Below, in pieces: positions 1-64,000 of a stretch of DNA of 64,000 nucleotides. This DNA is from Pseudomonas saudimassiliensis (lineage in GTDB: Bacteria; Pseudomonadota; Gammaproteobacteria; Pseudomonadales; Pseudomonadaceae). The position numbers were made by a program, and so were the translations under genes. A model generated the notes under the pieces. That model had not been told where the DNA came from. It did no database searches and worked only from the letters and a program-made list of their open reading frames with translations. Numbering within the stretch: the stretch's first letter is position 1; every line of letters starts with the position of its first letter. The DNA is taken from the NCBI RefSeq assembly GCF_000939975.1, contig NZ_LK391969.1, positions 2,115,953-2,179,952 on the forward strand. Direction: 5' to 3'.

Positions 1-324
1 GAGTGGTCGGCCGACGAGGTCTACCTGGGGATGCCCAAACCGGGCAGTGACGCCTGGATGACCCTCGACCTGCAGACCGGGGAAGTGTTCTTCGAAGCTA
101 CCGACCGCGGCTGGATCGCCTATGCCAACGACCTGCACAAGGGTCGGCACAGCGGCGCGGCCTGGAGCTGGTTTATCGACATTTTTGCGGGAGTCTGCGT
201 GATCTTCAGCCTCACCGGCCTGTTGCTGCTGCAACGCCAGGCGCGCAATCGCCCCAGCACCTGGCCGGTGACCGGCCTGGGCCTGCTGATTCCCGTGCTC
301 ATTGCCCTGCTGTTCATCCATTGA
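1..324 (+). CDS. PepSY-associated TM protein, C-terminal part (5' end outside window)
   Basis: The reading frame is open from the first base and ends at a TGA, so the start lies upstream. The visible 107 residues contain a beta-rich PepSY-like stretch (DLQTGEVFFEA), the LHKGRHSG signature that precedes a helix in PepSY_TM-like proteins, and two hydrophobic helices near the C-terminus (around FAGVCVIFSLTGLLLL and GLGLLIPVLIALLF). Such inner-membrane proteins often sit beside TonB receptors for ferric siderophores and are thought to help reduce or release iron. The next three genes (DUF2271, DUF4198, flavoprotein reductase) follow at short spacing on the same strand, which fits an iron-acquisition operon. 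The family call is fairly sure. The iron role is inferred from context. Confidence 0.75.
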   Translation, partial: EWSADEVYLGMPKPGSDAWMTLDLQTGEVFFEATDRGWIAYANDLHKGRHSGAAWSWFIDIFAGVCVIFSLTGLLLLQRQARNRPSTWPVTGLGLLIPVLIALLFIH

Positions 325-345
325 ATCCAATAAGGAGAAAAGTCC

Positions 346-855
346 ATGCGTAAAGGGTATCTGCTGCCGTTGGTCATGGCCCTGACGGCGCCTGCCACGG
401 CGACCGAGCTGACCGTTTCAGTCGAGGTGCCGCGGCTATCGGTAGCCGAATATCATCGCCCCTACGTGGCCATCTGGATCGAAAACGCCGACGGCCATGT
501 GGCTGACCTGGCGGTTTGGTACGACCTCAAGCTGGCGGACCGGGAAGGTGAAAAATGGCTCAAGGACATGCGCCAATGGTGGCGCCGCAGCGGCCGCTCG
601 CTGACCTTGCCGGTGGACGGACTGTCCGGCGCCACCCGCCCAGTGGGATCACACCGCATCGATATTCCTGCCGATCACCCGGCGTTGGCCAGCCTTGAGC
701 CGGGCGACTACCAGCTGCTTGTCGAGGCCGCCCGGGAAGTGGGCGGCCGCGAACTGGTGCGCCTGCCCTTCAGCTGGCCGGTGACCGAACCGACCGAGCA
801 CCAGGGCGGCGGCAAGAGCGAACTGGGCAAGGTTAGCCTCAGCCTGCTGCCCTGA
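346..855 (+). CDS. DUF2271 domain periplasmic protein
   Basis: This 169-residue protein starts with a cleavable signal peptide (MRKGYLLPLVMALTAPATA) and is otherwise a small beta-rich exported domain typical of DUF2271: the YVAIWIENADGHVADLAVWY core is followed by a WWRRSG motif and a GATRPVGSH turn. The ATG is preceded by a good AAGGAG ribosome site. It lies 21 bases after the PepSY protein and 35 before the DUF4198 gene, so it is very likely co-transcribed with them. DUF2271 proteins recur next to PepSY and DUF4198 genes in iron-regulated clusters. No enzymatic residues are obvious, and its biochemical role is unknown. A periplasmic accessory for metal or siderophore handling is the working inference. 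Confidence 0.8.
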   Translation: MRKGYLLPLVMALTAPATATELTVSVEVPRLSVAEYHRPYVAIWIENADGHVADLAVWYDLKLADREGEKWLKDMRQWWRRSGRSLTLPVDGLSGATRPVGSHRIDIPADHPALASLEPGDYQLLVEAAREVGGRELVRLPFSWPVTEPTEHQGGGKSELGKVSLSLLP

Positions 856-890
856 CCCGAACATCACCTCATTAAGGATAGAAACACGCC

Positions 891-1763
891 ATGCTGACGA
901 ACTTCACCCGCTGGACTACCCTGGCCATCGCCATCACCCTGCCCCTCTCGGCCCAAGCCCACCGGGCCTGGATGTTGCCGTCGACCACGGTACTGTCCGG
1001 CGATAACGCATGGATCAGCGTCGATGCCGCGGTCTCCAATGATCTGTTCTATTTCGAGCATCATCCGTTGGTACTCGAGGGCATCGGCCAGGCGCCGCAG
1101 CGCGGCGACCGCAACGCCCGGCCCCGGGCGCCCACCCGCCTGGTCATTACCGCGCCCGACGGCAAGGAAGTGCCCGCGCAGAACGGCCATGTTGGCAAAT
1201 ACCGCAGCGTGTTCGACGTGGAGATTGCCCAGAAAGGCACCTACAAGCTGGCCATTGCCGGCGGGCCGCGCCATTTCGCCCGCTACCAGCACGATGGCGA
1301 GGAGCAGCGCTGGATGGGCGACCTGGCCGACCTGACCGAAGCCGTGCCGGCTGAGGCCCAGGACCTGGAAGTCAGCCAGATGGAGTCGCGGATGGAGGTT
1401 TTCGTGACCTCCGGTGAGCCGACCACTACAGTCTTTGAGCCTACCGGCCGCGGCCTGGAACTGCAGCCCATTACCCACCCTAACGATCTGTTTGCCACTG
1501 AAACCGCGGAGTTTGTCTTCCTGCTGGATGGCAAGCCGGCCGCCGGCGTCGAGGTCAATGTCATTCCAGGGGGTATCCGCCATCGGGATGACCTCAACGA
1601 TATTCGCCAGACTACCGATGAAAATGGCAAGGTGGCCATCACCTGGCCCAGCGCCGGCTTCTGGTGGCTGGAGGCCAAGCTGGTGCAACAGGCTGGCGTG
1701 ACCGCCCCGGTGACCCAGCGGCGCGCTACTTACAGCGCCACCCTTGAAGTCCTGGCGCCCTGA
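891..1763 (+). CDS. DUF4198 domain periplasmic protein
   Basis: This 290-residue protein has a signal peptide ending near AQAHRAWMLPS. The mature N-terminal HRAWMLPS motif is characteristic of DUF4198 (NikM/CbiK-like, often metal-associated) proteins, where a histidine exposed at the mature N-terminus can bind metal. The C-terminal part (residues about 200-290) is an Ig-like domain with LDGKPAAGVEVNVIPGG and a TDENGKVAITW strand. A GATAG spacer follows AAGGA before the ATG. Its stop overlaps the next start in the arrangement TGATG, which implies translational coupling to the flavoprotein reductase. The family assignment is firm. Involvement in metal or siderophore uptake is inferred from operon context. 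Confidence 0.8.
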   Translation: MLTNFTRWTTLAIAITLPLSAQAHRAWMLPSTTVLSGDNAWISVDAAVSNDLFYFEHHPLVLEGIGQAPQRGDRNARPRAPTRLVITAPDGKEVPAQNGHVGKYRSVFDVEIAQKGTYKLAIAGGPRHFARYQHDGEEQRWMGDLADLTEAVPAEAQDLEVSQMESRMEVFVTSGEPTTTVFEPTGRGLELQPITHPNDLFATETAEFVFLLDGKPAAGVEVNVIPGGIRHRDDLNDIRQTTDENGKVAITWPSAGFWWLEAKLVQQAGVTAPVTQRRATYSATLEVLAP

Positions 1764-3085
1764 TGGAGTTACTGCCGTTGCGCCTGGTATGGGCCGCGCT
1801 GGCAGTCGCTGCCTGGCTGCTGCTGTGCTGGTATTGCCTAGGCCGCAAGGCGCTTCGCCCGGCGAGTCGCTCGGCCATTGGTTCTGAATGGTTAATCGGC
1901 TATGCCAGCCAGTCGGGCGCGGCCCGGGCAATCGCCGAACGCCTTGATGCGGCTTGCCGCGAACGACAGCTCCCGTCCATGCTGATGCCGCTCAATGGCG
2001 TCACACCGGCGATGCTCGCCAATCACTCCCGGGCATTGTTCGTGGTCAGTACCTACGGCGAAGGCGAAGCCCCGGACAACGGCGCTGGTTTCCTGCAGCG
2101 GGCCGGGAGCCAGCGGCCTGACCTGAGCCATCTGCACTATGCCTTGCTGGCGCTGGGGGATCGAAATTATGCCGATTTCTGTGGATTCGGTCGGCGGGTT
2201 GAGCGCTGGCTTGACCAAGCCGGTGCCACAGCTGCGCTGGAGTCGGGCACCGTAGACCGGATGGAGCCCGGCGCCCTGGAGCATTGGCATCGGCGGGTCG
2301 CCGCCTGGACGGGTTTGCCGCTGGAGAGCACCCCGTCCGGCGCTGCGATGACCCAGTGGACCCTGCTCGACCGGTTCCAGCTCAACCCCGGCAGCCCCGG
2401 GAACGCGGCCTGGCTGATCCGCCTGGCGCCGGCCGGGGCATTGCCGGAGTGGCAGGCCGGCGATCTTGCCCGCGTGCAGATCGGCGCTATCCAACGCACC
2501 TATTCCATCGCCAGTCTGCCGGAAGACGGGGTGCTGGAACTGATCGTGCGTCAGGTAACCGATGCGGATGGCAGGCTGGGACAGGGTTCGGGCTGGCTGT
2601 GCCGGCATGCCGAGCCTGGCAGTGTGGTGAATATTCAGTTGCAGTCCAATCCCGGCTTTCATTTACCGGACAGCGCCGCTCCAAGCATCCTTATCGGTGC
2701 GGGGACCGGGCTGGCCGGGTTGCGCAGCCTGCTCCGGCGGCGTCAGCATCTGGCCCGGCAGGACACCTGGCTGATCTTCGGCGAGCGCTGCCAGGTGCAT
2801 GATGTCTGGCTGGCCGATGAACTGGATGCCTGGGTCGCCCGGGAGCAGCTGGTGCTGGACAGGTGTTTTTCCCGGGCCGGTGATCAATCGGCGTACGCCC
2901 AGCACCGCTTGCGGGAAAAAGCGGATGAGCTGCGGCTATGGGTTGATCAGGGCGCCAGTATCCACGTCTGTGGCCGGCTTGCCGGCGTCGGCAGGGAAAC
3001 ACACCGGGTACTGCAGGAAGTGTTGAGCGCAGAGCAATGGCGGGCTCTTGAGGAGCAGCAACGCTATCGACGGGATCTATACTGA
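1763..3085 (+). CDS. Membrane-anchored flavodoxin/ferredoxin-NADP reductase-type diflavin protein (sulfite reductase flavoprotein alpha-like)
   Basis: This 440-residue protein begins with one membrane helix (about residues 6-26). A flavodoxin domain follows (GYASQSGAARAIAERL, STYGEGEAPDNG, ALGDRNYADFCGFG), then an FAD-binding beta barrel with the RTYSIAS flavin motif, then an NADPH-binding module with GAGTGLAGLRSLL and CGRLAGVG, ending in YRRDLY as in cytochrome P450 reductase-like proteins. It should carry electrons from NAD(P)H through FAD to FMN. Because it is anchored to the inner membrane and co-translated with DUF4198, and lies downstream of a PepSY protein, the likely acceptor is a membrane or periplasm-facing ferric or siderophore reductase rather than sulfite. 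No sulfite reductase hemoprotein gene is present nearby. Confidence 0.85.
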   Translation: MELLPLRLVWAALAVAAWLLLCWYCLGRKALRPASRSAIGSEWLIGYASQSGAARAIAERLDAACRERQLPSMLMPLNGVTPAMLANHSRALFVVSTYGEGEAPDNGAGFLQRAGSQRPDLSHLHYALLALGDRNYADFCGFGRRVERWLDQAGATAALESGTVDRMEPGALEHWHRRVAAWTGLPLESTPSGAAMTQWTLLDRFQLNPGSPGNAAWLIRLAPAGALPEWQAGDLARVQIGAIQRTYSIASLPEDGVLELIVRQVTDADGRLGQGSGWLCRHAEPGSVVNIQLQSNPGFHLPDSAAPSILIGAGTGLAGLRSLLRRRQHLARQDTWLIFGERCQVHDVWLADELDAWVAREQLVLDRCFSRAGDQSAYAQHRLREKADELRLWVDQGASIHVCGRLAGVGRETHRVLQEVLSAEQWRALEEQQRYRRDLY

Positions 3086-3182
3086 GGTCGTGCGCCGGAA
3101 CCTTACGGCTTCGGTGGCAGTCACAGAACCTGACCACCCGCTTGGCATGATCAGCGGTTCTTTTTAAAACAGGAGTGCATAC

Positions 3183-3341
3183 ATGGACATCATCAGAATT
3201 ATCATCGCCATTCTGCTGCCGCCGCTGGGCGTCTTTCTCCAGGTCGGGTTTGCCGGGGCTTTCTGGCTGAATATCCTGCTGACACTGTTTGGGTATCTAC
3301 CTGGCATCATCCACGCCGTATGGATCATTGCCCGCCGCTGA
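3183..3341 (+). CDS. YqaE/Pmp3 family small membrane protein (UPF0057)
   Basis: This 52-residue protein starts MDIIRIIIAILLPPLGVFLQ and ends in HAVWIIARR. It has two hydrophobic helices separated by a short loop, with the LLPPLGVFLQVG signature of the Pmp3/YqaE family and the matching FGYLPGIIHAVWII second helix. The ATG is set by an AGGAG ribosome site eight bases upstream. Family members are stress- or cold-induced membrane peptides in plants, yeast and bacteria that affect membrane potential or salt tolerance. The bacterial function is poorly defined. It sits alone between the reductase operon and the convergent suf operon. The short length is normal for the family. Confidence 0.9.
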   Translation: MDIIRIIIAILLPPLGVFLQVGFAGAFWLNILLTLFGYLPGIIHAVWIIARR

Positions 3342-3350
3342 CAGCGGCGG
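3332..3350. terminator. Possible terminator hairpin at the yqaE stop
   Basis: An 8-bp perfect GC-only stem (CCGCCGCT paired with AGCGGCGG) with a 3-base loop overlaps the yqaE stop codon and lies between yqaE and the convergent sufE. No T-run follows on either strand, so a simple intrinsic terminator is uncertain. Confidence 0.35.
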
Positions 3351-3441
3351 CGGCAGCAAACCTCCGGGTTCCTGCCCTGCACTGCCCCCGGCCTTTCCCG
3401 CGGGCAGTTTTCCTCTCACCCCAGAAGGACCACGTCAGGCC

Positions 3442-3861
3442 TTACTGGGCTTCGGCGGTGTCCCTGATGCGCTTGACCATGGCGCGCAGGCCGTTGCCCC
3501 GGGTCACGCTCAAATGCTTGAGAAGGTTGAGACGGGTGAAATAGTCCTCGATATCGAACGCCAGAATGGCCTCCGGCGTCTTGCCGTTGTAGGCCGCCAG
3601 TACCACGGCCAGCAAGCCCTTGACGATAAAGGCGTCGCTGTCGGCATCGAAATACAGCTTGCCATCGGCTGCCCGGCTGGTCAGCCAGACCTGGCTCTGG
3701 CAACCGCGCACAATGTTGTCGTCGGTGCGCTCACTGTCATCCAGGGGCGGTAGCTCACGACCCAGGTCGATGATGTACTTGTAACGATCTTCCCAGCTGT
3801 CAAAGAATGACAGGGTTTCGATGACGTCGTCGCTGCTGATTTCTGTGCCGAACTGGCTCAT
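3442..3861 (-). CDS. sufE: Cysteine desulfuration protein SufE
   Basis: This 139-residue protein matches SufE throughout. It has the RYKYIIDLGRELPPL helix, the acceptor cysteine Cys54 in NIVRGCQSQVWL, and the C-terminal NGLRAMVKRI helix. SufE takes persulfide sulfur from SufS and passes it to the SufBCD scaffold in the cytoplasm. It is the last gene of the minus-strand suf cluster, 21 bases after sufT, and its partner sufS lies two genes upstream. The length equals the usual ~138 residues. The key cysteine is present, so it should be functional. Confidence 0.95.
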   Translation of the reverse strand: MSQFGTEISSDDVIETLSFFDSWEDRYKYIIDLGRELPPLDDSERTDDNIVRGCQSQVWLTSRAADGKLYFDADSDAFIVKGLLAVVLAAYNGKTPEAILAFDIEDYFTRLNLLKHLSVTRGNGLRAMVKRIRDTAEAQ

Positions 3862-3882
3862 GCAAGGTCCTTGAGGTCGCCT

Positions 3883-4416
3883 TTAGAAAAACATACCGGT
3901 TGCGAGTTGCGCTTCTTCACTCATCATGTCGCGGCTCCACGGTGGGTCGAATACCAGGTCAACATGCACACTCTCCACGTTGGGCACCAGCCGCACGCGA
4001 TACTCGACATCACCGACCAGCACCGGACCCATGCCGCAACCGGGGGCCGTGAGGGTCATGCTGATATCCACCTTCTTGCGCTGCTGGTCGATGACCACCG
4101 AATAGATGAGGCCGAGGTTGACCAGGTCCACCGGAATTTCCGGATCATATACGGTTCCCAGCGCCGTCCAGACATCCTCTTCACGGATCTGGTCATCGCT
4201 CGCCGCAGGAAAGCTCAGCAGCTCAGGCTCAAGCCCCAGGCTTTCTGCATCGGTACCATCCACGCGGACCATCTGGCCGTTGTAGGTGACGGTGTAGTTG
4301 CCGCCGAGCGCCTGGGTAATGGTTACAAAGGTGTCTTTCGGGATCGTCAGTGGCGTGCCATCGGGAACCCGTCGCGCCGGGCAATCCGCCCGGGCGACAA
4401 CCATACGTCTTTCCAT
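3883..4416 (-). CDS. sufT: Fe-S assembly accessory protein SufT (DUF59/MIP18 family)
   Basis: This 177-residue protein has an N-terminal unique part of about 75 residues, followed by a DUF59 (MIP18-like) domain. Recognisable landmarks are TVYDPEIPVDLVNLGLIY, the reactive-cysteine motif TAPGCGMG, and DPPWSRDMMSEEA near the C-terminus. SufT proteins support maturation of Fe-S proteins under high cluster demand in several bacteria, probably in cluster delivery. The gene begins one base after the sufA stop and is followed 21 bases later by sufE, so it is inside the operon. The long N-terminal extension is typical of the SufT form rather than a bare PaaD-like DUF59 protein. Confidence 0.9.
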   Translation of the reverse strand: MERRMVVARADCPARRVPDGTPLTIPKDTFVTITQALGGNYTVTYNGQMVRVDGTDAESLGLEPELLSFPAASDDQIREEDVWTALGTVYDPEIPVDLVNLGLIYSVVIDQQRKKVDISMTLTAPGCGMGPVLVGDVEYRVRLVPNVESVHVDLVFDPPWSRDMMSEEAQLATGMFF

Positions 4417-4417
4417 G

Positions 4418-4774
4418 TCAACTCACACTGAAGCTTTCGCCACAACCACACTGGTCTTTGACGTTGGGGTTAATGAAGCGGATCTGACGGTTGATACCCT
4501 CTTTCACCATGTCGATTTCAGTGCCGGAGAGGATCGCCAGACTCTCACGATCCACCAGCAGCTCGACCTGGTCATCCAGCTGGTAATGCAGATCCTCGGC
4601 AGCGCCCTGCTCCACCATGTCAATGACATACATGAAACCGGTGCAGCCGCTTTTCTTGACGCTGACCCGCACGGCCTTGCCCGGCTGGTTGCTCAACTGG
4701 CGCCGGAAGTGTTCGAGCGCAGCCGGGGTAACGGAGACCACCCGGCTGGTTGGATCAAATGATTCGACACTCAT
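4418..4774 (-). CDS. sufA: A-type Fe-S carrier SufA
   Basis: This 118-residue HesB/IscA-family protein has the three expected ligand cysteines, one in KKSGCTGFMYV and two in the C-terminal CGCG motif (DQCGCGESF). A-type carriers accept clusters from the SufBCD scaffold and deliver them to apo-proteins. It lies three bases after sufS and one base before sufT, so it is tightly co-translated. IscA and ErpA are close relatives, but the position directly behind sufS supports SufA. All metal-binding residues are intact. Confidence 0.9.
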   Translation of the reverse strand: MSVESFDPTSRVVSVTPAALEHFRRQLSNQPGKAVRVSVKKSGCTGFMYVIDMVEQGAAEDLHYQLDDQVELLVDRESLAILSGTEIDMVKEGINRQIRFINPNVKDQCGCGESFSVS

Positions 4775-4777
4775 ACT

Positions 4778-6031
4778 CTACTCCTCGACAAGGAACTGTT
4801 TCGCCTTGGCCAATGCTTCGAACAGACGATCGATATCGGCCCGGGTGTTGTAGAAACAGAAACTGGCGCGCACCGTACCCGGGATGCCCAGCTGATCCAT
4901 GATCGGCTGCGCGCAATGGTTGCCGGTACGCACGGCGACGCCCTGCTGGTCCAGCAGCATGCCCACATCGTGGGGATGGGTGCCGTCCATGAGAAAGCTC
5001 AGCACGCCGGTACGTTTGGCGGCGGTACCCACCAGGGTGATGCCGGGCATAGCGCGGGCCTTGGCCTCCGCGTACTCCAGCAGATCCTGCTCGTGGCGCT
5101 CGGCGCCATCCCGATCCAGGCTTTGCAGGTAGTCCACCGCCGCCCCGAGGGCAATCACCCCGGCGATGTCCGGCGTGCCGGCTTCGAACTTGTAGGGCAG
5201 CTGGTTGTAGGTGGTGCCGGCGAAACTGACCGTCTCGATCATCTCGCCGCCGCCCTGGTAGGGCGGCATGGCTTCCAGGATGGCAGCCTTGCCATAGAGC
5301 ACACCGACGCCGGTCGGACCGAACATCTTGTGCGCCGAGAATACATAGAAGTCGCAATCCAGCGCCTGGACGTCGACCTGGAGATGACTCATGGCCTGGG
5401 CCCCGTCGAGCAGGCAGAGGGCGCCCACCGAATGGGCCAGGCGTACTATTTCCTCCACCGGATTGACGCTGCCCAGGGCGTTGGATACGTGCCCACAGGC
5501 CACCATGCGTACCCGCTCATCGAGCATGCTTTGCAAGGCAGCCAGGTCTAGCGTGCCGTCATTGGTCACCGGGATAGGCTCGACGCTGGCACCCATCTGC
5601 CCGGCAATCATCTGCCACGGCACGATATTGGAGTGGTGCTCCATGGCCGAGACCAGGATGCGATCGCCTTCGCGCAGCTGGCTGCGCCCCCAGCTGGCCG
5701 CAACCAGGTTGATGCTCTCGGAGGTGCCCCGGGTCCAGATGATCTCCCGCGGTTCGGCGGCATTGATCAGCCCCGCCACCTTGACCCGCGCCTGCTCGAA
5801 CTTGTCGGTGGCCCGCTCGGCCAGGGCGTGGGCGCCGCGGTGGACGTTGCTGTTGTCCTTGCGATAGTAATCCACGATCGCCTGGATCACCGCCTCGGGC
5901 TTCTGGGTGGTGGCTGCGTTATCCAGGTAGACCAAGGGCTTGCCGTGCACTTCCTGCTGCAGGATCGGAAAGTCCTGGCGGACCTGCTCGGCGTTGAAAG
6001 CGGTGCGGCGCTCGGTGGCCAGATCACTCAT
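4778..6031 (-). CDS. sufS: Cysteine desulfurase SufS
   Basis: This PLP enzyme removes sulfur from L-cysteine to give alanine and an enzyme persulfide. The 417-residue frame, starting MSDLATERR, has the class V aminotransferase fold: YLDNAATTQKP near the N-terminus, the PLP lysine Lys235 in FSAHKMFGPTGVGVLYG, and the active-site Cys373 in RTGNHCAQP. The RTGNHCAQP form with a short loop marks the group II SufS type that needs SufE, which is encoded downstream. An in-frame ATG exists 42 bases further upstream, but the chosen start overlaps the sufD end by eight bases and matches family length. Confidence 0.95.
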   Translation of the reverse strand: MSDLATERRTAFNAEQVRQDFPILQQEVHGKPLVYLDNAATTQKPEAVIQAIVDYYRKDNSNVHRGAHALAERATDKFEQARVKVAGLINAAEPREIIWTRGTSESINLVAASWGRSQLREGDRILVSAMEHHSNIVPWQMIAGQMGASVEPIPVTNDGTLDLAALQSMLDERVRMVACGHVSNALGSVNPVEEIVRLAHSVGALCLLDGAQAMSHLQVDVQALDCDFYVFSAHKMFGPTGVGVLYGKAAILEAMPPYQGGGEMIETVSFAGTTYNQLPYKFEAGTPDIAGVIALGAAVDYLQSLDRDGAERHEQDLLEYAEAKARAMPGITLVGTAAKRTGVLSFLMDGTHPHDVGMLLDQQGVAVRTGNHCAQPIMDQLGIPGTVRASFCFYNTRADIDRLFEALAKAKQFLVEE

Positions 6032-7337
6032 AACGCATCTGCCCCAGCTCGTCGCCCTGCTGGCTCTCGCCAAACAGCGCGGTCAGGCGTGGACGCAGGT
6101 AGTCCTGGATGGCCTGCTCCGGCACCTGGTCGATCAGCTCGTTGATGAAGCCGAAGCTGAGCATGCGGATCGCATCGGCACGGGTCACGCCACGGCTCTG
6201 CAGATAGAACACCGAGGTGTCATCCAGCTGGGCAATGGTCGCGCCGTGGGCGCAGCGCACGTCGTCGGCGTAGATCTCCAGTTCCGGCTTGGTGTTGATC
6301 TCGGCAGTGGGCGATGTCAGCAGATTCTTGTTGCTGAGCTCGGCCAGGGTCTTCTGGGCATCCTGGTGAATGTGGATGCGCCCATTGAACACAGCCTTGG
6401 CCGAATCGCCGATGATGCCGCGGAACACCTCGTCGGTGGTGCAGTTGGGTACCCGGTGCTCCACGTTGGTGTGGTAGTCGATCAGCTGCTTGTTACGCGG
6501 CAGATAGACCCCGTTGAGCCCCAGGTGCGCGCCTTCGCCACGGTGGTTCACGTGGTAGTCGATACGCTTGAGCCGGCTGCCCTGGGCCAGGGTGAAGCCG
6601 AGGAAGCGCGCGTCCCGATGCAGGTCGATGTGCACCCCACCCACGTGCAACAGGTCTTCCTGCTCGAGGTTGATGCGGTAGTGCTGGACCTGCGCGTTGT
6701 TGCCCACGATCACTTCGGTGTGGCTGTTGACGAACAGGTTCTGCTTTTCGCTGCCGGACACGTAATGTTCAATCAGCTCGGCCTCGCTGTTGTCCTCCAG
6801 CACCACCAGTACCCGCTGGCTGCTGACCGCCGGCTGCGCTTCCGGAGTGGCAACGTTGAGTATATACACCGGCCTTTCCAGCCGCGCGCCACGGGGCACG
6901 TGCAGCAGGATGCCGTCAGCGGCCCAGGCGTCGCTCAGGGCGACGAACAGGTGCTCGGAGGTATTGGCAACCGTACCCAGGTGCTGGCGGATCAGCGCCT
7001 GCTGGCTAGCGTCCGCCTCGCTGAAACGCACTACCCCGGCGGGCAGTTCACTGGAATGCTCGCGGGAAAAATGCCCGTTGATGAAGACCAGGCGGGTGGC
7101 GTCCAGGGCAATCGGATCGATCGCCTGCTGCCAGGCGCAGTCGTCGACGCGGGCCCACTGGGCCGGGGTATCAGTCTGCAGCGGGTTCAGCGAGGTATAT
7201 TTCCATGCCTCGGTCTTGCGTGTCGGCCATTTGGCGGTCGACCAGACGTCAGTACCCCGCGCGCGCAGTTCAGTCAGCCACTCAGGGCTATGCTGCTCTG
7301 CGGCCAGCGTCAGGGCCTGTTGTTGAAAGTCGGACAT
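6024..7337 (-). CDS. sufD: Fe-S scaffold component SufD
   Basis: This 437-residue protein is the SufD partner of the SufBC2D scaffold. The C-terminal right-handed beta-helix core is clear: GRIHIHQDAQKT, SNKNLLTSPTAEINTKPELE, then DVRCAHGATIAQLDD containing the conserved histidine used for cluster assembly, and FYLQSRGV. It lies two bases after sufC and overlaps sufS by eight bases. SufD pairs with SufB and binds SufC ATPase. Length and motifs are normal. Confidence 0.95.
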   Translation of the reverse strand: MSDFQQQALTLAAEQHSPEWLTELRARGTDVWSTAKWPTRKTEAWKYTSLNPLQTDTPAQWARVDDCAWQQAIDPIALDATRLVFINGHFSREHSSELPAGVVRFSEADASQQALIRQHLGTVANTSEHLFVALSDAWAADGILLHVPRGARLERPVYILNVATPEAQPAVSSQRVLVVLEDNSEAELIEHYVSGSEKQNLFVNSHTEVIVGNNAQVQHYRINLEQEDLLHVGGVHIDLHRDARFLGFTLAQGSRLKRIDYHVNHRGEGAHLGLNGVYLPRNKQLIDYHTNVEHRVPNCTTDEVFRGIIGDSAKAVFNGRIHIHQDAQKTLAELSNKNLLTSPTAEINTKPELEIYADDVRCAHGATIAQLDDTSVFYLQSRGVTRADAIRMLSFGFINELIDQVPEQAIQDYLRPRLTALFGESQQGDELGQMRYE

Positions 7338-7339
7338 AG

Positions 7340-8089
7340 TCAGCCTTCTCCATTTTCCAGCCAGCCGTAGCCTTTGGCTTCCAGTTCCAGCGCCAGATCC
7401 TTGGTGCCGGATTTGACGATGCGGCCGCCGGCCAGCACATGCACGTAGTCAGGCACGATGTAGTCCAGCAGACGCTGGTAGTGGGTGACGACGATGAAGC
7501 TGCGCTTGCCGTCGCGCATGGAGTTCACGCCATCGGCAACCACCTGCAGGGCGTCGATGTCCAGACCGGAGTCGGTTTCATCGAGGATGCACAGGTCGGG
7601 CTCAAGCAGCATCATCTGCATGATCTCGTTACGCTTCTTCTCGCCGCCGGAGAAACCTTCGTTCACGCCGCGCTTGAGAAAGTTGGCATCCAGGTCAACA
7701 CGCTTGCTGGTTTCCCGGGCGAGTTTCATGAACTCGACCGCGGACAGCTCCGGCAGACCCTTGTGCTTGCGCATGGCATCCACGGAGACCTTGAGAAACT
7801 CCATGTTGCTGACGCCGGGGATTTCCACCGGGTACTGGAATGCCAGGAAGATGCCTTCGCGGGCGCGCTCTTCGGTATCCAGTTCCAGCAGGTCCTGGCC
7901 CTTGAAGAGTACGCTGCCGCCGGTGGCCTCGTAGCCGGGACGGCCGGACAGTACGTTGCCGAGGGTACTCTTGCCCGAGCCGTTGGGCCCCATGATGGCA
8001 TGGACCTCACCCGGATTGATCTCGATATCCAGACCCTTGAGGATATCCTTTTCTTCAACTTTCGCGTGCAACCCTTTGATCGATAACAT
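7340..8089 (-). CDS. sufC: SUF system ATPase SufC
   Basis: This 249-residue ABC-type ATPase has Walker A GPNGSGKST (Lys40), a Q-loop in FLAFQYPVEIPG, the signature FSGGEKKRNEIMQ, and Walker B with LCILDETDSGLDID. It is soluble with no membrane domain, as expected for SufC, which drives conformational change of the SufBD dimer during cluster assembly. It sits between sufB (50 bases upstream) and sufD (two bases downstream). The FLAFQYPVEIPGV sequence separates SufC from transport ATPases. Confidence 0.97.
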   Translation of the reverse strand: MLSIKGLHAKVEEKDILKGLDIEINPGEVHAIMGPNGSGKSTLGNVLSGRPGYEATGGSVLFKGQDLLELDTEERAREGIFLAFQYPVEIPGVSNMEFLKVSVDAMRKHKGLPELSAVEFMKLARETSKRVDLDANFLKRGVNEGFSGGEKKRNEIMQMMLLEPDLCILDETDSGLDIDALQVVADGVNSMRDGKRSFIVVTHYQRLLDYIVPDYVHVLAGGRIVKSGTKDLALELEAKGYGWLENGEG

Positions 8090-8139
8090 ATTTTACGCCT
8101 GATAATCTATATGGATTCTTCTTGCCGGCTCGCCGTGGA

Positions 8140-9576
<1,437 letters not shown>

Positions 9577-9682
9577 GGTATCACCTCGATCCTGCAGCCA
9601 CCGCCATGGCGGGGGTTGCACTGTGTGTCAGGCTGCAATACCTCTGCGGGTATTACTCTCTAGTTCGTACGGCGGTTGGCCG

Positions 9683-10162
9683 TCAGATGATGCGTTCCAG
9701 GTTCAAAGCGTCCTGGTTGATGGCGGCGCCCCTGTCCTGCCGGGTACGCACACGCTGAATGTCCTCACGGGAAACCAGGTCAGCAAGCGTAATATCACCG
9801 AGAAACTGGCGCAGACGCTCGCTCAGATCCGTCCATAAATAATGCGTCAGGCACACGTCGCCGTGCTGACAATCGCCCTTACCCAGGCACCGCGTCGCGT
9901 CCATGGAGTCGTTCACCGCTTCCACGATCTGCGCGACGTTGATCGCCGCCGCGCCGCCGGCCAAACGGTACCCACCTCCGGGCCCCCTTACACTCTCTAC
10001 CAGCTTGCTGCGCCGCAGCTTGGCAAACAGCTGCTCAAGGTAGGAGACGGAGACACCCTGGCGCAGGGAGATATCCGCCAGCGTGATCGGTCCCTGGTCC
10101 TCATGGAGAGCCAGATCCAGCATCGCTGTGACCGCGTAGCGGCCCTTGGTGGTCAGACGCAT
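9683..10162 (-). CDS. iscR: Rrf2-family Fe-S regulator IscR
   Basis: This 159-residue Rrf2 regulator has an N-terminal winged helix ([29 protein letters not shown]). All four [2Fe-2S] ligands of E. coli IscR fall at identical residue numbers: Cys92, Cys98 and Cys104 in a C-x5-C-x5-C pattern, and His107. It should sense cluster status and repress its own operon when holo. An IscR-type operator covers its promoter. Here it heads a suf cluster rather than the usual isc cluster, so one regulator would control SUF output directly. A perfect 14-base palindrome lies one base before the ATG where a ribosome site is expected. Confidence 0.95.
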
Positions 10163-10163
10163 A

Positions 10164-10177
10164 TGACACCCGTGTCA
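10164..10177 (-). repeat. Palindrome TGACACCCGTGTCA immediately before the iscR start
   Basis: Six-base arms TGACAC and GTGTCA flank a two-base centre. The element ends one base from the iscR ATG, where a Shine-Dalgarno sequence is normally found. It could be a regulator site or an mRNA hairpin with a very tight loop. There is no other strong ribosome site. Confidence 0.4.
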
Positions 10178-10195
10178 GGTTTTTTCATGACCCGA

Positions 10196-10224
10196 ACTAT
10201 GCAATATCCCACTGTTTTAGTCAA
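10196..10224 (-). promoter_or_regulatory. Predicted sigma70 promoter of the iscR-suf operon
   Basis: On the minus strand a TTGACT -35 (10219-10224) is followed by exactly 17 bases and a CATAGT -10 (10196-10201). It lies 34-62 bases upstream of the iscR ATG and is overlapped by the IscR operator, the same architecture as the E. coli iscR promoter. Confidence 0.7.
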
Positions 10225-10228
10225 GTAT
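10204..10228 (-). promoter_or_regulatory. IscR type-1 operator over the suf promoter
   Basis: On the minus strand, 25 bases begin ATACTTGACT, continue AAAAC, and end AGTGGGATAT. From memory of the E. coli type-1 consensus (ATASYYGACT, RWWWY, AGTCRRSTAT), 23 of 25 positions fit; the deviations are near the distal arm. It covers the -35 and spacer, so bound [2Fe-2S]-IscR would block RNA polymerase. Confidence 0.75.
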
Positions 10229-10444
10229 TGGGCCTGGCTATAGGGGCAATAGAAACCGCTTGTTAACGCCGTCTCCCTCAGCCAGCACTGAGACTGCAGC
10301 GATTTCCCGGGACGTAGTATAGAGTTATTGCCCGAACCCTTGAAGTGAAAGCCGGCACATGTTCTGCTGGGGAAAATTAAACGCAAACAGCTGATACAAA
10401 TGCCAATTACGTGTATTGTTTTGCCACTTTAACGATTATGTCCC

Positions 10445-10459
10445 ATCAGGAGTCCTGAT
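10445..10459 (+). promoter_or_regulatory. Palindrome ATCAGGAGTCCTGAT enclosing the ribosome site of the aldehyde dehydrogenase gene
   Basis: The Shine-Dalgarno AGGAG is inside a 15-base near-palindrome (7-base arms around a single central base) ending two bases before the ATG. In RNA the arms could compete with ribosome binding, although the hairpin would need part of the arms as loop. Confidence 0.4.
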
Positions 10460-10461
10460 CA

Positions 10462-11895
10462 ATGAGCCACGAAAAACAATTCTATATCAACGGCCAGTGG
10501 GTAGAGCCCAAGGGTGATCGCACGGTTGACGTGATCAATCCCGCCACCGAGGAGGTGGTTGCGACCATCGCCCTGGGTAATGAAGAAGACGTCAACGCCG
10601 CTGTGGCTGCGGCCCGCGCCGCCTTCGAGACCTACTCCCGGACCAGCCGCGAAGACCGCATCGCCCTGCTGGAACGCATCCTGGAGATCTACCAGCGCCG
10701 CAGCGCCGACTTCGCCGAGGCGATCACCCTGGAGATGGGCGCACCGGCCAAGCTGTCCAAATACGCCCAGGCCCCCTCCGGCACCGGTCATTTCGCCGCC
10801 GCGCTGAAGGCGTTGAAGGAATTCGAATTCGAAGAGCGCATCGGCAACACCCTGGTGGTCAAGGAGCCGATCGGCGTATGCGGTCTGATTACCCCCTGGA
10901 ACTGGCCGATCAACCAGCTGGCCTGCAAGATTGCCCCGGCGCTGGCTACCGGCTGCACCATGGTCCTGAAGCCCTCCGAAGTCGCGCCGCTGTCCGCCCT
11001 GCTGCTGGCCGAAGTGCTGGATGAAGCCGGCGTGCCGGCCGGGGTATTCAACCTGGTCAACGGCGATGGCCCGACCGTGGGCTCGGCCATGTCCGCACAC
11101 CCGGATATCGATATGATGTCCTTCACCGGCTCCACCGGCGCTGGCCGCCAGGTGATGAAGAACGGTGCCGAGACCATCAAGCGTGTGGCATTGGAGCTGG
11201 GCGGCAAGTCGGCCAATATCCTGCTCGACGACGTCAACCTCGAGAAAATGGTCGCCCACGGCGTGATGTCCTGCATGAACAACAGCGGCCAGTCCTGTAA
11301 TGCTCCGACCCGCCTGCTGGTCCCCAACAGCCGCATGGACGAGGTCGTGGAGATTGCCAAGGCGGTCGCCGCCAAGGTCAAGGCCGGCGCGCCGGATGCG
11401 CCGGACACCACCATTGGCCCGGTCGTATCCAAAGCCCAGTGGAACAAGATCCAGGAGCTGATCACCAAGGGTATCGAAGAAGGTGCCAATCTGGTGGTGG
11501 GCGGCCCGGGCCGTCCAGAGGGTCTGGACAAGGGCTACTATGTTCAGCCGACCATCTTCAGCCACGTGACCACCGACATGACCATCGCCCGCGAGGAAAT
11601 CTTCGGGCCAGTCTTGTCGATCATCGGCTACGAGGATGAGGCCGACGCCATCCGCATCGCCAACGACACCCGTTACGGCCTGTCCGGCTACGTGTCCTCG
11701 GCCGATCTGGATCGCGCCCGCAATGTCGCTCGCCAGATCCGTACCGGCATGGTGCACCTGAACGGCGCCCCGCTGGACAACGACGCGCCCTTCGGCGGCT
11801 ACAAGGAGTCCGGCAATGGTCGTGAGTGGGGTCACTACGGCTTTGAGGACTTCCTGGAAGTGAAATCCATCTTCGGCTACTACGCAGCTAGCTGA
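10462..11895 (+). CDS. NAD(P)-dependent aldehyde dehydrogenase family protein
   Basis: This 477-residue protein has all class-defining ALDH features: TPWNWPINQ substrate/cofactor segment, KPSEVAPLSA, the FTGSTGAGR cofactor loop, general base Glu245 in RVALELGGKSAN, and catalytic Cys279 in NSGQSCNAPTR. The EEIFGPVLSI and FGGYKESGNGRE signatures follow. It oxidises an aldehyde to the acid with NAD(P)+ in the cytoplasm. The exact substrate cannot be read from sequence; the GQSCNAPTR form is common in broad-range aldehyde dehydrogenases of pseudomonads. It stands alone, divergent from iscR and followed by a hairpin. Confidence 0.92.
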   Translation: MSHEKQFYINGQWVEPKGDRTVDVINPATEEVVATIALGNEEDVNAAVAAARAAFETYSRTSREDRIALLERILEIYQRRSADFAEAITLEMGAPAKLSKYAQAPSGTGHFAAALKALKEFEFEERIGNTLVVKEPIGVCGLITPWNWPINQLACKIAPALATGCTMVLKPSEVAPLSALLLAEVLDEAGVPAGVFNLVNGDGPTVGSAMSAHPDIDMMSFTGSTGAGRQVMKNGAETIKRVALELGGKSANILLDDVNLEKMVAHGVMSCMNNSGQSCNAPTRLLVPNSRMDEVVEIAKAVAAKVKAGAPDAPDTTIGPVVSKAQWNKIQELITKGIEEGANLVVGGPGRPEGLDKGYYVQPTIFSHVTTDMTIAREEIFGPVLSIIGYEDEADAIRIANDTRYGLSGYVSSADLDRARNVARQIRTGMVHLNGAPLDNDAPFGGYKESGNGREWGHYGFEDFLEVKSIFGYYAAS

Positions 11896-11903
11896 TGAAC
11901 CTC

Positions 11904-11929
11904 GCCGGTGCGGCGTACGCTGCACCGGC
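11904..11929 (+). terminator. Hairpin after the aldehyde dehydrogenase gene
   Basis: An 8-bp perfect stem (GCCGGTGC with GCACCGGC) and a 10-base loop sit nine bases after the stop. There is no T-run, so it may be a weak or factor-assisted terminator. Confidence 0.4.
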
Positions 11930-12085
11930 AGGCTTCCCCCAGCACGCATCCGCGCGCCTCTCCCTTATCCCTTCCCCGTCCCCCGCTGTTATATCTGTAG
12001 CAGCCAAAGTCTACGTCGCATCGCTCCCGAGTTTGCTAGTCTGAACCCTGACGCTATCAAGTGCAGGTTAGGGAGCAAATGGGGT

Positions 12086-14122
12086 ATGGCGCGCGTTAGA
12101 CGTTTTTTCCTCTGGTTAGTGGGCGTGCTGGTGCTGCTGGTGGTGGCGCTGGCGCTGTTTCTGTGGCTGTTCAACTGGAACGTGCTCAAGCCGACCATCA
12201 ACGAACAGGTGTCGGCCGCGCTGGACCGCCCCTTTGCCATCGAGGGCGATCTGTCGGTGGCCTGGCGCCGGGAGCCCGAGTCAAATGGTTGGCGCGCCTG
12301 GGTGCCCTGGCCGCATATTGCGGCCGAGCAGCTGCTGTTGGGTAATCCGGACTGGGCCGAAGGCGACACCTTTGTCAGCCTCCAGCGCGCCGAGCTGCGG
12401 CTGGGCCTGCTGCCGCTGCTGGCGAAAACCGTCACCATTCCCCGTATCGATGTGCAGGGGCCGGTCGTTAATATCCAGCGCCTGGAAGACGGGCGCAATA
12501 ACTGGGCCTTTGACCTGGGCGCCGAGGAAGAAGACCCAGCGGAGCAATCCGAGCCCTGGGTGCTGGATATCGGCACCATTGGCTTCGATCAGGGGCAGAT
12601 CAGCATCGACGATGCGGTGAGCAAGCTCCAACTGGAGCTGGAGGTCGAGCCGCTGGGCGAGCCCATTGCCTTCAGCGACATCGTCGGCGACACGGAGCAG
12701 CCAGCCACCGCCGCGCCCCAGAACTATGCCTTCGCTTGGCGCGCCCAGGGCCGCTACCAGCAGCAGGCGGTCGAGGGCCAGGGCAAGATCGGCGGGTTAT
12801 TGGCGCTGCAGGATGCGACATTGCCGTTTCCCCTGGAGGCTGACGTCCGCGCTGGCTCCACCCGAATTCGCCTGGCGGGCACCTTGACCGATCCACTCAA
12901 TCTGGGCGCACTGGACCTGCAGCTGCGCCTGTCTGGCACCAGCCTGGGCAACCTGTACCCGCTGACCGGCGTCACCCTGCCGGACAGCCCGCCGTATTCC
13001 ACCGACGGCCGGCTGACCGCGCAACTGCAGAACGAGGAAGGCGCCACTTACCGCTACCAGGATTTCAACGGGCGCATCGGCGACAGCGATATACACGGCG
13101 ACCTAACCTACATGGCCGGGGAGCCGCGGCCCAAACTGTCCGGCGAAGTGGTCTCCAGGCAGCTGCTGTTCACCGACCTGGCGCCGTTGATCGGGGCCGA
13201 CTCCAATGCGGAGAAAGAAGCCCGGGGTAGCGACACTCGGCAGCCCGCGGACAAGGTGCTGCCGGTCGAGGAGTTCCGCACCGAGCGCTGGCGGGCGATG
13301 GACGCCGATGTGCGCGTGCGCGGCCAGCGCATCGTGCACAGCGAGAAGCTGCCCATCACGGATCTGGACGCCCACGTCGTGCTGGATGACGGGCACTTGC
13401 ACCTGTCACCGCTCAAGTTTGGTATAGCCGGTGGCACACTCAATGCTGAAATCGAGCTCAACGGGACCAATACTCCCTTGCAAGGCCGGGCAAATCTGAA
13501 GGCACGGGGCTTCAGACTCAAGGAGCTCGCGCCCAGCTTCGCACCCATGCAGACCAGCCTGGGCGAACTCAATGGCGATGCCGAGCTGCGCGGGAGCGGC
13601 AACTCGGTGGCAGCCCTATTGGGCAGCGCCGACGGGACGGTACGGATGGTGATCAATGACGGTACGGTGAGCCGCGGCCTGATGGAAATTGCCGGGCTCA
13701 ACGTGGGTAACTATGTGATGGGTAAGCTATTCGGTGATGAGGACGTGCAGATCAATTGCGCAGTAGCCGACCTTGCGCTCGACGACGGCCTGATGAGCAC
13801 CCCGCTGTTTGTCCTGGATACCGAGAACGCGTTGATCGAGATTGACGGTACGGTGAACTTCGCCAGCGAAGAACTGGATCTGGACATCGCCCCCAGCTCC
13901 AAGGGCATGCGCATCATCTCCCTGCGCTCTCCGCTCTACGTGCAGGGCACCTTTAGCGAGCCGAGCCCGGGGGTGCACGCCGGGCCCTTGGCGCTGCGTG
14001 GCGTTGGCGCGCTGGCGCTGGGTGCACTAGCACCGCCGGCCGCCCTGCTGGCACTGATCGCCCCCAGCGGCGAACAGGCCAACCAGTGTGGGGCGTTTCT
14101 GCAGCAGATGCGCGCGGAATAA
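12086..14122 (+). CDS. AsmA family outer-membrane assembly/lipid-transport protein
   Basis: This 678-residue protein has one N-terminal membrane helix (about residues 8-28, rich in LVLLVVALALFLW), followed by a long periplasmic beta-rich region typical of AsmA. Features include LKPTINEQVSAALDRPFAIEGDLS right after the helix, repeated ING/LEL strands, and the C-terminal AsmA domain with NGDAELRGSGNSVAALLGSADGTVR and GLNVGNYVMGKLFGDEDVQINC. AsmA-like proteins are related to bridge-like phospholipid transporters between the two membranes. The start follows GGGAG at a longish spacing. A bidirectional terminator follows four bases after the stop. It is a monocistronic gene. Confidence 0.88.
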   Translation: MARVRRFFLWLVGVLVLLVVALALFLWLFNWNVLKPTINEQVSAALDRPFAIEGDLSVAWRREPESNGWRAWVPWPHIAAEQLLLGNPDWAEGDTFVSLQRAELRLGLLPLLAKTVTIPRIDVQGPVVNIQRLEDGRNNWAFDLGAEEEDPAEQSEPWVLDIGTIGFDQGQISIDDAVSKLQLELEVEPLGEPIAFSDIVGDTEQPATAAPQNYAFAWRAQGRYQQQAVEGQGKIGGLLALQDATLPFPLEADVRAGSTRIRLAGTLTDPLNLGALDLQLRLSGTSLGNLYPLTGVTLPDSPPYSTDGRLTAQLQNEEGATYRYQDFNGRIGDSDIHGDLTYMAGEPRPKLSGEVVSRQLLFTDLAPLIGADSNAEKEARGSDTRQPADKVLPVEEFRTERWRAMDADVRVRGQRIVHSEKLPITDLDAHVVLDDGHLHLSPLKFGIAGGTLNAEIELNGTNTPLQGRANLKARGFRLKELAPSFAPMQTSLGELNGDAELRGSGNSVAALLGSADGTVRMVINDGTVSRGLMEIAGLNVGNYVMGKLFGDEDVQINCAVADLALDDGLMSTPLFVLDTENALIEIDGTVNFASEELDLDIAPSSKGMRIISLRSPLYVQGTFSEPSPGVHAGPLALRGVGALALGALAPPAALLALIAPSGEQANQCGAFLQQMRAE

Positions 14123-14126
14123 AAAA

Positions 14127-14154
14127 AAGGGGCTTCGCGTTAACGAAGCCCCTT
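14127..14154. terminator. Bidirectional intrinsic terminator between asmA-like gene and pntB
   Basis: An 11-bp perfect stem (AAGGGGCTTCG / CGAAGCCCCTT) with a 6-base loop separates the two convergent genes. On the minus strand it is followed by eight T residues, so it is a strong terminator for pntB. In the plus direction the T-run is short. Confidence 0.85.
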
Positions 14155-14176
14155 CCGGTTACCGCGCAGGACAGAA

Positions 14177-15592
14177 TCAGCCCAGCGATTTCACCGCTTC
14201 GATCATCTGTACCATTACTTTCTGTGCATCGCCGTAGACCATGGAGGTATTCTCGGCGAAGAACAGTTCGTTCTCCACGCCGGAGTAACCCTTGCCCTGG
14301 CCACGCTTGACCACGTAGGCCTGGCGGGCCATGTCGACGTTGAGGATCGGCATGCCGTAGATCGGGCTGGATTTGCGATGACGGGCGGCCGGGTTGACCA
14401 CGTCGTTGGCACCCAGCACGATGGCCACGTCGGCCTGAGGGAAGTCCTCGTTGATATCTTCCAGGTCATGGATGATGTCGTAGGGCACGCCCGCTTCAGC
14501 CAGCAGTACGTTCATGTGGCCGGGCATACGACCGGCAACCGGGTGAATGGCGAAGGCCACGTCCACGCCCTGCTTCTGCAGCAGTTTCACGAACTCGTAC
14601 AGCTTGTGCTGTGCCTGGGCCACTGCCAGGCCGTAGCCCGGAACGATGATCACCTTGCTGGCGTAGTACATGGCGATTGCCGCATCGGAGGCGTCCGCCG
14701 CCTTCATGGTACCTTCGATCTCGCCACCGTCATCATCGCTACCGCCAAACTGGCTGAAGATCACGTTGCTGACCGGACGGTTCATCGCCTTGGCCATCAT
14801 CAGCGTCAGCAGAGTACCCGCCGAGCCGACCACGGTACCGGCAATGATCATCGCTGGGTTCTGCAGCACGAAGCCCTCAAAGGCGACCGCCAGACCGGTA
14901 AAGGCGTTGTACAGGGAGATCACCACCGGCATGTCGGCGCCGCCGATCGGTGTGGTCAAGAGTACACCCAGTGCCAGCGCCAGGATGAAGAACAGGGCGA
15001 TCAGCGGGAAGGAAATGACGCCATTGATGCCAGTCACGACGATGTACGCACCCAGGGCCAGCGAGCCGAGGAAGAGCACCGCGTTGATCAGCTGTTGCGC
15101 CGGCAGGCGGATCACGCCGTTCATGCGGCCATCGAGCTTGGCCCAGGCAACCAGCGAGCCGGACAGCGCCACCGCACCGATCAGGCCCCCGAGTACCGCG
15201 AGCACCGACACCACCACGCCGTGGACCTGCGCGTTACCGGAAAACAGCTCCGTAGCGGCAATCGCGGCGGCCGCGCCGCCACCCATGCCGTTGTACAGTG
15301 CGACCATCTGCGGCATGTCGGTCATGGCGACCTTCTTGCCGCTGTACCAGGCCCAACCCAGGCCCAGACCCAGCGCAATCAGCACCAGGGCCACGTTCAT
15401 GGTCAGGTGTTCCTGGGCCGCTTCGCGTACGTTGAAGCCGTAAAGGAAGGCAGCCAGCACAGCCAGCACCATACCGATACCGGCAATCAGGATACCCGAG
15501 CGTGCGGTGACCGGACTGGCCATGCGTTTGAGACCGTAGATGAACAGCAGTGCCGTGAGGAAATAAACGGCTTCGATTATAAATTGACTCAT
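14177..15592 (-). CDS. pntB: Proton-translocating NAD(P) transhydrogenase subunit beta
   Basis: This 471-residue protein has about nine N-terminal membrane helices and a C-terminal NADP-binding domain III (GYGLAVAQAQHKLYEF, HPVAGRMPGHMNVLLAEAGVPYD, VLGANDVVNPAARH, KRGQGKGYSGVENELF). It transfers hydride between NADH and NADP+ coupled to proton flow across the inner membrane. It is the last gene of a three-gene minus-strand operon with the split alpha subunit. Motifs are intact and the length is normal. Confidence 0.97.
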   Translation of the reverse strand: MSQFIIEAVYFLTALLFIYGLKRMASPVTARSGILIAGIGMVLAVLAAFLYGFNVREAAQEHLTMNVALVLIALGLGLGWAWYSGKKVAMTDMPQMVALYNGMGGGAAAAIAATELFSGNAQVHGVVVSVLAVLGGLIGAVALSGSLVAWAKLDGRMNGVIRLPAQQLINAVLFLGSLALGAYIVVTGINGVISFPLIALFFILALALGVLLTTPIGGADMPVVISLYNAFTGLAVAFEGFVLQNPAMIIAGTVVGSAGTLLTLMMAKAMNRPVSNVIFSQFGGSDDDGGEIEGTMKAADASDAAIAMYYASKVIIVPGYGLAVAQAQHKLYEFVKLLQKQGVDVAFAIHPVAGRMPGHMNVLLAEAGVPYDIIHDLEDINEDFPQADVAIVLGANDVVNPAARHRKSSPIYGMPILNVDMARQAYVVKRGQGKGYSGVENELFFAENTSMVYGDAQKVMVQMIEAVKSLG

Positions 15593-15598
15593 CTGTTG

Positions 15599-15922
15599 TT
15601 ATTCCTTGTCCGCTGTACCTGGGCGCTTGTTGCTGGGCTTGAACATCTCCAGCATGCGCTCGGTTACCACATAGCCGCCGGCAGCGTTACCCGCACCGAG
15701 CAGCACGCCAAAGAAGCCAATCACCTGCTCCAGGGTGGAGCCGGCGTTCAGCAACGCCCACATCGCGCCAACCACCACGATGCCGTGGACGAAGTTGGAG
15801 CCGGACATCAGCGGCGTGTGCAGAATGGCCGGTACCCGACCGATGATCTCGTAGCCGGTAAACGCAGCCAGCATGAAGATATACAGGGCGACAAAGCCGG
15901 TAATAGTAGTTACTGGATCCAT
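15599..15922 (-). CDS. pntAB: NAD(P) transhydrogenase subunit alpha part 2 (membrane part)
   Basis: This 107-residue hydrophobic protein has three to four helices, including FVALYIFMLAAFTGYEIIGRVP and GVLLGAGNAAGGYVVTERMLEMF. It corresponds to the C-terminal membrane domain of E. coli PntA encoded as its own gene. The alpha subunit split into two polypeptides is normal for pseudomonads and alphaproteobacteria. It lies two bases from the upstream soluble alpha gene and six bases from pntB, so all three are co-transcribed. Confidence 0.95.
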   Translation of the reverse strand: MDPVTTITGFVALYIFMLAAFTGYEIIGRVPAILHTPLMSGSNFVHGIVVVGAMWALLNAGSTLEQVIGFFGVLLGAGNAAGGYVVTERMLEMFKPSNKRPGTADKE

Positions 15923-15924
15923 GA

Positions 15925-17052
15925 TTATCCCTCGGCGGATTCGATGGCCTTGCGAGCGGCCTCGTTGCGGATTTCACCGGCATGGGTCAGCACCGCACCG
16001 GCCAGAATCTCGTCTTCCCAGTCGATGGCCAGCTCGCCATCCTTGACCATCAGGCCGACCAGGTTCTGCAGGTTGCGGGCGTACAGCTCGGAGGCGTGTT
16101 CAGCCAGGCGGCTCGGGACGTTGAGCGGCGCAACAATAGTCGCCGGCCCCACTTCCACGGTCTCACCCGGTACGGTCAGCGGAGTGTTACCGCCGCCTTC
16201 CGCTGCCAGGTCGATAATCACCGCACCCGGTTTCATGCCCATGATCTGCGCTTCGCTGATGATCTTCGGGCTGGGGCGGCCCGGAATGGCAGCGGTGGTG
16301 ATGACAGCGTCAGCCTGCTGGATATGGCGGGTAACCACCTTCTCCACCTGGGCCTTTTCCTCGTCGGTCAGCTCGCGGGCGTAACCGCCCTCGCCGCTGG
16401 CGGAGACCCCGGTATCGACGAACTTGCCGCCCACCGATTCCACCTGCTCCTTCACCTCGGCACGTACGTCGTACCCTTCGATCATGGCACCCAGGCGCTT
16501 GGCGGTAGCCAGGGCCTGCAGGCCGGCAACGCCAGCCCCCATGACCAGTACCTTGGCCGGACGCAGGGAGCCCACGGCGGTGGTCATCATCGGCAGGATG
16601 CGGTTGAGGCTGGTGGCGGCCATCAGGCCGGCGGCGTAACCCGTCAGCGCGGCCTGGGAGGACAGCGCGTCCATGGCCTGGGCGCGGGTAATACGCGGCA
16701 CCAGCTCCATGGCGAAGCAGGTAATCTGGCGGTCACGCAGTGCCTTGACGATTTCCGGCTCGCGGTGGGCATAGACGAAGCAGCACAATACCGTGCCCGG
16801 CGCCATCTGCTCGATATCTGCCAGTTCCGGGGGTTGGACCCGGAAAACCAGCTGAGCGTTAGCCGGAGCGGAGGTAATCTGCACCCCTTCCTTCTCAAAG
16901 GCACTGTCGGGAATCCGAGCTGCCAGGCCTGCGCCCGGTTGCAAGGAACATTCAATGCCCAGCTTTGCCAACTTGGCGGCGACGGAGGGGACCAGAGCTA
17001 CACGTTTCTCGTGTTCGCGTGTTTCCCCGGGGACAAACAGACTGACCGGCAT
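15925..17052 (-). CDS. pntAA: NAD(P) transhydrogenase subunit alpha part 1 (NAD-binding)
   Basis: This 375-residue soluble domain I begins MPVSLFVPGETREHEKRVAL and has the alanine dehydrogenase/PntA fold: QAMDALSSQAALTGYAAGL, and the NAD-binding VLVMGAGVAGLQALATAKRLGA with EGYDVRAEVKEQVESVGG. It binds NAD(H) and faces the cytoplasm. It heads the pnt operon; a 200-base gap separates it from the AEC gene upstream, which should contain the promoter although no clear hexamers were found. Confidence 0.95.
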   Translation of the reverse strand: MPVSLFVPGETREHEKRVALVPSVAAKLAKLGIECSLQPGAGLAARIPDSAFEKEGVQITSAPANAQLVFRVQPPELADIEQMAPGTVLCCFVYAHREPEIVKALRDRQITCFAMELVPRITRAQAMDALSSQAALTGYAAGLMAATSLNRILPMMTTAVGSLRPAKVLVMGAGVAGLQALATAKRLGAMIEGYDVRAEVKEQVESVGGKFVDTGVSASGEGGYARELTDEEKAQVEKVVTRHIQQADAVITTAAIPGRPSPKIISEAQIMGMKPGAVIIDLAAEGGGNTPLTVPGETVEVGPATIVAPLNVPSRLAEHASELYARNLQNLVGLMVKDGELAIDWEDEILAGAVLTHAGEIRNEAARKAIESAEG

Positions 17053-17252
17053 GGGGTCTCCTTTTCCTACTTGTTTGTTTTATTCACTGAAAAACGGGGA
17101 GCAAGGATACACCAAGAGCAACTAGACTTTTGTAGTGCAAATGAAAAAAAGCGGGCAATTGCGGACAATTTTTCCACTGGGAAGGACGCAAACAGGGGAT
17201 TTACTCATTTTTCCGTCGGATTCAGGCATATTCGCTGCACAGTCCGGGATAG

Positions 17253-18161
17253 TCAATCGACGAGCACCATTAGCCACACCGGCAGCGTGACGGCCGCCAT
17301 CACCGTCGACAGGAAAATCACCGATCCGAGTATGCGGGTATCTTCCCGGCCCATGGCGAACGCCAGGACATTGATCCCGGTTGGACAGGCGGCCATCAAT
17401 ACCAGCACCGTACGCGCCTCCGCGCTCAGCCCCGGTATCAACCAGCCCGCCCCCAGCACCAACAGCGGAAAGATCACCAGCTTGGCAGCGGTCAGCATGG
17501 CCATGGTGCCGCTCAGGTAGAGCCGATAGCTCGCCAGGTTCAAACCCAGCATCAGCAACGCGACCGGCAGCGCCGCCGCAGCCAGCATCTCGACGATATG
17601 CCACAGCGGTTGCGGGATGGGAATACCGGAGAGATTCACCAACCCGCCGATGAACAATCCGATGATAAGCGGGTTGGCGAGACTGGCGAGCAATCCCCGG
17701 ATGTCGATCCTGCCATCGCCCTGGTTACCCCAGAAGGCGTTATAGATGCTTTGCAAGGTAAACAGCAGCAGGCTGTGGAATGCCAGGATGGCAAACAGGT
17801 AAACCAGGCTATCCGCGCCCAGCATCACCGTGATCAGGGGAATACCCACCAGGACATTGTTGGAGTAGCTGGCCGCCAGCCCCATGGAAGACGGTCGGCC
17901 CAACCGCCGATGTACCAGCAGGTTGACCAGGATGAACACGACGAAGGCTGGAAGGTAGTAGCGAATCAGCAACAAGGGCGAAAGTGCTTCGCCCAGATCG
18001 GCCCGGGCGAGGCCGGAAAACAGCAGCACCGGCATGAACAGCTTGAAGGTGATGATGCCCAGCGTCTGCTGGCCCTCGACGGGGATAACGCGACGTGCGC
18101 CAAGAAACCAGCCCAGAAAGATCAAACCAAAAACCGGTACCAGGGCATTGACGACGACCAT
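17253..18161 (-). CDS. AEC family transporter (auxin efflux carrier-like permease)
   Basis: This 302-residue protein is almost entirely hydrophobic with about ten predicted helices in two repeats of five. Family landmarks are LVPVFGLIFLGWFL at the start, FKLFMPVLLFSGLA, and ASYSNNVLVGIPLITVMLG, whose asparagine pair lies at a crossover site. The second repeat has LPVALLMLGLNLASY and ACPTGINVLAFAM. Bacterial AEC members export or import organic acids such as malate or malonate; the substrate is unknown here. It reads toward pntAA on the same strand with a 200-base gap, and diverges from the AgcS symporter. Confidence 0.88.
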   Translation of the reverse strand: MVVVNALVPVFGLIFLGWFLGARRVIPVEGQQTLGIITFKLFMPVLLFSGLARADLGEALSPLLLIRYYLPAFVVFILVNLLVHRRLGRPSSMGLAASYSNNVLVGIPLITVMLGADSLVYLFAILAFHSLLLFTLQSIYNAFWGNQGDGRIDIRGLLASLANPLIIGLFIGGLVNLSGIPIPQPLWHIVEMLAAAALPVALLMLGLNLASYRLYLSGTMAMLTAAKLVIFPLLVLGAGWLIPGLSAEARTVLVLMAACPTGINVLAFAMGREDTRILGSVIFLSTVMAAVTLPVWLMVLVD

Positions 18162-18313
18162 CTATATCTCCAGACATCTCGGACATGGGTCCGAATCAGG
18201 GGAGGCAAGTGTAACAGGATGATGCGAGAATGTGGCCCGACAATCCCCCGCCCCGGTGGCGGATACCAGCGCAACGACTACATTCTCATTTCAACCGCGC
18301 GAAAGGAACGCTA

Positions 18314-19726
18314 ATGAATGCAATCATCGATTTCCTGAACAACATTTTCTGGGGCTACGTACTGATCTACGGGCTATTGGGCGTGGGGGTATTCTTCACC
18401 CTGCGTCTTGGCTTCATTCAGTTTCGTCACTTCGGGGAAATGGTTCGCGCCATTCTGGGAGCCCGGCAGAGCGACAAGCACGGCATTTCCCCGTTCCAGG
18501 CGTTGTGCACCAGCCTCGCCTCCCGGGTCGGGACCGGCAATATCGCCGGGGTGGCGGTCGCGCTCTACCTCGGTGGCGCCGGTGCCATCTTCTGGATGTG
18601 GATTGTGGCCCTGGTGGGCATGGCGACCGGCTATGCCGAAAGCACCCTGGCGCAACTCTACAAGGTGCGGGACCGCAAGGGGCAGTACCGTGGCGGCCCG
18701 GCTTTCTATATAGCCAAGGGACTGAAAGCGCCTTGGGCAGGCGCGATCTTCGCGGTGAGCCTGATCCTGTCATTTGGACTGATCTTCAATGCGGTGCAGG
18801 CCAACTCCATCGCTGACGCCATGGAAAGCGCCTTCGGTCTACCTAAGGTCTGGGTCGGTCTGGCCATCGCGGCGTGCGCCGGCGTGGTGATCTTCGGTGG
18901 GCTGCGTTCGGTTGCCCGCTTCGCTGAATATGTGGTGCCCTTCATGGCAGCGGCCTATGTCCTGATGGCGCTGTTCGTACTGGCGGTGAATATTACCGAG
19001 GTGCCCGGCGCCTTCATGACAATCATCCGCAGCGCCTTCGGCCTGGAGGAAGCCGCCGGCGGCGTAGCCGGTTCGATTACCGCCGCCATGCTCAACGGCA
19101 TCAAGCGCGGCCTGTTTTCCAACGAGGCGGGCATGGGCTCGGCACCCAACGTGGCAGCCACCGCTACCCCGGCGCCCCACCACCCCTCCTCCCAGGGCCT
19201 GGTGCAAGCGGCCGGGGTGTTTATCGACACCATCATCATCTGTACCGCCACTGCGATCATGATCCTGCTATCGGGGATCCTCGAGCCGGGCAACGGTGTC
19301 ACCGGCATCCAGCTGACCCAGCAGGCGCTTGAGGTCCATATCGGCAGTGCCGGCAACTACTTCATTGCCATCGCCATTCTGTTCTTCGCCTTTACCTCCA
19401 TCGTGGCGAATTACACCTATGCGGAGAATGCGCTGATCTATCTGGGCGGTGGCAACACCCTGGGCATTACCATACTGCGGATTGCCGCACTGGTTATGGT
19501 TGTCTGGGGCGCGCGGGAAGCGGTGCTGACGGTATTCAATGCGGCAGACGCCTCGATGGGCCTGATGGCGACCATCAACCTGATTGCCATCGTCCTGCTG
19601 TCGGGCACGGTCAGCAAATTGACCAAGGATTATTTCGAGCAACGCAAGCAGGGGGTGGTGCCCACTTTCAAGTCGGCGGATTACCCTGAGCTGGACAAGC
19701 AGCTCGACGACAATATCTGGAGATAA
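18314..19726 (+). CDS. Sodium:alanine/glycine symporter (AgcS family)
   Basis: This 470-residue membrane protein has the AGCS signature: FQALCTSLASRVGTGNIAGVAVAL near residues 60-85, GGPAFYIAKGL, and RGLFSNEAGMGSAPN in the centre. About ten or eleven helices are visible. It imports alanine or glycine with sodium. The ATG was chosen because AAAGGA lies eight bases before it; in-frame codons up to 84 bases upstream would add a non-hydrophobic tail not typical of the family. A strong hairpin separates it from convergent cysS. Confidence 0.93.
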   Translation: MNAIIDFLNNIFWGYVLIYGLLGVGVFFTLRLGFIQFRHFGEMVRAILGARQSDKHGISPFQALCTSLASRVGTGNIAGVAVALYLGGAGAIFWMWIVALVGMATGYAESTLAQLYKVRDRKGQYRGGPAFYIAKGLKAPWAGAIFAVSLILSFGLIFNAVQANSIADAMESAFGLPKVWVGLAIAACAGVVIFGGLRSVARFAEYVVPFMAAAYVLMALFVLAVNITEVPGAFMTIIRSAFGLEEAAGGVAGSITAAMLNGIKRGLFSNEAGMGSAPNVAATATPAPHHPSSQGLVQAAGVFIDTIIICTATAIMILLSGILEPGNGVTGIQLTQQALEVHIGSAGNYFIAIAILFFAFTSIVANYTYAENALIYLGGGNTLGITILRIAALVMVVWGAREAVLTVFNAADASMGLMATINLIAIVLLSGTVSKLTKDYFEQRKQGVVPTFKSADYPELDKQLDDNIWR

Positions 19727-19733
19727 AGCGAAG

Positions 19734-19772
19734 GCCGGATGCTGCTGCGCCTTGCGCGCAGCAGCATCCGGC
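19734..19772. terminator. Long hairpin between convergent agcS and cysS
   Basis: A 17-bp perfect inverted repeat (GCCGGATGCTGCTGCGC and its complement) with a 5-base loop starts eight bases after the symporter stop and ends 11 bases before the cysS stop. It is symmetric and can serve both genes. No T-run is present on either side. Confidence 0.65.
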
Positions 19773-19783
19773 AGGAGGAGGAA

Positions 19784-21169
19784 TCAGTCCTGCAGACGCC
19801 AGGTGGTACCGCCCTTGGCATCTTCCAATACCACACCCATTGCGGCCAACTGATCGCGAATACGGTCGGACTCGGCCCAGTTCTTGTCAGCCCTGGCCTG
19901 CAGGCGGGCCTGGATGAGCGCTTCAATCTCGGCGGTGTCGATCCGACTGGAGGCGTCGGCTTGCAGGAACGCATCGGCTTCCAACTGCAGAATTCCCACG
20001 ACCCCGGCGAGTTCGCGCAGGCGCGCGGCCAGTGCGGCAGCGGCGTGCAGGTCGGCATCCTTCAGCCGGTTGACTTCACGGGCCATGTCGAACAGTACGG
20101 CGCAGGCTTCCGGCGTATTGAAATCGTCATCCATGGCCGCGGCGAAACGCTCAGCAAAGGCTTCGCCACCGGCAGCCGCCGCCTCGGGCAGCCCTTTCAG
20201 GGCGCGATAGAAACGCTCCAGGGCGCTCTTGGCTTCCTTGAGGTTATCTTCCGAGTAGTTGATCGGGCTGCGGTAGTGGCTGGCCACCAGCAGGTAGCGC
20301 ACCACTTCCGGATGGTATTTTTCCAGCACCTCGCGGATGGTGAAGAAGTTGCCCAGGGATTTGGACATCTTCTCGCCATCCACCCGCACGGCGCCGGCAT
20401 GCATCCAGCTCATGGCGTAGGGCTTGCCGGTGGCCGCCTCGCTCTGGGCGATCTCGTTCTCATGGTGCGGAAATACCAGGTCCGGACCACCGCCGTGGAT
20501 ATCGAAGGTATCGCCCAGGCAGCAGGTGGACATCACCGAGCACTCGATGTGCCAACCCGGACGACCATCGCCCCAGGGCGACGGCCAGCTCGGCTCGCCC
20601 GGCTTGACGCCCTTCCATAGCACGAAGTCCAGCGGGTCTTCCTTGGCTTCATCGACCTCGATGCGGGCACCGATCTTCAGGTCTTCGATGCGCTTGCGCG
20701 ACAGCTTGCCGTAGCCGGCGAACTTGCCGACCCGGTAATAGACGTCGCCATTGCCGGGGGCGTAGGCGTAGCCCTTGTCGATCAGCGTCTGGATCATGCG
20801 GTGCATACCCTCGACGTGCTCACTGGCCCGCGGCTCCTGGTCCGGGCGCAGCACGTTCAGCCGCGCCTCGTCCTCGTGCATCGCGGCGATCATCCGCTCG
20901 GTCAACTGCTGGAAGCTTTCGCCATTCTCGTTGGCGCGGCGGATGATCTTGTCGTCGATGTCGGTGATGTTGCGCACGTAGGTCAGCTCGTAGCCGCGAA
21001 AACGCAGCCAGCGCGACACCACGTCGAAGGCAACCATGACCCGGGCATGGCCGATATGACAGAAGTCATACACGGTCATGCCACACACATACATGCGCAC
21101 CTGGTTGCCATCCAGCGGCTTGAAGGCCTCCTTGGCCTTGCTCAGGGTATTATAGACCTGCAATGCCAT
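19784..21169 (-). CDS. cysS: Cysteinyl-tRNA synthetase
   Basis: This 461-residue class I synthetase charges tRNA-Cys. Visible motifs are the zinc ligand Cys29 in [18 protein letters not shown], which includes the HIGH motif, the WHIECSVM and [17 protein letters not shown] zinc region, and KMSKS in [14 protein letters not shown]. The length equals the E. coli enzyme (461). It follows glnS by three bases and is translated with it, an arrangement seen in other pseudomonads. Confidence 0.98.
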
Positions 21170-21172
21170 CGG

Positions 21173-22840
21173 TTATTGCCCCCAGGAATCACGCAGCGTG
21201 ACGGTGCGGTTGAATACCAGGTGGTTCGGGCGCGAATCCTTGCTGTCGGCGCAGAAGTAGCCTTCGCGCTCAAACTGGAAACGCTCCTCGGGCGTGGCCG
21301 TGGCCAGCGATGGCTCGGCGCGGCAGCCCTTGAGCACGACCAGGGAGTCCGGGTTGATATTGTCCAGGAAGGTTGCGCCCTCCTCGCCCTTGTCCGGGTT
21401 CGGGGTCTTGAACAGGCGATCGTACAGCCGCACTTCACACTCGACGCTTTCTGCCGCCGGCACCCAGTGGATCACACCCTTGACCTTGCGCCCTTCGGGA
21501 TTCTTGCCCAGGGTGTCCGGGTCGTAGGAGCACAGCAGCTCGATGATGTTGCCTTCAGCGTCGGTGACCGCCTCGTCGGCACGGATCACGTAGCTGCCGC
21601 GCAGGCGCACTTCACCGCCGGGCACCAGGCGCTTGTAGCCCTTGGGCGGATCGACCATGTAGTCGTCCTGGTCAATGTAGAGCTCGCGGCTGAACGGCAG
21701 CGTCCGGTTACCCATATCCTGCTTGGGATGGCGCGGCAGCGTCAGGTTCTCGACCTGCCCTTCCGGGTAGTTGGTAATGGTGACCTTGAGCGGGCGCAGC
21801 ACGCACATGGCCCGCGACGCGTTGTTGTCCAGGTCGTCCCGGATGCAGAACTCGAGCATGCCCATGTCGACCACCGCATCCGAGCGGGTCACGCCAATGC
21901 GTTCGCAGAACTCGCGGATCGACGCGGGGGTATAACCACGGCGACGGAAGGCGCTCAGGGTGGATAGGCGCGGGTCGTCCCACCCATCCACATGACCTTC
22001 ATCGACCAGCAGTTTGAGCTTGCGCTTGCTGGTGACGGTGTAGTTCAGGTTCAGTCGGGCAAATTCGTACTGGCGCGGCCGGGCCGGCACCGGCAGATTC
22101 TCCAGGAACCATTCGTACAGCGGCCGGTGATCCTCGAACTCCAGCGTACAGATCGAATGACTGATCCCCTCGATGGCATCCGACTGGCCATGGGTGAAAT
22201 CATAGCTGGGGTAAATGCACCACTTGTCACCGGTCTGATGGTGATGGGCGTGGCGGATGCGGTACAGAATCGGGTCGCGCAGGTTCATGTTCGGCGCAGC
22301 CATGTCGATCTTTGCCCGCAGCGCCTTGGCACCATCGGGAAACTCGCCGGCGGTCATGCGGGCAAACAGGTCGAGGTTTTCCTCGACGCTGCGGTCGCGG
22401 AAGGGGCTGTTCTTGCCCGGTTCGGTCAGATTGCCGCGGTATTCCCGCGCCTGTTCCGGCGTCAGGTCACAGACATAGGCCTTGCCGGCCTTGATCAGCT
22501 CGATGGCCCAGGCATGGAGCTGGTCGAAATAGTCGGAGGCGTAGCGCACGTCACCGTGCCACTGGAAACCCAGCCACTGTACGTCCGCCTTGATGGCGTC
22601 GATGTATTCCTGCTCTTCCTTGGCCGGGTTGGTGTCGTCAAACCGCAGGTGACAGACCCCACCGAATTCCTGTGCCAGCCCGAAGTTCAGACAGATCGAC
22701 TTGGCGTGCCCGATGTGCAGGTAGCCATTGGGCTCCGGCGGAAAGCGCGTGACGATCTGGGAGTGCTTGCCGCTTTGCAGGTCGGCCTGAACGATCTGGC
22801 GCAGAAAGTGGGCTGGGGGCGTGGATTCCGGTTTGTTCAT
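21173..22840 (-). CDS. glnS: Glutaminyl-tRNA synthetase
   Basis: This 555-residue class I synthetase has [15 protein letters not shown] (HIGH), [15 protein letters not shown], the [20 protein letters not shown] active-site stretch, and [11 protein letters not shown] as the KMSKS equivalent, followed by the C-terminal anticodon-binding beta barrels ([17 protein letters not shown]). The start [17 protein letters not shown] gives a length matching E. coli GlnRS (554). The open frame continues 87 codons upstream but this part has no synthetase-like sequence. No strong ribosome site precedes the start. Confidence 0.97.
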
Positions 22841-23018
22841 ATGTGATTCAGGACTCGTGTCGGGCAATGCCTTGGGCATTAGGCTATTGATCAGCGGATG
22901 GATGGTCGGGATCCGTCCGGCCAAAAGACGCCTATCATACCCTAAACAAGCTGATGCCTGAATCCGCCCCAGCTGATAGCATGGCACCTTTATTCCAATC
23001 ACTCCGAGGATCAACCGC

Positions 23019-23513
23019 ATGGTCAAACTGCATACCAACTTTGGCGTTATCACCCTTGAACTGTTCGCTGACAAGGCGCCGAAAACCGTCGAGAACTTCA
23101 AGCAGTACGTGCGCGATGGTCATTACGACAACACCATCTTCCACCGCGTCATCGGCAACTTCATGATCCAGGGCGGCGGTTTCGAGCCGGGCATGAAGCA
23201 GAAGGACACCCGCGCACCGATCGAGAACGAAGCCAACAATGGCGTCGGCAACGCGGTCGGCACCGTGGCCATGGCCCGCACCATGGACCCGCACTCGGCC
23301 AGCGCCCAGTTCTTCATCAACGTGGCAGACAACAGCTTCCTGAACCACACCGCCCCCACCTCCCAGGGCTGGGGCTACGCCGTTTTCGGTAAGGTCAGCG
23401 AAGGCATGGACGTGGTCGAGAAGATCAAGGGCGTGCGCACCACCAGCCGCTCCGGCCACCAGGACGTTCCCGCTGAAGACGTGATCATCGAGCGCGCCGA
23501 ACTGGTCGAGTAA
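23019..23513 (+). CDS. ppiB: Peptidyl-prolyl cis-trans isomerase B (cyclophilin)
   Basis: This 164-residue cytoplasmic cyclophilin has no signal peptide. It carries the family core [22 protein letters not shown] and [15 protein letters not shown], and ends [19 protein letters not shown]. It catalyses proline isomerisation during protein folding. The ATG follows a GAGG ribosome site. It diverges from glnS and is followed nine bases later by lpxH, with which it is probably co-transcribed, as in other pseudomonads and E. coli. Confidence 0.97.
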
Positions 23514-23522
23514 CACCCTCAG

Positions 23523-24248
23523 ATGCGCTATCTGTTCATATCGGATCTGCATCTGGAAGCACAACGCCCGGATATCACCCGGGCGTTTCTTCATCTTCTG
23601 CAAACCCGTGCGGTCGCCGCCGATGCCCTGTATATCCTCGGGGACTTCTTCGAAGTCTGGCTGGGCGATGATAATCCCGACCCGCTGGCCGACCAGATCA
23701 GCAGCGCCCTGCTGGCCCTGTCCCACCGGGGCGTGGCGATCTACCTGATGCACGGTAACCGCGACTTCCTCATCGGCAGGGACTTCTGCCGCCGCTCCGG
23801 CTGCACCCTGTTGAACGACCCCACGGTCATCGAGATCAATGGCGAACCGGTACTGCTCATGCACGGCGACAGCCTGTGCACCGATGATACCGATTACCTT
23901 CGCCTACGCCGCTGGCTCCGCAACCCGCTGAGCCTGTTCATCCTCCGCCACCTCCCCTTGAAAACCCGCCACCGCCTCGGCCGCAAACTGCGTAACGAAA
24001 GCCAGGAGCGCACCCGTTACAAGGCGCTGGAGATCACCGACGTCAACCACGACGAGGTACTCAAGGTAATGCGCGAGCATGGGACATCCACCCTCATCCA
24101 CGGCCACACCCACCGCCCTGCGGTGCATCAGCTGGAGGTTGATGGCAAACCCGTACAGCGGATTGTGCTGGGGGATTGGGACAGCAATGGCTGGGCGCTG
24201 GAGGTGGATGAGGACGGCTATCGGCTGGGGCGTTTCGAGTTGGGCTGA
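23523..24248 (+). CDS. lpxH: UDP-2,3-diacylglucosamine pyrophosphatase LpxH
   Basis: This 241-residue calcineurin-type phosphoesterase cleaves UDP-2,3-diacylglucosamine to lipid X in lipid A synthesis. Metal-binding motifs are in order: [39 protein letters not shown] and HGHTHRPA. The length matches E. coli LpxH (240). It lies nine bases after ppiB. It is a peripheral inner-membrane enzyme essential in most Gram-negatives. All metal ligands appear intact. Confidence 0.97.
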
Positions 24249-24274
24249 GCTGCCCTCTTTCCCCAAAAAACAAA

Positions 24275-24302
24275 ACCCCCAGCTCTCTCGAACCAGGGGT
24301 TT
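24275..24302 (-). terminator. Terminator downstream of the etf chimera (between lpxH and etf)
   Basis: A six-base AACCCC/GGGGTT stem is followed on the minus strand by TTTTGTTTTTT, which fits an intrinsic terminator for the minus-strand etf transcript. It also lies 26 bases after the lpxH stop. Confidence 0.55.
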
Positions 24303-24303
24303 C

Positions 24304-24327
24304 GCTTCCAGCTTCCAGCTTCCAGCT
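24304..24327. repeat. Three tandem GCTTCCA heptamers
   Basis: GCTTCCA occurs three times in direct succession, then GCTG, between the etf terminator and the etf stop codon. Such short heptamer tandems are seen in intergenic DNA of pseudomonads and related bacteria. They may expand and contract by slippage. Confidence 0.6.
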
Positions 24328-24331
24328 GCTT

Positions 24332-24637
24332 TTAAACCTTACTCGCCAACTCCGGCACCAGCTCAAACAGGTCACCCACCAGGCCATAATCCGCTACCTG
24401 GAAGATCGGGGCTTCCTCGTCCTTGTTGATGGCAACAATGACCTTGGAATCCTTCATACCTGCCAGGTGCTGGATCGCACCTTTCTCTTTCAGGCGTACG
24501 GCCTCTTCCACGGCGATTTCGCAGAAGGGGTTCATGGACATCTTGACGTTGGCGAGGTCGACACCGCTGTTGTCCGCCTTGACGCGAACCTTGACGTTGT
24601 AGTCAACGACCCGCTTAACCGCTACTAGTACCTTCAT
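24332..24637 (-). pseudogene. In-frame etfB-etfA deletion chimera (electron transfer flavoprotein remnant)
   Basis: The 101-residue product is two unrelated pieces joined. Residues 1-53 ([19 protein letters not shown] through RLKEKG) are the N-terminus of the ETF beta subunit. Residues 54-101 ([20 protein letters not shown] through the stop) are the C-terminus of the ETF alpha subunit, including part of its FAD-binding motif. Intact ETF needs about 250 residues of EtfB and 310 of EtfA, so roughly 1.4 kb is missing, with the join near 24475-24482 around a GGTG that both parents could share. The position, divergent from ETF-QO, is the normal etfBA locus of pseudomonads. The product cannot be a working ETF. 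This may be a true deletion with ETF supplied elsewhere, or an assembly collapse. Confidence 0.9.
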
Positions 24638-24945
24638 GGTTACCTCATTCTTCCGCGTAGTTGTCGCGTAATTGCAGGCAAAAGCCTGGCTTGAAAAGTG
24701 ACCACACCATCGAATATAGTCACGAAAAGACTGAATGACGAATTTCGTAAAGCCCCTTATCATGCCGAGGGTATGCGGGTGGGTCAATAGCCATGCAGCC
24801 AAAGTCGTATTGAAAATGCCCGGGCTTTACATCTTTACACTGGTGTGACGAGGCGCGATTGCTATAATGCGCCGCTATGCATTCACGGAAGATCTCAATA
24901 TAAAGCGATTTTTCGATTCGGCCGAAGAGTTAGGAGATAAAAATA
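24638..24945. other. Divergent intergenic region between etf remnant and ETF-QO
   Basis: The 308-base gap is relatively AT-rich and should contain promoters for both directions. An extended -10 for the ETF-QO gene is visible at 24860-24868. On the minus strand TATATT near 24713-24718 is a possible -10 for the etf gene, but its -35 is poor. No additional reading frame with family resemblance is visible. Confidence 0.5.
24860..24868 (+). promoter_or_regulatory. Extended -10 promoter of the ETF-QO gene
   Basis: TGCTATAAT combines the TG extension with a perfect TATAAT, 78 bases upstream of the GTG start. A recognisable -35 is lacking, which is usual for extended -10 promoters. Confidence 0.6.
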
Positions 24946-26610
24946 GTGGAACGCGAATTCATGGAATTCGATGTCGTCATCGTGGGAGCAGGCCCTGCCG
25001 GTCTGTCTGCCGCCTGCCGCATCAAACAGCAAGCAACTGACGCTGGTCAGGAGATCAGCGTCTGCGTCGTGGAAAAAGGCTCCGAAGTGGGCGCACATAT
25101 TCTGTCCGGCGCGGTGTTCGAACCCCGTGCATTGGAAGAGCTGTTTCCCGACTGGAAAGAGCTGGGCGCTCCGCTGAACACCCCGGTCAAGCGTGATGAC
25201 ATCTATATGCTGACCAGCGAAGAGAAGTCCACCAAGCTGCCTGATCTCCTCGTGCCGAAGACCATGCACAACGAAGGCAACTATATTATCTCCCTGGGTA
25301 ACCTGTGCCGCTGGCTGGCCCAGCAGGCCGAGAACCTGGGTGTCGAAGTGTATCCGGGCTTCGCTGCCCAGGAAGCGCTGATCGATGAGAACGGCATCGT
25401 TCGCGGCATCCTCACCGGCGATTTGGGTGTTGACCGCGAAGGTAACCCGAAGGAAGGCTTCTATACCCCCGGTATGGAGTTGCGCGCCAAGTACACCCTG
25501 TTCGCTGAAGGTTGCCGCGGTCACATCGGCAAGCAGCTGATCAAGCGTTACAACCTGGCGTCCGACGCGGATGCCCAGCACTACGGCATTGGCATCAAGG
25601 AAATCTGGGACGTCGATCCTGCCAAGCACGAACAAGGCCTGGTCGTGCACACCGCCGGTTGGCCGATGGATATCACCGGCAACGAAAACACCGGTGGCTC
25701 CTTCCTTTATCACATCGAGAACAACCAGGTTGTGGTGGGTCTGATCGTGGATCTGTCATACAGCAACCCGCATCTGTCGCCCTTCGACGAATTCCAGCGC
25801 TACAAGCATCACCCGGTAATCAAGCAGTACCTGGAAGGCGGCAAGCGCGTCTCCTATGGCGCCCGCGCCATCTGCAAGGGCGGTCTGAACTCCCTGCCGA
25901 AGATGGTCTTCCCCGGCGGTGCCCTGATCGGTTGCGACCTGGGCACCCTGAACTTCTCCAAGATCAAGGGCAGCCACACCGCCATGAAGTCCGGCATGCT
26001 TGCCGCCGACGCTGTGGTGGAAGCACTCAAGGCCGGCCGCGAAGGTGGTGATGAACTGACCGGCTATGTCGATGGCTTCAAGGCCAGCTGGCTGTATGAC
26101 GAGCTGTTCCGCTCGCGCAACTTCGGCCCGGCGATCCACAAATATGGTGCGCTGTTCGGCGGTGCGTTCAACTACATCGACCAGAACTGGTTCGGCGGCA
26201 AGATCCCCTTCACGCTGCATGACACCACGCCGGATCACGCCACCTTGAAGAAGGCTTCCGAAGCCAAGAAGATCGCCTATCCCAAGCCGGATGGCGTCCT
26301 CAGCTTCGACAAGCTGTCGTCGGTGTTCCTGTCCAACACCAACCACGAGGAAGACCAGCCGGTCCACCTCCGGCTCAAGGACCCGAGCATTCCGATCGAG
26401 CAGAACCTGCCGCTGTATGACGAGCCTGCGCAGCGCTATTGCCCGGCCGGCGTGTACGAGGTGGTGAGCAACGACGATGGCAGCAAGCGCTTCCAGATCA
26501 ACGCCCAGAACTGCGTACACTGCAAGACCTGCGACATCAAGGACCCGGCCCAGAACATCAACTGGGTGGCTCCGGAAGGTACTGGCGGACCGAACTATCC
26601 CAATATGTAA
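24946..26610 (+). CDS. Electron transfer flavoprotein-ubiquinone oxidoreductase
   Basis: This 554-residue monotopic membrane flavoprotein passes electrons from ETF to ubiquinone. It has an N-terminal FAD motif VVIVGAGPAGLSAACR, the central GTLNFSKIKGSHTAMKSGMLAAD region, and a C-terminal 4Fe-4S module with QRYCPAGVYEVV and NCVHCKTCDIKDP (four cysteines). The GTG start is chosen from TAGGAG nine bases before it and gives the pseudomonad-type MEREFMEFD N-terminus. The gene is intact and divergent from the etfB-etfA chimera, so its normal partner is not encoded here. A strong terminator follows. Its 4Fe-4S cluster needs the Fe-S machinery. Confidence 0.97.
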   Translation: MEREFMEFDVVIVGAGPAGLSAACRIKQQATDAGQEISVCVVEKGSEVGAHILSGAVFEPRALEELFPDWKELGAPLNTPVKRDDIYMLTSEEKSTKLPDLLVPKTMHNEGNYIISLGNLCRWLAQQAENLGVEVYPGFAAQEALIDENGIVRGILTGDLGVDREGNPKEGFYTPGMELRAKYTLFAEGCRGHIGKQLIKRYNLASDADAQHYGIGIKEIWDVDPAKHEQGLVVHTAGWPMDITGNENTGGSFLYHIENNQVVVGLIVDLSYSNPHLSPFDEFQRYKHHPVIKQYLEGGKRVSYGARAICKGGLNSLPKMVFPGGALIGCDLGTLNFSKIKGSHTAMKSGMLAADAVVEALKAGREGGDELTGYVDGFKASWLYDELFRSRNFGPAIHKYGALFGGAFNYIDQNWFGGKIPFTLHDTTPDHATLKKASEAKKIAYPKPDGVLSFDKLSSVFLSNTNHEEDQPVHLRLKDPSIPIEQNLPLYDEPAQRYCPAGVYEVVSNDDGSKRFQINAQNCVHCKTCDIKDPAQNINWVAPEGTGGPNYPNM

Positions 26611-26648
26611 TGTCCGCTGACTGCGTCTGGTTCAGGCGCAGCCAAAAA

Positions 26649-26681
26649 GCCCCGGCAGAGTGATCTGTCGGGGCTTTTTTT
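26649..26681 (+). terminator. Intrinsic terminator after ETF-QO
   Basis: A GC-rich stem (GCCCCGGCAG with CTGTCGGGGC, one wobble pair) with a short loop is followed by seven T residues, 38 bases after the stop. An A-run before the stem lets it also work in the other direction. Confidence 0.9.
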
Positions 26682-26710
26682 CATGCCAGGAATAGAGTGT
26701 TGCTGCGCCG

Positions 26711-27085
26711 TCAGGCCGCGACGGTGGGCACCAGCCCCGGGCCTCGCGGATTCGAGGGCAGCGGTGGCAGGCCGTGCAGCGCCCGGGCCCGCTGGCACTC
26801 GGGGCTGTCCTGGCCATTTTCCCCGTGGAAGGGAAACTCGCGACAGGTGCTCGAGCGTTTTTCGTAAATGCTGCAGCGCACTCCCTCCCCTACCTCCCCC
26901 AGCAGTGCCACGCAACGCGGTGAGGGTTGATTGGTGCCCTGCATGCAACTGAGGTGAGGTGTCACCTGCTCGGTCAGACGTTGCGGTACCAGGCCACCGG
27001 CTACTTCATCGGTTTCGCCCCAGTAAAAGGACACCCTGAAGGTGACACAGCAGGCGCCGCAATTCAGGCAGGGGGAGTCGCTCAT
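26711..27085 (-). CDS. YkgJ-family cysteine cluster protein
   Basis: This 124-residue protein has a cysteine pattern typical of the YkgJ family (putative zinc or iron chelating): CLNCGACC at residues 6-13, then [21 protein letters not shown], and [11 protein letters not shown]. About eight cysteines are conserved in position. The fold resembles metal-binding small proteins and its cellular role is not known. The gene is isolated between the ETF-QO terminator and the divergent serine hydrolase gene. Confidence 0.85.
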
Positions 27086-27242
27086 TTCATCGCATTCCTC
27101 ATTCGATTCGGGTGCGATTTTTTACGCCTGTCGCCCTCTGGTGCGCAAGAGGGGAAAGAAAAAATAACTCGTCCCAGTCCCGCCATGCGCCCTGCCCCTC
27201 GCCGGCCTTTCGGGCTACTATTCGGGAACATTTGCCGATTGC

Positions 27243-28472
27243 ATGGATATCCCGATGTCAGATTCTTCCCTTCTCGCCGGTATGGACCTGCACCAACTCG
27301 ATCGCATCGCCGATCACCTCGACAACAACTATCTCAAACCCGGAAAGCTCCCCTGCACCGCCACCCTGGTGGCGCGACGGGGCCAGGTCGTGTGGCAACA
27401 GGCCCAGGGGCTGATGGACGTGGAACGCGGTGTTCCTGCCACCCGCGACACCCTGTTCCGTATCTATTCGATGACCAAGCCCATTACCTCCATTGCACTG
27501 ATGCAGCTCTATGAACAGGGCCGCTTCCTGCTCGATGATCCGGTGCACAAATACATTCCCTCCTGGCGCAACCTGCAGGTCTACCAATCAGGTGTGCACC
27601 CCAACTTCGTGACCAAGCCACCGGCCCGTGCGATGACCATCCGCGACCTGCTCAGTCACCAGGCCGGCCTGAGCTACGGCTTTTCCTGCCGTACCAACGT
27701 CGATGCCGCCTACCGTCAACTCAAGCTCGATGGTCATTCCGGCCTGACTCTGGAGGAGCTGATCGACGAGCTGTCGCGCCTGCCGCTGGAGTTCTCCCCC
27801 GGCAGCGCCTGGAACTATTCCCTGGCTACCGACGTGTGCGGGTATCTGGTGCAGGTACTGTCCGGCATGCCGCTGGATGACTATTTCAATGTGCACATTC
27901 TTCACCCGCTGGGCATGCAGGACACCTTCTTCACCGTACCGGCAGACAAGCTGTCGCGCTTTGCCGCCTGCTATCAGTACGAGTCGGGTGACACGTTCAG
28001 CCTGCAGGACGACCCGCAGACTTCCCATTTCACCCGGCGCCACGGCTACCTGTCTGGCGGCGGCGGGCTGATCTCCAGCCTGGGCGACTACTACCGCTTC
28101 GCCCAGGCGCTGGCCAATGGTGGAGAGCTGGACGGCGCCCGCATCATCGGTCGCAAGACCCTGGAATTCATGCGCCTGAACCACCTGCCCAATGGCGTGG
28201 ACCTGCCGAGCATCTCCATCGGCGGCTTCAGCGAGACGCCCTACGATGGCTCGGGATTCGGCCTCGGGTTTGCGGTGAAGACGGATATCGCCAAGTCCCA
28301 GACCATCGGCTCGGTGGGCGAGTACGGCTGGGGTGGCATGGCCGGTACGACCTTTTTCATCGATCCGGTCGAGGATCTGCTGGTGGTGTTCATGACCCAA
28401 CTGATTCCCTCCTCCAGCTACCTGATTCGGCAGGAATTACGCGCGCTGGTGTATGCCGCACTGGTCGATTGA
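27243..28472 (+). CDS. Serine hydrolase of the beta-lactamase/class C esterase family
   Basis: This 409-residue protein has no obvious signal peptide. It carries the penicillin-binding-type motif SMTK (Ser76-Lys79), a tyrosine motif [13 protein letters not shown], and a [11 protein letters not shown] motif near the C-terminus in the KTG position. These are family VIII esterase/beta-lactamase-like features. Residues before Ser76 include [14 protein letters not shown], a typical first strand. It probably hydrolyses small esters in the cytoplasm; true beta-lactamase activity is unlikely without export. The start is uncertain, since another ATG lies 12 bases downstream and neither has a strong ribosome site. 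Confidence 0.88.
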
Positions 28473-28553
28473 AGCGCAGACCTAACGGATGCAACATGAT
28501 TTTTAGCGTGCCCCGGGATTATAAAGTGATGCAATTCAGGGTATAAGGGCGCT

Positions 28554-29411
28554 ATGAAAATACCCCCACGCATTCAGCCACTGGTCGACGACGGACTTGT
28601 CGACGAAGTCATTCGGCCCTTGATGAGCGGCAAGGAAGCTGCCGTCTATGTCGTTCGCTGCGGTAACGAGATCCGCTGCGCCAAGGTGTACAAGGAGGCA
28701 GACAAGCGCAGCTTCAAGCAGGCGGTGCTGTATCAGGAAGGCCGCAAGGTGCGCAGCAGTCGCCGCGCCCGGGCCATGGAGAAAGGTTCGCGCTTTGGCC
28801 GCGAGCAGCAGGAGAGCGCCTGGCAGAATGCCGAGGTGGATGCACTTTACCGCCTGGCCGCCGCCGGCGTGCGGGTACCCCAGCCCTATGGGTGCTTCGA
28901 TGGCGTACTGCTGATGGAGCTGGTTACCGATGACCAGGGCCTGGTGGCGCCGCGGCTGAACGATGTCTCGATGTCCGCCGAGCAGGCCGAGGAAGACCAT
29001 GCCGTAGTCATGGAGTACGTCAAGCGCATGCTCTGCGTCGGCCTGGTGCATGGCGACCTGTCGGAGTTCAACGTGCTGGTGGACAGCTGGGGCCCGGTCA
29101 TCATCGACCTGCCCCAGGCCGTCGATGCGGCTGCCAACAACAACGCCCTGAGCATGTTGCGCCGGGATGTTGCCAACATGACCGCCTACTACGGCCAATA
29201 TGCCCCCGCCCTGCTGAACACCCGCTACGCCGACGAGATGTGGTCGCTGTATGAAGCCGGCGAGTTGCTCCCGGAGACGCTGCTCACCGGTGAATTCGAG
29301 GATGACCAGGAAGCGGCGGACGTCGATGCGGTGGTACAGGAGATCAAGGCGGTCATGGCCGAAGAGCAGGAGCGCCGGGAACGGCTGATGCAGAACGAGC
29401 AGGACGACTGA
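28554..29411 (+). CDS. RIO-type serine protein kinase
   Basis: This 285-residue kinase has RIO1 hallmarks: GKEAAVYVVRCG (ATP loop), CAKVYKEADKRSFKQ (catalytic lysine), MELVTDDQG hinge, HGDLSEFNVLV catalytic loop and VIIDLPQAVDA metal-binding loop. It ends in an acidic, coiled tail of about 40 residues. Bacterial RIO kinases are known in pseudomonads but their targets are unclear; in archaea and eukaryotes the family matures small ribosomal subunits. It is followed four bases after its stop by the convergent arfB, another ribosome-linked gene. Confidence 0.92.
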   Translation: MKIPPRIQPLVDDGLVDEVIRPLMSGKEAAVYVVRCGNEIRCAKVYKEADKRSFKQAVLYQEGRKVRSSRRARAMEKGSRFGREQQESAWQNAEVDALYRLAAAGVRVPQPYGCFDGVLLMELVTDDQGLVAPRLNDVSMSAEQAEEDHAVVMEYVKRMLCVGLVHGDLSEFNVLVDSWGPVIIDLPQAVDAAANNNALSMLRRDVANMTAYYGQYAPALLNTRYADEMWSLYEAGELLPETLLTGEFEDDQEAADVDAVVQEIKAVMAEEQERRERLMQNEQDD

Positions 29412-29415
29412 GCAA

Positions 29416-29829
29416 TCAGTCGTCCACTCGCCCGCGCAGGGATTTGATCTTGCCGCGCTGGGTTTTACTGTCTACCCGCCGCTTCTGCGAAGCCCGGGTC
29501 GGTCGGGTGGGACGGCGGGTCTTTTCCACCACGGTGGCCGCCTGGATCAGCTCGACCAGCCGGGCGATCGCATCTTCGCGGTTCTTTTCCTGGGTCCGGT
29601 ATTGCTGGGCCTTGATCACCACCACGCCGTCCTTGCTGATGCGTGCGTCGCGGTACTGCAGCAAGCGCTCCTTGTAGAAGTCCGGCAGGCTGGAGGCCTG
29701 CACGTCAAAGCGCAGATGGATCGCACTGGAAACCTTGTTGACGTTCTGCCCACCCGCGCCCTGGGACCGGATCGCCGTAATCTCCAGTTCGTTCTCATCC
29801 AGCTCGACCGTTGCCGATAGTCTGACCAC
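29416..29829 (-). CDS. arfB: Alternative ribosome-rescue factor ArfB (YaeJ)
   Basis: This 137-residue peptidyl-tRNA hydrolase has the GGQ motif at residues 26-28 ([19 protein letters not shown]) and a basic C-terminal tail ([16 protein letters not shown]) that enters the mRNA channel of stalled ribosomes. It rescues ribosomes without tmRNA. The length and order match the YaeJ family and not full release factors, since stop-codon recognition domains are missing. It converges on the RIO kinase gene with a four-base spacer. Confidence 0.95.
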
Positions 29830-29912
29830 TCCTTCCTCCCACTGCGCCTCAGATGCCTACAAGGGTACAGCACTTGGGCGAGCCGGTCTGCCATGGGTCT
29901 GTTGGGGACGGC

Positions 29913-30632
29913 TCAGCTAGCGGACCTGGGCGCCATCTGCAGGAACCGGACAATCCAGGCCATCATCAAGTTGCTGTCAGCGTCGGCACTGAGGGAAGCC
30001 CTTCCGGCCCGCAAACGCGCTGGTGGCAGCACACCCTCGCGCAGATTCATCAAATCCCGGCAATAATCCTTGCAGAATTCCGGGTGGCCCTGGACGCTGA
30101 GAAAGCAGTCCCCGTACTGGATCAGGTAGTAGGGACAGAACTCGCTGCTGGCCAACACCTGGGCCTGGGGCGGCAGGATCACGACCTGGTCCTGGTGACT
30201 GACCAGTAGATCAAGATGGGCCTGGAAGGGCTGCATCCAGTCCTTGCGTTCGATCACCTGGTTGAAGGACAGGCCAACGCCCCATCCCCGCTCCGATTGC
30301 CGCACGGTCCCGCCCAGCGCCCGGGCCATCAGCTGGTGACCGAAACAGATGCCGATCAATGGACGCTGGTGCTCCCACAGGGTGCGCACGAAACCGCACA
30401 GTGCATCAATCCAGGGCAGCCCATCATTGACACCGAACCTGCTCCCAGTGATCAGCCAGGCATCACACTCGTCGTGACTGCCAGGCAGCTCGCCATCCAG
30501 CACCCGGTAGACCGGCAGCTCACACTCCGGCAACTGCGCGCGCAACTGCTCGGCGAACATCTGCGGATAGTTGCCGTACAGCGGCTGCAGGCTGGTCACT
30601 ACATCGTCACATTGCAGAATCCCGATTCTCAC
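29913..30632 (-). CDS. Class I glutamine amidotransferase-like protein
   Basis: This 239-residue protein has the GATase triad core: nucleophile elbow PLIGICFGHQLMARALGG, and the C-terminal His-Glu motif in VQGHPEFCKDY. The N-terminus MRIGILQCDDVV and the DAWLITGSRFGVND segment fit GMP synthase-like stand-alone amidotransferases (YfeJ type). Such proteins hydrolyse gamma-glutamyl amides, but the substrate is unknown. It shares the minus strand with arfB and the DUF4105 gene with gaps of 80-ish bases, so co-transcription is possible. Confidence 0.9.
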   Translation of the reverse strand: MRIGILQCDDVVTSLQPLYGNYPQMFAEQLRAQLPECELPVYRVLDGELPGSHDECDAWLITGSRFGVNDGLPWIDALCGFVRTLWEHQRPLIGICFGHQLMARALGGTVRQSERGWGVGLSFNQVIERKDWMQPFQAHLDLLVSHQDQVVILPPQAQVLASSEFCPYYLIQYGDCFLSVQGHPEFCKDYCRDLMNLREGVLPPARLRAGRASLSADADSNLMMAWIVRFLQMAPRSAS

Positions 30633-30708
30633 ATCTCACCTCGCTGACTGAACATTCCTGGCGGCGCAGAACATTTGCAATGGGCATGCCAGCGGAGCGC
30701 CATACCCC

Positions 30709-31704
30709 CTAGTCCCAACCCGGTACGCGCTGGCGGATACGCGTCGAGAACGCCGGGTCGTCATCCGCCGCCCTTGCCCGCTCGGTAATGTTGCCATGGT
30801 GCTGGAGTTCCGCAAGGGAACGCCCCGGCAACATGCCACCCACCTCGTGCACATAGGCCGGCAGGTAGCCGGTCAGCAGCAGCCGGTAGTCGAGGGGTAG
30901 CCCGTGGACGATCTTTTTCATCATCGAGTACACGATGGTGGTGCAGTTGCCGGTCACCGTATGGTAGAAGCGAGGGTGCTCGGCTAGCCGGTTGGCCTGC
31001 ACCACGAAGGAACGGAACAGCTCCCGCGCGTCGGTCGGGCTGAGGTTGATCCGGTACAGCTCCAGCTCCTCGTTGCGCACGTTGCTGCGCACCCGCACGA
31101 TGTCGCGCTCATCGGCAGCGATGATGCTCAACTCGAACTGTTTGAAAAACCCGCCCAGTTCGGAAAACCTTTCGTGTTGCTCGCGGCGGATCTCCACGGA
31201 AAACGCCACATGCTCGCCGCCATCGAAGCCGAAGGACACCAGCACGTGGGAAATGGGCGCCAACCCCCAGTTGGAGGTGATCATGTCCACCGAGCGCAGG
31301 CGCGCCAGATCGTAGTCACGGGTTTCCCAGCGCACATCATAGTCCTGCTGGGTACGCCAGTCGAAGTTGCGCACGTGGTGCAACCTGACCTGCCGGCCGT
31401 CGATTTCGCCAGTGGTGATGTATTCCAGATCGTCTGCCCAGTTCCGCTGGTTGCTCGGCTCGATGCTGCCCCACCACACCGCCAGCACAATGCCCATGGC
31501 CAGGTACACCAGCAGACTCTGCCACCAGCTGCCGCCCAGCCAGAGCCAGTACAGCAGCGCCAGCAGACAGAGTAGCCAGAGACCACCGAGCCCGACGCGG
31601 CCGAGCATGCCGCCCGGCGCCTGGAACCACAGCGCCAGCACTGCCCAGACGCTGCTGAGGATCATGACCAGACTGACCAGGGTCAGGAGAATGGATCGAA
31701 GCAT
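30709..31704 (-). CDS. DUF4105 domain membrane protein
   Basis: This 331-residue protein starts MLRSILLTLVSLVMIL and has three N-terminal membrane helices (roughly residues 5-85). A periplasmic DUF4105 domain follows (about residues 100-330), with ISHVLVSFGFDGGEHVAFSVEIRRE and the conserved GNCTTIVYSMM cysteine motif. The histidine in GGEHVAF and the cysteine in GNCTT resemble a papain-like arrangement proposed for this domain; this is inference. An in-frame ATG 30 bases upstream is possible but adds a polar leader. Its function is unknown. Confidence 0.8.
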   Translation of the reverse strand: MLRSILLTLVSLVMILSSVWAVLALWFQAPGGMLGRVGLGGLWLLCLLALLYWLWLGGSWWQSLLVYLAMGIVLAVWWGSIEPSNQRNWADDLEYITTGEIDGRQVRLHHVRNFDWRTQQDYDVRWETRDYDLARLRSVDMITSNWGLAPISHVLVSFGFDGGEHVAFSVEIRREQHERFSELGGFFKQFELSIIAADERDIVRVRSNVRNEELELYRINLSPTDARELFRSFVVQANRLAEHPRFYHTVTGNCTTIVYSMMKKIVHGLPLDYRLLLTGYLPAYVHEVGGMLPGRSLAELQHHGNITERARAADDDPAFSTRIRQRVPGWD

Positions 31705-31775
31705 GTGCGGCCCGCGAGAAAAATATCGGCCCATCCTACGTCAAAGGATGGAAACAGGGATAGCCGGGGGCAGGC

Positions 31776-33314
31776 CTAAAGCTGCCCCTCGATCGGCAGC
31801 CAGCCGAGGAACCAGGCAGCTGTCCGCCGAAACCGGCTGGCATGGGGCTCCCGATCCCAGGATTCCCCGGCGGCTTCCCAGCGCAGCGCGCCATCATCCA
31901 GCTGCAGTTCGAAGGCGAACTCATCGGATGTCCAGTGCCGGAACAGTCCAACCAGTTCATTGGCGAGCTCCGGCTGGTGAACCAGCACCCCGGCCTCGGT
32001 ATTGAGCACGATCGAGCGCGGATCGAGATTCACCGAGCCGACGAAGACCTTCTGCCGATCGAAGACAAAGGCCTTGGCGTGCAGGCTGGCCTGGGACTCG
32101 CCGAGGAAAGTGCTGGTCCGCTCCCGTTGACCGGCCTGGGCACGCAGCTCCCAGATACGCACACCGCCATCGAGCAGCGGTTTGCGGTAACTGGCGTAGC
32201 CACTGTGCACGGCCAGCACATCGGTGGTCGCCAGGGAATTGGTCAGCACCTCGACCGCCACCCCATGCTCCACCAGGTCCAGCAGGAACACCTGGCCACT
32301 GGTGCCGGGAATGAAATAGGCAGACATCAACAGCAGCTCGTCCTGACTTTCACGGGCATGATTGGCCAGCTTGCGCGCCAGGATAGGGACCTGATTGGTG
32401 GCGTGGGCCGGGTCCGCCTTGGTGGGCGGGTCGCTCAGCCACTCGGCGGTGCCCCAGTGCCACTCGATCCGGTCGTCCTGCAGGGCGCGGGTGAAGGGGG
32501 AACTGGCCACGGCCTGCAGGTAATCACCACCGGAGTGGTTTGCCCGGTGCGTCTCCAGCTTGGCGCGCAGCCTGGCAATGGCCTCGGCCCCGGTATGGCG
32601 GAACATGCGCTCCACCGGCACCGACTCGTTGGCGTTCCAGTAGGCATCGAAACTGCGCGCCACGTCTTGGCTGATCCGCCCCATGCCGAGAATGTCGATA
32701 TCCTGGAAGTCCCGCGCACTGAGGGAAAAGTATTCGTCACCGATGTTGCGCCCGCCGGTGATGAACATCTGGCTGTCCACGATCATCAACTTGTTGTGCA
32801 TGCGGTAATTGATACGGCCGAACTCGCCAATCTTGCTGAAGTATTTCAGCACCTTGCCGCGCAGGGTAACGGGATTGAACAGTCGCACCTGGATGTGCGG
32901 GTGGTGATTGAGCGTGGCGACGTCGAAGTCCCGCAGGCCGCTGCCGATGTCATCCAGTAACAACCGCACCCGCACGCCCCGGTCGGCCGCATCGAGCAGG
33001 CGCTCGGCGATGAGGCCGCCGGTGACATCGCCGCGGTAGATATAATACTGCAGATCGAGGCTGTGCTCGGCCCGGTCGATCATCGCCAGGCGGGCGGCGA
33101 GCGCGTCGGTGCCGGTCTGCACCAGGCTGAAACCGGACAGCCCGGCACTGCGCTCCGGCTGGTGATCACGGACATATCGGCCGATTTCCGAGTCAGGGTC
33201 CGGCGCCCTGGCAAAGCTCGGCGGCTGGCTCTGCTCCGGCAATGAGCTGGCACACCCGGCCAAGATCACCAGTGCGCAGGTCAACCATACCGCCTTCCAT
33301 CTACGTGTCTTCAC
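31776..33314 (-). CDS. Phospholipase D family lipoprotein (cardiolipin synthase-like)
   Basis: This 512-residue protein has a lipobox LVILAGCASS (Cys21) and two HKD motifs, HNKLMIVDSQMFITGGRN with His173, Lys175 and Asp180, and HAKAFVFDRQKVFVGSVNLD with His412, Lys414 and Asp419. It resembles periplasmic ClsC/YmdC-like phosphatidyltransferases, which make cardiolipin or phosphatidylglycerol derivatives, except that here it is lipid-anchored. It follows the TonB-linked lipoprotein gene by 58 bases on the same strand, so it may be the last gene of that operon. Confidence 0.9.
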   Translation of the reverse strand: MKTRRWKAVWLTCALVILAGCASSLPEQSQPPSFARAPDPDSEIGRYVRDHQPERSAGLSGFSLVQTGTDALAARLAMIDRAEHSLDLQYYIYRGDVTGGLIAERLLDAADRGVRVRLLLDDIGSGLRDFDVATLNHHPHIQVRLFNPVTLRGKVLKYFSKIGEFGRINYRMHNKLMIVDSQMFITGGRNIGDEYFSLSARDFQDIDILGMGRISQDVARSFDAYWNANESVPVERMFRHTGAEAIARLRAKLETHRANHSGGDYLQAVASSPFTRALQDDRIEWHWGTAEWLSDPPTKADPAHATNQVPILARKLANHARESQDELLLMSAYFIPGTSGQVFLLDLVEHGVAVEVLTNSLATTDVLAVHSGYASYRKPLLDGGVRIWELRAQAGQRERTSTFLGESQASLHAKAFVFDRQKVFVGSVNLDPRSIVLNTEAGVLVHQPELANELVGLFRHWTSDEFAFELQLDDGALRWEAAGESWDREPHASRFRRTAAWFLGWLPIEGQL

Positions 33315-33372
33315 CCTGCTCCGCCATGCTCACTGGGACAGCGCCCATTCTAGCAGCCGGTTGGCTTGAGCG

Positions 33373-35949
33373 TTAATCGGTCACTACCAGTTGGTACTCT
33401 GTCGCCCGCATGCCACGGGTATGCAATACCACATAGCCCTGACTGCTTGGCGTCAGTCCCTGCGCCTGCGCGGCGGCATAGAGCGCCTGCCAGGTACCGG
33501 CGGCATCGTTGCGCTGGGTGTCGAACATCACACTCAGCACCTTGGCCGGCGGCTGCTGCAGCAGAGCGTAGCCGGCCACGTGCCCGCCATTGCTCGACAC
33601 TGGGAAGCCGACATGCATCTTCAGCGACGTGGCATCGGTGCCGGTCAGGTCGGGAATAAGCAGGGTCAGCGGGCCGGTCAGGCTCATACCGCCGCGACGC
33701 ACGGCAGCGGTGCCGATCTTCACGGCCATCGGGCGCAGACGCTGGTCCAGGTCGGTCGCAGTGGTCGCCAGCGGACGGCTGAACAACATCATGGCCGGGC
33801 GCTCGCGCAAGCTGATGCGGTACTCGTGTCCTGCTGCCTGGTGCACCAGGGTGTCACCCTTGCGCACATCCACCCGGGCCCGCTCTGCGGCCGGTAGCTG
33901 GGCGTAGGTGCCGCACAGGCTTCCTTGCAGCTCGGTTCGCTGCGCGGGGCTCAATTGCGGGTTACCCTGCAGCGCCTGGCAGACTTCTCGATCATAGCCA
34001 TCCCACGCCTGGCGCGCGGCCCCGGCCTGCAGCAGGGCAGCAATCACCTCCGTGCCGGCGTTGCCCGCCGCCAGTAACAGCGCGGTCTGCCGCCCCTGTT
34101 GGGCCTGTCGCCGCTCCGGTCCACCGACGCCGACCCCGGTGAGCATACGGGTGGCCTGGTGCACATTGGCGCCCCGCTCCAGCAGCCGCTGCACGCTTGC
34201 GGGCTGGTTCTGCTCAGCCGCGCTCATGAGCGCGGTCTTGCCCCAGGCATTGCTCTGGTCCGGGTCGAAGCCCGCTTCCAGCAACAATTGGAGATTGTCC
34301 GGGCGCAACACGGCGGCCATGGTCGCCGGGCTCTGATCGGCACCGCGCCCGCGTTGCTCGCCCAGGGTATTGGTTTCGTAAGCGATGAAATCCCGGACCA
34401 CCGGCGCCGGTGCGTTATTCAGCAGGACGCTATGCAGGGTGGCGAACTGGCGGCCGCGTTCGAGCTCGCCGGGGGCCGGTGCGAAGGCGTAACGGGGCTG
34501 ATAGCGGGCATGGGGCGATAGCGGCAGGGCTACCGGCTCGGCTGGTGCCGCGAGGCTTTCCATCGCCCGCGCCAGGGTTTCGTGCAACAGCAGGTCGGCA
34601 GCGGAACGCGCCTCCGCCGCCGTGAGCCCCTGCCCGGAGAACAGTTGTTGCAGCTCCTGCCAGGCCGGCTGCAACATCGGCATTACCCGGCGATAGATCT
34701 GCTTGTTGGTGATGTTGCGCTCGGACCAATCAAACAGGGTTTCCAGAGCCTGGTCATGGCGCTGCTGAAGCGCCCCGTCGCGACCATACCGGGCGCGGGC
34801 ATCGACGCCCAGCAAGGGCAAGTTGAGCAGCGTCCATTGCCACTCCTTCCAGGCCTGGAAGCTGTCCCGCCGCTCATGCTGGGCCATCACCGGCAGTGGC
34901 GGGCCGGCGATCCCGTCCAGTTCACTCTGCAAGCGGGCATAGCTCGCCAGCCCCGCCAGGGTGTTGGTACGCGGGGGCGTCAGGTAGGTCTGGTACAGGC
35001 ACAGCGGGCGCAGGCTACCGGCTTCCAGTTGATACAGACCGGCGTAGGCCGATTCACCCCGCGCTGCGGGCGAGTAGAACCCCCAGGTTTCATTGACCAG
35101 CACATAGGTACGCCCGTCGCGGCGGTAGACATCAATGGCGCCATAATCGCCGGTCTGGGACGAGGCCGCATGGGCCCGGCCGCCATAATTCGGTTGCTCC
35201 GCGACCCAGTGGGGCAGCGTTGCGTCGTCGAGTAACGGCTGACCATTGACGCTGAGCCCCCGGGCCCGGGTCTGATACCCGGCATACAGCCCGGCGTTGT
35301 ACAGCTCCACCCGGACCCGCTGACCGTCGACCTCGGTTTCCGCTGCCGGGCCATGACTACCGGCCAACAGGGTTATCCCGGCCAGACCCGCGGGGGATGG
35401 CAAGCCGTGGCGGCGTAGCTCCTGGTTCAGCTGGCCGCCGGTTTGCTCACATAGCCCCGGACTGCGGTTATCCGCCAGTCGGAACTCCGCATAGCTGGCC
35501 ATAGCATGTACCCCGCCCGGTGCCACGGGAGCCGGCTGCGCCCAGGTCTGCAGAGCCTGCAGCCGTTGTTGATACAACGAGACCAGGCAGGCCCGGCCCT
35601 GCGCGCTCGGCTCCCCGTCCACCAGATCACACTGCTCGGCCCGGCTCAACAGCCAGCGCCGGTGATTGGCGGCCAGCAGCAGGCTGCCCACTGGGTCCAG
35701 CTCCTGCTGCAACTGGTGCTGTCGCGCGACCAGCTCCTTGTCCAGCCGGGCCAGTTGATCGTCGGTGCAGATTTGCCGGTGCACTGCCGGCAGCGCCCCC
35801 GTGCAATCGAAGCTGGCCCGGGTCTGCACCAGGGTTGACGGCGCCTTGGGCGTCTTGTCGATAGGCGGTTTCGGTGGCACCGGTGCGGCGCACGCGGTTA
35901 ATAGAACAGCGGCGATCAGCGCAACCGGGCGAAGCATTGTTCCTGCCAT
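33373..35949 (-). CDS. Large multidomain lipoprotein: LprI-like, ankyrin repeats, GyrI-like C-terminus
   Basis: This 858-residue protein starts with a lipobox LLTACAAP (Cys20). Residues about 45-130 resemble LprI lysozyme-inhibitor-like domains, with paired cysteines in SFDCTGALPAVHRQICTDDQL and WLLSRAEQCD. A central region of unknown fold follows. Residues about 560-690 hold ankyrin-like repeats (NLQLLLEAGFDPDQSNAWGKTALM, SVQRLLERGANV, GRQTALLLAAGNAG). The last 90 or so residues (LKMHVGFPVSSNGGHVAG, then GLTPSSQGYVVL) look like a GyrI-type ligand-binding domain. The start is supported by AAAGGA before the ATG; the frame is open 78 codons further upstream but runs into tonB. It lies 25 bases after tonB. 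Domain boundaries are by eye and the role is unknown. Confidence 0.75.
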   Translation of the reverse strand: MAGTMLRPVALIAAVLLTACAAPVPPKPPIDKTPKAPSTLVQTRASFDCTGALPAVHRQICTDDQLARLDKELVARQHQLQQELDPVGSLLLAANHRRWLLSRAEQCDLVDGEPSAQGRACLVSLYQQRLQALQTWAQPAPVAPGGVHAMASYAEFRLADNRSPGLCEQTGGQLNQELRRHGLPSPAGLAGITLLAGSHGPAAETEVDGQRVRVELYNAGLYAGYQTRARGLSVNGQPLLDDATLPHWVAEQPNYGGRAHAASSQTGDYGAIDVYRRDGRTYVLVNETWGFYSPAARGESAYAGLYQLEAGSLRPLCLYQTYLTPPRTNTLAGLASYARLQSELDGIAGPPLPVMAQHERRDSFQAWKEWQWTLLNLPLLGVDARARYGRDGALQQRHDQALETLFDWSERNITNKQIYRRVMPMLQPAWQELQQLFSGQGLTAAEARSAADLLLHETLARAMESLAAPAEPVALPLSPHARYQPRYAFAPAPGELERGRQFATLHSVLLNNAPAPVVRDFIAYETNTLGEQRGRGADQSPATMAAVLRPDNLQLLLEAGFDPDQSNAWGKTALMSAAEQNQPASVQRLLERGANVHQATRMLTGVGVGGPERRQAQQGRQTALLLAAGNAGTEVIAALLQAGAARQAWDGYDREVCQALQGNPQLSPAQRTELQGSLCGTYAQLPAAERARVDVRKGDTLVHQAAGHEYRISLRERPAMMLFSRPLATTATDLDQRLRPMAVKIGTAAVRRGGMSLTGPLTLLIPDLTGTDATSLKMHVGFPVSSNGGHVAGYALLQQPPAKVLSVMFDTQRNDAAGTWQALYAAAQAQGLTPSSQGYVVLHTRGMRATEYQLVVTD

Positions 35950-35974
35950 GGTGATGTCCTTTCCTGCAACGATG

Positions 35975-36698
35975 TCAGTTGATGAAGATGGCAGTGCCGT
36001 AGATGACATATTTCTCGGCTCCCTGGTTGGGCGGCGGTGGGAAGGGCCCGGCGCCACGCACCGCCCGCTCCGCGGCCGCATCCAGCAGCTCGTCGCCACA
36101 CCGGTCGATCTCGTAACTGAGCACGCGACCGTTGGCATCCACGGTGATTTCATAAGGGATGTAGCACTGGCGCTTGAAATCATTGGGGTCGCCCTTGTAA
36201 CCCGGCGGCGGCTTGTATACCGACCCTTCCGGCCGCTTCAGTTGGGCGGTGACCCGGTTCTTGACCGTGTCGGCATAGGCCGAGGGGACCGGCCGGCCGC
36301 GTACCGCTGTTGGGTCCGGCGCGGTGGTTGGCGCGGGGGCTGCCCACTCCTGATTGGCGCCAAAGGTATGCACCGGCGGGCCGGCAGGCGGTGCCGGGCG
36401 TTCGGCGGCGCGGGACGCGGTGGTGGCGCGGGTGCCGGTTCAGGCTCGGGTTCTGGTTCTGGTTCTGGTTCTGGCTCTGGCTCTGGTTCGGGCTCCGGTT
36501 CGGGCTCCGGTTCGGGTTCGGGGGCGGGAGGCGGCAATTCAACCAGCTCCACGGCCACCACCTGAGCCTGCGGCGTTACCGTCTGGCTGGTACGCAGCGT
36601 CAGCAGCCAGCCCAGCAGCGCCCCATGCAGCAGCACCGACAGCGCGATGACTGCCAGGCGCATGATCCAGACGCGCGGGTATCGGCCTGGACTGTTCA

Positions 36699-36699
<1 letters not shown>
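35975..36699 (-). pseudogene. tonB: tonB energy transducer, disrupted by a one-base frameshift
   Basis: The N-terminal half (from 36699, MNSPGRYPRVWIMRLAVIALSV) has the single membrane helix and a Pro/Glu-rich spacer with 14 Glu-Pro units. The C-terminal half, in another frame, is a TonB domain (NRVTAQLKRPEG, YPYEITVDANG-like IPYEITVDANGRVLSYEI, ending YGTAIFIN). Restoring one G near 36403 would join PRPAPP to ERPAPPAGPPVHTF smoothly and give a 241-residue protein. As written, the first frame runs on to 36238 with non-TonB sequence. The start overlaps exbD as TGATG, so the locus is otherwise well kept. It is either a recent mutation, a phase-variable site, or a read error in GC-rich DNA. Confidence 0.85.
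36436..36519 (-). repeat. Glu-Pro dipeptide repeat (14 units) in tonB
   Basis: Fourteen consecutive six-base GAR-CCN units encode (Glu-Pro)14, the rigid periplasm-spanning spacer of TonB. Sub-blocks repeat exactly (GAACCAGAACCA; GAGCCCGAACCG), so copy number can vary by slippage. The frameshift lies about 33 bases further downstream in the gene. Confidence 0.9.
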
Positions 36700-37133
<434 letters not shown>

Positions 37134-37135
37134 GC

Positions 37136-38026
37136 TCAGCGCCCCTCATCCAGTTGGCGCGAGACGCTGGCCAGCAGTTCGGCGCAGAAGTTGTCCAGGG
37201 TGCCGACAAAGCCGTTGATGTCCCGGGCGAACTTGTTGAAGATCATCACCGCGGGGATGGCGGCAAACAGGCCGAGCGCGGTTGCCAGCAGCGCCTCGGC
37301 AATGCCCGGCGCGACCACCGCGAGACTGGCGGTTTTCAGGGTGGCAATGCTGGCGAAACTGTTGAGGATGCCCCACACGGTGCCGAACAGCCCGATAAAG
37401 GGCGCCGTGGCGCCGATTGTCGCCAGCACGCCCATCATGGTACCCAGCCGGGTCAGGTCCCCTTCCTGGACGATACTGGCGTTCAAGGACATGCGCTGCA
37501 GCAGGCGGTTGATCTGATCGGTCGACAGGTCATTGCTGCGGTGCTGGGCAAAATGCGCAAGTTCGGTCTGCGCCGCCTGCCAGATGCGGCCGACTGCGCT
37601 ACTGCTGGCCCGCTCGGTCATCTGCGCGGTATCGCCGCCGCGAAAGGCGCGAATGAACTCCCGATTGCGGCGCCGGGCGGCAGCGAAGGTCCAGAGTTTC
37701 TCGAACAGGATGGCCCAGGTCAGCAGTGAACAGAACAGCAGGAATACCATGACCGACTTCACCACCAGATCGGCCTGCAGGAACATCTCCCGCACCCCGA
37801 AGCGCTCCCCAGTGGCGGGCGTATCAGGTGCAATCGCCACGGCTGCTGCCGCCGGCCCGGCCTCCTGAACGACCGGCGGTGGTGCTAACGCTGCCGGGTC
37901 GGCCGGCGCCTGGGCCAGCGCCATGCCGCCCGTTATCCCGATAATCCCCAGCAAAGTGACCAGGCCAACCATCCGTACCCTGCCCTGCCAGCGGCCAACC
38001 CGTGATCGAAGCGTCTTGCTTTCCAT
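37136..38026 (-). CDS. exbB: TonB-system energizer ExbB, with long N-terminal extension
   Basis: This 296-residue protein has a signal-like N-terminal helix and an Ala/Pro-rich periplasmic stretch (QAPADPAALAPPPVVQEAG) before the MotA/ExbB core. The core has helices at FLLFCSLLTWAILFEKLW, GTMMGVLATIGATAPFIGLFGTVWGILNSF and GIAEALLATALGLFAAIPAVMIFN. Pseudomonad ExbB forms with such extensions are known. It begins 17 bases after the winged-helix regulator gene, which suggests that the TonB motor is under local control of that regulator. Confidence 0.93.
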   Translation of the reverse strand: MESKTLRSRVGRWQGRVRMVGLVTLLGIIGITGGMALAQAPADPAALAPPPVVQEAGPAAAAVAIAPDTPATGERFGVREMFLQADLVVKSVMVFLLFCSLLTWAILFEKLWTFAAARRRNREFIRAFRGGDTAQMTERASSSAVGRIWQAAQTELAHFAQHRSNDLSTDQINRLLQRMSLNASIVQEGDLTRLGTMMGVLATIGATAPFIGLFGTVWGILNSFASIATLKTASLAVVAPGIAEALLATALGLFAAIPAVMIFNKFARDINGFVGTLDNFCAELLASVSRQLDEGR

Positions 38027-38043
38027 ATGAACCTCGTTTGTTG

Positions 38044-38370
38044 TTATTTGAAATCGGCAGAGCTGGAGGGATCCAGGTCCGTTGGTGCGAGAATCCTGTG
38101 CAGCGCCGTCACGTAGCGGCTGAAGGCCTCGCGGCCGGCAGCGCTGAGGCAGACGCGGGTGCGTGGCTTGCGGCCGGCAAAGTCCTTCTTTACCAGCACA
38201 TACCCGGCGCTTTCCAGGGTGGTCAGATGGGCCCCGAGATTCCCGTCAGTGGCCTGGACGATGGCACGCAGCGCCACAAATTCGAGCCACTTGCCCGCAT
38301 CCAGGGTATTCAACGCCGCCATGATTTTCAGTCGCACAGGCTGATGGATGATCTCGTCGGGTGTTTGCAT
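38044..38370 (-). CDS. Winged-helix transcriptional regulator (HTH_34/MarR-like)
   Basis: This 108-residue protein starts MQTPDEIIHQPVRLKIMAAL. The HTH_34-type fold is visible: RLKIMAALNTL first helix, FVALRAIVQATDGNLGAHLTTLESAGYVLV as helix-turn-helix, then a wing KKDFAGRKPRTRVCLSAAGREAFSRY. It has no sensor domain beyond a short dimerising helix. The start is set by AGGAG seven bases upstream, and the ATG overlaps the previous stop as TGATG. Its partner upstream is a polytopic membrane protein, a recurring pairing for this family. It may autoregulate via the dyad at 38945-38979. Confidence 0.85.
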   Translation of the reverse strand: MQTPDEIIHQPVRLKIMAALNTLDAGKWLEFVALRAIVQATDGNLGAHLTTLESAGYVLVKKDFAGRKPRTRVCLSAAGREAFSRYVTALHRILAPTDLDPSSSADFK

Positions 38371-38918
38371 CACTGGCTCCTGAGCCACAGGCCGGAGATG
38401 ATCAGCGTGCCGCCGCAGGCCATGCTCATCCAGGGCCAGAACACCGGCAGCAACCACAGGTAGCCCGCCAGGCACAGGGCGCCGAGCACCAAGCCGATGA
38501 CGGTATACCGAGGGCGCAGCTGGATACCGCGCAGGATGTACAGGGCGGAGAGCAACAGCGGAGCGAGTAGCGCGCCCTGCTCGGGTGTCAGGGGCCAGAA
38601 AACAACATTGAGGACGATGCAGAAGAGTACGAAGGTGGCGATTATTGCCAGGTAACGCCAGGCGACGCCAGCGGTCTCCGGCGCGGTTCGGCGGGCCAGC
38701 CGGACGCCGATGCTCACCGCCGACAGGACCACGACAGTCCAGACCAGCAGCAGGTGATCAGGGAAGCAGGCAGACAGCGCAAACCCGATGACATAGGCCA
38801 GTCCCCAGAGCAGCAACTGCCCGGACTCGGCCTGGTAATCCTGGAACCCAGCAGCGCGATGCCGGATCACGGCAATCTCACGCAGCGCTTGGGCGGCTTC
38901 TTCCACCGTTGGGGGCAT
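38370..38918 (-). CDS. Polytopic membrane protein paired with winged-helix regulator (unknown function)
   Basis: I do not recognise a named family. The 182-residue product begins with a cytoplasmic helical part (MPPTVEEAAQALREIAVIRH) and then has about five or six membrane helices (LLLWGLAYVIGFALSACF, LLVWTVVVLSAVSIGV, YLAIIATFVLFCIVLNVVFW, LLAPLLLSALYILRGI, and two more to the end). The start follows AGAGGTG five bases before the ATG. Its stop overlaps the start of the regulator gene, so both are made together. This arrangement suggests a membrane partner that sequesters or signals to the regulator; that is inference. Confidence 0.75.
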   Translation of the reverse strand: MPPTVEEAAQALREIAVIRHRAAGFQDYQAESGQLLLWGLAYVIGFALSACFPDHLLLVWTVVVLSAVSIGVRLARRTAPETAGVAWRYLAIIATFVLFCIVLNVVFWPLTPEQGALLAPLLLSALYILRGIQLRPRYTVIGLVLGALCLAGYLWLLPVFWPWMSMACGGTLIISGLWLRSQ

Positions 38919-38944
38919 GCCGGCACCTCTGATTTGTTTTTGTA

Positions 38945-38979
38945 TTTGTTCTGTAAAGCACTCTATGAAACAGAGCAAA
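38945..38979. promoter_or_regulatory. Dyad TTTGTTCTGT-N15-ACAGAGCAAA upstream of the regulator operon
   Basis: Ten-base arms match at nine positions around a 15-base spacer. The dyad lies 27 bases upstream of the start of the membrane-protein/regulator operon, in an AT-rich island of the divergent region with the RND operon. It is a good candidate operator for the winged-helix regulator. Confidence 0.5.
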
Positions 38980-39219
38980 CAAAAGCAACATCTGTATCGA
39001 TAAAAGTCAGCTTGCCGATTATGACCACCCGCCCGTCCTGCTCGGGCCAAGTGCAGCCGAGCGGTCAACGGCCGGGGTCACCGGCTGAACTCAGTGGCCA
39101 ACCGGCACTCTATGTGGAAGACCGAACCGGTAGGAAAGACCGATAACGGTTCGCTCACCGATAGCCGAAACCCGGATGCCTGTCTCGTGCAGGCCCTGCC
39201 GTCACGCTCAGGAGTAGGA

Positions 39220-40296
39220 ATGCCGCGCCCCCCTGTCTTCAGGTTTACCCCCGCCAGACTGACGTTGCTCGCTGTCATGATGGTCACGCTGCATGGCTGC
39301 GGTGATGATGAGGAGCCAGCGCCACCCCCGCCGCGTATCGTGATGGTTGCCGAGGTCGAGCCAGGGTCTCCGCAAGCGCAGACCCTGCGCTTCGCCGGTG
39401 TCGTGGAGAGCGTGACTACCACCCAGCTGGCCTTCCAGGTTGCCGGTCGGGTCGAACGCGTGCTGGTCGCCGAGGGCGCACGAGTGACCCGCGGGCAGGC
39501 CCTGGCCAAGTTGGATACCACCGACTACCAGCTGCAGCTGCGCGACGCCACGGCCCGGCATCAGCAGTTGGAGGCGGACCTGGCTCGCAAGCGCAAGCTG
39601 CTGGCCGAAGGCATTCTCGCCCCGGCTGCCATCGAACCGCTGGAAGCGGCGCTAGTATCGGCCCGGGTGGCACGGGACACCGCCGCCCGCCAGATCGGTT
39701 ACGGCGAGCTGACCGCACCTTTCGATGGGGTCGTGGCCCAGCGTCTGGTGGAGCCGGACATGGTGGTCAATGCCGGCACGCCGATCTTTCACCTGCAGGA
39801 CAATCAGCACATCGAGGTGAGTGTCGAATTGCCGGAAGCCGCCGCCCTGGCCATACCGCTGGGCCCTGACCTCGAAGCGGAAGGACAACCGGTGCTGGCC
39901 GAAGCGCTCACCCTGCCGCTGACTTATCGCGAACACAGCACCCAGCCCCGGGAGGGTGCGCGGACCTACCGCTTGGTGCTGCGCGGCACCCCGCCCGCGG
40001 AGTACAACCTGCTGCCGGGCATGTCGATGCGCGTGGCACTGCAGCGCCCGGCCCCACCAGCCCCGGACGACAGTTATCTGTTGCCCCTCTCGGCTTTGCA
40101 GGCCGCCGCCGACGGGCAACATTACGTCTGGCTCGCTGCCGATGGCGAAGCGCAGCGCCAGCCGGTTCAACTGCAGGGCATCGAGGCCGACCGCGCACGG
40201 GTATCCGGTGCGTTGGCCGACGGCGCCCTGGTGGTCGTGGCTGGTGGCAGCAAGCTGGCCGACGGCCAGGTGATAGAAACCAGACGGCGGGACTGA
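39220..40296 (+). CDS. RND efflux periplasmic adaptor lipoprotein
   Basis: This 358-residue membrane-fusion protein has a lipobox-like LHGCGDD (Cys27), a biotinyl-lipoyl-type hairpin half (VAGRVERVLVAEGARVTRGQALAKLD), a short coiled-coil, and the second half YGELTAPFDGVVAQRLVEPDMVV, then beta-barrel and membrane-proximal domains. The start was chosen from AGGAGTAGGA directly before this ATG; earlier in-frame ATGs give no signal sequence. It links the inner-membrane pump to the outer-membrane channel. The next gene starts two bases later. Confidence 0.92.
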   Translation: MPRPPVFRFTPARLTLLAVMMVTLHGCGDDEEPAPPPPRIVMVAEVEPGSPQAQTLRFAGVVESVTTTQLAFQVAGRVERVLVAEGARVTRGQALAKLDTTDYQLQLRDATARHQQLEADLARKRKLLAEGILAPAAIEPLEAALVSARVARDTAARQIGYGELTAPFDGVVAQRLVEPDMVVNAGTPIFHLQDNQHIEVSVELPEAAALAIPLGPDLEAEGQPVLAEALTLPLTYREHSTQPREGARTYRLVLRGTPPAEYNLLPGMSMRVALQRPAPPAPDDSYLLPLSALQAAADGQHYVWLAADGEAQRQPVQLQGIEADRARVSGALADGALVVVAGGSKLADGQVIETRRRD

Positions 40297-40297
40297 T

Positions 40298-43200
40298 ATG
40301 GATTTTGCCCGTTACGCCATCGGCAAGCCGGTCAACACCTGGGTATTGATCCTCATCCTGCTGGTCGGCGGCTGCGTCGCCTTCTTCGAGGTTGGTCGCC
40401 TGGAGGATCCCGAGTTCACCATCAAGCAGGCGGTGATCAATGTGCCCTACCCCGGCGCCACCGCCCTGGAGGTCGAACAGCAGGTGACCGAGCCGGTGGA
40501 GAGCGCCATCCAGCGGCTGACCGAGGTGAAGGAAATCCGCTCCCGTTCCATGGATGGCCTGGCCGAGATCCGGGTGGAAATCCAGGATCGATATACCGGC
40601 AATGCGCTGTTGCAGATCTGGGATGATCTGCGCAACAAGGTCGGCGATGCCCAGGCCGAACTGCCGCCCGGCGCCGGCCCCGCCGTGGTGGATGACGACT
40701 TCGGTGATGTCTATGGCATCTTCTATGCGCTGACTGGCGAAGGACTGACCTACCGGGAACTGTATGAGCTTGCCAAGGAGCTGCGCCGCGGGCTGCTGAC
40801 AGCAGAAAACGTGGGCAAGGTCGAGATCACCGGCGAGCAGGAAGAGCAGATCTTCATCCATATCGACCAGGCGCAGCTGGCGGCGCTGCGTATCGCCCCG
40901 GACGAAATCATGGCGGCGCTAGCGGACGCTGACGCGGCAGTGGATGCCGGCGGCGTCCAGGCTGGCGAGCAGTTCCTGCGGCTGCAGCCCAGCGGCGCCT
41001 TCACCTCGCTGGAGGCGTTGCGGGCGCTGCCGGTCGGCCAGGGTCCGCAGAGCATCACGCTGGGCTCGATCGCCCGGATCGAGCGGGGCTATCTGGAACG
41101 CCCGCGCCAAATCATCCGCCACAACGGCCAACCCGCCCTCACACTGGGGATCAGCGGCATTTCCGGGAGCAATATCGTCAGCGTCGGCCAGACGGTCGAG
41201 GCCAAGCTCCAGGAACTGCAACACCGCATGCCCTTGGGCGCGGAGCTGCATCCGCTCTATGAGCAGCACAGCATCGTCAACGATGCGGTGAACAGCTTCG
41301 CGCTCAACGTGCTGGTCTCGGTCGCCATCGTCGCGGCGGTGCTGTGCATCGCCATGGGCCTGCGTACCGGAGTCATTATCGGCGCAACGCTGTTTCTGAC
41401 GGTACTGGGCACGCTGCTGCTGATGTGGACCTTCGGTATCGAGCTGGAACGCATTTCCCTCGGCGCACTGATCATCGCCATGGGCATGCTGGTGGACAAC
41501 GCGGTGGTGGTAGCAGATGGCGTATTGATCGAGCAGCGCCGCGGCCGCTCGGTACTCGAGGGCGCCCAGCGCACCCTGGCGCAGACCCAATGGCCGCTGT
41601 TGGGTGCCACCATCATCGGTATCCTGGCCTTCGCCGGTATCGGCCTGTCGCAGGACGTCACCGGGGAATTTCTGTTCTCCCTGTTCTTCGTCATCGCAAC
41701 CTCCCTGCTATTGAGCTGGCTGCTGGCCTTGCTGGTCGTGCCGTTGTTCAGCCATTACCTGCTGGAGCGCCGTGACAGCGCCAAGGCTGAGGATGATCAG
41801 TCCGACGAGGCGGCGGATGACGGTTCGCTGTATCAGGGGCGCCTCTATGATTACTTTCGCCGGGCGGTGAACGGTTTACTGCGCCATGCCAAGCTGACCC
41901 TGATCGCCCTGGTCATCCTAACGGTGGCCTGCGTGCTGGGCTTTGGCAAGGTGCCGCAGAGTTTCTTCCCGGCTTCCAGCACGCCGCTGTTCTACGTCAA
42001 CCTGTTCCTGCAGAACGGTACCCATATCCGCGAGACCGCCAGCACAGCCGAAGAAGTCGAGCAGTACCTGGCGCAGCTGGAGGGTGTGACCGATGTATCC
42101 ACCTTCATCGGCGCTGGCGCATCACGTTTCATGCTGACCTACATGCCCGAACAGTCGGACTCCTCGTTGATGCACTTTCTGGTGCGCACCGACGATGCCG
42201 AGCGTATCGCTACCCTGGTGCGGGAGATCAATCAGACACTGCCGCCGCGGTATCCCGCCGCCAACGTGCATGCGGCCCAGTTCCTGTTCGGCCCCAATGC
42301 CGAAGCCAAGCTGGAAGCACGGATCAGCGGGCCGGATATCGCGGTGTTGCGTGAATTGTCCGCCGAAGGCCAGCGCCGTCTGCAGGATCAGGGGCAGGTG
42401 CAGAACATTCGCGACGATTGGCGCCCAAGGGTGCTCGCCGTGCAACCCCAGCTCGATCTGGAACGCCTGGCGGACGCAGGTCTGACCCGCCAGGGCGTGG
42501 CCCGCGCCCTGGCCTTCGCCAGCGAGGGATTGCCCGCGAGCGTACTGCGGGAACGGGACGAGTTGATCCCGATTGTGCTGCGCGCCGCGGAAAACGACCG
42601 GCCGGCAGCCGAGGATGTCCTGCAGCGGCTGGTCTGGAGTGCCACCGGCAATCGCTATGTGCCCCTCGGCCAGGTTGCCGACGGCATCGCCCTGACCAGC
42701 CAGGATAGCGTCATTCGCCGCTTCGACCGGGAGCGGACCATTGCCATCCGCGCCGAGCCGCTCGATGGCGACAATACCAACGAAGCGCACGCGCGCATCC
42801 GCCCGCTGCTCGAGTCCATCGAGCTGCCTTTGGGGTACCGTTTCGAATGGGGCGGTGACTTCGAGCAATCGTCCAACGCCCAGGAAGCACTGGGGAATAC
42901 CCTGGCGGTGCCCTACCTGGCCATGCTGCTGGTTACCGTATTGCTGTTCGCCCGGGTCCGCCAGCCGCTGATGATCTGGGCCGTGGTGCCCATGGCCATC
43001 TGCGGGGTCACCCTCGGGCTGCTGGGGACCGGCAAGTCATTCGACTTCATGGCGCTGCTCGGTCTGCTGAGCCTGTCCGGCATGCTGATCAAGAATGCCA
43101 TCGTGCTGGTCAACGAGATCGACCGGCAGATCGCCGAGGAGATCCCGCGTTTGACCGCCATCGTCGAGGCCTCGACCTCCCGCCTGCGCCCGGTGACCAT

Positions 43201-43372
43201 GGCCGCCGGCACCACCGTGGTCGGCATGGTGCCGCTGCTGTTCGATCCCTTCTTCGCCAATATGGCCGTCACCATCATGGCGGGGCTGGCTTTCGCTACC
43301 GCCCTGACCCTGCTGGCGGTGCCCTGCCTGTACGCCGTCTTCATGAAAGTGCGGCAGGAGGAAACCCGATGA
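40298..43372 (+). CDS. RND efflux transporter permease (AcrB/HAE-1-like)
   Basis: This 1024-residue inner-membrane pump has two six-helix halves and large periplasmic loops. In TM4 the proton-relay aspartate is kept in GMLVDNAVVVADG, but the second aspartate of AcrB (DD) is Asn here, as in several pump subgroups. The essential TM10 lysine is present in GMLIKNAIVLVNE. It is co-transcribed with the adaptor, and its end overlaps the outer-membrane gene start by four bases. Substrates cannot be told by sequence; multidrug or solvent export is typical. Confidence 0.93.
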   Translation: MDFARYAIGKPVNTWVLILILLVGGCVAFFEVGRLEDPEFTIKQAVINVPYPGATALEVEQQVTEPVESAIQRLTEVKEIRSRSMDGLAEIRVEIQDRYTGNALLQIWDDLRNKVGDAQAELPPGAGPAVVDDDFGDVYGIFYALTGEGLTYRELYELAKELRRGLLTAENVGKVEITGEQEEQIFIHIDQAQLAALRIAPDEIMAALADADAAVDAGGVQAGEQFLRLQPSGAFTSLEALRALPVGQGPQSITLGSIARIERGYLERPRQIIRHNGQPALTLGISGISGSNIVSVGQTVEAKLQELQHRMPLGAELHPLYEQHSIVNDAVNSFALNVLVSVAIVAAVLCIAMGLRTGVIIGATLFLTVLGTLLLMWTFGIELERISLGALIIAMGMLVDNAVVVADGVLIEQRRGRSVLEGAQRTLAQTQWPLLGATIIGILAFAGIGLSQDVTGEFLFSLFFVIATSLLLSWLLALLVVPLFSHYLLERRDSAKAEDDQSDEAADDGSLYQGRLYDYFRRAVNGLLRHAKLTLIALVILTVACVLGFGKVPQSFFPASSTPLFYVNLFLQNGTHIRETASTAEEVEQYLAQLEGVTDVSTFIGAGASRFMLTYMPEQSDSSLMHFLVRTDDAERIATLVREINQTLPPRYPAANVHAAQFLFGPNAEAKLEARISGPDIAVLRELSAEGQRRLQDQGQVQNIRDDWRPRVLAVQPQLDLERLADAGLTRQGVARALAFASEGLPASVLRERDELIPIVLRAAENDRPAAEDVLQRLVWSATGNRYVPLGQVADGIALTSQDSVIRRFDRERTIAIRAEPLDGDNTNEAHARIRPLLESIELPLGYRFEWGGDFEQSSNAQEALGNTLAVPYLAMLLVTVLLFARVRQPLMIWAVVPMAICGVTLGLLGTGKSFDFMALLGLLSLSGMLIKNAIVLVNEIDRQIAEEIPRLTAIVEASTSRLRPVTMAAGTTVVGMVPLLFDPFFANMAVTIMAGLAFATALTLLAVPCLYAVFMKVRQEETR

Positions 43373-44868
43373 TCCGCCCACGCCGCCCCGTCGCCGTCCT
43401 CGGTCTGGCCGTGCTGCTGGCTGCCTGTTCCAGCGTTCCCGAGTATGCGGAGCCGGAGCTACCCGCGCAGTGGTTCAGTCGCAGCCAGAGCGCATCGGTC
43501 GCCCCGCAGGCCCTGGCCGCCTGGTGGCAGATGTTCGACGACCCGACGCTTACCCGGCTGGTCAGCCGCGCCATGGAGCGCAACCCTGACGTGGAGCTGG
43601 CCATGTTGCAGGTGAGCACTGCCCGCGCCCAGTTGCGCCAATCCCGCGCCGCCTTGCTACCCAGCATCGATCTGCCGGGCAGCGCCAGTCGCCAGCGCAT
43701 CGAGAATGACCGGGATGTTCCACCCGGCCCGTTGCAGGATCTGGGCCTGGATGACGACATCCGCATCGAGAACTGGGAGTTGGCATTGCAGGCCAGTTGG
43801 GAGCTGGACCTGTTCGGCGCCACCCGCGCGCGCAACCAGGCGGCCGCGCACCAGCTGCGCTCGGCTGAAGCAGAGGCCATCGCCGCCCGTCTGGCGGTAG
43901 TGGCGAATACCGCCCAAGCCTATATCCAGCTGCGCGCCCTGCAGAATCAGCGGCAATTGCTGGTCGAGGGTATGGCGCTGGCGGCCGAACTGGAGCGGAT
44001 CGCCAACCTGTTATTCGAGGCCGGTGAGGTGACCCGCCTGGATGTGGAAAGCGCCGCCGCAGAGCACGCCACCCTGCGCGCGGACCTGAGTGAGCTGGAT
44101 CTCAACCTGGCCCAGGCCGCGCTGGCCCTGGATACCCTGCTCGCCCAGCCGCCGGGTACCAGCGCCGGGGAGCTGTCCGGCCCCGCTGGCGTGCCCCTGG
44201 CCAAAGGACCTATTCCGGCTGGCCAGCCCCTGGACCTGCTGCGCCGACGTCCCGACCTTATCGCCGAAGCGGCCCGGCTGGACAGCGCCGAGTCGCAGTC
44301 ATTGGCTGCCCGCCGCGACCTGTTCCCAACCTTGGCGATCCAGGCCGCCCTGGGGCGCTCGGGCATGGCGCTGAATAACGAGTTGTCCAGCGTGTCGAAC
44401 TTCACCCGGCTGGGCGCCACCTTCGGGCTGCCGATCTTCGACTTTGGCCGCCGCCGCTCCGCCATAGAGCTGGCCGATGTCGCTGGGGAAACCAGCTACG
44501 TCGCTTTTCGCGCGGCTCTGGGCGACGCCCTGGAACAGGTGGAGCGCGGCTTGGCTGGGGTGGACGGTCAGCGCCAGCGCCTGGCGGCACTGCAACAGAT
44601 GCGCGCCCATTACCAGCGCAGTCAAGAACTGGCTGACACCAGCTACCGCTTGGGTGAAGCCAACCTGCAGGAGGTACTGAATGCGCAGCGGGGGCTACTG
44701 CAGGCGCGCCAACGTCAGTTGAGCGGCCGCACCGAACTGGCTACTGCCCAGGTGGCACTGTTCGTGGCGCTGGGCGGCGGTTGGCAACCTGACCCAGCGC
44801 CGGCAACGTCCGAGGCAGGCAATGCGCCCGGGCTCGGTCAGACCTTGAACTCGGCGGCGGCACGCTGA
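43369..44868 (+). CDS. Outer-membrane efflux lipoprotein (NodT/OprM family)
   Basis: This 499-residue TolC-like factor has a lipobox LLAACSS (Cys20), the N-terminal [19 protein letters not shown] signature, and two OEP repeats, each with long helices and a porin strand pair ([36 protein letters not shown]). It forms the outer-membrane duct for the RND pump and ends with ALGGGWQPD. The first four bases overlap the permease gene, and its last 31 bases overlap the convergent chemoreceptor gene. It completes a three-part export system. Confidence 0.93.
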
Positions 44869-47177
44869 ACCTCGGTGGACAACTCCTGTTGCGCCTGGGC
44901 GCTGGCCGTCAGTTCGGTCATGGACTTGGCTGTGGTGTGTGCCTGCACATGGATGTCCGCCAGCTTTTCGCCCATGCGCTGTGCCCGGCGGCATTCCTCT
45001 TCAATCGCCCCGTCGATTTCACCGCTGGCGCGGGTGATATCCGCTACCTGATCGCGGATGTGTACCAGCAGCCGTTCCGCCTGGGCGGCGCCCTGCAGGC
45101 ACTGGGCAGCGGTATCCTGCTCTCGCGCCAGTCCTGATGCGGCGTCATTGACGGTACTGCGCAGGCGATCCAGCATGGCCTGGATCTGACCCGTGGCCTC
45201 CTGGGTGCTGCGCGACAACCGCCTGACCTCATCGGCCACTACTGCAAAGCCCCGGCCCTGGTCCCCGGCCCTGGCCGCTTCGATGGCGGCATTCAGGGCT
45301 AGCAGGTTGGTCTGCTCCGCCACGCCTTCAATGGTATCGAGCACCGAGACGATATCGTCGGCGGCTTGTTGCAACTGACCCATGCTGTCGCAGGAGCTGG
45401 TGACCTCGCCGGCCAGCTGCTGGATCAGGCGACTGACCCCGGAGACCGAATCATATCCTTGCTCGGCGCTTGCATCGGTCTGGCGCGCCCTGTCAGCCGA
45501 TTCGCCCACCAGTCGCGCCACCTCGCGGATCGATTGCTGTAGCGCGGTCGACTCTGCATCCAGCTCGGTCAGCGCCCGGCGTTGCGCCAGCGCCACATCC
45601 CGGCAGTGCTGGCTGATGCCGAGGTTATGGATGGCTGCCCCCGCGGTCTGCTCCGCTGTCGAGCGGATGCGGGCAATCAGCCCGGCAAAGGTTTCAAACA
45701 ACTGGTTCAGCGCGCGCGACATGCTGCCGATCTCATCGTCGCCCCGCTCGGGCATGCGCTCGGTCATGTCCCGCTGCGCGGCGATACCGAGAATCGAGGC
45801 CGACAGCCTGCGCAACGGGTTGGCTACCAGCCGCGTCAACAGCCAGGACGCCACGGCTGCCAGCAAACCCATGCCCAGTACTGCGGATACTATGCTCAGG
45901 ATAATGTCACTGCGCATGGAGGCCACGGCGCCATAGCTTTCGGCAAGGGATTGTTCGGTAATCAGGGCGTAGGTCACCTGGCCCAGCTGCAGGGGTTGCC
46001 AGCTCATCAATACCGGGGTGCCAAAGGGGTTGGGCAGCTGGCCGAGGCCCGACTCGCCGGCCAGCGCCCGCTCCACCGCCGCGCTGTTGAAGACATAGCG
46101 GCCGCTCAGCGCGGAATGACGGCGGATGTCCGCCGCCGCTTCCGGCGCCTGGGCGGACAGGTCCAGCCTCGCCAGTGCGGCATCGCCCTCGGTCAGCAGC
46201 GGCCGCGGCTCGGTAACCAGGCGCCCATCCGGGGCCACCAGGTAGGCGTCGCCGGTGCTACCCAGACCGATCTCCTCCCAGTGCTGGTCGGCCGTCATCA
46301 GGGCGGTGAAGCGCTCGGCAGGCAATTGCGCCACCAGGTAGCCAAGCGGACGATCCGGACTGTAGACCGGGTGGAAGACCGGCACACCGAAGAACACCAC
46401 CTGCTCGTCGAAGTGCCCGGCAAACAGCGAGAAGCGGGAAACGCTGAACTCGCCGGCCTGTGGGTCATGGGCCATGGTCCTCACCAGCTCGGCCAACGCC
46501 GTCTGGGCGAAGGGGCCATCCGTCAGGGACGTGGCAAACACCGGTCCCTTGTTCACGCTATAGATGACCTCGTGGCTGGCCGCGTCGACCAACATCAGGT
46601 CGTGGTAGCCGTAGCGACGGGTTATCTCGCGGAAGCTGGGCTGGTAGCGTACATGTTGCTGGCCATAGATGGTCGCGTCCTGCGGGTCGACCATCTCGCC
46701 CAGCTGCTCGACCGGGTGGGGGTTGTCGGCCATGTAGGCCTGCTGCAGCAGTAGCCCTTCCAGCCGAATGTCCTGCACCCAATCGGTGACCGCTAGCCTG
46801 CCACCCCCGGTGCGCTGGTCATGGACCGGCTGGTACTGCTCCTGGTACCAGGCAGCCATGCGCTGGCGCAGTTGCTCCAGCGGCGGTGGGGTTACTTCAT
46901 AGCGATAGGAAACAAAGGGGCGGACGAAGCCGTAGATGGCTTCCTGGGTCATGCGGCTGTTGGCGACGGAAAGCAGTAGGTCGTGATGACTCTGCAACTG
47001 ACTGCTGACACTGCTCTGGCGGCCAGCGGCCACCGCCAGAAATTGATTCTCAACGCTGCGCCCGACCACCTCGGTGCTGCGATCGAGCGCCAACCATCCG
47101 GTAATGCCCGAGGACAGCACAACGGCGAGGATGGTCAGCAGGCAGGAGCCCAGCATCAAGCGGGTGGAAATGGTCAT
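44838..47177 (-). CDS. Methyl-accepting chemotaxis protein with double-Cache-type sensor
   Basis: This 779-residue chemoreceptor starts [20 protein letters not shown] with one helix. A large periplasmic sensor of about 370 residues follows (dCache-like; [16 protein letters not shown] is a Cache motif), then a second helix, HAMP ([16 protein letters not shown]), and a cytoplasmic signalling hairpin with the tip [36 protein letters not shown]-type motif. No C-terminal CheR-tether pentapeptide is present. It is transcribed alone. Its last 31 bases lie inside the end of the outer-membrane efflux gene on the other strand. The ligand is unknown. Confidence 0.93.
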
Positions 47178-47289
47178 GGCAGGCAGCACGCAGCGGATGG
47201 AATGTGCGCTGCATGCTAGGAAAACCGGATTGCAGATTGATGACAAACCGGCAACTGGCCATTATTGGTTGCCGGCCTGTCGTGGTTAC

Positions 47290-48033
47290 TCAGCGATTCA
47301 GTGCCATCAGGTTCCGATCTTCACTGGCCGGGCAGTTGATGAACTCGGAGGTGGCCAGCCAGTGGTCATCCGGATACCAGGAAAACATGAACTGGCCGCC
47401 CTTCAGGCTATCAACCACCATGCTCGCCACTTCCGGGCGTACCGCGGGGCAGCCATGGCTACGACCGATACGCCCATGGCGTTCGATCCAGCTCGGATCA
47501 ACATAGTCAGCCGGGTGAATGACGATGGCGCGCTGCCGGGCCAGGTCGTTGATGCCCGGCTCCAGGCCATCCATGCGTAGGGAATAGCCGTGCTTGCCAA
47601 AGTAGCTTTCCTGGGTGCGGAACAGGCCGATACTCGACTGGTGGCTCCCTTCGACATTGGAAAAGGCGCTCGCCAGGTTATCCCCCGAGCCCTGGCCGTG
47701 GGCGACCAGGTCCTGCAGCAGCAGGGTCTGGGTCTCCAGGTCGAAGATCCACAGGCGTTGCTCGGTGGACGGCAGGGAGAAGTCGATCACCGCCAGCCGC
47801 TCGGCTGGCTCGGCACCGCTGCTGACCGCACACTGCATTGCCGATACGGCCGTATGCAGCACCCGCGGGTTCAGCTCCGGCGCCTGGGTGGCAAGAATCT
47901 GGGTAAGTGAGGTTTGCGGATAAGGCTGGACACTGGGATGGGTTCTGGCAGTTTCCAAGGCGGCCACAGGGCCGGTGACCAATGCAAGACAAGCAGCGGT
48001 CAGTACGCCAACACGGCGTAGACGATTGAACAT
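47290..48033 (-). CDS. Murein L,D-transpeptidase catalytic domain family protein (YkuD_2-like)
   Basis: This 247-residue exported protein has a signal peptide (RRVGVLTAACLALVTGPVAAL) and the catalytic core VAHGQGSGDNLASAFSN, SIGLFRTQESYFGKHGYSLRMDGLEPG, IVIHPADYV, and the active-site motif RIGRSHGCPAVRP with its cysteine. The family is related to L,D-transpeptidases acting on peptidoglycan. The start is set by AAGGGG before the ATG. The 5' leader contains a 7-bp hairpin just before that site. It diverges from a second L,D-transpeptidase gene. Confidence 0.9.
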   Translation of the reverse strand: MFNRLRRVGVLTAACLALVTGPVAALETARTHPSVQPYPQTSLTQILATQAPELNPRVLHTAVSAMQCAVSSGAEPAERLAVIDFSLPSTEQRLWIFDLETQTLLLQDLVAHGQGSGDNLASAFSNVEGSHQSSIGLFRTQESYFGKHGYSLRMDGLEPGINDLARQRAIVIHPADYVDPSWIERHGRIGRSHGCPAVRPEVASMVVDSLKGGQFMFSWYPDDHWLATSEFINCPASEDRNLMALNR

Positions 48034-48044
48034 CTGGTTACCCC

Positions 48045-48067
48045 TTGGCTCAAAAGGGAAGAGCCAA
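48045..48067 (-). promoter_or_regulatory. Inverted repeat in the leader of the YkuD_2-like gene
   Basis: TTGGCTC and GAGCCAA flank nine bases. In the minus-strand leader the hairpin ends at the AAGGGG ribosome site, so it could affect translation or be an operator in this divergent promoter region. Confidence 0.4.
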
Positions 48068-48188
48068 AATAAATATAAAAAACAGGTCACAACCCCGGCT
48101 TCTGGAAGGACCACGCGTGGCTTTGCCTATACTGCGTGAAGGCCGGATGAAGATGCGCCCCCCAAAATAGTGGTTGGGAGATTACCTG

Positions 48189-49826
48189 TTGTTCAAAAAA
48201 TGTACAGTGCTATTCGTCAGTTGCCTAAGTTGGGCGGTCGTGCCCGCCCAGGCAGAATTCACCGTCGATGTTGCGTTGACGCCCATACAGGAAATGCTGG
48301 ACCAAGACGTCGAGGCGCGCTGCCCCGGGTTGCCGCCGCTGCGCAGCATGCCCCTCAGCGAGGCGCTGGGCCAGCTCTATCAGGCCAATGGATACATCCC
48401 CGCCTGGCAGGACGAGGAGCGGCTGCAAGGCCTCCAGGAGGAGTTGCTGGAGCTTGCCAGCGATGGCCTGGAGCGGCGGGAATATGCCCTGGCCTTCGCC
48501 GAGCAGCCGGCGGATGTGTGCGCCGACCTGCGGGTAACCGCCACCTTCCTCCAGGCGCTGGAACACTTGAGTCGCGGGAGGCTGAACCCCGACGATCATG
48601 AGCCGCTGTGGCGACCGGACAATTACACCCCGCCCACGCGACCCAGCGTTGCTGAGCTGGGTGTCCTGGGCCTGGCCGATGTTACCCGTGCGTTTGATCG
48701 TGCCCGACCGACCCTGCCCCAGTATGGTGCGCTGCGCCGCGCTTACCGTGAATTGGATAAGGAGCCCGTCGCCTTCGCTCCCTTCCCCGAGGGGCCTTCC
48801 ATCAAACCCGGGAACACCGACCCACGCCTGCCCCAGCTTGCCCAACGACTGATGCTGGAAGGTTTCCTGCCCTGGGAGGCGCCCTCTGCCGGCCCGCTCA
48901 CCGACCCGGTCGTTCCTTACTCCGAACCGGTGCGCGCCCAGCCGCTGATCTACGACGACGCCTTGCAGCAGGCGGTGAAGGCATTTCAGCGGGCCCATGG
49001 CCTGCAAAACGATGGCGTTGTCGGCAAGCGGACCGTCGCCGCGCTGAACATCACCCCGCAGGACCGGCTGCGGCAGATACGCATCAACCTGGAGCGGCTG
49101 CGCTGGCTCGACGCCCTGCGAGGCCACCACGCCCTGCTGGTAAATTCTGCGGGGAGTTACGCGGTGGTGTTTGAAGGCAACGAAGTGCGTTGGCAGTCCC
49201 GGGTGCAATCGGGCACCGCCGACCGGGCTACCCCGCTGCTGGTGTCGCGCATCAACCGGGTCACACTCAACCCCAGCTGGACCATACCGCCCACCATCCT
49301 GCGCCAGGACAAGTTGCCGGCGATCAGGGCCAACCCCAATTATTTCGCCGAGCGTGACCTGCAGGTGCTGGATTTTCAGGGGAACCGCCTGGACCCCATG
49401 GGTATCGACTGGAACGCGCCCCAGGGGGTGATGCTCCGGCAGCCACCCGGGCCGACCAACCCGCTGGGGCAGATGGTCTTCCGCTTCGAGAACCCCTTTG
49501 CCGTGTTTCTCCATGACACACCCAGCCAGTCGCTGTTCGAGCGCGCCGCCCGTAACGTCAGCTCCGGTTGCGTCAGGGTGGAACAGGCCAGCGAGCTGGC
49601 CGACTACCTGTTCGATAGCCTGGATGCCGGTCAGCGCGGGCAGATCAGCGATAAGCTGGCCACCGGCAACACCCATGAAATCCGCATCAAGGATGGCCCC
49701 CAGGTGATTCTTGGCTACTGGACGGTGCAGGTGCTGGAAGACGGCAAGGTGCGCTATCTACCCGATCCCTATGCCATGGATCCAGCGCTCGGCAAGGCGT
49801 TTGTGGCGGCCACGACGGTGAACTGA
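48189..49826 (+). CDS. L,D-transpeptidase (YcbB/LdtD-like) with peptidoglycan-binding domain
   Basis: This 545-residue protein has a signal peptide (FKKCTVLFVSCLSWAVVPAQA), an N-terminal scaffold domain, a PG_binding_1 domain (YDDALQQAVKAFQRAHGLQNDGVVGKRTVAALN), and a C-terminal YkuD domain with PNPYA-like FENPFAVFLHDTPSQSLFE and the active site RNVSSGCVRV. It crosslinks peptidoglycan stems 3-3 and may resist beta-lactams. The start is TTG at 48189, chosen because GGGAGA lies eight bases upstream and no ATG precedes the signal; TTG at 48174 is less likely. It is divergent from another L,D-transpeptidase-like gene. Confidence 0.92.
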   Translation: MFKKCTVLFVSCLSWAVVPAQAEFTVDVALTPIQEMLDQDVEARCPGLPPLRSMPLSEALGQLYQANGYIPAWQDEERLQGLQEELLELASDGLERREYALAFAEQPADVCADLRVTATFLQALEHLSRGRLNPDDHEPLWRPDNYTPPTRPSVAELGVLGLADVTRAFDRARPTLPQYGALRRAYRELDKEPVAFAPFPEGPSIKPGNTDPRLPQLAQRLMLEGFLPWEAPSAGPLTDPVVPYSEPVRAQPLIYDDALQQAVKAFQRAHGLQNDGVVGKRTVAALNITPQDRLRQIRINLERLRWLDALRGHHALLVNSAGSYAVVFEGNEVRWQSRVQSGTADRATPLLVSRINRVTLNPSWTIPPTILRQDKLPAIRANPNYFAERDLQVLDFQGNRLDPMGIDWNAPQGVMLRQPPGPTNPLGQMVFRFENPFAVFLHDTPSQSLFERAARNVSSGCVRVEQASELADYLFDSLDAGQRGQISDKLATGNTHEIRIKDGPQVILGYWTVQVLEDGKVRYLPDPYAMDPALGKAFVAATTVN

Positions 49827-49847
49827 GTCGTGAGCTGGTGCGCTGGT

Positions 49848-50855
49848 TCAGAAACCCAGCGCAGCCAGGCGGCCCGCGAGGGACTGCAGGATATCCAGAC
49901 CTTGCACGTCGGTCTCCAACCAGGGCAGGCGGGGGCGCGGCAGTTGCTGCAGTTCGCTATCGATGCGCTGCAGATAGACCGCCTCCTGCGCGCGCCGGCG
50001 ACGCAGGAAATCACCGTCCGCATCCTCGGGAATGACCCGGTTGACCAAGGTGGCCACGACCGGAATCCCCACCTCCTGTAAGGTCGCAACCGCCCGTACG
50101 GTTTCCAGAATCGGCAGCCGCTCAGGGGTCATGACAAACAGAAAGCCGCTAACCGTAGGATCCTCCAGCTTGCGCCGGGCCTGATGGAATAATCGGCGAC
50201 GGTCCAGCAGGGTCTGCGCGATATCCCGCGTCCGCCGATCCAGACGACTTAATGAGTCTTCCCCGGGGTCGTCGAAGGGGCCGGCAATGTCGCGCCCGGC
50301 CTTGGGCGTCAGATGCTGGAGCACCTTGCCCAATTCGGCGGACTTGCGATTGTGCGACAGCAGGCCGTCGGTCCAGGCCGCCATGGCCTCCGGGAGCGAC
50401 AGCAGGCGCAGGGTATGGCCAATGGGCGCGGTATCGAAAATGATCAGGTCGTAGGCACTGTCCGGGTCGTTGATCAACCGGGCAATACGCTCCAACAATG
50501 CCGCTTCCTGGGTGCCCGGAGACTGGCGCGTCAGCTGCATCTGGCGCCTGAGTTCGCCCAACATTTCCGGAGCGGCAAACCCTTCCATCTGCTGCATGAC
50601 CCGCCGCAGATGGGCATCGACCTCAGCGTCCGGGTCGATTTCCATCGCGTCCAGGTCCGGCAGGATGCGCCGGGGCTTGTCGTCCAGCTGGCGGGCAAAT
50701 ACGTCGCCCAGACTATGGGCCGGGTCCGTCGATACGATCAGGCAGCGCTTGCCACGCTCGGCAGCGAGCACCGCCAGCGCGGCAGACACCGTGGTCTTGC
50801 CGACGCCGCCCTTGCCACCCACCCAGACCAGCCGGCGGTTCAACAGATCAAACAT
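49848..50855 (-). CDS. ArsA/GET3-family ATPase
   Basis: This 335-residue single-domain ATPase has a deviant Walker A (WVGGKGGVGKTTVSAAL), the switch I region (VSTDPAHSLGDVF), and FDTAPIGHTLRLLSLP as the switch II/DTAPTGHTLR motif of ArsA/Get3. It lacks the second ATPase half of arsenic-pump ArsA, and no arsB or arsR is nearby. It lies nine bases after the small cory-CC-star gene in an operon with cstA, so a role linked to that carrier or to membrane-protein handling is more likely than arsenite export. The C-terminal region has no tail-anchor cysteine pair. Confidence 0.88.
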   Translation of the reverse strand: MFDLLNRRLVWVGGKGGVGKTTVSAALAVLAAERGKRCLIVSTDPAHSLGDVFARQLDDKPRRILPDLDAMEIDPDAEVDAHLRRVMQQMEGFAAPEMLGELRRQMQLTRQSPGTQEAALLERIARLINDPDSAYDLIIFDTAPIGHTLRLLSLPEAMAAWTDGLLSHNRKSAELGKVLQHLTPKAGRDIAGPFDDPGEDSLSRLDRRTRDIAQTLLDRRRLFHQARRKLEDPTVSGFLFVMTPERLPILETVRAVATLQEVGIPVVATLVNRVIPEDADGDFLRRRRAQEAVYLQRIDSELQQLPRPRLPWLETDVQGLDILQSLAGRLAALGF

Positions 50856-50864
50856 GCTTGTCTC

Positions 50865-51146
50865 TCAGCAACAGCGGAAGTGGTCGAGCGGCGAATGCTC
50901 CATGCCCATGCGCCGATGCCAGTCATGGAAGCGCTCCAGTAACAACGGCTGCAGCTCCAGGGTGTAATAGGCGGCCGGGTTGGGCACGCCCATCATCTCG
51001 GCGAACACCAGCAGCATGAAGAGGTCATCTTCGTCGCGCCGGGCACGCGCAATGGCGCCCCGGTAACGACTGCCGTAGGCCTCTTCGAGAAAGAAGCGGG
51101 CCTGGTCCAGCCAGCCCCGCTGCTTCGGGCCACGCTCGATGCTCAC
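50865..51146 (-). CDS. Cory-CC-star family small protein
   Basis: This 93-residue protein starts at a GTG that overlaps the cstA stop by four bases (GTGA). It is rich in aromatic and charged residues (WLDQARFFLEEAYGSRYRG, DDLFMLLVFAEMMGVPNP, LERFHDWHRRMGMEHSPLDHFRCC) and ends in Cys-Cys. I recall the family name cory-CC-star, given to proteins found between carbon starvation protein A and an ArsA-like ATPase and marked by the terminal cysteine pair. The function is unknown. The terminal CC suggests metal binding, redox or acylation, which is inference. Confidence 0.75.
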   Translation of the reverse strand: MSIERGPKQRGWLDQARFFLEEAYGSRYRGAIARARRDEDDLFMLLVFAEMMGVPNPAAYYTLELQPLLLERFHDWHRRMGMEHSPLDHFRCC

Positions 51147-52819
51147 GGCTGTTCCCGGGCGGCGATCGCGCGGTGACGCTTCAGCGCCGACACACACTCC
51201 ATGGTTACCAGGATCGAGGCGACCAGCACGACGATATCCAGGATCAGCAGGAAGTAGTTGCCCTGCTCGTAGAAGGTCCGCAGCTGCAGAACCAGTGCAA
51301 TCACGGTCATGACCAGCACGAAGCACAAGGGCACCAGGGTGTACTTGATTGGCCGCCGCAGGTGCACCAGCATCACGGTGATCACCAGCAACGTCAGGCC
51401 AGCCAGCAACTGGTTGGTGGTGCCGAACAGCGGCCAGATCAGCATGCCGCCGGAGCCGTCCGCCCCGCCAGCACCGAAGGCCAGCAACAGGCAGGAGGCA
51501 ATCGCCAGGATGGTGGCCGGTAGCCCTTTCTTCATCCAGTCGATATTGTAGATCTCGCCCCACTCCTGAAAGATGTAACGCTGCAGCCGCAGGCCGGTGT
51601 CCATGGTGGTACCGGCAAACAGCGCCGCCATCACCGTCAGCATGGTGGCGGCCAGCACATCCGACACACCCAGTGCATTGGAAATGACATAGGCCCCGCC
51701 CTGGACGAAGGCGGTCACCCCACCCTGCCCGAAGGCGGAGTACATCGCCTGCCAGTCAGCCAGGCTGGCAAAGCCCGCGGAGGCTACCAGGATGGCAGCC
51801 AGGGCCAGCATGCCCTCGCCCACCGCGCCAAAATAGCCAACGAAGCGAACGTCGGTCTCGCGGTTGAGCTGCTTGGATGTGGTGCCAGAGGACACCAGGC
51901 CATGGAAGCCGGAAATCGCGCCGCAGGCAATGGTGACAAACAACAGCGGGATAATCGAGGGCGTACCGGCAGGCACATTGTCATTGATCATCGGCGCGAC
52001 CATGCTCGGGTTGAGCACCAGGATGGCGCCGTACAGAATCAGCAGGCCGACAAACAGCTGCAGGCCATTGATATAGTCCCGCGGCTGCAACAGCATCCAG
52101 ACCGGCAGCACTGACGCAATACCAGCGTAGAGGAACAGCAACAGGATCCAGATGGCATTGCCGGAAACCCCGGCGACTTCGGCGGGCATCTGCAGCGGCA
52201 CGGACGGCCCTAGCAGGATCAGGCCATAGAGCGCCGCCACCCCGACAATCGATACGGTAATCAGCCCGATCTTGCGGCGGTAGATCAACTGACCGACCAC
52301 CAGCGCCACAATGATCGCGCCCCACACCGGCACCACCGCCGAGGGGAAGGACATCATCAGGTTGGCGATTACCACGGCAAACACCGCGTTGACCATCAAC
52401 AGCAGCAGGAAAATGACGATCATGAAAATGCTGCGAGCCCGCTTGCCGACCACATCCCCGGTTAGCGAGCCAACCGAGCGGGCCTTGTTGCGGATGCTCG
52501 CCCAGATCGCCCCGGCATCGTGCACCCCGGCGAAGAAGATGGTGCCAAACACCACCCAGGCGAATGCCGGTGCCCAGCCCCAGATCACCGCGATGGCCGG
52601 CCCGACAATGGGCGCCGCCCCCGCCACCGAGGTGAAATGATGACCCCAGAGCACATACTTGTTGGTGGGGACGAAGTCGACCCCATCCTCCAGCTCATGG
52701 GCCGGGGTACGGAAATTCGGGTCCAGGCGAAAGATCTTTTCGGCGATGAATTTGGAGTAGACAAAGTACCCCAATGCCATCATCACCAGTCCTGCGAGCA
52801 GTACGATTACAGCGCTCAT
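51143..52819 (-). CDS. cstA: Carbon starvation protein A (CstA-type peptide/pyruvate transporter)
   Basis: This 558-residue membrane protein has about sixteen predicted helices and CstA signatures GHHFTSVAGAAPIVGPAIAVIWGWAPAF, VHDAGAIWASIRNKARSVG, and FHGLVSSGTTSKQLNRETDVR. CstA proteins take up peptides or pyruvate under carbon limitation. The gene has a strong AAGGAG site and overlaps the small cory-CC-star gene, which is followed by an ArsA-like ATPase. The length is shorter than E. coli CstA (about 700) and matches the short bacterial subgroup with accessory genes. Confidence 0.93.
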   Translation of the reverse strand: MSAVIVLLAGLVMMALGYFVYSKFIAEKIFRLDPNFRTPAHELEDGVDFVPTNKYVLWGHHFTSVAGAAPIVGPAIAVIWGWAPAFAWVVFGTIFFAGVHDAGAIWASIRNKARSVGSLTGDVVGKRARSIFMIVIFLLLLMVNAVFAVVIANLMMSFPSAVVPVWGAIIVALVVGQLIYRRKIGLITVSIVGVAALYGLILLGPSVPLQMPAEVAGVSGNAIWILLLFLYAGIASVLPVWMLLQPRDYINGLQLFVGLLILYGAILVLNPSMVAPMINDNVPAGTPSIIPLLFVTIACGAISGFHGLVSSGTTSKQLNRETDVRFVGYFGAVGEGMLALAAILVASAGFASLADWQAMYSAFGQGGVTAFVQGGAYVISNALGVSDVLAATMLTVMAALFAGTTMDTGLRLQRYIFQEWGEIYNIDWMKKGLPATILAIASCLLLAFGAGGADGSGGMLIWPLFGTTNQLLAGLTLLVITVMLVHLRRPIKYTLVPLCFVLVMTVIALVLQLRTFYEQGNYFLLILDIVVLVASILVTMECVSALKRHRAIAAREQP

Positions 52820-52953
52820 TCCAAGCTCCTTATTTTTATATGATCAGGGCGCTCAGCCAGAAGAGAACGGCAGCAGACATCATGATAGCCCACGATTGCG
52901 CAGCGGTAACCGGTTTTCGCAGGCGGCGACCAAGCCAGTTCGTTCGCTGCGTC

Positions 52954-54018
52954 TCAGAGCCAGCGCTGGCGCCGGAAGAACGCCAGCAGCCCGATAATGA
53001 TCAGCAACATGACCGCCAGGACTGCCGGATAGCCCCAGGCCCAGCGCAACTCCGGCATCACATCGAAGTTCATGCCATAGATTCCGACGATGAAGGTCAG
53101 CGGCATGAACAGGCTGGCGAAGATGGTCAGCACCTTCATGATCTCGTTGGTGCGCTTGCTGACACTGGACAGGTACAGATCCAGCATGCTCACCAGCAAT
53201 TCGCGGATGGTATCGATGCTGTCCATGACGTGGATGGTATGGTCATGCACATCGCGCAGATACAGGCGGGTTTCGTCGGTGATCAACGCGCTGTCGTCGC
53301 GGCTCAGCCGGCTGAGCACTTCGCGTAGCGGCCAAATGGATTTGCGTAGCAACAGCATCTCGCGCTTGTAATGATGAATGCGCGCGAGGGTGTCCGGACC
53401 GGGATTGGCGATAAGCTGGTCTTCCAGCGCCTCGACCCGCTCGCCGATGAACTCCAGCATCTCGAAATAATGATCAACCACCGCATCGAGCAGGGCATAG
53501 GTGAGGTAATCGGTACGCATGAAGCGGATACGCCGCCCCGCGCGTAGACGCTCGCGGATGCCATCGAAGACATCCCCGGGCCGCTCCTGGAATGACAGCA
53601 CGTAATCGGACCCCAGCACCAGGCTGACCTGCTCCGAGTGAATCTGCTGGCGCGCTTCATCGAACTGCAGCATGCGCAGCACGATATAGAGGTAACCCTG
53701 GTAATCCTCCACCTTGGGCCGCTGATCGGTATTGAGGATATCTTCCATCACCAGTGGATGCAGCTCGAACAGCGCTCCCAGGGTTTCCACCACCGCCGCG
53801 TCGCTGACCCCGGCCACATTGAGCCAGCTGATTCGCCCGTCCTGCCCCTCCCGCCGATAGCCGGGCAGATCCTCGATCACCGACTCGCCCAAGGCGTCGG
53901 GGGTGTATTCGATCAATTGGATAGCCGCACGGTCCGGCTTGTGCTTGCCGATGTGCACCAGGGTGCCGGGTGGGGAGCCCACCTTGGCGCCCCGTTTCAC
54001 GACCAGTTTGCGTGCCAT
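52954..54018 (-). CDS. corA: CorA-family magnesium/cobalt channel
   Basis: This 354-residue protein has a large N-terminal cytoplasmic domain (to about residue 290) with a long helix (YLRDVHDHTIHVMDSIDTIRELL), and two C-terminal membrane helices with the signature YGMNF between them. The final part is FFRRQRWL, with basic residues at the cytoplasmic end. CorA forms a pentameric Mg2+ channel. It starts 13 bases after the cysG gene downstream order, but on the same strand, and is not obviously related by function. Confidence 0.95.
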   Translation of the reverse strand: MARKLVVKRGAKVGSPPGTLVHIGKHKPDRAAIQLIEYTPDALGESVIEDLPGYRREGQDGRISWLNVAGVSDAAVVETLGALFELHPLVMEDILNTDQRPKVEDYQGYLYIVLRMLQFDEARQQIHSEQVSLVLGSDYVLSFQERPGDVFDGIRERLRAGRRIRFMRTDYLTYALLDAVVDHYFEMLEFIGERVEALEDQLIANPGPDTLARIHHYKREMLLLRKSIWPLREVLSRLSRDDSALITDETRLYLRDVHDHTIHVMDSIDTIRELLVSMLDLYLSSVSKRTNEIMKVLTIFASLFMPLTFIVGIYGMNFDVMPELRWAWGYPAVLAVMLLIIIGLLAFFRRQRWL

Positions 54019-54030
54019 GCTCGCTCCCGC

Positions 54031-55425
54031 TCAGCCCTGGGCCTGGGTGTCGAACCACTTGAGCTTTTCCCGCAGGGCGACCACTTCGCCAACGATCAGC
54101 AGCGTCGGCGGCTTGATCTCGGTCTGCTCGACCAGCGCCGGCATGCTCGCCAGGGTGCCGGTCAATACCATCTGGTTGGCAGTAGTGCCCTGCTGGATCA
54201 ACGCCATCGGTGTGGTCGGCGTGCGGCCATGGGCGATCAGTTGCCGGCAGATTTCCGGCAGCCCGACCAGGCCCATGTAGAACACCACCGTTTGCCCGGG
54301 TACGACCAGCTCCTGCCAGGGCAGATTGGTACTGCCATCCTTGAGGTGCCCAGTGACAAAGCGCACCGACTGGGCATGGTCGCGGTGGGTCAGCGGAATG
54401 CCGGCATAGGCGGAGCAGCCGTTGGCGGCGGTGATGCCCGGCACCACCTGGAACGGAATACCATTAGCCGCCAGCTCCTCGATCTCCTCCCCGCCCCGGC
54501 CGAAGATGAAGGGATCGCCGCCCTTGAGCCGCAATACCCGCTTGCCCTCTTTCGCCAGCCGCACCAGCAGCTGATTGATCTCTTCCTGGGGTACGGCGTG
54601 ATCGGAGCGGGCCTTGCCCACATAGATACGGTCGGCGTCGCGGCGACACAGATCGATGATGGTATCCGGCACCAGCCGGTCGTGCAGCACCACGTCGGCC
54701 TGCTGCATCAGGCGCAGGGCGCGGAAGGTCAGCAGGTCCGGGTCACCCGGGCCGGCTCCCACCAGATAGACCTCGCCCTGGTAGGACTGGCCCCGCTGCT
54801 GCTGTAGACGCTCGACCAACAGCTGCTCGGCTTCGGCATCGCGCCCGGAGAATACCCGCTCGGCAATATCACCCTGGAACGCGTCTTCCCAGAAGACCCG
54901 GCGCTGATTGATACCGGGAAAGGCGGCCTTGACCTGCGCCCTGAAGCGTTGGGCGAGCTGGGCCAAGCGACCCCAGGCGTGGGGGAACAGGGTTTCGATG
55001 CGGGCGCGGGTCAAGCGTGCCAGCACCGGCGCGTGGCCGCCGCTGGAAATCGCAATCATCAGCGGCGAACGGTCGACAATGGCGGGAAAGATCACGGTAC
55101 ACAGATCCGGCGCGTCCACTGCGTTGACTGGCAGATGGCGGGCCTGGGCCTCAGCGGAGACTTGGGCATTGATGTCCCGGTCATCGGTGGCGGCGATAAC
55201 CAGCACCACCCCGTCCAGATCCTCGGTGCGGTAGCCGCGCAGATGACACTCGCCCTGGCCCTGGTCGCTCAGCTCGCGCAAAGCCGGTTCGACCTCCGGC
55301 GCGACCACCCGCAGGGCCGCCCCGGCCTCCCTGAGCAGACGCGCCTTGCGCAGGGCGACATCACCACCGCCAACCAGGAGTACCAGCCGACCACCCAACT
55401 GATGAAACAGAGGCAAAAAATCCAT
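54031..55425 (-). CDS. cysG: Siroheme synthase CysG (trifunctional)
   Basis: This 464-residue enzyme has an N-terminal precorrin-2 dehydrogenase/ferrochelatase part ([37 protein letters not shown]) and a C-terminal uroporphyrinogen III methyltransferase ([61 protein letters not shown]). It turns uroporphyrinogen III into siroheme for sulfite and nitrite reductases. Start at 55425 is preferred: GGAG lies at proper distance, whereas the ATG six bases earlier is too close. The gene shares its order with serS as in P. aeruginosa. Confidence 0.96.
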
Positions 55426-55542
55426 ATGCATTTCTCCGAAATGAGCTGCCAGCGTCAGCTCCGGGTCGGCCCGCTACCGCCCGGGCGATGCGAGCGCTCC
55501 GCCGCCGATGGGTAGGAGCGCCGCCCGGCGCAATCAGCATTA

Positions 55543-56832
<1,290 letters not shown>

Positions 56833-56864
56833 TCATCTTATGGTTGCAGGTTACAGCCTGGCGA

Positions 56865-57236
56865 CTAGCGGGTCAGCATCAGGCCGGCCCAGGTGGCGAT
56901 CAGGCAGCCGCACACACTGAGCAGGACATATCCCAGAGCCAGTAGGCCCTGGCCATTCTCCAGCAGACGCCAGGCGTCCAGCGAGAAGGTCGAAAAGGTG
57001 GTGAAGGCCCCGAGAAAACCGATCATCAGTCCCTGCTGCAGCAGCGGCGACAGCTCCGGGCGATCCAGCCACAGGCCGTATAGTACACCGATTGCCAGGC
57101 ATCCGAGCAGGTTGATGAGCAAGGTCCCCAGGGGAAAGGCGCCGGGCCATAGCAGGCCGACCCCGGCGCCGATAGCGAAGCGGGATAAAGCGCCCAGCGC
57201 CCCACCCAAAGCGATGGCCGCCAGGGTGGTGATCAC
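56865..57236 (-). CDS. crcB: Fluoride exporter CrcB
   Basis: This 123-residue channel (Fluc) has four membrane helices with [13 protein letters not shown] at the start, the [14 protein letters not shown] central segment with the conserved asparagine, and [15 protein letters not shown] with the phenylalanine-box and sodium-site region. It forms a dual-topology dimer that expels fluoride. Its start overlaps the rarA stop by four bases. No fluoride riboswitch was recognised, which is expected because it is inside the rarA transcript. Confidence 0.95.
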
Positions 57237-58567
57237 GTTTGGCCCCGGCGCTTGTTCGGGCTGGCGGAATCCAGCGACCGCAGATATTCGAGCTTCTGGC
57301 CGATCTTGAGCTCGAGCCCGCGGCTGACCGGCTGGTAATAGCGCCGCGGCTCCAGCTCCTCGGGGAAGTAGTCTTCGCCGGCCGCGTAGGCTTCCGGCTC
57401 GTCATGGGCATAACGGTAGCCCTGGCTGTAGCCCAGCTCCTTCATCAGCTTGGTCGGGGCGTTGCGCAGGTGCAACGGCGGCTCCAGGGACGGCTGGTTC
57501 GCCACGTCCTGCAGCGCCATCTTGTATCCCTTGTAGACCGCATTGCTCTTGGGTGCGCAGGCGAGATACACGATGGCCTGGGCTACCGCCAGCTCCCCTT
57601 CGGGACTGCCCAGGCGCTCCTGCACATCCCAGGCATTCAGGCACAGGGTCAGGGCGCGGGGGTCGGCATTGCCGATGTCTTCGCTGGCCATACGCACTAC
57701 CCGACGGGCGATGTACAGGGGGTCGCAGCCCCCATCGATCATTCGCGCAAACCAGTACAGTGAGGCATCCGGGTTGGAGCCGCGTACGGATTTGTGCAGC
57801 GCGGAGATCTGGTCGTAGAAGGCTTCGCCGCCCTTGTCGAAGCGTCGGCGGTTGTCATTCAGCAGGTCGGCCACCAACGGCATATCGATGGTGCCGCCAT
57901 CCTCCACCAGGTCGGCGGCAATCTCCAGTAGGTTGAGCAGGCGGCGCGCGTCGCCATCTGCCGCGCCGATCAGCACCTCCCGGGCGTCGGGGTCGAGAGT
58001 CAGCCGATGCGCGCCCAGCCCCCGCTCCACATCGCTCAGGGCACGTTCGAGCAAGGCTTCCAGCGCCGCCTGGTCGAGGGATTTGAGGACGTAGACCCGG
58101 GCCCGGGACAGCAACGCATTGTTCAGCTCGAAGGAGGGGTTTTCGGTGGTCGCGCCGATGAACAACAGGGTGCCATCCTCGACAAAGGGCAGGAAGGCAT
58201 CCTGCTGGGCCTTGTTGAAGCGGTGCACCTCATCAACGAACAGGATCGTCTGCCGCCCGTTTTGCGCGGCGTGTTGCCGTGCCTGATCCACCGCCAGGCG
58301 GATATCCTTGACCCCGGCCAGGACGGCGGAAATCGTAACGAAATGCGCATCCGTCAGCGTCGCCAGGAGCTTGGCCAGGGTGGTCTTGCCCACGCCCGGC
58401 GGCCCCCAGAAGATCATCGAATGCAGCGCCCCCTGCTCCAGGGCCACGCGCAGTGGCCGACCGGCGCCGAGCAGGTGCTGCTGACCGGTGTACTCATCCA
58501 GGCTGGCCGGGCGCATGCGCGCTGCCAGCGGCTGATGGCGAGGGGTTTGCCCGGCAAACAGATCCAT
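57233..58567 (-). CDS. rarA: Replication-associated recombination protein A (RarA/MgsA)
   Basis: This 444-residue AAA+ ATPase has Walker [16 protein letters not shown], Walker [18 protein letters not shown], sensor 1 [22 protein letters not shown], and a clamp-loader-like C-terminal part ([19 protein letters not shown]). It acts at stalled forks. The start [20 protein letters not shown] is preferred over the in-frame start 54 bases upstream. It follows lolA with a one-base gap and overlaps crcB by four bases, as in related genomes. Confidence 0.96.
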
Positions 58568-58568
58568 G

Positions 58569-59207
58569 TCACTCACTGATGACATCGACTCCGTCCGGCA
58601 CCTCGAAGGTGAACTGGGCATCGCCCAGCGCCTGGTTCAGCTCGACGTTGCGGAACAGGATATTGGTCCGCTGGCCGACCGGGTCGCTCATCTGCATATC
58701 ATTGATGACACCATTGCTGAACGACAACCGCAGGCTGTCGAACATGGAATCGGCTTCCTTCGGGGTCAGGGTGAAATCCTGCACGCTGCCGCCTTCGGTC
58801 CACTGGATGTCGAAGTTTTCCTGCAGCTGGCTGACATCGCCGGACAACAGCAGCGCCGGGGTATGGCTCAGGCGCTGGTCCATTGCCTGGATGGTGACCT
58901 GTTCCAGATCCGGATCATACAGCCAGATCTGCTTGCCATCGGAGACCAGCACCTGCTCCAGGGGCGGATCGGTATGCCAGCGGAATTTGCCGGGACGCTT
59001 GAGCGCCAGGGTGCCGGTGGTTTCCTGCAGGTTGGCGCCATTGGCGCTGAGGGTCATCTGCGAAAAACCGCCGGTCATGGTCTGGGCGCTGGACAGCAGC
59101 TCATTCAACCGTTTGGCGGCTTCGGCCTGGGCATCGGCCAGCGCCGCCAGGGGCAGCGCGGCGAGGCAGACGGCGGTGAGGGTGGAACGCAGTAGATTGC
59201 TGATCAT
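58569..59207 (-). CDS. lolA: Outer-membrane lipoprotein carrier LolA
   Basis: This 212-residue periplasmic chaperone has a signal peptide ([17 protein letters not shown]) and LolA core motifs [58 protein letters not shown]. It carries lipoproteins from LolCDE to LolB. Several lipoproteins (PLD-like, LprI/ankyrin, RND adaptor and channel) lie in this window and would be clients. The gene is 24 bases after ftsK and one base before rarA. Confidence 0.96.
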
Positions 59208-59231
59208 CTTGGGGTGCTTGCTCCGCTGATG

Positions 59232-61634
59232 CTAGTCGCGAACGGGAGGCGGCGCGATCACCTCGCGCGAGCCATTGGTATTCATCGGGGTAACGACCCC
59301 GGCCATTTCCATTGATTCAATCATGCGGGCGGCCCGGTTGTAACCGATTTTCAGCTTGCGCTGCACGGCAGAAATGGAGGCCCGACGACTTTCGGTCACG
59401 AAGCGCACCGCCTCATCGTAGAGGGCGTCCTCCTCTTCCCCATCGCCACCGCCCATGCCGCCGCCATCGAAGCTACCACCGCCGCCGTCGTCGGCGCCAT
59501 CGAGAATATCCTGGATATAGTCGGGCTCGCCACGGGCCTTCCACTCATCGACCAACCGGTGCACTTCACCGTCGGACACAAAGGCGCCGTGCACCCGCAC
59601 CGGCAGGCTGGTGCCCGGCGGCATGTAGAGCATGTCGCCGTGGCCAAGCAGCTGCTCCGCCCCGCCCTGGTCGAGGATGGTCCGCGAGTCGATCTTGCTG
59701 GACACCTGGAACGCCATGCGGGTGGGGATGTTGGCCTTGATCAGACCGGTGATCACATCCACCGAGGGGCGCTGGGTGGCGAGGATCAGGTGGATACCCG
59801 CGGCCCGGGCCTTCTGCGCGATCCGGGCAATCAACTCTTCCACCTTCTTGCCGACGATCATCATCATGTCGGCGAATTCGTCGATCACCACCACGATCAC
59901 CGGCAGGGTTTCCAGCTCGGGCGCAATGTCATCCATGCTTTCCCGCCGATACAGGGGGTCGCTCAGCGGTTCGCCGGCATTCTGCGCATCCTTCACCTTG
60001 CGATTGAAGCCGGCGAGGTTACGCACGCCCATCGCCGCCATCAGCTTGTAGCGCCGCTCCATTTCCGCCACGCACCAGCGCAGCGAATTGGCGGCCTCCT
60101 TCATGTCGGTCACCACCGGGCACAGCAGGTGCGGAATGCCCTCGTAGATCGACAGTTCCAGCATCTTGGGGTCGATCATGATCAGCCGCACCTCTTCCGG
60201 GGGCGACTTGAACAGGATGCTCAGCAGCATGGCGTTGACCCCTACCGACTTACCCGAGCCGGTGGTGCCCGCCACCAACAGGTGAGGCATCTTGGCCAGG
60301 TCCGCCAGGATCGGCTTGCCGCCAATATCGTGCCCCAGGGCCAGGGTCACCGGCGAGGTAGCTTCCTCGAATTCTCGGGTCTGCAGCACCTCGGACAGGC
60401 GCACGATTTCCCGGTCTTCATTGGGAATCTCGATGCCGACGGTGGTCTTGCCGGGAATGACCTCCACCACCCGCACACTGATCACCGCCAGCGAGCGGGC
60501 CAGGTCCTTCGCCAGGTTGGAGATCTTGCTGACCTTGACGCCGGGCGCGGGCTGGATTTCGAAACGGGTGATAACCGGGCCAGGCTGGACCTTTTCCACT
60601 TCCGCATCGACACCGAAATCCTTCAGCTTGATTTCCAGCAGACGCGACATGGCCTCCAGCGACTCGGGCGAGAAGCCCTTGTTGAGCTTGCTCGGCGGGT
60701 CCAGCAGCGCGATCGGAGGCAGCGAGCCCGGCTCCACCGGTCCGGCACTGAAGGGCGCCGCCTTTTCCTTCGGCGCACGGACACTGGCGGGCGTCGGCTG
60801 GCTGCCCAGCGGTTCGATCTTCGGTGCTGGGCGTTTCTCCTGGGCCGGCGCCGGTTTGCTCGGGGCTGCTACGGGCTGGCGTTTTTCCTCGGCGGCCACG
60901 CTGGGTTCGCGCCGTGCCGCCGGTGCCGCTGGCGAAGAGGGATAGTCAGGCTCGGCCCGCTGCGCCGCGCGGCGAGCCAGCCAGTTGTTGCCGGCGCGCT
61001 TGAGCAGGTCGAGCAGGTCCAGGGTGAGCCGACCGATCAGGTCCATCACCTTGAACCAGGACAGGTTGGTAAATACCGTCAAGCCGAACAGGAACAGGGT
61101 CAGGAACAGCAAGGTGCTGCCCTGCATGTTCAGCACCGGGAAGGCCATGTCACTCAGCAGCTGACCCAGCACACCGCCCGCCCCGGCGCCCTCGGGAAAA
61201 CCGTCCGCTGCGCTGCCATGCAGCGCCGCCAGCGCGGTGCCGGCCAGCAGGGTGAGCACGAAACCGATCAACCGCCAGGAGAACAGCCAGCCATTCCAGA
61301 CGAACGGCAGATGGCGCCGACGGAACATCTGCCATACCTTGACGGCCACAATAAGCGGAAACAGATAGGCCAGGTACCCGAGCACGAACAGCAGCACGTC
61401 GGCAATCCAGGCACCCATGCTGCCGCCGGCATTCTGCACGGCCACGGTACCGCTGCTGCGCGTCCAGCCTGGATCGCTGGCGTCATAGGTGAACAACGCC
61501 ATGCACAGGTACAGGCACAGGGCGATCATCCCCAGCAGCGCCCCTTCACGCAGGCGCAGGCTGAGCTGTTCTTGCCAGGCGAAGTGCTGGCCTTTATGGG
61601 ATCGGGTATCCTTCAATGCTCTGGCTTCCGTCAT
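59232..61634 (-). CDS. ftsK: DNA translocase FtsK
   Basis: This 800-residue protein has four N-terminal membrane helices (within residues about 30-185), a Pro/Ala/Lys-rich linker of about 130 residues, the RecA-type motor with Walker [16 protein letters not shown] and [21 protein letters not shown], and the gamma winged helix ([30 protein letters not shown]) that reads KOPS. Between motor and gamma is a Gly-rich acidic stretch ([21 protein letters not shown]). The linker is short compared with E. coli FtsK (1329), as usual in pseudomonads. It helps chromosome dimer resolution at the septum. Confidence 0.96.
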
Positions 61635-61651
61635 GATTCAGCCGCTTATTG

Positions 61652-61687
61652 TACAGGTTCTGCAAAACTCAGTTGAGTTGACCTGTA
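61652..61687. promoter_or_regulatory. Nested inverted repeats between ftsK and aat
   Basis: An outer repeat TACAGGT (61652-61658) / ACCTGTA (61681-61687) encloses an inner repeat AACTCA-GT-TGAGTT (61666-61679). It lies 18-53 bases upstream of ftsK in the divergent gap. It may be an operator or hairpin; no LexA-type box was recognised in it. Confidence 0.45.
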
Positions 61688-61811
61688 AAGATGGGTTGCG
61701 TTCCTCCAAGTCCGGGAACTATCTTGATTGAGGACAATAACTTAACGCTGCTTTTTGATAAACCTTTGAAGATTCCATTTATCTGAAAATGCGAACCACA
61801 CGGGATTTGCG

Positions 61812-62588
61812 ATGACTGAACTGAGGTGGCTGGATCCGGACATCCTGGACTTTCCTCCATCCAGCGAAGCGCTGGCCAGCCCCAACGGGCTGCTGGCGGT
61901 AGGCGGCGACCTCGCCCCTGCCCGCCTGGTTGCCGCCTACCGCCAGGGCATCTTTCCCTGGTATGAGGAAGGCCAACCACTGCTCTGGTGGTCGCCGGAT
62001 CCCCGCACCGTACTAGTGCCCGACGCCCTGCATATCTCGCGCAGCATGGCCAAGTTCCTGCGCAAGACGACCTTCAGGGTGACCTTCGACCGGGACTTCC
62101 CTGCGGTAATGCAAGCCTGCGCCGAGCCCCGAAACTATACCGACGCCACCTGGATCACCCCCGATATGCAGAGCGCCTACCTGCGGCTGCACCAACGCAA
62201 TATCGCGCACTCGGTGGAGGTCTGGGAAGGTAGCGAACTGGTTGGCGGACTCTATGGCGTGGCCCTGGGTGGGGTGTTCTTCGGCGAGTCCATGTTCAGC
62301 CGCCGCAGCAATGCCTCGAAAACCGGCTTCATCTGCCTGGTCCGGACCCTGCAACAGCGCGGCTGCCAGTTGATCGACTGCCAGATGCCCACCGACCACC
62401 TGGAAAGCCTGGGCGCCACGACGATCTCCCGCGCGGTATTCAGCCAGACGTTGGCCAGGTTGTGCGCTGAACACGTCCGCCCCTGCTGGCAGGACATGCC
62501 CGAGGAGTATCCGATGGAAGGCGACGGTGCAGCTTCTATACTCAGGCAACCCACGGCAGACGATTCCAGAGCGACCTTCCATGACTGA
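61812..62588 (+). CDS. aat: Leucyl/phenylalanyl-tRNA-protein transferase
   Basis: This 258-residue enzyme adds Leu or Phe from tRNA to N-terminal Lys/Arg of proteins, marking them for ClpAP. Family motifs are visible: [76 protein letters not shown], and [15 protein letters not shown]. The end overlaps the ate start by eight bases (ATG at 62581), so the two N-degron genes are translated together. Confidence 0.96.
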
Positions 62589-63288
62589 TCTGGCGCACCT
62601 GAAATTCTATGCGACCCAGCCGCACCCTTGCAGTTACCTGAGCGACGAGCAGGCGGTGACGCTGTTCCTCGACCCGCAGCAACCACTGGACCCGGAGACC
62701 TACAGCCAGCTGTCCGAGCTGGGCTTCCGGCGCAGCGGCGAGCACCTGTATCGCCCCCACTGCGCCCAGTGCCGCGCCTGTGTGCCGGCGCGCATACCGG
62801 CCGCCGACTTCGTGCCCAACCGTCAGCAGAAGCGGATTCTCAAGCGCAACAGCGACCTGCAGGTGACCCGCCGGCGCCCGGCCATGACCGAGGAGCTCTA
62901 CCAGCTGTATTCCCGCTATATCATCGCCCGTCACAGCGATGGCGACATGTATCCACCGAGCCGGGAACAGTTTCGCTCCTTTCTGGTCAGTGAAGACGGG
63001 TTTTGCGAATTCAACGAGTTCCGGCTGGATGGCCGCCTGCTGGCGGTAGCCGTGACCGACCGGCTGAACAACGGGCTGTCGGCGGTCTACACCTTCTTCG
63101 ATCCCGACGAGGCGCCCCGCAGTCTAGGCCGCTATGCGATCCTCTGGCAGATCGAGCAGGCCCGCCAGGTCGGCTTGCCCGCGGTCTATCTCGGGTACTG
63201 GATCCGCAACTGCCGAAAAATGAGCTACAAGACCGAATATCGGCCCCTGGAAATGCTCATCAACCAGCGCTGGGTGCGGGTCAACTAG
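62581..63288 (+). CDS. bpt: Aspartate/glutamate leucyltransferase (arginyltransferase-like, Bpt/Ate)
   Basis: This 235-residue protein begins [20 protein letters not shown] and has the conserved N-terminal CysCys-type motif [14 protein letters not shown], then YILYARY-like [17 protein letters not shown] and the C-terminal acetyltransferase-like part [16 protein letters not shown] and [24 protein letters not shown]. It adds Leu to N-terminal Asp/Glu. It is the second enzyme of the local N-degron pair after aat. A start 54 bases upstream is in frame but lies within aat. Confidence 0.95.
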
Positions 63289-63317
63289 CCCGGCCCGGGC
63301 AAAAATACCGGCAAAAC

Positions 63318-63346
63318 TTGGCTGTTGCCGCCTTTTGAGGCACAAT
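63318..63346 (+). promoter_or_regulatory. Predicted sigma70 promoter of infA
   Basis: TTGGCT (63318-63323), a 17-base spacer and CACAAT (63341-63346) lie 71-99 bases before the infA ATG. Confidence 0.55.
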
Positions 63347-63416
63347 TGCTCACCTTTTTTGCGGGCTCTCATTCCGACGGCCCGCCTAATGCAACAAATT
63401 GAGAGGCCTTTGCTTA

Positions 63417-63635
63417 ATGGCGAAAGAAGACAGTATTGAAATGGAAGGCACCATCGTGGACACCCTGCCCAACACCATGTTCCGTGTTGAGCTGGAAAAC
63501 GGCCACGTCGTGACTGCCCACATTTCAGGCAAGATGCGCAAGAACTACATCCGCATCCTGACCGGTGACAAGGTGCGTGTTGAGTTGACGCCCTACGACC
63601 TGACCAAGGGTCGCATCACCTACCGCGCCCGCTGA
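63417..63635 (+). CDS. infA: Translation initiation factor IF-1
   Basis: This 72-residue OB-fold protein starts [20 protein letters not shown] and ends [12 protein letters not shown], both exactly as expected for IF-1. It binds the A site of the 30S subunit during initiation. The ribosome site GAGAGG lies ten bases upstream. In P. aeruginosa clpA follows nearby on the opposite strand; here a convergent acyl-CoA dehydrogenase gene lies there instead. Confidence 0.98.
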
Positions 63636-63658
63636 TTCTCAGCGCAGCGTATCCGTAA

Positions 63659-63682
63659 CGCCCCGGCGACCTGTCAGGGGCG
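63659..63682 (+). terminator. Hairpin after infA
   Basis: CGCCCC and GGGGCG form a 6-bp stem with a 12-base loop, 23 bases after the infA stop. No T-run is present. Confidence 0.4.
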
Positions 63683-63729
63683 ATGGTTGATTCCCGCCGG
63701 CTCTACCCTCCTCTGGTGAACGCAGAAAA

Positions 63730-63757
63730 CCGCGTGCAAACTGGCGTCTGCACACGG
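63730..63757 (-). terminator. Terminator of the acyl-CoA dehydrogenase gene
   Basis: On the minus strand CCGTGTGCA pairs with TGCACGCGG (one mismatch) and is followed by TTTTC, 22 bases after the stop codon. Confidence 0.7.
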
Positions 63758-63779
63758 CTTGGGCTGCCTGACAGCGGTA

Positions 63780-64000
63780 TCAGCGCGGCATGTACTTACC
63801 CAGCTCGATCTTGCCGATCGAAGCGCGGTGCACCTCATCCGGCCCATCGGCCAAGCGCAGGGTCCGCTGCATGGCATACATATGGGCCAGCGGCGTATCC
63901 TCGGACACCCCTGCCCCGCCATGCATCTGGATGGCCCGATCAATCACCCGCAGGGCGACGTTCGGCGCTACTACCTTGATCTGTGCGATTTCGCTCTTGG
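63780..64000 (-). CDS. Acyl-CoA dehydrogenase family protein, C-terminal end (5' end outside window)
   Basis: The last 73 codons on the minus strand read [37 protein letters not shown], then [20 protein letters not shown] and end KYMPR. This is the FAD-contacting QMHGGAG...[11 protein letters not shown]-terminal domain of acyl-CoA dehydrogenases, most like the ACAD10/11-type group. The gene continues beyond the right edge. Such enzymes give electrons to ETF, which links it functionally to the damaged etf locus in this window. The substrate chain length cannot be told. Confidence 0.9.

Follow-up and report, generated by a model that had tools for sequence, protein, structure and literature searches.

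ETF carries electrons from acyl-CoA dehydrogenases to ETF-ubiquinone oxidoreductase (ETF-QO) and ubiquinone. In the window, that is, the whole stretch of 64,000 nucleotides of Pseudomonas saudimassiliensis DNA analyzed here, the ETF-QO gene stands next to a 101-codon open reading frame (24332-24637, minus strand) that starts as etfB and finishes as etfA. Does this chimera encode a miniature protein, does it record a genuine deletion, or was it created during assembly? Based on sequence comparison, we conclude that it is almost certainly an artefact of repeat collapse and not a gene. In a collapse of this kind, a two-copy repeat is represented only once, one copy is cut down to its ends and the flanks are misjoined.

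Composition of the etfB-etfA chimera

The translated frame, ending in ELASKV and a stop codon, consists of EtfB residues 1-53 followed in frame by the C-terminus of EtfA. This composition, already recognized in the original prediction, is borne out by the translation and by NCBIfam matches: AcrB, which we take to be an EtfB-like model, matches residues 1-56, and the C-termini of EtfA-type models match residues 48-100, 51-100 and 52-100, all far below the curated cut-offs. With Pfam, the chimera obtains 14.4 bits over 25 residues against the ETF domain (PF01012), below the cut-off of 26.7, and the ETF_alpha FAD-binding domain (PF00766) was not found in it at E <= 1. The full EtfA encoded at the second locus described below carries both domains, unlike the chimera.

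On one side, the chimera is flanked by a calcineurin-like phosphoesterase gene (23523-24248, plus strand), presumably encoding LpxH, and on the other by the ETF-QO gene (24946-26610, plus strand). The latter is intact and divergent, as had been reported from the sequence, and an acyl-CoA dehydrogenase gene does lie at the right edge, from 63810 past the window end (C1:2179762-2180208, minus strand). The same prediction estimated that about 1.4 kb was missing. Compared with a full etfBA of 1681 bp, including a 1-nt spacer, the deficit is 1375 bp. LpxH and ETF-QO lie 701 bp apart in the window, versus 2079-2576 bp in seven of the nine relatives tried, G029 and G030 being left out because LpxH is absent from the stretch compared.

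A second etfBA operon with doubled ends

The genome to which the window belongs (3.34 Mb in 3 contigs, the window lying within contig C1) is rated 100% complete. A genome-wide search for another etfB/etfA pair, proposed together with the original prediction, did retrieve one, at C1:1644565-1646554, where two adjacent ETF matches over cut-off occupy C1:1644784-1645957. We refer to this second operon, which adjoins genes for two acyl-CoA dehydrogenases and for a U32 peptidase, as locus D, and to the site beside ETF-QO as locus Q. Locus D codes for a complete EtfA and for the whole of EtfB, the latter with 44 residues doubled as assembled: its EtfB frame has 310 residues, or 293 from the usual start, versus a normal 249. 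Three options had been put forward for the missing sequence. Loss of fatty-acid electron flow finds no support, given the coding content of locus D and 25 acyl-CoA dehydrogenase matches in the genome; the other two hold jointly, in that a second ETF is present elsewhere and there is strong evidence that the assembly collapsed.

Both ends of the operon at locus D are tandemly doubled. The etfB head is repeated at an offset of 132 bp, with 138 bp identical and a 6-bp overlap (GCGTGG) at the join, and the etfA tail at an offset of 180 bp, with 186 bp identical and a 6-bp overlap (CAGCTG). These doubled stretches contain both parts of the chimera exactly. On the etfB side, 128 bp (24480-24607, minus strand; gene nucleotides 31-158) are identical to the head that stands at positions 6596-6723 and again at 6728-6855 of the D locus sequence (L033); on the etfA side, 131 bp (24351-24481, minus strand; gene nucleotides 157-287) are identical to the tail at 8229-8359 and 8409-8539. 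The shared stretch spans 257 bp in all, and differences from locus D are confined to the first 30 and last 19 nucleotides of the chimera. Those first 30 nucleotides of etfB (24608-24637, minus strand) are of the Q type, with 77-97% identity to eight Q copies and 70-73% to nine D copies.

The join falls at 24478-24481 (minus strand; gene nucleotides 157-160), inside the 24475-24482 interval to which it had been assigned. Of the GGTG that both parents could share at this point, the two bases GG match both sides of the D copy; the complete GGTG would be common to both only on condition that etfB of the true Q copy has GGTG at the join. Direct and tandem repeat scans detected no doubled ends inside the 64,000-nt window, such scans being blind to other chimeras whose partner sits outside it.

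Similar scars at tuf and 16S

A collapsed repeat as the cause predicts like scars elsewhere, and we therefore checked further long repeats, including the gene for EF-Tu, which is expected in two copies. The sole full tuf (C1:3134600-3135778, in region C1:3134464-3135912, locus L163) has both ends doubled, at offsets of 140 and 134 bp, so that, as written, the head and the remainder of this copy stand in different frames. About 16 kb away, at C1:3151198-3151458, lies a 95-residue in-frame tuf chimera whose two parts, of 122 and 122 bp, match the full copy exactly and meet in a 3-bp overlap. Thus tuf displays both kinds of scar seen at etfBA.

At 16S, we observed truncation only. One copy is full and two are truncated, at C1:3127050-3127403 (L063) and C1:3237947-3238077 (L064), where the 16S model matches only 354 and 131 bp and the join overlaps are 3 and 6 bp. 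In contrast to etfBA and tuf, the one full rRNA operon is free of doubled ends, and each of the three 16S copies is followed by a full-length 23S. Altogether, eight joins are seen at three unrelated repeats (etfBA, tuf and 16S), each overlapping by 2-6 bp.

These observations bear directly on a genuine deletion, in which recombination at GG or GGTG would have removed one etfBA copy and left an in-frame chimera, with the other copy supplying ETF. Such an event is consistent with the second etfBA in the same genome, with the short overlap at the join and with the absence of the Q copy in one relative (G030, see below). However, it leaves unexplained the doubled head and tail at locus D, as well as the tuf scar pair and the two truncated 16S; it would require several independent matching rearrangements, and the only full tuf would, as written, be the out-of-frame one. 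We therefore regard a deletion as very unlikely.

Still harder to believe, to the point of being practically negligible, is a functional miniaturized EtfB-EtfA protein or a regulatory peptide. The original prediction had envisaged a stable short peptide on the grounds that the chimera is in frame with start and stop kept, but an in-frame join is a one-in-three chance, and the same accident recurs at tuf. The Pfam results above speak against a working protein, and the frame occurs in no other genome among the matches listed. When the chimera was used as a query, at least 55 of 58 genomes (its own included) gave a match; among the matches listed from the 57 relatives, none spans more than 61 of the 101 residues. 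Among 80 loci listed from 585 relatives, from which near kin are possibly absent, none spans more than 65.

We also looked up natural EtfB-EtfA fusions in five regions, four in which a long open frame contains an EtfB match (in genomes G068, G073, G107 and G121) and one in G026; further genomes with such a match, G065 and G079 among them, lie outside those five. G073, G107 and G121 harbor ordinary separate genes with a frame extending upstream. In G068 (L171 1780-3495), a single contig with two EtfB-like heads, one copy forms a 571-codon open frame through etfB and etfA. Either the two genes are truly fused there or the etfB stop has been lost to a sequencing error; the case is irrelevant to the question of the chimera.

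etfBA and tuf in related genomes

As controls, we used the nine single-contig genomes among 36 same-genus relatives. Eight of them encode an EtfB of 249 residues and an EtfA of 309 residues at both loci, with one etfBA beside ETF-QO and the second beside acyl-CoA dehydrogenases. The comparison with close relatives suggested at the outset thus finds a full operon at the Q position in all but one case. The exception, G030, has only the copy on the acyl-CoA dehydrogenase side, which shows that the Q copy can be lost; this counts against an artefact, as does the 100% completeness rating of the P. saudimassiliensis genome. The place beside ETF-QO in G030 (L168) is occupied by sugar-nucleotide synthesis genes, rml-like by eye.

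All nine controls carry two intact tuf genes, the 18 loci being full length without stops. Tandem repeats of at least 60 bp within 400 bp were found at none of the 18 tuf loci and at 2 of the 17 etf loci; these two repeats, of 113 and 151 bp, both lie past the etfA end. What the sequences show, then, is scarring of etfBA, tuf and 16S in the P. saudimassiliensis assembly itself, and intact etfBA and tuf in relatives.

Draft genomes of the genus show their own breaks at this repeat. In at least 7 of the 27 drafts (G003, G006, G010, G013, G016, G024 and G036), an etf fragment begins no more than 8 bp from a contig start, and in the draft G026 (contig 18, L173) etfA contains a short run of N across which etfA sequence is doubled. 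Nor is a single contig proof of correct assembly, as illustrated by 16S irregularities in two single-contig genomes: in G001, only one of three 16S matches is full, the other two being partial, and G012 has just one match. The 16S region of G001 is perhaps misassembled too. Neither of these two genomes, however, shows damage at etfBA or tuf, each gene set being present in two intact copies.

A proposed model of repeat collapse

The organism most likely carries two full etfBA operons, Q beside ETF-QO and D beside acyl-CoA dehydrogenases, which are near-identical except in short stretches. An assembler, probably supplied with short reads, would have kept this repeat once, and contigs entering it from the unique flanks would have ended some 120-160 bp inside. 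When the contigs were then put in order, the only contig with the repeat would have been placed at D, where overlapping contig ends left untrimmed would have produced the doubled head and tail; at Q, the flank ends would have been joined directly, so that head plus tail became the chimera. Every join would correspond to a chance overlap of 2-6 bp. In this scheme we infer the read type, the order of the joining steps and the full-length Q locus of the strain itself.

The sizes of the scars constrain the model. The shared ends are unequal (122, 122, 128 and 131 bp) and the doubled units measure 132-180 bp, so that a single de Bruijn word size cannot account for every scar; a fixed word size, for example 127, does not fit both the 257-bp stretch of the etfB-etfA chimera and the 122 and 122 bp at tuf. 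We retain a looser version, in which untrimmed contig ends were probably joined at chance overlaps. In addition, the full rRNA operon without doubled ends and the full-length 23S indicate that the fault did not hit all long repeats alike.

The P. saudimassiliensis assembly agrees with repeat collapse in general, in that tuf and 16S were hit as well as etfBA. It differs in two respects: the scar here is an in-frame reading frame with start and stop kept, and the surplus ends at etfBA and tuf remain doubled at the other copy. The chimera most likely does nothing in the cell, because it is most likely absent from it, and the true state is likely one of two working etfBA operons.

The chimera should therefore be neither annotated nor studied as a fusion. 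It also provides a warning case, as a genome in 3 contigs that is rated 100% complete still looks wrong at three of the repeats examined (etfBA, tuf and 16S), although 23S is fine, and two of its scars pass for in-frame small genes. Such genomes could mislead anyone who counts lost genes, small proteins or copies of rRNA in them. An automatic scan could look for the scar pattern, with a shared head and tail in one place and doubled ends in the other.

Concerted evolution of the two etfBA copies

The likeness of the two etfBA copies would account for the collapse, and we analyzed it in the eight relatives that have both (L034-L049), the likeness of the middle being hidden in P. saudimassiliensis by the collapsed Q locus. 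At third codon positions, Q and D are 90.3-98.8% identical within a genome, versus 62.5-84.4% for the same locus between genomes (28 Q pairs and 36 D pairs). In a tree of these sequences, Q and D of each genome pair together in 8 of 8 cases with a support of 1.000, some deeper nodes being weakly supported. Each pair of copies differs at 3-12 positions within the initial 60 nt of etfB and at 0-55 positions in the other 1614 nt.

The flanks are conserved across the eight genomes. Q has ETF-QO as a neighbor in all eight and LpxH in seven, and D has acyl-CoA dehydrogenases in all eight and the U32 peptidase in four. The acyl-CoA dehydrogenases beside D are likely electron donors, ETF-QO beside Q being the electron acceptor. 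Shared flanks, together with the likeness of copies within each genome, suggest that the duplication is old in this genus and that its copies have been homogenized, most simply by gene conversion, we infer. We think it quite probable that two etfBA operons in conserved places, one on the ETF-QO side and one on the acyl-CoA dehydrogenase side, have been kept near-identical by gene conversion since before the split of the sampled species, with differences most concentrated in the initial 60 nt of etfB.

Published work (PMC6053082) describes concerted evolution of etfA/etfB in Burkholderiales and of tuf in groups that include Proteobacteria. The Burkholderiales case described there involves the same gene pair, duplicated, with copies alike within each genome as here; it differs in that the table given for this pair lists Burkholderiales, whereas ours is a genus of the Pseudomonas family. 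The tufA/tufB copies of Proteobacteria, homogenized by gene conversion according to the same source, are likewise collapsed in the P. saudimassiliensis assembly and, as a gene unrelated to etfBA, serve as an independent test. If gene conversion has indeed kept the two etfBA operons of this genus alike, ETF would, together with the Burkholderiales case, be a recurrent target of concerted evolution. Across the family, an EtfB-like head is present at E <= 1e-15 in 117 of 119 sampled genomes, with 1 to 9 per genome outside the genus.

Two minor features were noted along the way. A tandem repeat stands 3' of etfA in G001 (L034 5903-6329), at a place equivalent to that of a short repeated motif, resembling AGCTGGAAGC; this motif directly follows etfA at both P. 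saudimassiliensis loci (24260-24335 in the window and 8560-8620 in L033). Contig C2 of the P. saudimassiliensis assembly (L054) is a small contig of 4311 bp, whose reading frames, judged by eye, presumably encode a piece of an integron integrase, a sul1-type dihydropteroate synthase, an acetyltransferase and an IS6-type transposase.
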